DNA of 38,092 bases from assembly GCA_017620885.1 (NCBI GenBank), contig JAGAUF010000118.1, positions 1-38,092 of the forward strand. Reading direction: 5' to 3'. The DNA comes from Muribaculaceae bacterium (GTDB lineage: Bacteria > Bacteroidota > Bacteroidia > Bacteroidales > Muribaculaceae). Below the pieces are notes generated by a model, which made no database searches, had not been told where the DNA came from, and saw only the letters and a list, made by a program, of their open reading frames with translations. A program made the position numbers and the translations under genes. Each line of letters begins with the position of its first letter. Within the stretch, counting starts at the first letter, position 1. Positions 1 to 38,092 of this stretch are shown here, in pieces.

Positions 1-465
1 CACTTTAGCGGGATACGAGCAGGCACCGATAGAACCGGGGGCGCGGAGACGGTTGTTCTGGCCGTGAGTAGACTGGCCGACACCACCGAAGCCATGACGT
101 TTTACAACGCCCTGGAAACCTTTACCTTTGCTTGTACCGACAACATCGACGAATCCACCCTCTTGGAAAATTTCCACGGTGATTTTGTCACCGAGGGCGG
201 GGACAGTGTCGAACGATTTGAACTCGGCCAAGTATCTTTGCGGAGCTACACCTGCTTTCTTGAAGTGACCGGCTTCGGGCTTCGTAGTGTGCTTCTCTTT
301 CTTCTCGATGAAGCCTACCTGAACAGCCTCGTAACCATCTTTTTCAAGGGTTTTGATCTGAGTAACTACGCAAGGACCTACTTCGATAACAGTGCACGGA
401 ATATTTTTTCCGTCGGCACTGAAAACGGATGTCATTCCGATTTTCTTTCCTAATAATCCTGGCAT
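1..465 (-). CDS. rplC: 50S ribosomal protein L3, C-terminus cut off by window edge
   Basis: The minus-strand frame starts at the ATG at 465-463 and stays open to base 1, giving the first 155 residues of a protein usually just over 200 long. The N-terminus [20 protein letters not shown] is the typical Bacteroidetes L3 start, with the GMT segment shared by all bacterial L3. L3 binds 23S rRNA early in large-subunit assembly and lies near the peptidyl-transferase centre. It follows rpsJ in the S10 operon, as expected, but the 156-base spacer is longer than I would expect and is strongly structured (separate entry). The missing part is only the window edge, not a gene defect. Confidence 0.95.
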
Positions 466-488
466 TTCTTTAATTGTTTTAAAAAGCG

Positions 489-589
489 GGAGGGAATGCG
501 CGGGTGCCGCGCACCCTCCATATTTAAATTTTTGTTGTTGTTTTAATTATTGTTTCGAGCATTTAGCTCCGGTGGGATAAAAACCACCG
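489..589 (-). promoter_or_regulatory. Structured rpsJ-rplC spacer with terminator-like hairpin
   Basis: Read on the minus strand, the spacer holds three consecutive stems. The first pairs 584-589 with 570-575 (CGGTGG/CCACCG). The second pairs 566-569 with 557-560 (GAGC/GCTC). The third is a 13-bp stem with a two-base bulge: 514-519 with 489-494 (GGAGGG/CCCTCC), plus 507-513 with 497-503 (TGCGCGG/CCGCGCA), around a 3-base loop. Three bases later comes a run of five T (485-481), 16 bases before the rplC start. The last element looks like an intrinsic terminator or attenuator inside the operon. S10-operon attenuation by L4 is known in E. coli, but there it sits ahead of rpsJ. Regulation here is inferred. 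Confidence 0.6.
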
Positions 590-621
590 TTGGTGTAAGC
601 CTGACAGATTGTTACTCGTCA

Positions 622-927
622 TCAGACTTTGATGGAAACATCGACGCCGGAGGGCAATTCGAGTTTCATCAGAGCGTCTACGGTCTTCGAGGTGGAGCTG
701 TAGATGTCGATGAGGCGCTGATAGGAAGCGAGTTCAAACTGTTCGCGGCTCTTCTTATTAACGAAGGTGGAGCGATTGACAGTGAAGATGCGCTTGTGAG
801 TGGGCAGGGGGATAGGACCGCTGACCACGGCGCCGGTGGATTTGACAGTCTTGACGATCTTCTCGGCGGATTTATCGACGAGGTTATGGTCGTAAGATTT
901 GAGCTTAATTCTGATTTTTTGACTCAT
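622..927 (-). CDS. rpsJ: 30S ribosomal protein S10
   Basis: The 101-residue product begins [20 protein letters not shown] and contains [20 protein letters not shown], the long-loop segment of S10 that reaches into the head of the 30S subunit. Length and sequence are typical of Bacteroidetes S10. S10 (NusE) also takes part in transcription antitermination with NusB and NusG. The start lies 20 bases downstream of the fusA stop, so the two are surely cotranscribed. The structured spacer to rplC follows the stop directly. Confidence 0.97.
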
Positions 928-947
928 AGGTATATCTGTTGGCTTAA

Positions 948-3071
948 TTATTTAATTAAATCTACACGACCCTGAACTTCCGTAAGGACGTTCTTGGCAA
1001 TCGAAGAGGATACTTCGGCGTAGTGGCTGAAGGTCATCGTGGAGGTAGCGCGACCTGAAGTGATGGTACGGAGGGCAGTCACGTAACCGAACATCTCGGC
1101 GAGCGGTGCCTTTGCCTTAACGATACGAGCACCGGAGCGGCTCTTTTCCATACCTTCTACCTGACCGCGACGCTTGTTGAGGTCGCCGATCACGTCAACC
1201 ATTGACTCCTCGGGAGTCACTACCTCAATCTTCATAATAGGCTCCATAAGCACCGGACCTGCCTTCTCAGAACCCTTCTTGAAGGCCTGAATTGCGCAAA
1301 GCTCGAATGAGAGCTGGTCGGAGTCTACGGGGTGGAAGCTACCATCGAGGAGCGTCACCTTGAGGCGCTCAACCGGATAACCGGCGAGAACACCGTTCTT
1401 CATAGCCGTCTGGAAGCCCTTCTGAACTGAGGGGATATATTCTTTGGGGACATTACCACCCTTAACCTCGTCGATGAACTGGAGGCTGCCGTCGAAGTCT
1501 TCGTCAGCCGGCTCGATACGTACGATGATGTCGGCGAATTTACCACGACCACCGGTCTGCTTCTTGAATACCTCGCGAAGCTCAACGGGCTTGGTGATAG
1601 CTTCTTTATAAGTAACCTGAGGACGACCCTGATTACATTCTACCTTAAACTCGCGACGGAGACGGTCGATGATGATATCGAGGTGAAGCTCACCCATACC
1701 TGAGATGACGGTCTGTCCTGTCTCTTCGTTGGTCTCAACGCGGAAAGTCGGGTCTTCTTCAGCGAGCTTCTGCAGACCGACGCCGAGCTTGTCGAGGTCT
1801 TTCTGCGTCTTGGGCTCAACTGCAATACCGATAACGGGATCGGGGAATTCCATCGACTCAAGCACGATAGGAGCATCTTCAGCACAGAGCGTATCGCCCG
1901 TGCGAATATCATTGAAACCAACACCGGCACCGATATCGCCGCAGCCGATGAATTCTTTCGGGTTCTGCTTGTTGGAGTGCATCTGGAACAGACGGGAGAT
2001 ACGCTCTTTCTTACCGGAACGGGTATTGAGGACGTAGCTACCGGCGTCGATTTGACCGGAATAAACGCGGAAGAAGCAAAGACGACCTACGTAGGGGTCG
2101 GTAGCGATCTTGAACGCGAGTGCACACATCGGTGCTTCGGGAGACGGTTCACGCGTGATGATGCTGTCGGGATCGCCAACGGCGTGACCCTCAACTGCAC
2201 CGGCATCTTCCGGAGAAGGAAGATAAGCGCAGACAGCGTCGAGGAGCGTCTGTACACCTTTGTTTTTGAAAGAAGAACCGCAAATCATAGGATTAACTTC
2301 CATCTTAAGCGTTGCGGTGCGGATAGCTCTCTTAATCTCCTCCTCTGTGATTGTAGAGGGATCGTCGAAGTATTTAGCCATGAGATCTTCATCGAACTCA
2401 GCGATGGTCTCAAGCATTTTATCGCGCCACTCTTCTGCTTCGCCAACGAGATTGGCGGGAATTTCCTCAACGCTGTATTCGGCACCCATCGTCTCATCGT
2501 GCCAGAAGATGGCCTTCATACTGATAAGATCCACTACGCCTTTGAATGTTTCTTCAGCGCCGATAGGAATCTGAATGGGGAGCGGATTTGCACCGAGGAT
2601 TTCGCGCACCTGACGCACTACTTCAAAGAAGTTAGCGCCGGAACGGTCCATTTTGTTTACGTAACCGATACGAGGTACGTTGTATTTGTCAGCCTGACGC
2701 CAAACGGTCTCTGACTGCGGTTCAACACCACCCACAGCGCAGAAAGTAGCAACGGCGCCGTCAAGGACACGGAGCGAACGCTCTACCTCGACCGTAAAGT
2801 CGACGTGTCCCGGAGTGTCGATGAGGTTGAACTTATATTTTTCACCATTATAGTTCCAGAACGTCGTAGTAGCGGCAGACGTGATGGTAATACCGCGTTC
2901 CTGCTCCTGCTCCATCCAGTCCATTGTGGCGGCGCCATCATGAACCTCACCGATCTTGTGAGTCAGACCGGTATAGAAGAGAATACGCTCTGAGGTTGTG
3001 GTTTTACCGGCATCGATGTGGGCCATAATGCCGATATTTCTTGTGTATTTAAGCTCGTCGTGTTTAGCCAT
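948..3071 (-). CDS. fusA: Elongation factor G
   Basis: The 707-residue GTPase drives tRNA and mRNA translocation on the ribosome. Visible GTPase motifs are AHIDAGKTT (residues 17-25, G1), [15 protein letters not shown] (G3) and NKMD (G4). Domains II to V follow, ending in the [20 protein letters not shown] region of domain V. Length agrees with canonical EF-G of Bacteroidetes. It lies between rpsG (11 bases upstream) and rpsJ (20 bases downstream), the normal str-operon position without a tuf gene. This is the housekeeping copy, not the divergent EF-G2 paralogue some Bacteroides carry elsewhere. Confidence 0.98.
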
Positions 3072-3082
3072 TGTAAAGAATC

Positions 3083-3559
3083 TTAGAATCTAAAGTGAGC
3101 GAATGCGCGGTTAGCCTCAGCCATACGGTGCATATCTTCTTTACGCTTGAATGCGCCACCCTGGTCGTTGTAAGCGTCCACGATTTCAGCTGCGAGCTTG
3201 TCGGCCATAGTCTTGCCGCCACGCTTGCGAGCGAAGATGATAAGGTTTTTCATCGAGATAGACTCTTTACGGTCAGCACGGATTTCGGTAGGAACCTGAA
3301 AAGTAGCACCACCGACGCGGCGCGACTTAACCTCTACCTGGGGAGTTACGTTCTCGAGAGCTTTTTTCCAGATTTCGAGAGCGGTTTTTTCTTCATTGGG
3401 GAGTTTATTCTTCACAGTCTCAAGAGCCGTGTAGAAGATAGTGTAGGCGGTGTTCTTCTTTCCGTCGAACATCAGATGATTGACGAATTTCGTCACTCTT
3501 ACATCATGGAAAACAGGATCGGGAAGGATCACTCTTTTCTTTGGTTTTGCTTTTCTCAT
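3083..3559 (-). CDS. rpsG: 30S ribosomal protein S7
   Basis: The open frame extends upstream to 3646, but the true start is the ATG at 3559-3557, giving [19 protein letters not shown] and the 158 residues usual for Bacteroidetes S7. S7 nucleates assembly of the 30S head and contacts the exit-site t[23 protein letters not shown] and [15 protein letters not shown] are family hallmarks. It is second in the str operon, followed after 11 bases by fusA. In E. coli, S7 represses its own operon by binding the rpsL-rpsG spacer. The 204-base spacer here contains a strong stem that could do the same. Confidence 0.97.
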
Positions 3560-3607
3560 TTGAGTTAGTTTAATGTTTTTTGAGTTTGGCTGCTTTTTCG
3601 AATCTTC

Positions 3608-3639
3608 AACCTCGGGAGTGCAAGAACTTGACCGAGGTT
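3608..3639 (-). promoter_or_regulatory. Inverted repeat in rpsL-rpsG spacer, candidate S7 site
   Basis: AACCTCGG at 3608-3615 pairs perfectly with CCGAGGTT at 3632-3639 around a 16-base loop. It lies about 50 bases ahead of the rpsG start in the transcribed spacer. No T-run follows on the minus strand, so it is more like an RNA-binding or regulatory stem than a terminator. Its position matches the S7 autoregulatory region known from E. coli. The equivalence is inferred. Confidence 0.4.
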
Positions 3640-3763
3640 TACTCAACCGGATCGTCAGCGGGTCACCATTTAGACCGTGAGGATCAATTAGCCATCCAGA
3701 AAATCAAAAACGATGTTTTGTTTTGTGATTTAAGCGGACCAAGCCGCAGTAAGAAATGGCTGC

Positions 3764-4147
3764 TTATTTTTTAGCTGCCTTGGGACGTTTTGCTCCGTAT
3801 TTTGAACGGCGCTGCGTTCTTCCCTGTACGCCGGCGGTATCGAGAGTACCACGAACGATGTGGTAACGTACACCGGGGAGGTCCTTAACACGGCCGCCAC
3901 GCACCATAACGATGGAGTGCTCCTGAAGGTTGTGACCTTCACCGGGGATATAAGAGTTGACCTCTTTACCGTTGGTGAGTCTCACACGGGCCACCTTACG
4001 CATGGCGGAGTTAGGCTTCTTAGGGGTAGTGGTGTACACTCTGACACAAACGCCACGACGCTGGGGGCAAGAGTCCAGAGCAGGCGATTTGCTCTTATCT
4101 TGGAGAGCGACGCGTCCTTTTCTTACTAATTGCTGAATTGTAGGCAT
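3764..4147 (-). CDS. rpsL: 30S ribosomal protein S12
   Basis: The frame could open at 4225, but the conserved start is [12 protein letters not shown] at 4147, giving 127 residues. S12 guards decoding accuracy on the 30S subunit. The loop [10 protein letters not shown] (K43 counting Met) and the loop [13 protein letters not shown] (K88, with D89 as the RimO methylthiolation site) are intact, so the usual streptomycin-resistance substitutions are absent. It is the first gene of the operon rpsL-rpsG-fusA-rpsJ-rplC, with a promoter about 140 bases upstream. The C-terminal KKYGAKRPK-type basic tail is shortened relative to some phyla but normal here. Confidence 0.97.
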
Positions 4148-4285
4148 TCTTAGTATCTGTTTATGTAATTTGTGTTTGTTATCTAATTTTACTGAGGCCT
4201 GCCACACACCGCAAAACACACCCAATCAACTGTTATACAGTAAATTAGGGCGAGTCCGGAGGCGCTTTGTCCTCAAATTGCGATG

Positions 4286-4317
4286 CAAAGTTACTATTTT
4301 TTAGCGGTTTACGCAAG
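4286..4317 (-). promoter_or_regulatory. Bacteroidetes-type promoter of the str operon
   Basis: On the minus strand, TAACTTTG (4293-4286) matches the -7 consensus TAnnTTTG, and CTTG (4317-4314) stands 20 bases upstream as a one-mismatch -33 TTTG. Transcription would start near 4279, leaving a leader of about 130 bases before rpsL. Confidence 0.65.
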
Positions 4318-4339
4318 AAAAACGGCAAAAAAGTTACAA

Positions 4340-4445
4340 TTATTTTTTCGCTTTCCCTCCTCCCAATTCTCCTCCGACTCTCTTCCCCTCTCTCCTAATT
4401 CACCCTCTCTCCTGCTCTACCTATCCCCACAATTCAATCCTGCCA
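4340..4445. other. Pyrimidine-rich intergenic tract, no gene
   Basis: Within the 434-base gap between rpsL and the GlmU-like gene, this stretch of the plus strand is nearly all C and T with repeated CTC and TCC units, so it is purine-rich on the strand of both neighbouring genes. No convincing coding frame is seen. It lies upstream of the str promoter and downstream of the GlmU-like gene's terminator. Confidence 0.5.
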
Positions 4446-4494
4446 CGTACTTCCCAATTGAATTTCATCTAAGAAAAAGGACAATATAAGGAGC

Positions 4495-4525
4495 AAAAAA
4501 AAGCTCCCGAAATGGAGTTCGGGAG
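4495..4525 (-). terminator. Intrinsic terminator of the GlmU-like gene
   Basis: On the minus strand CTCCCGAA (4525-4518) pairs perfectly with TTCGGGAG (4511-4504) around a 6-base loop, followed after C by eight T (4502-4495). It lies about 55 bases after the stop of the gene ending at 4582. Confidence 0.9.
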
Positions 4526-4581
4526 TAGCATTTTATATCGCCGGCCTTGTATCAGGCCGGATTCTGACTATGCAGCCGGAA

Positions 4582-5790
4582 TCAGGAGTGTTTATAATGC
4601 GATGCGGTCTCGAAGACGCTCTCAAACATACGACGGTCGGCGTCGGTGAGGGGAACGTTGCGGCGCGCCATTACTCTTTCGGCAATCTGACAGAATTTTT
4701 TGAGGGGAACATCGGTCATTCCTCCGGCAGGAGAACCTTCGGAGAAGCCGGGGATGAATGTGCAGGGAAATCCGGATCCGTGGATGTTTACACCTACACC
4801 TATTACAGTAGCGGTGTTAAACATTGTGTTGATTCCGGCTTTGGAGTGGTCGCCCATGATGAGTCCGCAGAATTGCAGATCCGTCCGCATAAAGGAGTGG
4901 GAGGGGTAATTCCACACCCTAATCTTGGTATAGTCGTTTTTGAGATTGGATGCGTTCGTTCCGGCGCCGATGTTGCACCACTCCCCTATTACGGCATTTC
5001 CGAGATAACCGTCATGGGCTTTATTTGAGTAACCGAAGATGACGGTATTATCGACCTCTCCACCTATTTTACAGTAAGGGCCGAATGTTGTGTCGGGATA
5101 GATGCGTGCGCCCATTTTGATTTTGACGTTGTCGCATAAAGCGATTGGTCCTCGAAGGGATGCGCACTCCATAACGGCAGCGTTTTTACCTATATAAATA
5201 GGGCCGCCGGTGACGTTAAGGACGCAGGCGGTTAGTTCGGCACCCTCTTCGATGAAAACAGAGGGGAGACCGTCGGGGAGCTTGTGGTCGCCGATGAGCG
5301 TGGATCCGTCGGGGAGTTTCTGCGACTTTCTACCCTTTACGATGAGGGCGTAGTCGTCGCGGATAGCCTTCCCATTGAGGCGGAAAATATCAAAGGGATA
5401 AACGATGACATCGAGGTCGTCATTGTAATCGATTTTGGAATAGTTGGCCGACAAGAAGTCGCAATAAGCGACGCGAGCGGCCATCATTCTCTCCTTATAG
5501 AATAGAGCCTCACCGGGGTTGAGGGCGAGAAGAGCCTTAATGAAATTGTCGTCGGGAATAACGGAGCCTCTGACGTATATCGCATCTTCCGCCTCGACGA
5601 ATGGGAATTTTTCGCGCAGATGGTCTGCGGAGAGATATGAACAGGATACGTTGAGCCGACGCTCCCATTTCTCGCGTATTGTGAGGATACCGATGCGGAA
5701 TTCAGCGACAGGGCGTGTATAGGATAGCGGCAGCAGGTCCGCGTGGGATTTTTCTGTATCGAAAAGAACGATATTCAAAGGTCTGTCCAT
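4582..5790 (-). CDS. GlmU-like bifunctional UDP-GlcNAc pyrophosphorylase/acetyltransferase
   Basis: The 402-residue protein resembles the alternative GlmU of Bacteroidetes: a nucleotidyltransferase-like N-terminal half (MDRPLNIVLFDTEKSHADLL onward) and a left-handed beta-helix from about residue 190 to 350, with hexapeptide repeats (GPIYIGKNAAVMECASLRGP; GEWCNIGAGTNASNLKNDY). The family is thought to make UDP-N-acetylglucosamine from glucosamine-1-phosphate for peptidoglycan and lipid A. It stands alone with its own promoter and a strong terminator. The nucleotidyltransferase half lacks the classical GlmU LxxGxGTRM loop, as is normal for this family, so the substrate is inferred from the family. 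Confidence 0.85.
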   Translation of the reverse strand: MDRPLNIVLFDTEKSHADLLPLSYTRPVAEFRIGILTIREKWERRLNVSCSYLSADHLREKFPFVEAEDAIYVRGSVIPDDNFIKALLALNPGEALFYKERMMAARVAYCDFLSANYSKIDYNDDLDVIVYPFDIFRLNGKAIRDDYALIVKGRKSQKLPDGSTLIGDHKLPDGLPSVFIEEGAELTACVLNVTGGPIYIGKNAAVMECASLRGPIALCDNVKIKMGARIYPDTTFGPYCKIGGEVDNTVIFGYSNKAHDGYLGNAVIGEWCNIGAGTNASNLKNDYTKIRVWNYPSHSFMRTDLQFCGLIMGDHSKAGINTMFNTATVIGVGVNIHGSGFPCTFIPGFSEGSPAGGMTDVPLKKFCQIAERVMARRNVPLTDADRRMFESVFETASHYKHS

Positions 5791-5856
5791 AGGAACGTAA
5801 ATTCATCGGGCGAAGCCGGGGGAATGCCGAAATTGCCCACAAATTGAAAATCTGTG

Positions 5857-5888
5857 CAAAAGTAATGATTTTTCGCGAAGCCACCAAA
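5857..5888 (-). promoter_or_regulatory. Promoter of the GlmU-like gene
   Basis: Minus-strand TACTTTTG (5864-5857) matches TAnnTTTG, and TTTG (5888-5885) lies exactly 20 bases upstream. Predicted transcription start is near 5850, about 60 bases before the ATG. Confidence 0.75.
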
Positions 5889-5976
5889 GAATCACAAGAA
5901 AAACACTCTTCATATAGGTAGTCTATAATAGCAAATAAACGCTAATATACTTTCAGCCAGTTCGAGTTATGATTGT

Positions 5977-8364
5977 TTATAAATCAGCAGAGTATGGGAG
6001 CGTTTTTATAAACTTCTCCATAAACTCCCAGTCCGGCCTACCATTGCAGTCTACGGGAAGACGAATTTTTGTTCTCCTGATAGTCGACATAATAAATGCT
6101 CTCCCATAACAATACCTAAAACGTTCCATATTTATTACGGAGACGATGAACATTGCTCTCAATTTATTCAGATATGAAGAGCGGAGAACCACTATATGAT
6201 CTCCGCAAATAAAGTCATTTTCCTGATAATATACAGTTGCAGTTGTATCTCCGATGGTAATGGCATTCCCTTTTTCATAATTTGCAAAGTTATCATTTTC
6301 GACGCATCCTTTCACGCCATTATTTACATCAGTTCTTGTGACATAAAGCACTGAAGAAGCCGTAAATGTTGAATTAAAAGTCAAATCCTGTGCATTATAT
6401 GCCTTACCTTTATATATTTTCTCGAAGATTTCACTGATTTCAAACCATTTCCATTCACCTGCCGAAAGTGGAATTGATTCAGACACATCGGGAAGATATT
6501 TAATACTTGACGTATTCATATTATACGCAATTTTAAATGCAATATAGTCTCGCACTGTTTTTTCAAATTGCGATTTAGAAATTGAATTATATTGTGTTTT
6601 CATATACGCTTCAGCGCACCATTCGTCGCTCGAAGACACATGACGCATTACACTTTTACCTTCAACTTCTTTTCTGTTTTTATACAAATACAACCACTCC
6701 CGTTTTATATCTTTCCAATTACCATGAACATCTATACGGCCAAGCCTTTTACGTTTCTCAAAACCGTCATTTTTAAAATACCCGAAGAATGTTTCTTTAT
6801 CTTTCTGATGGGGCTTATGAGCAGAAAACACCATAACACAGGTAACAACACTTTTATCTGAATTATAAAAAAGCTCTTCCGGCATTGAAAAGACTGCCTC
6901 AAGAGTATGTTTTTGCAATAACTCTTTTTTTAAAGCACCGATTTTGCCATTAGTAGAAATAGCACATTGCATAGGAACAATAGCGACACATATCCCCCCT
7001 TCCACCAACGCTTCCAAATTCCATTTGACAAATTCCAATTCTTCTACATCTTTCTTTTTGTCAGCTTTATATGGAGGATTCAACATTCCCACTGTCGGCC
7101 TTAGATATTTTCCTTCATTTTGACGCTGCTTTACCTCCTCTATGATAACAGGATTAAGACCATTATCGAAATATATGTTAGTCTTCCCATCGCCATGTAT
7201 CGCCATATTTGAAGCAGCTAGGCAGTACATCTTGTCAGCATATTCTATTCCTATCAATTGGTCTCGTTTTATGGATTCTATGATACTCCTATCACCCTTT
7301 GCATCATCAATCATCTTACTCATAGCCGCTATCAGGAATCCGCATGTGCCAGTACAATTGTCAAATACAATAGAATTCTTATTGACATCTGCTACATCCG
7401 CGAAAAATTCCGTTATATGTGTCGGCGTCAAAACAACACCCAAATCATTACTAGTATTGGCATATCTCAAAAAAGCAATGTACAGTTGGCCCAAGACATC
7501 ATAATACCTATTTGTCTTCTTAAAGTTATCGATATTCTCTTCCATATCAACAATTAGCCCACGCAAATCCTTACTATCGTCAGAGAACATCCCTCTGACA
7601 GTTGCATATTTCGATTTCAGAACCTCAATCTTTTTATCACCTACTTTTTCTTTTTTAAACCAATCCAACACATCGTTCACCATATTATTGGCCAGTATCT
7701 GCTGATTATCTTCCAACTTATAGTAATTCTTAAACTTAGGCTGACGAAGCGCCAACAATATACAGCTGGCAAGAATACAACGTTCCGCTTCGTCTATCTT
7801 CATAGTATGAAGACGGGTATTGAGCACTCTTGTGTAATCCAACAGCTTATCATAGTCTTGCCTTTTTTTCTCTTCTGAATTATTTAAACCATTATAGTAA
7901 TCAATCGGAGAGAGCAATTGATCCCGAAAGTAGGGAAATGCCTTAGGCTCATTTTTCAAATGTAAAAAATGAGAAATTTTCAAGTCTCCTTTATTTACTC
8001 CGCTTATGGCAATTGCAAGGACGTCAAATGATTTAGATAGAAACGATGCATACAACAAGACTCCATCGACAGCAAAATCGGCATAATGCTTTTTATCCTC
8101 ACTTTCGTGATACCTCTTGTCTGCTTTATTTTCTATTACGATAATGAAGTTCGCATCCTTTTTAAATTGTATGATAAAATCAGGATATCCCTTACCACCG
8201 CCTTGTTTAGATGCATGACGCAAAAGCTTGTCTATCGACGGATTGGAAGATGACTGCTGTTCTATGATTACATCTATTTCATATTGAATGAAATGATCTC
8301 GAACAATATTATCGGTTATGACTTCTTTTCTGCCTCCTTTAATATTGCTATTAATTTGTTTCAT
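5977..8364 (-). CDS. Single-chain restriction-modification enzyme (type IIG-like: nuclease, m6A methylase, one specificity domain)
   Basis: The 795-residue protein reads as three fused parts. Residues 1-130 hold a PD-(D/E)XK nuclease signature, P61-D62 followed by VIENK (E78, K80). Residues about 290-600 are an HsdM-type N6-adenine methyltransferase, with motif I FDNCTGTCGFL (334-344) and motif IV NPPY (429-432). Residues about 635-795 resemble one type I/IIG target-recognition domain, starting EWKWFEISEIFEKIYKGKAY. It would methylate its site and cut unmodified DNA. The motif I glycine pattern is unusual (Cys341 where Gly is common). No separate HsdS, HsdR or methylase gene is adjacent. The gene is far more AT-rich than its neighbours, which suggests horizontal acquisition. 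A pure methyltransferase with a decayed nuclease cannot be excluded. Confidence 0.85.
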   Translation of the reverse strand: MKQINSNIKGGRKEVITDNIVRDHFIQYEIDVIIEQQSSSNPSIDKLLRHASKQGGGKGYPDFIIQFKKDANFIIVIENKADKRYHESEDKKHYADFAVDGVLLYASFLSKSFDVLAIAISGVNKGDLKISHFLHLKNEPKAFPYFRDQLLSPIDYYNGLNNSEEKKRQDYDKLLDYTRVLNTRLHTMKIDEAERCILASCILLALRQPKFKNYYKLEDNQQILANNMVNDVLDWFKKEKVGDKKIEVLKSKYATVRGMFSDDSKDLRGLIVDMEENIDNFKKTNRYYDVLGQLYIAFLRYANTSNDLGVVLTPTHITEFFADVADVNKNSIVFDNCTGTCGFLIAAMSKMIDDAKGDRSIIESIKRDQLIGIEYADKMYCLAASNMAIHGDGKTNIYFDNGLNPVIIEEVKQRQNEGKYLRPTVGMLNPPYKADKKKDVEELEFVKWNLEALVEGGICVAIVPMQCAISTNGKIGALKKELLQKHTLEAVFSMPEELFYNSDKSVVTCVMVFSAHKPHQKDKETFFGYFKNDGFEKRKRLGRIDVHGNWKDIKREWLYLYKNRKEVEGKSVMRHVSSSDEWCAEAYMKTQYNSISKSQFEKTVRDYIAFKIAYNMNTSSIKYLPDVSESIPLSAGEWKWFEISEIFEKIYKGKAYNAQDLTFNSTFTASSVLYVTRTDVNNGVKGCVENDNFANYEKGNAITIGDTTATVYYQENDFICGDHIVVLRSSYLNKLRAMFIVSVINMERFRYCYGRAFIMSTIRRTKIRLPVDCNGRPDWEFMEKFIKTLPYSADL

Positions 8365-8401
8365 AATATTATAACTTAAATGGCTTAATCTATTAATTGC
8401 G

Positions 8402-8433
8402 CAAATATACTAATAAATATTGAATCATACAAC
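8402..8433 (-). promoter_or_regulatory. Promoter of the restriction-modification gene
   Basis: Minus-strand TATATTTG (8409-8402) fits TAnnTTTG, with GTTG (8433-8430), one base off TTTG, 20 bases upstream. The leader is under 40 bases. Host-type promoter elements imply the gene can be expressed. Confidence 0.6.
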
Positions 8434-8508
8434 TCAGAAATAAATTAACCCGAACTATTTCTGGGACGGACAAGTCTTAACTCGTATCATAAAGAAGGAA
8501 TCGAGGTA

Positions 8509-8540
8509 TTTGGAAGAGTCAGGAAAAAATGCTAATTTTG
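8509..8540 (+). promoter_or_regulatory. Promoter of the Xaa-Pro aminopeptidase gene
   Basis: TTTG at 8509-8512 and TAATTTTG at 8533-8540 are separated by 20 bases, a perfect Bacteroidetes promoter. The ATG lies about 50 bases past the predicted start. Together with the promoter at 8402-8433 it makes the 232-base gap a divergent promoter region. Confidence 0.85.
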
Positions 8541-8596
8541 CGCGGGAGAAGAGAGGGGGCAATGATATGAAATCAAAATAACAAAACAATACCACC

Positions 8597-10390
8597 ATGA
8601 AAAAGAATTATGAATATCTGACGGAGCTGCGCAAGTCGATGAAGGAGCATGGCATCGACGCCGTGGTCATCACGGGGACGGATCCTCATCAGAGCGAAAT
8701 ACCGCCGCATCACTGGCGCGGCCGCGAATGGCTGACAGGATTCTGGTCGGGCAACGGCACAAACGGAACGGCTGTCATATTGGCCGACGAAGCTTATTGC
8801 TGGACAGATTCCCGCTATTTCATTCAGGCCGAAGAGCAACTGAAGGATACCGGCTTCAAGATGATGAAGGAGGACGGCCCGGAAGCCATCGACCTTATAG
8901 AATGGCTGGCCGCACATCTCCCCGAAGGCGCGACAGTAGGCATCGACGGAATGACGTTCTCGGTCACTTTGGCAAAGAAGCTTGAAGAGGCCCTGAGCGC
9001 GAAGGGTATTCGTCTGAACGACAATTATCCTCAGTTTGACTATATCTATCACGATCGTCCCGCACGTCCGATGAACAAGTTGTTTGTTCACGACGAGAAG
9101 ATTGTCGGCGAGAGCACCGACAGCAAGGCTAAGCGCGTGATGGAGGAGGTGAAGAAGGAGGGAGCGACGGCTATCATGATGTCGGCTCTCGACGATATCG
9201 CATGGATCACCAACGTGCGCACAGCCAACGACATCAATTTCTCGCCGATGTATGTATCTTATCTTTATCTGGACGACAACCGCCGCGTCCTCTTCGTAGA
9301 TCCGGAGAAGATGACTGACGAGGTAGCCGCCCACCTGAAGAAAAACAATATCGAGGTAGAGCGCTATGACGCTGTTTTGGATTTCGTTGCCAATCTTCCG
9401 AAGGAGACGCGTCTTCTGATCGATCCTGACAAGACGAGCCGCGGAATGTATTCAAAATTAGGATGCGAGCTGATCTACGGTGGCGCCGGCGTTGCCAAGC
9501 TGAAGAGCCTCAAGAATGAGACGATGCTTCGCAACTGGCGCACGGCAATGGAAAAGGATGGCGTTGCCCTGACGCGTTTCTTTATGATGGTGGAGAAGGA
9601 TTATCCGACCGGCAAACTGACGGAGCTTGAGCTCAGCAAACGTCTGCGTGCGCTTCGTTTGGCCGATCCGAGCTGCGTTGACGAGAGCTTTGCGCCGATA
9701 CTTGGATGGAATGAGCATGGCGCCATCGTGCATTATGAGGCTACGGAGGAGACCGACATAGCTGTAGTGGGCGACGGACTTCTTCTCGTGGACTCCGGTG
9801 GCCAGTACACTTATGGCACGACCGACATCACGCGTACCGTGGCACTTGGCATCCCGACCGACGAGCAGAAACATGATTTCACACTCGTGATGAAAGGGCA
9901 TATCGCCGTTGCACGCGCTATCTTCCCCGAAGGAACGACGGGACATCAGCTCGACGTCTTGGCACGTAAATTCCTCTGGGAAGAGGGTAAGGCTTATTAC
10001 CACGGAACAGGACATGGTGTAGGCTTCTTCATCAACTGTCATGAGGGTCCGCAGAACATCCGCCTGAACATCAACCCGACGCCGCTGGAGCCGGGTATGG
10101 TGACGTCGAACGAGCCGGGCATCTATTTCGAGGGTCGCTACGGCATCCGCTGCGAGAATCTGATCGTGACCGTTCCGGCCATGAAGACCGAATTCGGACA
10201 GTTCTATAAATTTGACACACTGACTCTCTTCCCGTTTGACCTGCGACTCTTCGAGACGGAAATCATGACCGATGAGGAGATTGCTTGGCTGAACGCATAC
10301 CACGAGGAGGTAAGAAATCGTCTTACTCCCCTGCTTAAGCCGGAAGAGCAGGCTTGGCTGGCAGAAAAGACTCAGCCGCTGAAACGATAA
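8597..10390 (+). CDS. Xaa-Pro aminopeptidase (M24 family)
   Basis: The 597-residue metallopeptidase removes an N-terminal residue preceding proline. It has two creatinase-like N-terminal domains (to about residue 310), the M24 pita-bread catalytic domain, and the extra C-terminal segment typical of the longer APP1-like aminopeptidases P. Metal and active-site elements are visible: HYEATEET, VDSGGQYTYGTTDITRTV (two Asp ligands), GTGHGVGFFINCHEGP (His), NEPGIYFEG and RCENLIVT (Glu ligands). There is no signal peptide, so it is cytoplasmic. It is monocistronic, with its own promoter and a hairpin just after the stop. Confidence 0.93.
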   Translation: MKKNYEYLTELRKSMKEHGIDAVVITGTDPHQSEIPPHHWRGREWLTGFWSGNGTNGTAVILADEAYCWTDSRYFIQAEEQLKDTGFKMMKEDGPEAIDLIEWLAAHLPEGATVGIDGMTFSVTLAKKLEEALSAKGIRLNDNYPQFDYIYHDRPARPMNKLFVHDEKIVGESTDSKAKRVMEEVKKEGATAIMMSALDDIAWITNVRTANDINFSPMYVSYLYLDDNRRVLFVDPEKMTDEVAAHLKKNNIEVERYDAVLDFVANLPKETRLLIDPDKTSRGMYSKLGCELIYGGAGVAKLKSLKNETMLRNWRTAMEKDGVALTRFFMMVEKDYPTGKLTELELSKRLRALRLADPSCVDESFAPILGWNEHGAIVHYEATEETDIAVVGDGLLLVDSGGQYTYGTTDITRTVALGIPTDEQKHDFTLVMKGHIAVARAIFPEGTTGHQLDVLARKFLWEEGKAYYHGTGHGVGFFINCHEGPQNIRLNINPTPLEPGMVTSNEPGIYFEGRYGIRCENLIVTVPAMKTEFGQFYKFDTLTLFPFDLRLFETEIMTDEEIAWLNAYHEEVRNRLTPLLKPEEQAWLAEKTQPLKR

Positions 10391-10401
10391 AGAACAACAA
10401 T

Positions 10402-10450
10402 GGAGAGCGCATCGAGACGAAAAATCCAGAAGCGCTCTCCTATTTTATTT
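10402..10450 (+). terminator. Terminator after the aminopeptidase gene
   Basis: GGAGAGCGC (10402-10410) pairs perfectly with GCGCTCTCC (10432-10440) around a 21-base loop and is followed by TATTTTATTT. The stem starts 11 bases after the stop codon. Confidence 0.75.
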
Positions 10451-10485
10451 AATCGTAAACAATAACAACAGAAAGAATATTTGCA

Positions 10486-11022
10486 ATGGGATTAGTAAGA
10501 CCGTTGAGAGGCTTTATGCCGGAGATTGGTGAGGGATGCTTCCTTGCCGAGACGTCGGTAGTATTGGGCGACGTAGTGATGGGGAAAGACTGCAGCGTAT
10601 GGTATAACGCTGTGCTTCGTGGCGATGTGAACAGCATCCGCATCGGCGACCGCGTTAATATCCAAGACGGCAGCGTACTCCACACGCTCTATCAGAAATC
10701 AACAATAGAAATCGGCAACGATGTATCGATCGGCCATAATGTCGTGATTCACGGCGCTAAAATCCACGATTACGCACTGATAGGAATGGGTGCTATCGTA
10801 ATGGACGACGCTGAGGTCGGTGAAGGCGCTCTTGTCGCAGCCGGGTCGGTTGTATTGAGCCGCACGAAGATCGGTGCTCACGAGCTGTGGGCAGGCACGC
10901 CGGCGAAATTCGTGAAGATGGTAGAGCCGGAGAAGGCAAAAGAGATGAATGTAAAGATCGCCAAAAACTATCTGATGTACTCCAAATGGTATTATGAGCC
11001 CAACGGAGGCATCAAAGAATGA
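10486..11022 (+). CDS. Gamma-carbonic-anhydrase-like hexapeptide-repeat protein
   Basis: The 178-residue protein is a left-handed beta-helix of hexapeptide repeats, for example VVLGDVVMGKDCSVWYNAVL, RGDVNSIRIGDRVNIQDGS and VVIHGAKIHDYALIGMGA. It ends in the C-terminal helix usual for the YrdA/PaaY/CaiE group. The His residues expected to bind metal across trimer interfaces are present (LH in DGSVLHTLY, GHNVVIHG). Members are annotated as gamma carbonic anhydrases, though many have no proven activity. It sits alone between the aminopeptidase terminator and the rpsU promoter. Activity is uncertain; the fold is confident. Confidence 0.9.
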   Translation: MGLVRPLRGFMPEIGEGCFLAETSVVLGDVVMGKDCSVWYNAVLRGDVNSIRIGDRVNIQDGSVLHTLYQKSTIEIGNDVSIGHNVVIHGAKIHDYALIGMGAIVMDDAEVGEGALVAAGSVVLSRTKIGAHELWAGTPAKFVKMVEPEKAKEMNVKIAKNYLMYSKWYYEPNGGIKE

Positions 11023-11075
11023 CGGCGTAAATCGAAGAAGAAAAATAAAAAAAATCGCAAAAAAGGGAGAAAAAT

Positions 11076-11106
11076 TTTGCGGAACGAACAATTATAACTA
11101 ATTTTG
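11076..11106 (+). promoter_or_regulatory. Promoter of rpsU
   Basis: TTTG at 11076-11079 and TAATTTTG at 11099-11106 are 19 bases apart, matching the Bacteroidetes consensus. A leader of about 75 bases precedes the rpsU ATG. Confidence 0.8.
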
Positions 11107-11190
11107 CAACGCTCAAAGAAAAAACGGGCAAAAACGCTGTTTTACAAAGAGCAAAGAAAAAGTAAAATAACAAAACAGAAATAAAAAGAT

Positions 11191-11382
11191 ATGCTAATTG
11201 TACAAGTAAAAGAAGGCGAAAACATTGAGAAAGCGCTTAAGAAATTCAAACGCAAATTTGAAAGAACCGGAGTAATCAGAGAGCTCAGAAGTCGTCAGGC
11301 ATTCGAGAAGCCGAGCGTAACGAACCGCAAGAAGATGGTAAAGGCCATCTACGTTCAGCAGCTTCGTCAGGCAGAGCAGTAA
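11191..11382 (+). CDS. rpsU: 30S ribosomal protein S21
   Basis: The 63-residue basic protein begins MLIVQVKEGENIEKALKKFK, a clear S21 signature, and has the usual length for Bacteroidetes. S21 sits beside the anti-Shine-Dalgarno end of 16S rRNA. In this phylum it helps sequester that sequence, consistent with the weak ribosome-binding sites seen throughout this window. It heads the conserved trio rpsU-xerC-hpf, although a possible weak terminator lies before xerC. Confidence 0.95.
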   Translation: MLIVQVKEGENIEKALKKFKRKFERTGVIRELRSRQAFEKPSVTNRKKMVKAIYVQQLRQAEQ

Positions 11383-11422
11383 GAAGCGGCTCCGCGCCTT
11401 GTTTTATTTTAAGATAGAGAAT

Positions 11423-11457
11423 CTTGCGATTGCCTTCGGGTTTTCGCAAGGTTTTGT
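11423..11457 (+). terminator. Possible weak terminator after rpsU
   Basis: CTTGCGA (11423-11429) pairs with TCGCAAG (11444-11450), followed by GTTTTGTG. The T-run is short and interrupted, so termination may be partial, letting some transcripts continue into xerC. A GC-rich segment followed by TTTTATTTT at about 11386-11410 is a second, weaker candidate. Confidence 0.4.
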
Positions 11458-11513
11458 GTGCTTATAAAATAACAAGACGACGATAAAAAATATCGTGGAA
11501 TTGCCGATATTGA

Positions 11514-12506
11514 ATGAACGGACGAATCAAGGAATTTGGTGAATATTTACGGGCGGAGCGTGGCTATTCGCCACATACTTTACGCGCTTATATCACTGAT
11601 CTTGAGGCGTTTGAACGATTCATTTCAACTGACAGCAAAACGGGAAAACAGGCAACCGAAGAGAGCAACATCGAAAATATTGCGGAGCGAGAATCTGAAA
11701 ATTCAGACGTAAAAATCCGATGGGAGGAAGTGGAGACGAATGATGTGCGCGGATGGCTGAACAGTGAGGCGCGCCGGGGCGTGAGGGCTACGACATTACG
11801 ACGTAAGGCGCAGAGTGTCAGGTCGTTTTTCCGTTATCTACTGCAACGCGAACTCATCAAGCGCAATCCGGCTTCGAGCATAGTGCCGGCGAAAAAGAAT
11901 AAGCCATTGCCGTCGGTAGTTCGTGAAGAGGAGATGGAGAGCGTGCTCAATCGCGAGAATGTGGATGAAAGCGACTTCATTTCAATACGCAATCACCTGA
12001 TTGTCAATTTACTGTATAGCTGCGGGCTTCGCAGTGCGGAATTGATAGGGCTGAACGACGAGGACATCAATTCGTTGCGTGGCGAGATGCGAGTATTCGG
12101 CAAACGCGCGAAGGAGCGGGTACTGCCTCTTCCGCAGCCGCTCTTGGAAGAGATAGAACAGTATCGCCGTGCGCGCGATGCGGAATTCCCGGAGCGGGAG
12201 GATGCCCATGCACTCATTATTCATAAAGGGAGGCGCATCAAGCCGGGAGTAATGGCATTGATTGTGAAGCACGGATTGGCCGGAACGACAAGTGCGAAAC
12301 GGAGTCCGCATATCCTGCGGCACTCATTCGCGACAGCGATGCTCAATAACGGCGCCGACCTCAATAGTGTCAAAGAGATGTTGGGACATTCGTCGCTTGC
12401 TACGACACAAATTTACACTCACCTGACATTCAACGAGTTGCGCGAAAATTACAATCGAGCGCACCCCCGGACCAAAGAAGGAGGGAAAAATAAATTCAAA
12501 AAATAA
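11514..12506 (+). CDS. xerC: Tyrosine recombinase, XerC-like
   Basis: The 330-residue protein has the core-binding SAM-like N-terminal domain (MNGRIKEFGEYLRAERGYSP onward) and a complete catalytic set: R173 (CGLRSAEL), K197 (FGKRAKER), H266 and R269 (PHILRHSFA), H292 (LGHSSL) and nucleophile Y301 (TQIYTH). XerC/D recombinases resolve chromosome dimers at dif. Its place between rpsU and hpf is conserved in Bacteroidales, which argues for a housekeeping Xer rather than a mobile-element integrase. Unusual is a charged insertion of about 30 residues (roughly 40-70) in the N-terminal domain, which makes it longer than the usual 295-305 residues. No partner or attachment site was recognised nearby. 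Confidence 0.88.
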   Translation: MNGRIKEFGEYLRAERGYSPHTLRAYITDLEAFERFISTDSKTGKQATEESNIENIAERESENSDVKIRWEEVETNDVRGWLNSEARRGVRATTLRRKAQSVRSFFRYLLQRELIKRNPASSIVPAKKNKPLPSVVREEEMESVLNRENVDESDFISIRNHLIVNLLYSCGLRSAELIGLNDEDINSLRGEMRVFGKRAKERVLPLPQPLLEEIEQYRRARDAEFPEREDAHALIIHKGRRIKPGVMALIVKHGLAGTTSAKRSPHILRHSFATAMLNNGADLNSVKEMLGHSSLATTQIYTHLTFNELRENYNRAHPRTKEGGKNKFKK

Positions 12507-12562
12507 GAATATTTTTTACATTTTCCATAGTAAAAACACGTCCAAAAACGTTAATAATTATA

Positions 12563-12597
12563 GAGGGAGATTCGAAGAAACACCTTCATTTTCCCTC
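12563..12597 (+). promoter_or_regulatory. Nested hairpin in the hpf leader
   Basis: GAGGGA (12563-12568) pairs with TCCCTC (12592-12597), and inside it GAAG pairs with CTTC around a 6-base loop. No T-run follows, so it is more likely a leader structure of hpf than a terminator of xerC. Function unknown. Confidence 0.35.
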
Positions 12598-12629
12598 CGG
12601 CAATAATTAACAATTAAATCACTGACACT

Positions 12630-12923
12630 ATGGACATTAAAATCAACGCCATTCATTTCGACATTTCAGAGAAACTGACTGCATTTGTCAATAAGAAGAT
12701 AGAAAAGCTCGTTCGTCGTTATGATGCCATCAATGACATCGAAGTGAATCTGCGTCTTATCAAGCCAGAGACGGCAATGAACAAGGAAGCCGGTATCAAG
12801 CTTGCAGTTCCGGGTTCAGCGGATTTGTTTGCTTCGAAGACGGCCGATACCTTTGAAGAGGCTGTCGACCTTGCGATTGCGGCACTTGAGCCACAGCTTG
12901 AACGCAACAAGACGAAAAAATAA
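12630..12923 (+). CDS. hpf: Ribosome hibernation-promoting factor, short form
   Basis: The 97-residue protein begins MDIKINAIHFDISEKLTAFV and has the beta-alpha-beta-beta-beta-alpha pattern of the RaiA/HPF family, including the basic KKIEKLVRRYDAI helix that lies in the 30S decoding channel. It would block mRNA and tRNA sites and help dimerise or store ribosomes in stationary phase. It lacks the C-terminal dimerisation domain of long HPF. It follows xerC after 123 bases. In Bacteroides, as I recall, tRNAs and tuf come next; here polysaccharide-type sugar genes follow instead. Confidence 0.92.
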   Translation: MDIKINAIHFDISEKLTAFVNKKIEKLVRRYDAINDIEVNLRLIKPETAMNKEAGIKLAVPGSADLFASKTADTFEEAVDLAIAALEPQLERNKTKK

Positions 12924-12981
12924 GCACTTTGTGATCAACACAAACACTCAGATCATTACTGCTTAAAGACTATTTGGACCA

Positions 12982-13401
12982 ATGAGTCTGCTCGACAAAG
13001 TACAACAGTTTGAGTTTTCAAAAGTATGCGATCCACGTGGCAACCTCTCCTTCATTGAGGGGGGTTGTCACGTTCCGTTCGCCATCAAACGCGTCTTTTA
13101 CATTTACGACGTGCCCGGTGGTGAGACGCGCGGCGGCCACGCCCACTATGAAAATTCTACGGTATTGATAGCGGTCTCCGGCTCGTTTGACCTACATCTT
13201 ACCGACGGCACCGACGAGCTGGTTATCCCGATGAACAGATCCAACCGCGGGGTACTTATTCCCCCGGGCGTCTGGGACTGTATGCATAATTTTACTACGG
13301 GAACGGTATGCCTCGCGCTATGTTCCCATCATTACGAGGAGGAGGATTATATCCGCGATTATGACGAATACCTCGAATACGTCAAATCGTTGAAAGCATA
13401 A
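12982..13401 (+). CDS. dTDP-4-keto-6-deoxyglucose 3,4-ketoisomerase (FdtA/QdtA family)
   Basis: The 139-residue single-domain cupin resembles FdtA/QdtA (WxcM-like) sugar ketoisomerases: FSKVCDPRGNLSFIEGG at the start, then PGGETRGGHAHYE with the catalytic His pair H53 and H55, and GVLIPPGVWDCMHNF. These enzymes move the keto group of dTDP-4-keto-6-deoxy-glucose from C4 to C3, preparing it for amination. The aminotransferase that would follow is encoded 8 bases downstream. FdtA and QdtA differ in C4 stereochemistry, which I cannot tell apart by eye. RmlA and RmlB, which supply the substrate, are not in the window. Confidence 0.88.
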   Translation: MSLLDKVQQFEFSKVCDPRGNLSFIEGGCHVPFAIKRVFYIYDVPGGETRGGHAHYENSTVLIAVSGSFDLHLTDGTDELVIPMNRSNRGVLIPPGVWDCMHNFTTGTVCLALCSHHYEEEDYIRDYDEYLEYVKSLKA

Positions 13402-13409
13402 AGGGAGGA

Positions 13410-14531
13410 ATGGACATTCCATTTTTGCAACTTAATGAAAGCAACCGCCCCTTTCGTCAGGAGATGACGGAAGCGGCTTGTCGCGTGATTGAGTCGGGCT
13501 GGTATCTCAACGGGCCTGAGAAGGACCGTTTTGAGCGCGAGCTGGCCGAGTTCTGCCATTCCACGAGTGCAGCGGTAGCCGTATCAAACGGTCTTGACGC
13601 GTTGCGCCTGATTTTCCGCGCGCTTATAGAGACCGGCCGATTGAGATGTGGCGACGAAGTAATCGTCCCGGCCAACACCTATATCGCGTCGATTCTTCCC
13701 GTAATCGAAATGGGACTCAAGCCGGTGGCTGTCGAACCGTCGGAAAAAGATTTCAATCTCGATCCGGTCAGAATCGAAGAAGCCCTTACGGAACGCACGC
13801 GCGCCGTACTCGTCGTGCATCTCTACGGCTACCCCTGCTGGGACGCCGCCATTATGCAAAGGCTTCGCGACCGCGGTCTGCTCATCCTCGAAGACAACGC
13901 ACAAGCTATCGGCGCCATAGCATCCTCCGAAGGATTTAACGGCACAGCGATGACCGGCAATCTCGGTGATGCCGCCGCATTCAGTTTCTACCCTACAAAA
14001 AATCTCGGTGCCTTAGGCGATGCCGGCGCCGTAATCACGCCACACGCAGACATACGCGACTGTGTGGCTGCCCTTGCCAATTACGGAAGCGACCGCCGCT
14101 ACCATAATATCTACCGTGGCTACAACTGCCGCATGGACGAGCTGCAGGCCTCATTCCTGCGCATCAAGTTACGACATCTTGACGCCGAGACAGCCGCACG
14201 CAATGCCATCGCGCGCATATATGACGCTGCCATTAAAAATCCGGAAGTGAAACGGCCGACTTTCTTCACCGACCGTACCGTAGTTTGGCATCAATACCCT
14301 ATACACACCGCACGTCGCGACGAATTGCGCAAATATCTCGCCTCACGCGGCATCGGCACCGACATTCATTATGCCACGCCGCCACATCTTCAGCCATGCA
14401 TGAAGGGCGTCTTCAGCGAGCATCTTCCAATCACGGAACGTCTCGCACTTCAGGAAATATCTCTCCCCATAGCCAATATCTCTCCGATACAAGCAGAAAC
14501 AATAGCAACAATAATAAATGAATTCAAATAA
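13410..14531 (+). CDS. DegT/DnrJ/EryC1 sugar aminotransferase (FdtB/QdtB-like)
   Basis: The 373-residue PLP enzyme shows the family landmarks: SNGLDALRLIFRAL (cofactor phosphate contact), EVIVPANTYIAS, LEDNAQAIGA with D162 pairing with the pyridine nitrogen, and FSFYPTKNLGALGD with the Schiff-base lysine K197. It would transaminate the 3-keto sugar made by the preceding ketoisomerase to a dTDP-3-amino-3,6-dideoxyhexose for O-antigen, capsule or glycoprotein glycans. It starts 8 bases after the ketoisomerase and overlaps mltG by 14 bases, so the three are cotranscribed. No N-acetyltransferase or glycosyltransferase is nearby, so the final sugar is unknown. Confidence 0.92.
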   Translation: MDIPFLQLNESNRPFRQEMTEAACRVIESGWYLNGPEKDRFERELAEFCHSTSAAVAVSNGLDALRLIFRALIETGRLRCGDEVIVPANTYIASILPVIEMGLKPVAVEPSEKDFNLDPVRIEEALTERTRAVLVVHLYGYPCWDAAIMQRLRDRGLLILEDNAQAIGAIASSEGFNGTAMTGNLGDAAAFSFYPTKNLGALGDAGAVITPHADIRDCVAALANYGSDRRYHNIYRGYNCRMDELQASFLRIKLRHLDAETAARNAIARIYDAAIKNPEVKRPTFFTDRTVVWHQYPIHTARRDELRKYLASRGIGTDIHYATPPHLQPCMKGVFSEHLPITERLALQEISLPIANISPIQAETIATIINEFK

Positions 14532-15555
14532 GAACGCCGCGCTGCCGAAAAAGAAGATTATCATTCTGTCGATCTGCGCGTTATGCGTCATAGTAGCGGT
14601 GATCTTCACAGCGCCTTATCTTTTCACCGGCGCACCGAAGACCGCTGAAATTTGCTTACCCCGCGGATGCACGCCGGAGCAACTCACCGACTCGCTGAAA
14701 AAGCATCTCGGCGATGGCTACACCTCGCGGGTGATGAAAGTTGTATCGCTGTTGGGCTCAAAAGTCGCCGACCGACACGGCCGCTACACAATCGAGGAGG
14801 GGATGAGTCCGCTGACTGCCGGTCGCATCTTGGCGCGTGGCGAACAGACGCCCGTGAAACTGACGGTGAACGGTTTCCGGTCGGTTCAGCTGCTGGCCGA
14901 GCGAATTTCCCGGAAGATGGCGTTTTCTCCCCAAGATTTTATGTGTGCGCTCACCGACCCGAAAACGCTTGACAAATACGGGCTTAAACCGGGACAGGAG
15001 ATGGCGCTTTTCCTCGACGATACATATCTCGTATATTATTACGCTACACCACAGGAAGTGATTGAGAAAATCGGCGACAATTATAAGAAAGTGTGGAAAG
15101 GAAGCCGCACGAAAAAGGCTAAGAAACTCGGCCTGACACCTGCCGACGCCATCATCATCTGCTCGATAGCAGACGAGGAGACAGCCAAATCAGATGAAAA
15201 GGGGCGCATCACGCGGTTATATCTCAATCGGTTGCAGAAAGGGATGAAACTTCAGGCCGACCCCACGGTACGTTTCGCTATCGGCGACTTCACAATAAAA
15301 CGCGTCACACGCCCGATGCTCTCTACGGATTCACCTTACAACACATATCGGCACGAAGGACTTCCCCCCGGACCTATCCGCACTACGAGCGTCGCCACAA
15401 TCGACGCCCTGCTTGACAGCAAGCCCTCCGACGACCTTTATATGTGTGCAAAGGAGGATTTCTCAGGCTACCACAATTTCTCCTCTTCGTATGCCGAACA
15501 TAAGGACAATGCGAAGCGGTATCAGAAAAAACTTAATGAACTCAACATTAAATAG
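14518..15555 (+). CDS. mltG: Endolytic murein transglycosylase MltG
   Basis: The 345-residue protein has a short cytoplasmic N-terminus, one membrane segment (about residues 13-36) and a periplasmic YceG domain. The catalytic segment ICSIADEETAKSDE aligns with the E. coli SIVEKET motif, making E221 the likely catalytic glutamate. LYLNRLQKGMKLQADPTV and YNTYRHEGLPPGPI are family blocks. MltG cuts nascent peptidoglycan strands and sets glycan length. The ATG at 14518 overlaps the end of the aminotransferase gene by 14 bases, suggesting translational coupling with an apparently unrelated sugar pathway. Confidence 0.93.
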   Translation: MNSNKNAALPKKKIIILSICALCVIVAVIFTAPYLFTGAPKTAEICLPRGCTPEQLTDSLKKHLGDGYTSRVMKVVSLLGSKVADRHGRYTIEEGMSPLTAGRILARGEQTPVKLTVNGFRSVQLLAERISRKMAFSPQDFMCALTDPKTLDKYGLKPGQEMALFLDDTYLVYYYATPQEVIEKIGDNYKKVWKGSRTKKAKKLGLTPADAIIICSIADEETAKSDEKGRITRLYLNRLQKGMKLQADPTVRFAIGDFTIKRVTRPMLSTDSPYNTYRHEGLPPGPIRTTSVATIDALLDSKPSDDLYMCAKEDFSGYHNFSSSYAEHKDNAKRYQKKLNELNIK

Positions 15556-15605
15556 CACCACGACGTTTATCTGATAGAGAGTATTTCACTAAAAACTATC
15601 AAAAG

Positions 15606-15818
15606 ATGAAAAAGGTAGCTATTTTCCCCAATATGGAGGCAGCTTGCATAGCACAAGGTATGCTCAGCTCCAACGGCATAGAAAGCGAAATCACGTCAAA
15701 TGCGCTTAATACCGTCTTTCCGGCACCCGACGCCTACAATGGCGGCATCACGCTTCTTACGAGCGTAAACGACGCCGAGGAAGCCACTCGCCTCCTGAAA
15801 GAACACGGCGATATTTAA
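15606..15818 (+). CDS. Small DUF2007-family protein
   Basis: The 70-residue protein begins MKKVAIFPNMEAACIAQGML and resembles the DUF2007 putative signal-transducing family: a ferredoxin-like fold in which a residue stretch such as LSSNGIESEI is followed by GGITLLTSVNDAEEATRLL. The biochemical role of the family is not established. It lies 50 bases after mltG and 4 bases before the DUF4421 gene, so it is probably in the same operon. No membrane segment or signal peptide is visible. Confidence 0.75.
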   Translation: MKKVAIFPNMEAACIAQGMLSSNGIESEITSNALNTVFPAPDAYNGGITLLTSVNDAEEATRLLKEHGDI

Positions 15819-15822
15819 TTTA

Positions 15823-17073
15823 ATGACTGAGACACAGAGGTTTAAAAAACATAAAATATTGCTTTTGAGCATGGCGATTATCGTCGTCATGCTGTTTCCC
15901 TTGTTTGCCCGCGCCGACAAGGGACTGCCCAACGCGCTCGATATAACTCCTCAGTCTTCAATCACCCTCGCGACAGACACCATCCTCAACCATCCCGACC
16001 AAACAGCCGTCCTCCCGCCTGACTCTATCGCCGCTGCATACGACCCGCTTCTCCAGCAGGTGAAAGACAACCGTGTATGGTGGAAACTTATGCTCCATAA
16101 TCAGTGGGATTCCAAAGACACCACTATCGTATATCCCAAGTTTATAGGCTTTTGCGTGAAGGTATACAACTGGGCCGACAAGTTTTTCAACTCCTACGAC
16201 AGCGATTACGTTCAGGGCACGGGGCGGCGGTGGAAAGTCTATCTGAAGAATGACAATTGGCTGGACAGCTATGCGATGAATTTCAACGACAAAATGCCTA
16301 TGCGTATGATGTCGGATGTCACGGCCAACCTCGGCCCTTATATACAGTTTATGGCCGTCAGCGTCGGATACCAGTTTGATATGAGCAACCTTATAGGCGG
16401 ACAGCCCACCAACCGTAAACGTCTCGATTTAGGTTTCACCTGCGCCCGATTAAGTGTCGACGCTTTCTACTGGAAAAATACGGGAGGAAACGTGATACGC
16501 ACTTTCGGGAAATTCAATAACGGCCATTTAATCCATGTCCCGATTACAGGCGTAGAAATAACCAGCCTCGGAGTCGATCTATGCTATTTCTTCAATAACC
16601 GCCGCTACTCACAGACAGCCGCCTACGGCTACGGCAAAATTCAGAAAAAAAGCGCCGGTTCCTTCATCGCCGGCTTCTCTTACGGCCGACTCAACACAAG
16701 CCTCGACTTCTACACCCTCCCGGCTGTCCTTATCCCTTACCTGACCATCCCACAGCGCGTCTACAAATATCATTACAACAACTACTGCGTCACTTTCGGC
16801 TACGGACATAACTTCGTACTTGGGAAAGGATTCCTGTTCAATATCACCGCTTTGCCGGGCATTGGTCTAAACCATTGCTTTGAGGATTCGGTCGACGGCG
16901 CAGGCAATCTGTTCTCTTTGGGAATCAAAGGGCGTATCGCTCTGGTATACAACCATAAGGATTTATTCTGCGGGCTTACTGCCAAGATGGACGGACAATG
17001 GTATCGCAGCTCAGACTATTCATTTTTCAACGCCACGGAAATCTTCAGCGCTTGCGTTGGCTGGCGATTCTAA
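15823..17073 (+). CDS. DUF4421 family outer-membrane-like protein
   Basis: The 416-residue protein has an N-terminal hydrophobic signal (KILLLSMAIIVVMLFPLFARA), then the DUF4421 pattern: NRVWWKLMLHNQWDSKDTTI, YPKFIGFCVKVYNWADKFFN, and many alternating aromatic strands, ending in CVGWRF with a terminal Phe as in outer-membrane beta-barrels. The family is confined largely to Bacteroidetes and has no assigned function. I infer an exported, probably outer-membrane barrel. It ends the plus-strand run that includes mltG. Its stop overlaps the stop of the converging helicase gene by four bases (TAA and TAG share CTAA). Confidence 0.8.
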   Translation: MTETQRFKKHKILLLSMAIIVVMLFPLFARADKGLPNALDITPQSSITLATDTILNHPDQTAVLPPDSIAAAYDPLLQQVKDNRVWWKLMLHNQWDSKDTTIVYPKFIGFCVKVYNWADKFFNSYDSDYVQGTGRRWKVYLKNDNWLDSYAMNFNDKMPMRMMSDVTANLGPYIQFMAVSVGYQFDMSNLIGGQPTNRKRLDLGFTCARLSVDAFYWKNTGGNVIRTFGKFNNGHLIHVPITGVEITSLGVDLCYFFNNRRYSQTAAYGYGKIQKKSAGSFIAGFSYGRLNTSLDFYTLPAVLIPYLTIPQRVYKYHYNNYCVTFGYGHNFVLGKGFLFNITALPGIGLNHCFEDSVDGAGNLFSLGIKGRIALVYNHKDLFCGLTAKMDGQWYRSSDYSFFNATEIFSACVGWRF

Positions 17074-20000
17074 ACCACCTGCTCAAACTCTCCCAGAGTC
17101 ACATACCATAGCCACCCCTCCACTTTACGAAAATCGGGACGGGCCATTTTCAACGCCTTACAATAGCCCGCCACTTGCCTGCAATATCCCTTCTTCTTCT
17201 CTTTTCCGAACTTAAAATCTATAACGACGGCACGTCCGTCTGCCGTAACGATAATACGGTCGGGACGACGGTTGAAGTCATCTTTTTGCACGATAGGGCG
17301 CTCATTGAGCACGCGCACATCGTCGGCAAACCATTCCATACCCTTCGGCGTCGAGAGTGCGCCGCGCAGCAATTTCTCATATTCGGCCAACTTCTCAAGC
17401 GTCGTCTCGCCACTTACACGCATTCGACGCAAGGCGCGGTCCAAATCCCCTCTATGCTCAGTCCATTGCATCAGCTTGTGCAGGAGATTCCCTTCCGAAC
17501 GGGGGTCGCTGTCCTCACCGTTAAACGGCACATTGTCCGCACGATACCGAGGGCTCTCTTCACGGCGGTATACATCATAACTTTTCACAACATGTACCGA
17601 CGGTTTCTTACGTTCCGGCTTTTCTTTCTCTGACTCTTTACCTCGGCGCGTCTCTTTCGCCTCCGCATCCCTCCTTGCTGTTGATTTCTCCCCTATCTCA
17701 TAAACGCAATCATCCTTAACACGTAAAAGAGACTTGGGAAGTCCCGGCTCATCGTTGTCGGACCATTCTGCGACGACATCATAAAGAATATCGCCTATTT
17801 TCCCCCGTTTTTCAATCTCGCCACTTTTCTCTTTTATCGAAACAGACGCAAAGAGATAAAGCTCCTTCACCGGACGCGTCAGTGCGACATACACCTTATT
17901 CATCTCATCCATCTCGAAGGCATTCACAAAATCGCGATATATATCCGCGTATGCTGAAATCTCACCCGTTATTTTCGACATGGGGACAGGGATATAGGGT
18001 GGCAATTCCACCGCCTTGCCATTCTTCTGTATGGGCTTGAGAACCGGCTTCACCCAACGCCATTCGTTTTTCCCGGGATCATCCCGATCGCCACCTTTCG
18101 CTATCACTGTTGCCACATCCAATTTAACGTCGAGCGACGGGATAATAACAAAATCAAACGCAAGGCCTTTCGCCTTATGTATCGTCATAATATTCACAGT
18201 GTCCTGTCCCTCCGGCGTGGCAATAGATTTATCTTTCCCCCGCTGTTCCCACCATTTCAGAAAAGACGCCACGTCCGTAGGATAAACGTCGCATTGTTCC
18301 GACACAAGGTCCTGAAACGCAGCGAGAAACGCAGCATCCCTGCGCCGAGGCTCCGGGCTTACAAAGCGCTCGATTATCGCATCGACAAGTGCCGGAAGCG
18401 CAGCAGAGTGAAGGCTGTCGACAAACTCCCCCACATCCTCGGCATCGCCGCAATCAGAGAAATATTTTTCCGCCAAAGCACCGCCGTCAAGCCCCGGATT
18501 CTGCAAACGGAAGAAATTAAACGACGCGCTCTGCGTCAATGCAGTAAATTTCACTCCCTTCTCTCTCTCCTCCCCTTTCGCGGCAATGTTTGTCTCAAGA
18601 AGCTGAAGCACGCTGATTACGATGCGCACACTCTCCGCCGAGCCTATAAGAAGAGATTCATCGCTCACAAAGCGAATCATATCCTCTTCTCTTGTCTGCT
18701 GCTGATTATAACTAATTAGGGCATTGACCATCCACCGTCCCTCTTTGTTTGTATTCACCAGAATACCGATGCTCCTGACACTGCTGTAACGGTTGCGAAT
18801 ATCAACAATCGTATCAATTATTTTGGAATAATTCTCCGGATAATCGACATCGTTATTGTTTTCGCTATCATTATCGTCATTTTGCAGTTTCACCCTATCT
18901 TTTTTACTGTCCGTGAATTCTACGCGCACATATCCTTCCGGCTCATACTCATCCTTTGAAACAAGCTGCTTGACATTGGAGTAAAGCTTCTGCAGACGAC
19001 GCTCGTTTTTCCATATCTCGTCCGCTTTACTTTCATCTATCTTCCGCGACAACATTGTGAAGAGCGTATTGTTAAACTCCACTATCCGACGGCGACTACG
19101 GTAATTCGTATTCTCCTCCGGCTTATTGCCACGCTCATTTACGCTGTCTCCGAATTCCTCCAACACTCCTCTCTGTATCAGGCGCGGAGCCGCGTTACGG
19201 AATCGATAGATGCTCTGCTTGGCGTCGCCGATTATCAATTTCTCCTCGCCACGACTTTCAGATTCCTTCAGAAGAGGCACAATATTTTCCCATTGCATCT
19301 CCGACGTGTCCTGAAATTCATCTATCAGATAATGATTCAGATACGACCCTAACCGTTCATAAATAAACGGAGCCTCGTCATCTCCTATCACTCGTTTGAG
19401 AAGCGTGTTTGTCTCTCCAAGCTGCACCACATTATTTGCCTTGTAGAACTCTGAAATCTTACGACTTACGGCTCCAAGCAAACCCAAATATGGAATTTTC
19501 TCCCGGTAAATCTGCCATACCCTATAATTCGGTTTTTCAAGTTCCTGACGACGCTGCTCCAAATCATCATAAAATTCACCTAAAAGTGAATTGACCTCTT
19601 CACGTTCAAGTGCGCCGACCTTGTCCTTTCCGGATGATTTCTTAAAATAATTACCCCTCCCAACGTCATTATTATAACTGAAACTAAAATCTCCCTTCAA
19701 AACTTTCTCCAGCCGTCCAAAGAGATTTTTCGCCCCCGACAATTCATCTGCAACTGCACCATCCCGCGGTATGCGCGACAATAGACTCCTTGACTGCATC
19801 TTCACCTTCTCTTCGGCCTCACGCACGCCACGACTCATCGCCTCGTCGTATGCCTCAAAACACTCTTTCAGCGCAGTCCCGTCGCCATAATATCGCTCAA
19901 GGTCGCCACGGATGGTCTTGAAGCTCTCCGATTCCAACTTTTTGGCATTGTCTAAAAGAGTGCCATAAAGGGAATTATAACCGGTCCCTTTTTGAAAAAG

Positions 20001-20576
20001 ATTCCATTTTTTACCCTCCCCGAGGCTCGATTTCATCAGCAAATCCAACCAATAACGCACGTCGGAATCCGGTCTCGGACCGTTGATTGAGCTCAATATA
20101 CCGTCTACTCCTACGCGAGCACTCAGATTAGAATCGATTTCCACCTGATAGCTGTCTGGAAGATCAGCTTCGTATGCAAACGTTCGAAGTACTGTCTGAA
20201 AGAAAGAGTCGATTGTAGAAACATGAAAATTATTGAAATTCACAAGAATATCCCCTAAAGCCAGACGACACGCTTCGCGTATACGCTCTTCCGGCTCGCC
20301 CAATTCCGCCATAAATTCTTTCAGATACTCGGCATCGCGTTTACCACCACCGAGATCTGACAGACGCTCCACTATGCGATCCTTCATCTCCCCAGTCGCC
20401 TTATTGGTGAACGTAATCGCCAATATATGACTCGCAGAATCCTTTATCTCCTCCTTCGAGCGCAGACGCCGCTGCCCGGTAATTTCATCACGTATGGTAA
20501 TAAGATAAAAGATATAGCGTTTTGCCAGCGTATAGGTCTTTCCCGACCCCGCCGATGCCTTGTAAAGTTCAATCAT
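17070..20576 (-). CDS. AddA/RecB-like helicase-nuclease (UvrD superfamily)
   Basis: The 1168-residue protein has superfamily-1 helicase motifs: Walker A ASAGSGKT (7-14), ILAITFTNKAT (Ia), LIDEFQDTS (II), IGDAKQSIYRFRNA (III), VNIMTIHKAKGLAFDFVII (V) and KVYVALTRPVKELYLF (VI). It ends in a RecB-type nuclease domain with EGNLLHKLMQW, NRRPDRII and AVVIDFKFG followed by the YCRQVAGY motif. It would resect double-strand breaks for RecA-dependent repair and degrade unprotected foreign DNA. The usual AddB partner is not adjacent, so either it lies elsewhere or this protein works alone. It is the last gene of the minus-strand group starting at 22819, 31 bases after the SUI1-like gene. Confidence 0.9.
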   Translation of the reverse strand: MIELYKASAGSGKTYTLAKRYIFYLITIRDEITGQRRLRSKEEIKDSASHILAITFTNKATGEMKDRIVERLSDLGGGKRDAEYLKEFMAELGEPEERIREACRLALGDILVNFNNFHVSTIDSFFQTVLRTFAYEADLPDSYQVEIDSNLSARVGVDGILSSINGPRPDSDVRYWLDLLMKSSLGEGKKWNLFQKGTGYNSLYGTLLDNAKKLESESFKTIRGDLERYYGDGTALKECFEAYDEAMSRGVREAEEKVKMQSRSLLSRIPRDGAVADELSGAKNLFGRLEKVLKGDFSFSYNNDVGRGNYFKKSSGKDKVGALEREEVNSLLGEFYDDLEQRRQELEKPNYRVWQIYREKIPYLGLLGAVSRKISEFYKANNVVQLGETNTLLKRVIGDDEAPFIYERLGSYLNHYLIDEFQDTSEMQWENIVPLLKESESRGEEKLIIGDAKQSIYRFRNAAPRLIQRGVLEEFGDSVNERGNKPEENTNYRSRRRIVEFNNTLFTMLSRKIDESKADEIWKNERRLQKLYSNVKQLVSKDEYEPEGYVRVEFTDSKKDRVKLQNDDNDSENNNDVDYPENYSKIIDTIVDIRNRYSSVRSIGILVNTNKEGRWMVNALISYNQQQTREEDMIRFVSDESLLIGSAESVRIVISVLQLLETNIAAKGEEREKGVKFTALTQSASFNFFRLQNPGLDGGALAEKYFSDCGDAEDVGEFVDSLHSAALPALVDAIIERFVSPEPRRRDAAFLAAFQDLVSEQCDVYPTDVASFLKWWEQRGKDKSIATPEGQDTVNIMTIHKAKGLAFDFVIIPSLDVKLDVATVIAKGGDRDDPGKNEWRWVKPVLKPIQKNGKAVELPPYIPVPMSKITGEISAYADIYRDFVNAFEMDEMNKVYVALTRPVKELYLFASVSIKEKSGEIEKRGKIGDILYDVVAEWSDNDEPGLPKSLLRVKDDCVYEIGEKSTARRDAEAKETRRGKESEKEKPERKKPSVHVVKSYDVYRREESPRYRADNVPFNGEDSDPRSEGNLLHKLMQWTEHRGDLDRALRRMRVSGETTLEKLAEYEKLLRGALSTPKGMEWFADDVRVLNERPIVQKDDFNRRPDRIIVTADGRAVVIDFKFGKEKKKGYCRQVAGYCKALKMARPDFRKVEGWLWYVTLGEFEQVV

Positions 20577-20607
20577 AATTTCGTTTCTTTCACAACGGAA
20601 ATCACCG

Positions 20608-20940
20608 TTATTTCACCTTATATCCCATAGAGCGAAGCAATTCTGCCGCCTTCTCCCTACACTCTCCCTGAAGCAATATCTCACCCCCGCGGGCACTCCC
20701 TCCGGTACCCGTTTTCTGCTTGAGCGTCTTCGCAAGCTCTTTAAGCTCATCATCCTCACACTCAAAACCCTCTATGATAGTAGCCGTCTTCCCTTTTCGC
20801 CCCTTTCGCTCCACGACGATATGCACGGCGCTCTTCTGCACTCCTTTCGATTCCTCATTCGTCACATCGACCTCCGGCTCTTCTCCCTCCGGAAGGGAAT
20901 CTCTCAGTCCGGAGAGAGCGTCTTTCCAATCTATATTCAT
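20608..20940 (-). CDS. SUI1/YciH-family translation-initiation-factor-like protein
   Basis: The 110-residue protein has an acidic variable N-terminus and then the eIF1/SUI1 fold: VERKGRKGKTATIIEGFE, ELAKTLKQKTGTGGSARGGE and ILLQGECREKAAELLRSMGY. Bacterial YciH homologues are implicated in start-codon discrimination, but their role in cells is unclear. It is 38 bases after the phosphatase gene and 31 bases before the helicase gene, so probably in their operon. Confidence 0.88.
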   Translation of the reverse strand: MNIDWKDALSGLRDSLPEGEEPEVDVTNEESKGVQKSAVHIVVERKGRKGKTATIIEGFECEDDELKELAKTLKQKTGTGGSARGGEILLQGECREKAAELLRSMGYKVK

Positions 20941-20978
20941 TCTTCTCTTGACGATTTTTCTGTTTTTAATCCACCCCT

Positions 20979-21755
20979 TTAAGGCAAACGATTTATAATA
21001 CTCCCCTTGATTTTGCCGGATGCTTTCAGGCGAGAAAATTCTTTCTTAGCTTTCTTCAGTTGCCTCATAAAACCCTTGTCGGAATGAAGAACGGCCACTA
21101 CACCGGCTCCGACCGTCCGCCCCGCCTCCACATCACTGTCCCAGTGATAACCGCAGATTATTCTACTCTCCCCCATCTCATAGCCACGCTTCAGGATTTC
21201 GTCTATACGGTCGGGATTGATTTCCGCAAGTACGAGCGCCGTAGCCCACCCGATGGACGTATGCCCAGACGGATATGAACCGTTGGTACTCAATTCCTCC
21301 TGTTGCTCAGGATTGCACGTCGGCTCCCCATAATATGCAAACGGACGGCGACGATTGTAACTGTTCTTTGCTGAACGGGTCGCCAAATCGCCCGCATCCT
21401 CACGCATCCCCACAATCAGCCGGTAAATCTCCGGTGTATCTTCCGGCGTAATTTCTATGCCGAACGCCTCCGAAAAGGCACGCGGCACACCGTCGCCTCC
21501 TACACGAGCATCTTGAAATGCCTGCTGACCACGCTCCGTATCACGCAGCGATTTCCCCCATTCATAGCGCGCCTTGTCATATTCAAAGCGCACGCTCCCC
21601 TCCGTCGGCGGTGGCGGAAGCAACGTCAGGCTGCTCGCCACCTCCCCCTCTTCCAAGAAATAAACATCCGGATTTGTCCGGGTATCCTTTATCTCTGAAA
21701 ACGCGGCTAACGCCAGCAACCCGGCAAACGCCAATGTACTTATTCTCCGCAACAT
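20979..21755 (-). CDS. Class A non-specific acid phosphatase (PAP2 superfamily)
   Basis: The 258-residue protein carries the complete phosphatase signature KX6RP (K130 to R137-P138), PSGH (162-165) and SRX5HX3D (S197, R198, H204, D208). The N-terminus MLRRISTLAFAGLLALAAFS is a signal peptide, placing it in the periplasm. The preceding CNPEQQEELSTNGSYPSGHTS segment is typical of PhoN/PhoC enzymes that strip phosphate from nucleotides and sugar phosphates. Its ATG overlaps the stop of the upstream lipoprotein gene by one base (TAATG), a sign of translational coupling. Confidence 0.92.
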   Translation of the reverse strand: MLRRISTLAFAGLLALAAFSEIKDTRTNPDVYFLEEGEVASSLTLLPPPPTEGSVRFEYDKARYEWGKSLRDTERGQQAFQDARVGGDGVPRAFSEAFGIEITPEDTPEIYRLIVGMREDAGDLATRSAKNSYNRRRPFAYYGEPTCNPEQQEELSTNGSYPSGHTSIGWATALVLAEINPDRIDEILKRGYEMGESRIICGYHWDSDVEAGRTVGAGVVAVLHSDKGFMRQLKKAKKEFSRLKASGKIKGSIINRLP

Positions 21756-22819
21756 TACAATTTCGTCTTCAGCTGCTCATACGTATCGGCACGGTCAACG
21801 AGCTCGCCCGATGAATTATAGATAAAGAACGTCGGGATTGCACCCACGTTATATTTCTGAAGCACAGGACCATCTATGTTCATATCAGCATAAACCGACG
21901 TCCACGGCAGATTCTGTGCCGAATTGCGCCACGCGAATCGATCGCCTCCCACGTTTACATTATAAATGCAGATATTACGCGAACCGTACAGCTCTTTGAG
22001 CTTCAACATAAGCGCGGGATTGTTCTTGTCCTGAATGCTTGTAAACATCACGATGCAAGGCTTGCCACCCTCTATCGTCGAACTCAATTTCTTCTCCTTG
22101 CCATCGATGCCCGGAAGCGATATATCCAACACCTTAAGCTCGGCGGCATTGACCACGACCTTCTTCCCCATCTCCTTGTTACGCTTCTTCATCCCCTGAA
22201 GAGCCATCTGCTCAAGCACTCCCGCACGCGGATCTTCCGGATGAAATTGCTTGTACGCCGTAGCCACGGCAGAATAATATTTCACATCTTCCGAATCCGA
22301 AGGATCAAACAGCAATTTGCCCCCGACCGACTTGGTCAAAACATAATAGCTCATCAGATTACCCTGCGAGCCACGTATATATTTGGAAAACACTTTCCGT
22401 TTGAAATCCTCCGACGCCTTCTTGTTGCCGACATCCAGACGCATCACCTCCTTATCAAACTCAGCGAAATTCTTCGCCTGCTCGGACCCTTCTACAGTAT
22501 AGTCGCGCCCGAAACCTTTCACGCTCGTTGCAATCTTCACATTCTCCGTAGAATCGACAGGGAAATAAATATAAGCGTCGCCCATGCGCAGACGATATAT
22601 CTCCGGAACGCCCGCAGAACGGACGTCGATCGAGAAACGTCCCGATCCATTCGTGCGCGTCGAATCCAACGCCTGCCAATAGCCCGAATAATCGGCACGT
22701 TCCACAACGACGAGAGCCCCGTCGGCACCCTCTATCTCACCCTTCACCTCAAACGTATCTTTTTCTCCGCACGCACAAAGCATAACAGCTGCCAGCGCGC
22801 CTATCATCAGCTTCTTCAT
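21755..22819 (-). CDS. Thioredoxin-fold lipoprotein with DUF4369-type N-terminus, no CxxC
   Basis: The 354-residue protein has a lipoprotein signal with Cys17 (AAVMLCACGEK). A DUF4369-like beta domain follows (FEVKGEIEGADGALVVVERA), then a helical middle and a C-terminal TlpA/AhpC-TSA-like thioredoxin fold (LKVLDISLPGIDGKEKKLSS; YNVGAIPTFFIYNSSGELVD with the cis-Pro loop AIPT). At the place where the redox CxxC normally follows the first core strand, the sequence reads IVMFTSIQDKNNPAL, with no cysteine. It is therefore unlikely to do dithiol exchange and may bind or scaffold. It heads the minus-strand operon and faces pnp across a divergent promoter region. Confidence 0.82.
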   Translation of the reverse strand: MKKLMIGALAAVMLCACGEKDTFEVKGEIEGADGALVVVERADYSGYWQALDSTRTNGSGRFSIDVRSAGVPEIYRLRMGDAYIYFPVDSTENVKIATSVKGFGRDYTVEGSEQAKNFAEFDKEVMRLDVGNKKASEDFKRKVFSKYIRGSQGNLMSYYVLTKSVGGKLLFDPSDSEDVKYYSAVATAYKQFHPEDPRAGVLEQMALQGMKKRNKEMGKKVVVNAAELKVLDISLPGIDGKEKKLSSTIEGGKPCIVMFTSIQDKNNPALMLKLKELYGSRNICIYNVNVGGDRFAWRNSAQNLPWTSVYADMNIDGPVLQKYNVGAIPTFFIYNSSGELVDRADTYEQLKTKL

Positions 22820-22887
22820 ATCTTCATTTTTATCGTCGCGACATGCGCAATTTTATGTCGCGACCTTTATTCAATTTTTTCAAAGCG

Positions 22888-22895
22888 CAAATATA
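22888..22895 (-). promoter_or_regulatory. -7 element for the thioredoxin-fold lipoprotein operon
   Basis: Minus-strand TATATTTG matches TAnnTTTG and lies about 70 bases before the ATG at 22819. No clear TTTG was found at the expected -33 distance, so confidence is moderate. Confidence 0.5.
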
Positions 22896-22913
22896 CTAAT
22901 TTTTCCTTAATCT

Positions 22914-22945
22914 CTTGCCCATCTCACAGATATTTCTTAATTTTG
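22914..22945 (+). promoter_or_regulatory. Promoter of pnp
   Basis: TAATTTTG at 22938-22945 with CTTG (one mismatch to TTTG) at 22914-22917, spaced 20 bases. It drives pnp, divergent from the lipoprotein promoter. Confidence 0.7.
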
Positions 22946-22981
22946 CGCGAATTTACAGAGAAGAAATACAAATAATAGATT

Positions 22982-25279
22982 ATGTTGAAACCAATCAAGA
23001 AAACCATCGAGCTTGCCGATGGCCGTGTTATCACTATCGAAACCGGCAAATTGGCTAAACAGGCCGATGGCGCAGTAGAAGTGAGAATGGGCAATACGAT
23101 GCTCCTCGCCACTGTCTGCTCCGCAAAAGATGCCAACGAAGGCGTCGACTTTATGCCCCTCACCGTGGAGTATAAAGAGAAATACGCCTCTATCGGACGA
23201 TACCCCGGAGGATTCCTCAAACGCGAAGGGCGTGCTTCCGATTATGAAATCCTCACCTCTCGACTCGTCGACCGCGTGCTCCGTCCTCTTTTCCCCGATG
23301 ATTACCACGCTGAAACATTCGTAAATGTTATCCTTTTTTCCGCCGACGAAAACGACGCGCCCGATGCTCTCGCAGGTATCGCCGCTTCTGCCGCTCTCGC
23401 TGTCAGCGACATCCCTTTCAACGGTCCTATATCTGAAGTCAGAGTCGCTCGCGTTGACGGACAATGGGTAATCAATCCTACTTTCGACCAAATCGAACGT
23501 GCCGATATCGAATTGATGGTCGGCGCTACCTACGATAATATTATGATGGTGGAAGGAGAAATGAACGAAGTCTCCGAAGCCGAACTCCTCGAAGCCCTCA
23601 AAGTCGCTCACGAGGAAATCAAAAAACACTGCGTAGCTCAGATCGAACTCATGAAAGAGGCCGGCAAAGAGACTAAACGTGTCTATTGCCACGAAATCAA
23701 CGACGACGACCTCCGCAAAGACGTCCACGAGAAATGCTACGACAAGGCTTACGCTATCGCAAAAACCGGCAACCCCGATAAGCATTGGAGAGCCGACTCT
23801 TTCGACGCTATCCGCGACGAATACATCGAGAATCTTCCCGAGCTCACCGAAGAACAGGCTGAGAAATACAACGACGACCAGCGCATCGCTATGGTCAAGA
23901 GATATTATCACGATGTAGAGAAGGAAGCTATGCGCAGATGCGTCCTCGACGAGGGTATCCGCCTCGACGGACGTTCCACTACGCAGATCCGTCCTATCTG
24001 GTGCGAAACCGACTACATCCCCGGCCCTCACGGATCAGCCGTCTTCACCCGTGGTGAAACGCAGGCACTCGTGACATGTACGCTCGGAACAACTCTCGAC
24101 GAGAAGATCGTTGACGACGTGCTAAATCAGTCGAAAGAACGTTTCCTGCTCCATTACAACTTCCCCCCCTTCTCAACAGGTGAAGCTCGTCCGCAGAGAG
24201 GCGTCGGCCGTCGTGAAATCGGTCACGGCAATCTCGCTCACCGTGCCCTCAAGAGAATGTTCCCCGACGGATTCCCCTACACCTGCCGCATCGTCAGCGA
24301 CATCCTCGAATCTAACGGTTCCTATTCTATGGCTACCGTCTGCGGTGGTACCCTCGCACTGCTCGACGCCGGCGTCAAGATGAAACGCCCCGTTGCTGGT
24401 GTCGCTATGGGTCTTATCTCCGACACTAACAACGTAAAATACGCCATCCTTTCCGACATCCTCGGCGACGAAGACCACCTCGGAGACATGGACTTCAAAG
24501 TGACCGGTACTGAAAAGGGTATCACAGCTACTCAGATGGATATCAAGTGCGACGGACTTAGCTACGAAGTGCTCGAAAAAGCTCTCGAACAGGCTCGTCA
24601 AGGACGTATGCACATCCTCAATATCATCCACGAGACAATCCCCGAAGCACGTGAAGACTACAAACCCCACGTACCCCGTCTCGTCACCATTGAGATTCCC
24701 AAAGACCTTATCGGCGCCGTTATCGGCCCGCAGGGTAAAATCATTCAGGGTATCCAAGAAGAGACTGGCGCCACAATTTCTATCGATGAAGATGAAGACC
24801 GCGGCATAGGAGTAGTCGAAATTGCTTCCAAAAATAAAGAAAGCATCGACGCTGCTCTCGCACGCATAAAAGCCATTACAGCTCAACCCGAAGAGGGTGA
24901 AATCTATGAAGGCACCGTTCGTTCAATTCTCGAATTCGGCGCATTCGTCGAGTTCATGCCCGGCAAAGACGGGCTACTCCACATCTCTGAAATCTCATGG
25001 AATCGCCTCGACTCAATGGACAATTCCGGTATCAAAGAGGGAGACAAAGTCAGAGTTAAACTCATCGAAATCGACAAGAAAACCGGCAAATTCCGTCTCT
25101 CTATGCGTGCCCTGACAGAGAAACCCGAAGGATACGTAGAGCGCGAACCCCGTCCCAGGCGCGAAGGTCGTCCTCACCGTGAAGGCGACAGAGGTCCCCG
25201 TCCGCAGCGTCGTGACGGCGAACGTCCTCACCGCGAAGGCGACAGAGGTCCCCGCCACAACAAACCCGAAAACAACTGA
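22982..25279 (+). CDS. pnp: Polynucleotide phosphorylase
   Basis: The 765-residue exoribonuclease degrades RNA 3'-to-5' by phosphorolysis. It has two RNase PH domains (about 1-220 and 310-550) with a helical linker, a KH domain ([20 protein letters not shown]) and an S1 domain ([20 protein letters not shown]). A basic tail rich in Arg, Gly and Pro follows and makes it longer than the 711-residue E. coli enzyme. Catalytic [11 protein letters not shown] is present. The phosphate-binding loop, which I remember as NGSSSMA in E. coli, reads NGSYSMA here, with Tyr448 in place of the middle Ser. The start at 22982 gives the standard N-terminus. Own promoter and a strong terminator flank it. Confidence 0.97.
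25169..25254 (+). repeat. 32-bp direct repeat encoding the PNPase Arg/Gly tail
   Basis: The segments 25169-25200 and 25223-25254 are 31/32 identical with an offset of 54 bases (18 codons). They encode two copies of [11 protein letters not shown]. The single difference is a synonymous T/C in an Arg codon, pointing to recent in-frame duplication or gene conversion. Confidence 0.9.
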
Positions 25280-25306
25280 TTTTAAAAGTTGATATAAATA
25301 TCCACA

Positions 25307-25355
25307 CCGCGCCCCAAAATGCTAATTCAGATTTTTGGGGCGCGGTTCATTTTTA
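25307..25355 (+). terminator. Strong intrinsic terminator of pnp
   Basis: CCGCGCCCCAAAA (25307-25319) pairs perfectly with TTTTGGGGCGCGG (25333-25345), a 13-bp stem with a 13-base loop, followed by TTCATTTTT. Because the stem carries A and T runs on its inner side, it may act only in the plus direction. Confidence 0.9.
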
Positions 25356-25373
25356 AAATCCGCTATCAGATAA

Positions 25374-25540
25374 TCACATTTTTGCCCCGTTGGACAACGC
25401 GGCACCAAGCCACGGTATGAAAACTACTGCGCCAATAAGAATCGGAGCAAACTCGCAAATCAGCCATATAAGCCCAAAAACAACAACGCCGATACCAACA
25501 CCGTCAGAAAAATTCTAAGAATATCCATTTTCGTCAACAT
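25374..25540 (-). pseudogene. Possible frameshifted tiny membrane-protein gene
   Basis: From the ATG at 25540 (or the in-frame ATG at 25528) a 26-codon frame reads MLTKMDILRIFLTV and more hydrophobic residues, ending at 25460. An overlapping frame without a start codon continues as a long hydrophobic stretch (GIGVVVFGLIWLICEFAPIL, then GAVVFIPWLGAALSNGAKM) to a stop at 25374. Joined by one frameshift near 25495-25500 they would make a membrane protein of about 55 residues. I do not recognise it. It may be a decayed gene, a programmed frameshift, a sequencing error or chance. Confidence 0.3.
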
Positions 25541-25657
25541 AACAATAACCGTTTAAATTATCAAAAGCTCCCCCTATCCACTTCACAACAATTTATTAAA
25601 ACAAGGACAATCTTCAAAAGCTGATCCCAAAAGGTGTTATTTTACCGCATATCAAGT

Positions 25658-25801
25658 CTAAAAAAGCACACTGCGCAATAGCAGCAAAACAAGCAAAACG
25701 CCCGGCACATAAACACCGACCAAGCCCCAATCGTCCCCTCTTTCACCGCGCGAAGCAGCGCCACGAATACTCTCAAATAATTCAATCGCATATCTTTTCA
25801 T
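25658..25801 (-). CDS. Possible 47-residue single-pass membrane protein
   Basis: The frame starts ATG at 25801 with MKRYAIELFESIRGAASRGE, then RGDDWGLVG and a membrane-like stretch VYVPGVLLVLLLLRSVLF, stopping TAG at 25658. A charged amphipathic N-terminus followed by one C-terminal hydrophobic helix is a usual layout of bacterial small membrane proteins. No recognised family, no clear promoter and no strong ribosome-binding site (which are rare in this phylum anyway). It shares strand and hydrophobic character with the frame at 25374-25540, 117 bases away. Confidence 0.4.
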   Translation of the reverse strand: MKRYAIELFESIRGAASRGERGDDWGLVGVYVPGVLLVLLLLRSVLF

Positions 25802-25976
25802 AATTATCTCGTTTTTTACTTCCCTACTCATTCACATTCCTTATTAAACACCCTCTATCATCCCTCCCCTCGCTGCAAAATTACTACCTTATCACTGCCA
25901 TATCCCTGCACTGCGATGTTAAACAATCTTAAAATATTCATCCTCACACACTGCCGGCATCTTCACTCCTTCGGAA
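25802..25976. other. Intergenic DNA, no gene recognised
   Basis: This remainder of the 796-base gap between pnp and gldE is AT-rich with pyrimidine-rich stretches on the plus strand (TTCCCTACTCATTC, CCTCTATCATCCCTCCCC). I see no coding frame, tRNA or long repeat. The gldE promoter follows. Confidence 0.5.
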
Positions 25977-26008
25977 TTTGCGTATCTCAAAAATTATATC
26001 TATCTTTG
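25977..26008 (+). promoter_or_regulatory. Promoter of gldE
   Basis: TTTG at 25977-25980 and TATCTTTG at 26001-26008 are exactly 20 bases apart, a full Bacteroidetes consensus promoter. The leader to gldE is about 60 bases. Confidence 0.85.
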
Positions 26009-26075
26009 CATCGCATAACCGAGAATTATGAAAATGATAATATTTTCTTAATTCTATTTTTAGAATTTACTTATT

Positions 26076-27455
26076 TTGGACACTGACCCCTTACCAATTG
26101 CGTCCCCGACGCTTAACCTCATATTACTCGCCTCAAATCTTATCTCTTTTCATGCCCCGGAAAATATGTCTTGGGCCGCATGGTCGGTTATCGTTCTGAT
26201 TGCTGTCCTATGTCTTGCAATATCCGCTTTCGTCTCCGGATCAGAAATTGCATATTTCGGACTCAACAAATCGCAGATTGACGAAATGCGTGACGACGAC
26301 GACCAGCGTGCTCAAAAAGCATATTCCCTTATATCAAAATCAGAACGGCTACTCGCCACTATCCTGATTTCCAACAATCTCGTCAATATTACCCTCGTCG
26401 TTCTCCTGACTTTCGCAATCTCTGCGACTGTCCAATTCGAAAATACCGTCATTGAATTCCTCCTCCAGACAGTATTCCTGACTTTCCTTCTGCTCCTTTT
26501 CGGCGAAATCCTCCCAAAGCTCGTCGCACGTGGCAAAACTGTCAAATGGGTAAAAATGGCCGCTCCCGGAATATCTTTCCTTTACAACATATTCTCGCCT
26601 CTTTCCAAGATATTGGTCAGCAGCACGTCAATCGTAAACCGTATCGTGACTAAAAAACAGGAAAGCATTTCCACCGACGAGCTTGAAAAGGCCCTCGAAA
26701 TTTCAGACGTTAAAGAAGGGAAAGATAAAGAGATGCTCGAAGGAATCCTCACTTTCGGCGAAACGGAAGTACGCGATATTATGATTTCCCGCGTCGACGT
26801 AACATCCATCGAATACCACGACAAATGGTCTGACGTCCTGAAGGTGATTCTCAATTCAGGATACTCGCGAATCCCCGTCTATGATACTTCTCAAGACACT
26901 ATACGCGGAATCCTGTACGCCAAAGATCTCCTCCCCTACTTCGACAAGGCCGACGATTCTTTCAAGTGGCAGACGCTCCTCCGAGATCCTTACTTCGTCC
27001 CGGAATCCAGAATGATCGATGACCTCCTCGAAGACTTCCGTAAGAAAAAAATCCATATCGCTATCGTAATCGACGAATACGGCGGCACAAGCGGTATCGT
27101 AACCCTCGAAGACATCATCGAAGAAATCATCGGTGAAATCGACGACGAATACGACAATGACGAAGCAATTTTCAAGAAAATCGCTCCCAACACATACATC
27201 TGCGACGGTAAAATGAACCTCAACGACTTCTGCCGCGCTACAGGCGTCGAGGAAGAGGAACTCGAAAAAGACGCCGAGGGTGCCGAAACTATCGCAGGAC
27301 TTATACTTGCCATAAAAGGAGACTTCCCCGAGCGTAAGGAAGAAATCCTATGCGGAAGATGCCATTTCCTTGTCCTTCGCATTGAGAAACACCGCATCAC
27401 GTCAGTCAGGGTCCACGTAGACGACGGCCCGGCTCACTCCGATGAAAATAATTAA
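26076..27455 (+). CDS. gldE: GldE-like CNNM/CorC transporter-family protein
   Basis: The 459-residue protein starts with a TTG codon (26076) giving MDTDPLPIASP; the next candidate is ATG at about 26166. Family members usually begin with a similar DPDPL stretch, so I keep TTG. It has a DUF21/CNNM membrane domain with about four segments (ISAFVSGSEIAYFGLNKSQI is characteristic). Two CBS domains (MISRVDVTSIEYHDKWSD; IAIVIDEYGGTSGIVTLEDI) and a C-terminal CorC_HlyC domain follow. GldE was named for gliding in Flavobacteria, but it is conserved in non-gliding gut Bacteroidales, where a role in lipoprotein or cation handling is suspected. Predicted inner-membrane location. The phosphopantetheinyl transferase gene follows after 38 bases. 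Confidence 0.88.
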   Translation: MDTDPLPIASPTLNLILLASNLISFHAPENMSWAAWSVIVLIAVLCLAISAFVSGSEIAYFGLNKSQIDEMRDDDDQRAQKAYSLISKSERLLATILISNNLVNITLVVLLTFAISATVQFENTVIEFLLQTVFLTFLLLLFGEILPKLVARGKTVKWVKMAAPGISFLYNIFSPLSKILVSSTSIVNRIVTKKQESISTDELEKALEISDVKEGKDKEMLEGILTFGETEVRDIMISRVDVTSIEYHDKWSDVLKVILNSGYSRIPVYDTSQDTIRGILYAKDLLPYFDKADDSFKWQTLLRDPYFVPESRMIDDLLEDFRKKKIHIAIVIDEYGGTSGIVTLEDIIEEIIGEIDDEYDNDEAIFKKIAPNTYICDGKMNLNDFCRATGVEEEELEKDAEGAETIAGLILAIKGDFPERKEEILCGRCHFLVLRIEKHRITSVRVHVDDGPAHSDENN

Positions 27456-27493
27456 CCCTACCCTCTTCTCGCTTAAATCCGATTCGCTTGCCT

Positions 27494-28165
27494 ATGAACA
27501 CCGAATTCATCTATTGGAGACACATCATCCCACAGGGTATAAAAATAGAAGAAATCACCGGACGAGAAGACAAATCCGGCAAAGTATGGCGCACGCTCGC
27601 TTATCAAGTCTATGGAGAAAACGGCAAAACCGATTTCCGTACCATTTCTCATACGCCCCTCGGAGCGCCGCTGATTGACAACGAAAACGCTCGCATATCC
27701 GTTTCTCACGCCGACCGTATGCTCGTCGTCGCATCCCTCCCCAAAACGCCCGAAATCGACCTGACCGACTTCAATACAAGAACCGCCGTAGGAGTCGACA
27801 CCGAGCGCCAAGACCGCGAGCAAGTCCTCAAAATCCGGTCCAAATTCCTCTCCGACAGCGAGCTGACCGCTATCCCGCAAGATGACGTAACAGCCAACCT
27901 TATCGCATGGACAGCTAAAGAAGCTCTTTACAAGGCTGCACTCCTCTCCACCATCGAATATCGTAATGATCTCCGCATCGTTACTCTCCCGACTCTGCAG
28001 ACTCAATTCCCCCTCTCATCCGATTCTTCCGTTGAAGGAAAGGCTCTCATCCGCCGCCCCGAAGGAGAATATCCATTCGACCTGATCTCTTACCTCTCCG
28101 ATGGTTACATCATCACAGTCGCATTCTCTCCCAAATGCGCCAAATTCAAAAAATCATCTCGATAA
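27494..28165 (+). CDS. 4'-phosphopantetheinyl transferase superfamily protein
   Basis: The 223-residue protein (ATG at 27494; a TTG two codons earlier is less likely) carries the Sfp-type motifs: ARISVSHADRMLVVA, RTAVGVDTERQDR (Mg-binding Asp and Glu) and LIAWTAKEALYKA (the WxxKEA block). Such enzymes move phosphopantetheine from CoA to a carrier protein. The two-domain Sfp-like length, rather than the 120-residue AcpS, suggests broad carrier specificity, possibly for fatty-acid or aryl-polyene carriers; the partner is not encoded here. It is cotranscribed with gldE and ends before a shared bidirectional terminator. Confidence 0.88.
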   Translation: MNTEFIYWRHIIPQGIKIEEITGREDKSGKVWRTLAYQVYGENGKTDFRTISHTPLGAPLIDNENARISVSHADRMLVVASLPKTPEIDLTDFNTRTAVGVDTERQDREQVLKIRSKFLSDSELTAIPQDDVTANLIAWTAKEALYKAALLSTIEYRNDLRIVTLPTLQTQFPLSSDSSVEGKALIRRPEGEYPFDLISYLSDGYIITVAFSPKCAKFKKSSR

Positions 28166-28203
28166 CCTCCGTAACCCGCAATTAAAAGCAGCCCATAATG
28201 ACC

Positions 28204-28247
28204 AAAAATAACGCGCCATTTTTCAATGACGCGTCATTTTTTTCGTA
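28204..28247. terminator. Bidirectional terminator between converging genes
   Basis: AAAAATAACGCG (28204-28215) and CGCGTCATTTTT (28230-28241) form a stem with one mismatch and a 14-base loop, with T-runs on both exits. It serves the phosphopantetheinyl transferase gene (plus) and the Bax-inhibitor gene (minus). An overlapping 14-base perfect palindrome AATGACGCGTCATT lies at 28225-28238. Confidence 0.7.
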
Positions 28248-28258
28248 TTTCGTTAAGA

Positions 28259-28981
28259 TCAATTCCTGTCGCCGAAGATACGGAGAAGGAAGAGGAACAG
28301 GTTGATGAAATCAAGATAAAGATTCATCGCACCCATCGTCGCCAACTTGTCGCTCGTGGCGCCGTCAAGCTCCGGAGCATTGGCCAACTGCTTGATTTGC
28401 TGCGTATCCCATGCGGTAAGACCGATGAAAAGCACTACGCCCACAATCGAGACTATCCACTCCAGCTGGCTGCTCTGCAAGAACAGATTCACAACCATGA
28501 CGATGATAAGCCCGAAAAGACCCATCATCAGATAGGAACCCATGCGGCTCAAATCGCTTTTCGTCAGATAGCCGTAGACCGACATCGCCCCGAAAACGCC
28601 CGCTGTTATGAAGAACGTATAGGCTATCGAACCCAGACTGTACGCAAAGAATATCGACGACATCCATGCGCCCATAAGGGCTGAATAGACTATAAACATC
28701 ACCAGCGTAGTCGCCGGCGACATCTTTGCCAGACGCACAGGAATCATTATAGCCATAGCGAACATTGCGATCAACATTCCCCAGAAGATTAACTGATTGC
28801 TGAATATCGCAATTGCAATAGCAGGATTGCTCGCGATGCCGAGCGACACAAACGCCGTCACCAGCAAGCCGATGAACATCCTAACATAAACTTTCTTCAA
28901 TACGGAGTTCGTACGGGCTACTGCCGGCGTTCCGTTGCCGCCACCAAAATACGGAGGAGGCGTCTGATTGTTGTAATTCAT
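28259..28981 (-). CDS. Bax inhibitor-1/YccA family membrane protein
   Basis: The 240-residue protein has a Pro/Gly-rich cytoplasmic N-terminus (MNYNNQTPPPYFGGGNG), then about seven membrane helices and the BI-1 landmarks GLTAWDTQQIKQLA and ALNLYLDFINLF-like LYLDFINLFLFLLRIFG near the C-terminus. Family members act as pH-gated calcium leak channels or modulate membrane proteases such as FtsH; the role in Bacteroidetes is unproven. It stands alone on the minus strand. The only promoter-like signal upstream resembles a sigma-54 site, which would suggest stress-type control. Confidence 0.9.
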   Translation of the reverse strand: MNYNNQTPPPYFGGGNGTPAVARTNSVLKKVYVRMFIGLLVTAFVSLGIASNPAIAIAIFSNQLIFWGMLIAMFAMAIMIPVRLAKMSPATTLVMFIVYSALMGAWMSSIFFAYSLGSIAYTFFITAGVFGAMSVYGYLTKSDLSRMGSYLMMGLFGLIIVMVVNLFLQSSQLEWIVSIVGVVLFIGLTAWDTQQIKQLANAPELDGATSDKLATMGAMNLYLDFINLFLFLLRIFGDRN

Positions 28982-29083
28982 AATTTATTCTGATTATCTT
29001 ATTTATTGTCTTTAATTCCGATTGATGAAGTCGTGAAATCGTCTCCGACACTTCTCAGCGACCGCATCATCGTTTTATATATA

Positions 29084-29100
29084 GACAATTTTCGTGCCAA
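29084..29100 (-). promoter_or_regulatory. Candidate sigma-54 promoter of the Bax-inhibitor gene
   Basis: On the minus strand the sequence TTGGCACGAAAATTGTC fits the RpoN pattern TGGCAC-N5-TTGC at all but the last base (TTGT), with correct spacing of the -24 GG and -12 element. Transcription would start about 90 bases before the ATG at 28981. No TAnnTTTG promoter was found in the same gap. Confidence 0.45.
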
Positions 29101-29123
29101 AAAGTTACATCATCTTTCAGAAA

Positions 29124-30899
29124 TTACATTCGCTCCGGCATTTCCATACCTAACAGAGCGACTGCATTCTTCAAAGTGCGGCCTACGACGCGCGACAATT
29201 CAAGGCGGAAACCCTTCTGCGCACCATTCTCCTCCTTCATTATCGGATGATCATAATAGAACTGATTGTACGTCTTGGCCAAATCGTAGGCATAATTGGC
29301 TATCAACGCCGGAGAATAGCTGCGTCCTGCCTCTGCCAGAACGTTCGGGAAATCCGAAATTTTCTGAATCAGAGCAGTTTCCTTCTCGTCAGGAATGGCA
29401 GACTTGGCAGAGGATTTGTCATAAGCACCTGCCTTGCGCATTACCGACTGAATACGCGCATACGTATACTGGAGGAACGGACCCGTGTTGCCGTTGAAAT
29501 CGATGCTCTCCTTCGGATTGAAAAGCATATCACGGCGAGGATCAACCTTCAGAAGGAAATATTTCAATGCACCAAGGCCTACCATTCGGGCGACTTCGGC
29601 GGCCTCTTCCTTCTCCATATCGGCGAAACGTTCGGCCGACGCCTCAGCAGCGTCATTGATCATCGTGTCCATCAGATCGTCGGCATCAACTACCGTCCCC
29701 TCGCGGCTCTTCATCTTACCCTCCGGAAGATTCACCATACCGTAGGAGAAATGCGTCAGATCCTTCCCCCATTTAAACCCGAGACGGTCAAGCAGCAGCG
29801 ACAAAACCTGAAAATGATAGTTCTGCTCATTGCCCACCACGTAGATCATCTTGTCGATAGGATAATCGCGGAAACGAAGTTTGGCCGTTCCTATATCCTG
29901 AGTCATATAGACCGACGTGCCGTCGGCGCGAAGCAGCAGCTTATGGTCAAGGCCGGCATCAGTCAGATCAGCCCATACCGAACCGTCCTCCTTCCGATAC
30001 ATAATCCCTTTCTCAAGGCCTGAAAGCACTAATTCCTTACCCTCAAGATACGTGTCCGACTCATAATATATCTTGTCGAAATTCACGCCCATCCGCTTAT
30101 ATGTCTCGTCGAATCCGGCGTAAACCCATCCGTTCATCGTGCGCCAGAGCTCGCGCACTTCCGCATCGTTCTGCTCCCATTTGCGAAGCATTTCGCGCGC
30201 CTCCTTCATCAGCGGCGACGCTTCCTTCGCTTCATCCTCGCTCATCCCCTGAGCCTGAAGAGCTTTCAATTCTTCACGGTAATGTTTGTCAAACGACACA
30301 TAGAAATCCCCGATAAGATGGTCGCCCTTCTTCCCGGTAGATTCAGGCGTGGCGCCCTCGCCCCATTTCTTCCACGCCAGCATCGACTTGCAGATATGGA
30401 TGCCGCGGTCGTTTACAATATTCGTCTTTACTACCTTGTGGCCGTTTGCCTTCAGAATCTCCGAAAGCGAATACCCTAACAGGTTGTTGCGAACGTGTCC
30501 GAGGTGCAGAGGCTTGTTAGTGTTTGGCGACGAATACTCCACCATGACGAGTTTGGAGTCGGGGCCGGCCTCTTTGAATCCATATTTCTCATCGTCGGAT
30601 ATCGACAGCAGCAGATCCACCCACTGCGTCTGCGCGATTGTCAAGTTCAAGAAACCTTTGATTACGTTATATTTCTCAACGGCCGGCACGTTTTCCTGCA
30701 GCCATGCGCCAATTTCACGACCCGTATCCTCCGGGCCCTTGTGAGATGCGCGCAAATACGGGAACACGACTACCGTCAAATTGCCTTCAAATTCCTTCTT
30801 CGTGGCCGACACCTGCACGCTCTCTTCCGCTACATCAGCGCCATAGAGTGCTTTAACACAGGCTGCCACGCCCTTCTTTACTTCCTTTTCTAAACTCAT
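29124..30899 (-). CDS. argS: Arginyl-tRNA synthetase
   Basis: The 591-residue class I synthetase charges tRNA-Arg. It has the N-terminal ArgRS additional domain, the HIGH-type signature SSPNTNKPLHLGHVRNNLLG (HLGH at 132-135), the degenerate KMSKS loop GKMKSREGTVVDADDL, and the C-terminal DALR anticodon-binding domain (YSPALIANYAYDLAKTYNQF). Length is normal. It lies downstream of the HU gene on the same strand, separated by 115 bases with no clear promoter, so cotranscription is possible. Confidence 0.97.
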   Translation of the reverse strand: MSLEKEVKKGVAACVKALYGADVAEESVQVSATKKEFEGNLTVVVFPYLRASHKGPEDTGREIGAWLQENVPAVEKYNVIKGFLNLTIAQTQWVDLLLSISDDEKYGFKEAGPDSKLVMVEYSSPNTNKPLHLGHVRNNLLGYSLSEILKANGHKVVKTNIVNDRGIHICKSMLAWKKWGEGATPESTGKKGDHLIGDFYVSFDKHYREELKALQAQGMSEDEAKEASPLMKEAREMLRKWEQNDAEVRELWRTMNGWVYAGFDETYKRMGVNFDKIYYESDTYLEGKELVLSGLEKGIMYRKEDGSVWADLTDAGLDHKLLLRADGTSVYMTQDIGTAKLRFRDYPIDKMIYVVGNEQNYHFQVLSLLLDRLGFKWGKDLTHFSYGMVNLPEGKMKSREGTVVDADDLMDTMINDAAEASAERFADMEKEEAAEVARMVGLGALKYFLLKVDPRRDMLFNPKESIDFNGNTGPFLQYTYARIQSVMRKAGAYDKSSAKSAIPDEKETALIQKISDFPNVLAEAGRSYSPALIANYAYDLAKTYNQFYYDHPIMKEENGAQKGFRLELSRVVGRTLKNAVALLGMEMPERM

Positions 30900-30909
30900 C
30901 CTTTTCTCT

Positions 30910-31014
30910 CTATATTGTCTTTATACAACGCACAGCGAAGCCGATACCCTCGTTGCCGGGGATATCGCCTTCTGTTCTTTCGTTTGTCTTGTTCGCTGAC
31001 CGACTCTCAGTAAT
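30910..31014 (-). other. In-frame open stretch after the HU stop, possible gene remnant
   Basis: Directly after the HU TAA the same frame continues 34 sense codons to a TAG at 30910. The last part reads NEGIGFAVRCIK, which resembles the C-terminal end (GFxVRC) of formylglycine-generating-enzyme-like or Fibrobacter-paralogue domains, preceded by ESRSAN. The region can also fold: GCGATA...TATCGGC-type arms around 30950-30980. It could be a relic, a readthrough tail, or chance. Confidence 0.2.
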
Positions 31015-31278
31015 TTATTTGCCGAGACCTGCCGATGCTTTGAATTTAACAACCTTACGTGCGGGTACGTCAACGATTTCGCCCGTACGAGGATTCTTGC
31101 ATTTACGTGCAGCCTTCTCCTGTACAGAGAATGTACCGAAGCCGATAAGCTGAATCTTATCCTCATTGGCAAGTGCCTGTTCAATGCTTTCAAGGGTGGC
31201 GTCAAGAGCCTTCTTTGCCTGCTCTTTGTTCAACGATGCTTTTGCAGCGATCGCGTTTACCAATTCTGTCTTTGTCAT
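31015..31278 (-). CDS. HU family DNA-binding protein
   Basis: The open frame reaches 31350, but the conserved start is MTKTELVNAIAAKASLNKEQ at 31278, giving 87 residues. GFGTFSVQEKAARKCKNPRTG contains the beta-arm region with the signature for minor-groove binding, and the end RKVVKFKASAGLGK is standard for HU-beta. It bends and compacts DNA as a dimer. The Bacteroidetes promoter at 31309-31339 leaves a leader of about 30 bases. argS follows. Confidence 0.96.
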   Translation of the reverse strand: MTKTELVNAIAAKASLNKEQAKKALDATLESIEQALANEDKIQLIGFGTFSVQEKAARKCKNPRTGEIVDVPARKVVKFKASAGLGK

Positions 31279-31308
31279 AGTCTTTGGTGTATTACTGTAT
31301 TTCGGTGG

Positions 31309-31339
31309 CAAAACTAACAAAATTTTTCTGCATTTCAAA
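31309..31339 (-). promoter_or_regulatory. Promoter of the HU gene
   Basis: Minus-strand TAGTTTTG (31316-31309) matches TAnnTTTG and TTTG (31339-31336) lies 19 bases upstream. Confidence 0.8.
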
Positions 31340-31521
31340 TTATTTCGCAAAAAAAATGCACTTCTTTCCCTTTTTCACCCCTTTATACCCCCTCAAACTC
31401 CCGTTTTTCTCCATTTCTGCGACTCCAAATACTCTTTTTGCTCCATTTATACCCCTCTTCCCTTCTCCATCCCTACATCAATTTATTCTCTATTTCTTCC
31501 ACCATTTCCATAAATTATTGC

Positions 31522-31529
31522 TAATTTTG
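31522..31529 (+). promoter_or_regulatory. -7 element for the rhomboid operon
   Basis: TAATTTTG matches the -7 consensus 45 bases before the first rhomboid ATG. No good -33 TTTG was found. The DNA between it and the HU promoter (about 31360-31510) is a pyrimidine-rich tract without a gene. Confidence 0.5.
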
Positions 31530-31574
31530 CACCATCATCGCGCTGACTATGTTCACGCTTACTTAATCATAATT

Positions 31575-32342
31575 ATGACAAGATACAATAACTTCTCGCT
31601 CCCCCCACTTTCATCCGTCACAATCAATCTTATCATCATCAACGTCATCATCTGGGCCGTAGAGATGATTATGCCGGCCTTCGGACGAATTATGATCAAA
31701 TACGGAGGACTGCACCTCATTGGAGCGCAAGACTTCAACCCTTTGCAGTTCGTCACATACGCTTTCCTCCACGACAACACTACCATCCTCCACATATTCT
31801 TCAATATGTTCACGCTATGGATGTTCGGCCGCACTCTCGAACGAGTATGGGGTGCAAAACGCTTCCTCCTCTTCTATTTCGTCTGCACTATCGGCGCCGC
31901 TGTCGTCCAAGAAGCTATCTGGCTCCTCACTTGGCACAATGATTTCCTCGAAGCATTGGCAAGAATCAACTATACATCCGTTGATGCAATCAAGCAGGAC
32001 GTCTACGCAGCATTAGCAAACCACGATCCGGCGCTGACAACGTCCATGATGCAATTTAAATCCAGCCTCGTGACTATCGGTGCGTCAGGTGCGATTTTCG
32101 GTCTCCTCCTCGGATTCGCTTTCGTTTTCCCCAATATCCCCTTATACCTCTTCTTCATCCCCGTACCGATCAAAGCTAAATACATGGTACTCGGATACGC
32201 CGTCCTTGAGTTCTTCTTCGGTGTAAACGGGAATTTCGGCACCGTGGCACACTTCGCTCACCTCGGAGGGATGCTCTTCGGACTCATTCTTCTCTTATAT
32301 TGGAAAAAGAACGGCACTCTGCACGGCAATCAGTTCTATTGA
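31575..32342 (+). CDS. Rhomboid family intramembrane serine protease
   Basis: The start is ATG 31575 (MTRYNNFSLPPLSSVTINLI); the open frame runs further upstream but through low-complexity intergenic DNA. The 255-residue protein has six membrane helices. HIFFNMFTLWMFG is the Asn-containing helix, TIGASGAIFGLLLG holds the nucleophile S171, and HFAHLGGMLFG holds the catalytic H229. It would cleave transmembrane segments within the inner membrane; substrates are unknown. A roughly 50-residue charged insert (about 118-165) lies between helices 3 and 4. A second rhomboid gene follows after 49 bases. Confidence 0.92.
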   Translation: MTRYNNFSLPPLSSVTINLIIINVIIWAVEMIMPAFGRIMIKYGGLHLIGAQDFNPLQFVTYAFLHDNTTILHIFFNMFTLWMFGRTLERVWGAKRFLLFYFVCTIGAAVVQEAIWLLTWHNDFLEALARINYTSVDAIKQDVYAALANHDPALTTSMMQFKSSLVTIGASGAIFGLLLGFAFVFPNIPLYLFFIPVPIKAKYMVLGYAVLEFFFGVNGNFGTVAHFAHLGGMLFGLILLLYWKKNGTLHGNQFY

Positions 32343-32391
32343 TTGCCACGCGACTCCACACTTTCCCCCTACGCCAATCCTATAACATCCG

Positions 32392-33204
32392 ATGAAACCG
32401 CTCGTCTTCCAGTCCATATCACCGCAGCGCCGCCCGGTAGCCATATTGATCGCCGTCAATGTGGTCATATTCCTCCTTTGCTTCATCGGACAACTCCTCG
32501 CCTCCCGCCATATAATCCCATTTTCGCCGCAAACCCTCCTCGGCCTCCCCTCATCGCTCACCGCGCTCGCAGCAGTCCCATGGACTCCGCTGACATATAT
32601 GTTCGTCCATACCGACATCCTGCACCTCATTTTCAATATGCTGTGGCTCTTCTGGTTTGGCGAAATAATCGCAGCCGATCGCACCCCGCGGCGCACCATC
32701 GCCGTATATTTCGCCGGTGGGCTCGCCGGAGCCGCCGCCTACATCATCTTCTCCCTCATCCGTGTATCCTCCCACACACTTTTCGGCGCATCAGCTTCCA
32801 TTCTTGCACTTATGGCTTACGCCGCTGTCATTGCGCCCAATTTCCCCGTCAGACTCGTATTCATCGGCGTCATAAAGCTGAAATGGATCGCGCTGGCTTG
32901 CACCCTCCTCGCATTCGTAGGCATCGGAGGATCATCATTACCTGCTCACATCGGCGGTTCTCTCGCAGGTCTTATCTTCGCTTTGCCGAGGCGACACACA
33001 AAACCTTCCACACCCATTGCACGTTTTACAAATACCGACGTCCGACGTTTCAAAAAAGCTGCCAGACACTCGGCTAAATCCGACCAAGAACGCCTCGACG
33101 TGCTCCTCGACAAAATCCGACTATCCGGATTCGATTCCCTCTCCCCTCGCGAGAAAGAAGAAATCAAACTCATCTCGCGAAGAATGGAAAACCACAAACA
33201 GTAA
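32392..33204 (+). CDS. Second rhomboid family serine protease with soluble tail
   Basis: The 270-residue protein has six membrane helices, HLIFNMLWLFWFGE, the serine loop HTLFGASASILAL (S134) and LPAHIGGSLAGLIF (H186), so the catalytic dyad is intact. A soluble C-terminal tail of about 70 residues is basic and then ends in a short helical motif (ERLDVLLDKIRLSGFDSLSP, EKEEIKLISRRM) seen in many Bacteroidetes rhomboids. It lies between the first rhomboid and the EEP-family gene (10 bases before it), so the three form an operon. Confidence 0.92.
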   Translation: MKPLVFQSISPQRRPVAILIAVNVVIFLLCFIGQLLASRHIIPFSPQTLLGLPSSLTALAAVPWTPLTYMFVHTDILHLIFNMLWLFWFGEIIAADRTPRRTIAVYFAGGLAGAAAYIIFSLIRVSSHTLFGASASILALMAYAAVIAPNFPVRLVFIGVIKLKWIALACTLLAFVGIGGSSLPAHIGGSLAGLIFALPRRHTKPSTPIARFTNTDVRRFKKAARHSAKSDQERLDVLLDKIRLSGFDSLSPREKEEIKLISRRMENHKQ

Positions 33205-33214
33205 CTCTCCGACT

Positions 33215-34315
33215 ATGAACAAGATACTACCCGCCGTCCGCATTTGCGCAATTATAGCTTCTGTCATCGTCTTCCTCCTCAACATAGCCTCCGCTTTCGG
33301 CGGCCACATCTCACCCTCTTTCTCCTCCATCCCATCCATACTGACCCTCGCTCTCCCCTATTTCACGTTGCTGACACTCATCACAGCTGTCGCTTGGGCC
33401 ATCGTGCGCAATTGGCCGATGACTATCGCCGGAGCTGCAACAATCCTAATATGCATCTCCCCAATATTAAACATATTCCCCCTCGGCCACAAATACAAAC
33501 CCTCCCCCTCCGACCATCCCGTCTTCACTTTAATGACGCACAATATTCTCCACGGAGACGACATCGAAGAAACCGACAGCACCATCAACCGCTCCTTTGA
33601 ATTCATCCTCGACCGCAACCCCGACATCGTAATCCTTCAGGAACTTTACAATTTCTCCAAAAACGAAATCAAAGTCCTCCCGAAGGAGATGCGCGATTCA
33701 ATATTTGCCCGTTACCCCTACCGCGTGACCGACGGATATAACGACCTATGCCTTCTCTCACGCTATCCCGCACGCCTGTACAAAATCGAAGGATACCCCT
33801 ACGGATCATCCTATTTCTTCGAATGTTACCGCCTCAACATCCTCGGCAAAAAGCTCACGGTGGTAAATGTCCATCTCGCCTCTTACCATCTATCGGAAAA
33901 AGAGCGTGCCGTCGTCGATGACTCAAAATCCGTCAAGACTGTCAAATCATCTCTCTCCACGTTCAAAAACTCCACATTGTCAAAACTTAAGAAATCATTC
34001 GTAGAACGGGATCAGCACGCCGACGAAATCCTGAAAATAATCAAAGATATACGCGGTCCACTGATTCTCTGCGGCGATTTCAACGACGTCCCGGCTTCTT
34101 GGGCTTATAATAAAATTCGCTCGGCCGGACTCCGCGACGCTTATCAGGAAACCTGCTTCGGCTACACCTCCACTTATAATCTGCACCACTTCTACTTTCA
34201 TATAGACCAGATTCTTTACCGCGGAGACCTCAAAGCCCTCGACGTGCAACGAGGCAACGTCCGTTCATCCGACCATTATCCGCTCATCGCCACTTTCGCT
34301 TTCACCAACCCCTGA
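33215..34315 (+). CDS. Membrane-anchored endonuclease/exonuclease/phosphatase family protein
   Basis: Start at ATG 33215, 10 bases after the second rhomboid, giving 366 residues. About three N-terminal membrane helices (residues 1-95) precede an EEP catalytic domain with [22 protein letters not shown] (metal Glu), [27 protein letters not shown] and [12 protein letters not shown] (the GDFND and SDH motifs). The domain would face the periplasm. Members hydrolyse phosphodiesters or phosphate esters of nucleic acids, inositol phosphates or lipids; the substrate here is unknown. Cotranscription with two rhomboids hints at an envelope role. A non-conserved Ser/Lys-rich insert ([19 protein letters not shown]) lies in mid-domain. 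Confidence 0.88.
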
Positions 34316-34355
34316 TTCATCGCTACTCCCCTCCACTGCCGCACGACGGCCGCAT

Positions 34356-34379
34356 ACAAAATTTCCCACAAAATTTCCC
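34356..34379 (+). repeat. 12-bp perfect tandem repeat ahead of valS
   Basis: ACAAAATTTCCC occurs twice back to back at 34356-34367 and 34368-34379, about 35 bases upstream of the valS -7 element. It could be chance, a duplicated binding site, or a slippage product. Confidence 0.7.
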
Positions 34380-34412
34380 CGGCCGGATTGCTGCAATCTC
34401 GCTGATTTTTAT

Positions 34413-34420
34413 TATTTTTG
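34413..34420 (+). promoter_or_regulatory. -7 element of the valS promoter
   Basis: TATTTTTG matches TAnnTTTG 40 bases before the valS ATG. A TTG at 34388-34390 is a poor -33 with long spacing. Confidence 0.55.
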
Positions 34421-34460
34421 CACCTTAATATTTTATCTCATCAAGTTATCTTACGATATT

Positions 34461-37121
34461 ATGAGCGAAAACGACAATAAAACGGCACAAAACAGCGCCG
34501 AATTAGCCACTAAATACGACCCCAAGGCTGTCGAAGCCAAATGGTACAAATATTGGGAAACTCACCGTCTCTTCCATTCCGAACCCGACGGTCGCGAGCC
34601 CTTCTGCATCGTCATCCCGCCGCCTAACGTAACAGGCATACTTCACATGGGCCACGCTCTCAATAATACTATTCAGGACATCCTCGTACGCCGCGCGCGC
34701 ATGGAGGGGAAAAACGCCCTGTGGGTGCCGGGAACTGACCATGCGGCTATATCCACCGAGGCCAAAGTCGTCGCAAAACTCGCCTCTGAAGGAATAAAGA
34801 AAACCGACCTGAGCCGCGAGGAATTCCTCTCGCACGCTTGGGACTGGACACACAAATACGGCGGAATTATCCTCCAGCAGCTCCGCAAGCTCGGTGCCTC
34901 CTGCGACTGGGAACGCACGGCATTCACGATGGACGATATCCGTTACCGCAGCGTAATCCGCGTATTCGTCGACCTCTACCGCAAGGGACTCATCTATCGC
35001 GGCGTGAGAATGGTAAACTGGGACCCGCAGGCCCTCACAGCCCTCTCCGACGAAGAAGTCATCTATAAGGAGGAGCAAAGCAAGCTTTATCACCTTCGCT
35101 ACAAGGTTGAGGACGATCCCGAAGGGAGATATATCGTCGTCGCTACCACGCGCCCCGAGACTATCCTCGGCGACACCGCCGTATGCGTAAACCCGAACGA
35201 CGAGCGATATACTTGGCTCAAAGGGAAGCGCGTCATTGTGCCTCTCGTAGGACGCTCCGTTCCTATCATCATGGACGAATACGTCGAGATGGACTTCGGC
35301 ACAGGATGCCTCAAAGTGACCCCGGCTCACGACATAAACGACTATATGCTTGGTGAAAAATACAATCTCCCGAGCATCGATATATTCAACGATAACGGTA
35401 CAATCTCCGAGAAAGGTGGAATATACATCGGCATGGATCGCTTCGACGTCCGCAAGCAGATTATGATCGACCTCGACGCCAAAGGCCTCGTGGAGAAAAT
35501 CGAAGACTACGTCAATAAGGTTGGGCACTCGGAACGCACCGACGCCGTCATTGAGCCCAAGCTCTCCACGCAGTGGTTCGTGCGTATGGCCGACCTTGCA
35601 AAACCCGCGCTCGAAGGCGTAGAAAACGACGAAGTGAAATTCGTGCCGTCGAAATTCAAGAACCTCTACCGCCACTGGATGACCAACATCAAAGACTGGT
35701 GCATCTCGCGTCAGCTCTGGTGGGGACAGCAGATTCCGGCATACTATCTCCCCGACGGATCCTTCGTCGTGGCCGAAACTCCGGAAGAAGCACTCGATTT
35801 GGCCCGTGAGAAGAGCGGCAACCCCTCCCTCTCCGCCGACGACATCCGCCGCGACCCCGACTGCCTCGACACATGGTTCTCGTCATGGCTCTGGCCTCTC
35901 TCACTCTTCAACGGCATTCTCGAACCGGACAACGAGGAAATCCGCTACTATTATCCCACTACCGACCTCGTAACGGCTCCCGACATCATCTTCTTCTGGG
36001 TGGCCCGTATGATTATAGCCGGATATGAATTCCATGGACAGAAACCGTTCAACAACGTCTATTTCACCGGTATCGTGCGCGACAAGCTCGGACGCAAGAT
36101 GTCGAAATCTCTCGGCAACTCGCCCGACCCGCTCGACCTCATCGACCAATATGGCGCTGACGGCCTCCGCATGGGTCTTATGCGAGCCGCACCTGCCGGA
36201 CACGACATTATGTTCGACGAGTCGCTCTGCGAACAGGGACGTAATTTCTGCAACAAGATTTGGAACGCTTTCCGACTCGTCAAAGGATGGAAGGCTGACA
36301 GCGAAATCGAACAGCCCGAAACGGCAAAACTCGGCATTGAATGGTTCTCTAACGTGCTCAACAGAACGCTCGCCGAGGTGGACGACCTGATGAAGAAATT
36401 CCGCATCTCAGAGGCTCTTACGGCCGTCTACAAACTCTTCTGGGACGAGTTCTCCAGCTGGTATCTTGAAGTTGTCAAGCCCGCATACAGCCAACCCATC
36501 GACCAAAAGACCTACGACGAGACGCTCAGATTCTTCGACGTCCTGCTGCGCCTTCTGCACCCCTTCATGCCCTTCATCACAGAAGAGCTGTGGCAACATC
36601 TCGCTGAGCGCCGCGACGGTGAAAGCATCATGTACGCACAGCTGCCCAAAGATGAAGAATACAGCGCGGAAATCATCAGCGATTTCGAACGTCTCAAGGA
36701 AGTTGTGGCCGGAATACGCACAATCCGCCTCAAACGACAGATTCCCAACAAACAGCCCCTCAAACTCCTTGTCAAGGGCGACGCCGATTCTCGTCTCGAC
36801 ACAATAATCCGCAAGATGGGAAATATCGACACGATTGAGAAGTGCGAAGAAAAACCCGCTACCGCTGCATCGTTCATCGTCGGTGGTGCGGAATATATGA
36901 TTCCGCTCGAAAACTCAATAGACAAAGAGGAGGAAATCAAGAAGCTCGAAGCTGAAAAGAAACGCTTTGAAGGATTCCTCGCCGGCGTTCGCAAGAAGCT
37001 CGCCAACGAACGCTTCGTAGCCAACGCTCCGGAAGCCGTCGTAGCTCTCGAACACAAGAAAGAGAGCGATGCCTTAGCAAAACTTGCTGCCATCGAAACG
37101 GCTCTCGCTGCCCTTAAATAA
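34461..37121 (+). CDS. valS: Valyl-tRNA synthetase
   Basis: The 886-residue class I synthetase charges tRNA-Val. HMGH at 62-65 ([18 protein letters not shown]), the CP1 editing domain ([29 protein letters not shown]), KMSKS at 546-550 ([19 protein letters not shown]), an anticodon-binding domain and the C-terminal coiled coil (about 820-886, rich in Lys and Glu) are all in order. Length is typical for the phylum. It is monocistronic, with its own promoter and an intrinsic terminator 30 bases after the stop. Confidence 0.98.
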
Positions 37122-37150
37122 ACAGAATCCAAACACCTGTTAATCGCTAT

Positions 37151-37187
37151 AAATTGCTGATGCCCGCACGCGTCAGCAATTTTTTAT
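37151..37187 (+). terminator. Terminator of valS
   Basis: AAATTGCTGA (37151-37160) pairs perfectly with TCAGCAATTT (37173-37182), loop 12 bases, continuing into TTTATTT. It separates valS from the next gene. Confidence 0.85.
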
Positions 37188-37208
37188 TTCAAAATTTATT
37201 TGATTATT

Positions 37209-37240
37209 TTTGGATTTCTTTGATTCTGGTTGTAATTTTG
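37209..37240 (+). promoter_or_regulatory. Promoter of the nuclease-peptidase gene
   Basis: TTTG (37209-37212) and TAATTTTG (37233-37240) are 20 bases apart, a perfect Bacteroidetes promoter. Transcription would start near 37247, giving a leader of about 65 bases that contains the inverted repeat at 37262-37287. Confidence 0.85.
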
Positions 37241-37261
37241 CACTCGTAAAAACACAACATC

Positions 37262-37287
37262 GAGTCTTAGATTCGGATCTAAGGCTC
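37262..37287 (+). promoter_or_regulatory. Inverted repeat in leader of the nuclease-peptidase gene
   Basis: GAGTCTTAGAT (37262-37272) and ATCTAAGGCTC (37277-37287) are complementary over 11 bp with a single T-G pair and a TCGG loop. It lies inside the predicted leader, 25 bases ahead of the ATG. No T-run follows, so it is either an operator for a repressor bound just past the transcription start or a translational control hairpin. Confidence 0.55.
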
Positions 37288-37311
37288 TTAACCATTTAAA
37301 AAAATGACATT

Positions 37312-38092
37312 ATGGACAAAATGAACAAGCTGCGAGGCGAGGCGTATGAACGCTTCGTCTTTGCTTTGCTGCAACGGCAGGTTACGGAGGGACGCATCGG
37401 CGCCCCTCTTTTCGATGTTTCGGTGCATCATCATCGCCGTTACCGCGCTCATTCGGGCAATCGCATTGATACCGACGTCTCCATCGAAGTGCGTCGCAAA
37501 GGTATCAGGAAACGTATGTTGCTGATTCTTATAGAATGTAAGGCATTTTCTCGTTTCCATGCAAAAACGATTCATTTCAACGACCTGCAGGCCAAAATTA
37601 TGCACCTCGGAGCTCACAAGGGATACCTCGTGACGACGTCCCTGCTCTCGAAGGGGGTTCTGCAGCAAGCCGAGCATTACGGCATCGGCATCGTTCATCT
37701 CCCGATGAACGGCACTCCCCGATGGATTGTGGAGCGACGGCCGGAACTATGGGGAGAATCAATCACTCTCCACATTCTCTCCGAGGAGGAAAAACGCATA
37801 GAGGCGACAGCACGCAAAGCCGAAAAAGAGGCCGGCATTTCACGGAAGCCCCGTAACCGCCTCGACGACATCGACCTATTGAAAATAGCGCAGTGGCGCG
37901 GATTCGGAGTCTTCCACGGTCAGTTGCCCGACGGAGTGCGTGGGCTTTGCAACTTCTTCGATTGTTCGATATGGCTATCGACGAAAATGCGTCCCGGGAG
38001 CGCACACTGGCGCCTGACGCTGGCACACGAGATAGGCCATGCGATGTTGCATCCCGACCTGCGGGCCATCGTATGCCGCGAGTCGTCGCGAG
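37312..38092 (+). CDS. Mrr-like nuclease fused to ImmA/IrrE-type metallopeptidase, C-terminus cut off by window edge
   Basis: The frame opens at ATG 37312 (the ATG at 37304 stops after six codons) and is still open at the window end, 260 codons. Residues 1 to about 125 resemble an Mrr-type PD-(D/E)XK nuclease: RIDTDVSIE (D53/D55), LILIECKAF (E75, K77), then GYLVTTSLLSKGVLQQAEHY and GIGIVHL, as in Mrr_cat. A charged linker (about 145-170) leads to an IrrE/ImmA domain: GVFHGQLPDGVRGLCNF, then HWRLTLAHEIGHAMLHPD with the zinc motif HEIGH at 239-243. IrrE-type peptidases usually cleave repressors, and Mrr nucleases cut DNA. The fusion suggests a nuclease controlled by, or controlling, proteolysis, perhaps in defence or stress. 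Base composition matches the host, so it may be long resident. The partner gene, if any, is beyond the window. Confidence 0.82.
   Translation, partial: MDKMNKLRGEAYERFVFALLQRQVTEGRIGAPLFDVSVHHHRRYRAHSGNRIDTDVSIEVRRKGIRKRMLLILIECKAFSRFHAKTIHFNDLQAKIMHLGAHKGYLVTTSLLSKGVLQQAEHYGIGIVHLPMNGTPRWIVERRPELWGESITLHILSEEEKRIEATARKAEKEAGISRKPRNRLDDIDLLKIAQWRGFGVFHGQLPDGVRGLCNFFDCSIWLSTKMRPGSAHWRLTLAHEIGHAMLHPDLRAIVCRESSR

What the first reader, a model, noticed from the sequence alone, without database searches (positions are those of the whole stretch)
37312..38092. Mrr-like nuclease and ImmA/IrrE metallopeptidase in one polypeptide
Seen: one frame carries a D...ECK nuclease signature (D53/D55, E75, K77) with the GYLVTTS block of Mrr_cat, and 160 residues later an HEIGH zinc-peptidase motif in the context typical of ImmA/IrrE. 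Known: ImmA cleaves the ICEBs1 repressor, IrrE cleaves the DdrO repressor after DNA damage, and Mrr-type nucleases act on (often modified) foreign DNA. I know of no characterised protein with this domain order. Inference: the peptidase may sense damage or infection and release the nuclease, either by self-cleavage or by destroying an inhibitor, making this a possible self-contained defence or stress system. The gene stands alone behind its own promoter.
Basis: partly seen in the sequence, partly recalled or inferred. Interest (0 to 1): 0.88.

Follow-up and report, generated by a model that had tools for sequence, protein, structure and literature searches.

The report
DNA-cutting enzyme fused to zinc peptidase
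The gene at the edge of this window encodes a DNA-cutting domain joined to a zinc-dependent protein-cutting domain; the same pairing recurs in distant bacteria with both active sites kept, which suggests an undescribed one-gene defence against phages or plasmids.

Summary
Window ORF 37312-38091 (+) encodes an Mrr-like PD-(D/E)xK nuclease domain (D55, E75, K77) and, in the same frame, an M78 (ImmA/IrrE) zinc-peptidase core (HEIGH, 239-243). A profile built without the window protein scores it 112.8 bits; the best of 200 shuffles gets 6.3. The contig ends inside the gene, so the third zinc ligand and right flank are unseen; the rest was not found in the assembly. Homologues fill the gap: 32 fusion rows (window included) from several phyla keep E75/K77 in 32, D55 in 31, the HExxH glutamate in 31, and the third ligand in 30 of 30 reaching it. 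The peptidase half is closest to CapP, a CBASS-linked peptidase. Hand-picked neighbours include type I R-M, a C5 methyltransferase with HNH, Wadjet and a HamB-like helicase; no XRE-type repressor partner recurs. My searches found no description of this architecture. Most likely it is a mobile single-gene defence protein whose CapP-like module senses DNA and controls the nuclease in cis. The fusion is shown; defence is suggested by context; the control mechanism is inferred.

The parts
37312..38092 (+). ORF encoding the Mrr-like nuclease - M78 peptidase fusion, truncated by the contig end
   Evidence: homologue profile 112.8 bits vs best shuffle 6.3
37312..37746 (+). Mrr-like PD-(D/E)xK nuclease domain (residues 1-145, boundary approximate); D55 37474-37476, E75 37534-37536, K77 37540-37542
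   Evidence: Mrr_cat E 0.0013, below cut-off; 21 of 23 members of A7 match Mrr_cat at E up to 0.01; active site conserved; profile of homologues 82.5 bits
37747..37926 (+). variable linker (boundaries approximate); shorter here than in homologues: 161 residues between K77 and H239 against 179-235
   Evidence: low column conservation in the matching part of the family
37927..38092 (+). N-terminal part of M78 (ImmA/IrrE/CapP-like) peptidase domain; HEIGH at 38026-38040; third ligand and C-terminal HTH-like part lie beyond the contig end
   Evidence: PADLOC capP E 8e-4; PHROG 2439 E 6.7e-6; profile of homologues 34.8 bits
37209..37240 (+). promoter-like sequence: TTTG, 20-nt spacer, TAATTTTG (Bacteroidetes consensus recalled)
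   Evidence: read by eye; no test of activity
37262..37287 (+). 11-bp hairpin between promoter-like sequence and start codon
   Evidence: fold of 37244-37316: z-score -3.8; the only exact match of its core in the 2.08 Mb assembly
37152..37186 (+). terminator-like hairpin and T-run after the upstream gene (valS by inspection), separating it from the fusion gene

Best explanation
A horizontally spread, one-gene defence protein against phage or plasmid DNA. The N-terminal Mrr-like PD-(D/E)xK domain is the effector that cuts DNA. The C-terminal CapP/IrrE-type zinc peptidase, with its HTH-like tail, is the sensor and switch: bound to ssDNA or DNA ends made during infection, it changes state or cuts the variable linker, or a protein held nearby, and so licenses the nuclease. 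Shown: the fusion, conservation of both active sites, scattered distribution, some defence-type neighbours. From published work on relatives: PprI and CapP peptidases are activated by ssDNA. Inferred: defence function, and control of the nuclease in cis.
For: Both catalytic centres kept across phyla: E75/K77 32 of 32 rows, D55 31 of 32, HExxH glutamate 31 of 32, third ligand 30 of 30 that reach it. The stretch between the domains is among the least conserved parts. Peptidase half closest to CapP: PADLOC 23 of 23 members, best 2.9e-22; PDB 7t5t E 8.7e-15, IrrE 3dte E 1.8e-4. PprI and CapP are activated by ssDNA (PMC10904395, passages). Scattered distribution: phyla mixed on the tree; 2 of 37 same-genus genomes. 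Defence-type genes within about 5.6 kb at 9 of the 32 rows, from hand-picked neighbours (10 of 20 scanned matched PADLOC): hsdR-orf-fusion-hsdS with a 4-bp overlap to hsdS, C5 methyltransferase + HNH_2, Wadjet JetC/JetD and a HamB-like helicase, AriA-like ATPase, GajB-like helicase, PDC-M13B, nSTAND3 and a second Mrr_cat protein. No XRE-type repressor recurs among 107 nearest neighbours (HTH_31 in 2).
Against: No functional data. Defence neighbours were chosen by eye and no background rate was measured; 10 of the 20 scanned had no PADLOC match, among them the 283-aa gene beside the HamB-like helicase, so a whole Hachiman is not shown. Many loci look stand-alone among housekeeping genes by eye. 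In the scan of 107 nearest neighbours R-M-type families appear once or twice each. Stand-alone nuclease relatives exist (11 of 34 loci), none with a clear M78 gene in the held DNA, so a peptidase brake is not obligatory in the superfamily. L053, near Wadjet genes, has HKIGH in place of HExxH; L080 has E in place of D55. Some members also match an inactive-REase model weakly (NA-iREase1, 4 of 23 at E up to 0.01). Structure prediction was off, so contact between the domains is unknown.
Confidence: 0.42

Rival explanations
1. Classic antirepressor: the M78 domain cuts an HTH repressor encoded elsewhere, as ImmA, IrrE or CapP do, and the Mrr-like domain is the DNA sensor that positions or activates the peptidase; nuclease activity is secondary.
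For: ImmA, PprI and CapP cut HTH-type repressors (PMC10904395, PMC10440598; passages). Closest homology is to CapP.
Against: Among 107 nearest neighbours HTH_31 is in 2, Darcynin in 3, TetR_N in 4 (plausibly the four Acinetobacter loci, whose convergent neighbour is annotated TetR in L005; the listing does not name members) and every other family in at most 2. The nuclease active site is as strictly conserved as the peptidase site.
Confidence: 0.2
2. Single-chain toxin-antitoxin: the ImmA-type domain acts as cis antitoxin, as RmrA does in trans in RosmerTA, and the Mrr-like nuclease is the toxin, freed on infection.
For: ImmA-domain proteins are antitoxins for diverse toxins in RosmerTA systems (PMC10440598, passages). 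All 23 A7 members match at least one RmrA model at E up to 0.01 (for the first member the match lies in the peptidase part).
Against: None of the 11 stand-alone relatives of the nuclease has a clear M78 gene in the held DNA (weak matches in L069 and L070 only; flanks short or one-sided in L070, L078, L079). The fusion lacks the N-terminal HTH often seen in such proteins. HExxH is nearly strictly kept, though it is unknown here whether antitoxin action needs catalysis.
Confidence: 0.18
3. Peptidase effector: the nuclease domain recognises or nicks foreign DNA and thereby switches on a peptidase that cuts a host or phage protein (Lit-like abortive infection; Lit is recalled, not looked up).
For: Same conservation pattern; ssDNA activates M78 peptidases (PMC10904395, passages).
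Against: The M78 substrates met in the passages read are HTH regulators; no direct support.
Confidence: 0.12
4. Ordinary modification-dependent (type IV, Mrr-like) restriction nuclease, with the M78 fold kept only as a DNA-binding or structural module.
For: Mrr_cat matches; HKIGH in L053 shows that one lineage lost the catalytic glutamate; some R-M neighbours.
Against: HExxH glutamate kept in 31 of 32 rows and both histidines in 32 of 32 across phyla, not expected of a structural relic.
Confidence: 0.08

Closest known systems
CapP (CBASS-associated M78 peptidase, PDB 7t5t)
   Same: Best match of the peptidase half among solved structures and PADLOC models; HExxH plus downstream glutamate; CapP is activated by ssDNA (PMC10904395, passages).
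   Different: CapP works with a separate repressor CapH and carries no nuclease (passages and recall); the fusion has no recurrent XRE-type partner.
IrrE/PprI and ImmA
   Same: Same peptidase family (IrrE 3dte E 1.8e-4).
   Different: IrrE carries a GAF-like domain and cuts DdrO (passages); ImmA cuts ImmR (passages); neither carries a nuclease (recalled).
RmrA of RosmerTA and PD-lambda-2 component B
   Same: ImmA-type peptidase domains used in phage defence (PMC10440598, PMC9519451; passages). RmrA models match all 23 members, the PD-Lambda-2_B model 2 of 23.
   Different: Those are often HTH-peptidase proteins working with separate partner genes; here a nuclease occupies the N-terminus of the same chain.
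E. coli Mrr / Mrr_cat type IV nucleases
   Same: Same PD-(D/E)xK domain family: Mrr_cat in 21 of 23 members.
   Different: E. coli Mrr carries an N-terminal winged-helix and no peptidase (recalled).
Shedu (SduA)
   Same: Works-like analogue: PD-(D/E)xK defence nuclease whose autoinhibition is relieved by DNA-end sensing (PMC12904381, passages).
   Different: Regulatory N-terminal clamp rather than a peptidase; relatedness not tested here.

Membership tests
Mrr_cat (PF04471) nuclease domain | Profile match above Pfam cut-off | tested here: met
   Met by homologues (30.6 bits for P0002; 37.5 bits for L052); window protein just below (19.3 vs 21 bits); P0003 gave no Mrr_cat match at E 0.1; bits of the other members were not displayed
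Mrr_cat (PF04471) nuclease domain | D...ExK catalytic residues | tested here: met
   D55 31 of 32, E75 and K77 32 of 32 fusion rows; 11 of 11 solo rows for all three
Mrr_cat (PF04471) nuclease domain | DNA cleavage activity | not testable with these tools
   needs purified protein
Peptidase_M78 (PF06114) | Profile match above Pfam cut-off | tested here: met
   Met by homologues (P0002 34.6, P0003 44.3, L052 50.5 bits against 22); the truncated window fragment is below (14.5)
Peptidase_M78 (PF06114) | HExxH plus downstream glutamate ligand | tested here: met
   HExxH seen in window; glutamate 30 of 30 rows that reach it; not visible in the truncated window gene
ImmA-ImmR / CapP-CapH type two-gene switch | Adjacent HTH repressor gene as substrate | tested here: not met
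   107 nearest neighbours from 32 loci: HTH_31 in 2, no recurrent XRE-type partner; window not among them, its right flank unseen
CBASS (CapP as accessory) | CD-NTase and effector nearby | tested here: inconclusive
   None recognised by eye in the flanks and none in the displayed matches of the 20 neighbours scanned with PADLOC; not searched systematically
RosmerTA | HTH-ImmA antitoxin with adjacent toxin gene | tested here: not met
   N-terminus is a nuclease, not an HTH
Type IV restriction | Cleavage of modified DNA | not testable with these tools
   no assay

The most novel reading that the evidence does not exclude
A protease-gated nuclease in one chain: an ImmA/CapP-type peptidase that senses infection DNA and switches on its own covalently attached nuclease, that is, a self-contained defence system of one protein with no repressor, ATPase or second messenger.
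Probability: 0.35. Interest if true: 0.82.

Novelty: new variant of a known kind. Interest (0 to 1): 0.62.

Why it matters
M78 peptidases are known as switches that destroy repressors or act as antitoxins; nucleases are common defence effectors. A widespread family that couples both in one chain, with both sites conserved, would be a minimal sensor-plus-effector defence unit and an experimentally simple way to ask what M78 peptidases sense. In the annotated records seen here the gene is named an ImmA/IrrE peptidase or DUF955 only, so the nuclease half is overlooked.

Tried and rejected
Chance motif match: rejected by an independent profile and shuffles. Two adjacent genes or a frameshift: rejected, one open frame in the window and in most homologues; broken copies exist (L040 in two frames, L041 with one stop, L083 with a broken C-terminus, L058 cut short). 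Missing 3' end on another contig: not found; the same query found four of four control genomes, three of them not in the query alignment. Single-protein search of viral contigs gave no relative; an alignment of closer homologues worked. A regulon built on the leader hairpin: the core occurs once without mismatch in the genome. A shared leader palindrome: of 26 homologue leaders (200 bp) 22 gave none of at least 9 pairs; L054, L055, L063 and L076 gave unlike ones. A separate M78 gene beside the stand-alone nucleases: of 546 ORFs at 11 loci, one in L069 matches at 19.0 bits over the HEIAH stretch only and one in L070 at 12.2 bits; three fusion loci run as positive controls gave 271-317 bits. The Acinetobacter 'phage' and 'plasmid' homologues are not taken as evidence for phage or plasmid carriage, because both records look chromosomal. 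E. coli genomes: no match to the Buttiauxella gene by blastn, which would miss distant copies. Tree: the window row is a long branch (3.16), joined to another long branch, so its place is unsure; the split between fusion and solo forms has support 84/79, so one origin is suggested, not proven. Passages of further papers (one search found none of its terms) describe no Mrr-M78 fusion.

Full report

The gene is cut. The contig ends before the third zinc ligand and the C-terminal HTH-like part. A profile of C-terminal parts finds no match in the window's own assembly at E up to 1, while it finds the corresponding part in four of four control genomes, three of them not used to build it. The rest of the gene is therefore probably missing from this assembly, and the right neighbour cannot be known.

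The left side. The upstream gene (valS by inspection) ends at 37121; a hairpin with a T-run follows (37152-37186), then a promoter-like TTTG-20 nt-TAATTTTG (37209-37240; Bacteroidetes consensus recalled) and an 11-bp hairpin (37262-37287; fold z-score -3.8 for the stretch). The core of that hairpin occurs without mismatch only here in the assembly. Of 26 homologue leaders searched, 22 gave no palindrome of at least 9 pairs and four gave unlike ones.

The family. Of 61 relatives searched with the window protein, 37 were of the same genus, and 2 of these 37 carry a match: the window's genome and G030. Of 393 genomes of the order, 6 including the window's own match both halves in one intact frame and 2 more carry broken copies. 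Of 395 genomes of the phylum, searched at the strict limit E 1e-15, 3 including the window's own do. In named genomes 32 loci were found by the nuclease half and 2 in viral contigs: 23 of these 34 encode the fusion, 11 encode a nuclease of about 200 residues standing alone (one of them, L070, apparently broken). A profile search of the 546 ORFs at the 11 stand-alone loci finds no clear M78 gene: one weak match in L069 (19.0 bits, HEIAH stretch only) and one in L070 (12.2 bits), against 271-317 bits for three fusion loci run as controls; flanks of L070, L078 and L079 are short or one-sided. By the tree's labels the fusion occurs in Bacteroidota, Ignavibacteriota, Campylobacterota and Pseudomonadota, and the stand-alone form in Chloroflexota, Planctomycetota, Bacillota, Cyanobacteriota, Pseudomonadota and Bacteroidota. 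On that nuclease-domain tree phyla are mixed, and fusion and stand-alone forms are separated by one branch of moderate support (84/79), so the fusion may have formed, or been lost, once. The window row is a long branch and its place is uncertain.

Catalytic residues. In 32 fusion rows (window included; L004 and L005 are near-copies; L040 is a broken copy; L041 was left out) E75 and K77 are kept in 32, D55 in 31 (glutamate in L080), H239 and H243 in 32, E240 in 31 (lysine in L053), and the downstream glutamate in 30 of the 30 rows that reach it. Between the domains lies a poorly conserved stretch; the spacing from K77 to H239 is 161 residues in the window and 179-235 elsewhere. Of 23 members scanned at E up to 0.01, 22 match Peptidase_M78, 21 Mrr_cat, 4 NA-iREase1 (a family named inactive) and 2 SprT-like. 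I do not take the family as inactive, because the D-ExK residues are kept.

Relatives. The peptidase half is nearest to CapP: PADLOC capP matches all 23 members, best E 2.9e-22, and PDB CapP 7t5t scores E 8.7e-15, IrrE 3dte E 1.8e-4. Other PADLOC matches at E up to 0.01: RmrA models in up to 23, the candidate model PDC-M69B in 16, PD-Lambda-2_B in 2, Specificity_I in 2, PDC-S02 in 1, mREase_IV in 1. In NCBIfam 21 of 23 members match the spr1629 repressor/antitoxin model at E up to 0.01, but the first member scores 36 bits against a cut-off of 335, over the peptidase part only. In annotated records the gene is named DUF955 or ImmA/IrrE peptidase.

Neighbours. Twenty neighbours that looked interesting were picked by eye and scanned with PADLOC; 10 matched and 10 did not. 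Ten were scanned with Pfam. So the following is without a background rate. Defence-type genes lie near the fusion at 9 of the 32 rows: within a type I R-M operon (hsdR, small orf, fusion, hsdS; the last two overlap by 4 bp; L038, the same locus as L066), after a C5 methyltransferase and an HNH_2 protein (L042), after Wadjet JetC and JetD with one further gene between (L053), after a HamB-like helicase whose own neighbour had no match, so that a whole Hachiman is not shown (L077), after an nSTAND3 protein without PADLOC match (L076), beside a second Mrr_cat protein without PADLOC match (L063), 3.6 kb from a GajB-like helicase (L039), about 5.6 kb from an AriA-like ATPase (L004), and 0.8 kb from a PDC-M13B protein (L037). 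The broken copy L041 follows a viperin-like and an AAA/TPR gene. Against this, many loci sit among housekeeping genes by eye. A scan of 107 nearest neighbours from 32 loci (window not included, L041 included), not chosen by content, shows no recurrent partner: TetR_N 4 (plausibly the four Acinetobacter loci), Darcynin 3, eight families twice (HTH_31 among them), the rest at most once; 25 of 132 families were displayed, sorted by count.

How it may work. ssDNA activates PprI (IrrE), and the same paper reports that ssDNA also activates cleavage of CapH by CapP (PMC10904395, passages). ImmA-type domains also serve as antitoxins in RosmerTA (PMC10440598, passages) and an Xre-peptidase fusion is part of PD-lambda-2 (PMC9519451, passages). 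With no recurrent XRE-type repressor beside the gene and a strictly conserved nuclease on the same chain, I think control of the nuclease in cis by a DNA-sensing peptidase is the likeliest single mechanism, at about 0.42 for the whole chain of inference; a defence role in some form I hold at about 0.7. Shedu shows that a nuclease held back until it senses DNA ends is a workable design (PMC12904381, passages).

Literature. Searches for this architecture showed no paper describing it in the held library, which lacks most subscription journals; long search listings were cut at the number asked for, and of papers opened I read passages only. One search returned no paper for its four terms together. 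The EMBO J. paper on CapH/CapP (its identifier recalled) is not held.

Verdict. Observation confirmed; interpretation partly supported; new variant of a known kind. It is a real, widely scattered and apparently undescribed fusion family that is simple to test.

Noticed in passing
37262-37287: Strong 11-bp hairpin between promoter-like sequence and start codon; core unique in the assembly. Could be an operator, an attenuator or nothing.
   Followed up: partly
37121 and L088-L117: The stretch after the valS-like gene differs among same-genus genomes (only loci with the gene on the + strand could be parsed); one (L095) has a gene that by eye resembles the PDC-M13B protein of L037, so it may be an insertion spot.
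   Followed up: partly
L053:8989-10260: Niastella caeni copy near Wadjet genes has HKIGH instead of HExxH: loss of the peptidase glutamate with the nuclease site kept.
   Followed up: no
L004, L005: The 4.09 Mb Acinetobacter 'plasmid' record and the 'Acinetobacter phage MD-2021a' contig look like chromosomal DNA (record size; nrdA, nrdB, metE nearby).
   Followed up: no
L061:1170-5200 and L059:6416-7204: Two stand-alone nuclease relatives lie near genes that by eye look like OLD-type ATPase and UvrD-like helicase genes; not scanned with profiles.
   Followed up: no
L069:9765-10859: A convergent gene beside a stand-alone nuclease carries HEIAHHIL and a later EADAAA stretch, and matches the family's M78 profile weakly over the HEIAH part only: perhaps another zinc peptidase family.
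   Followed up: partly
L119:4971-5714: Rhizobium gallicum plasmid gene matching only the peptidase half of the family, just after a transposase gene; perhaps a remnant.
   Followed up: no
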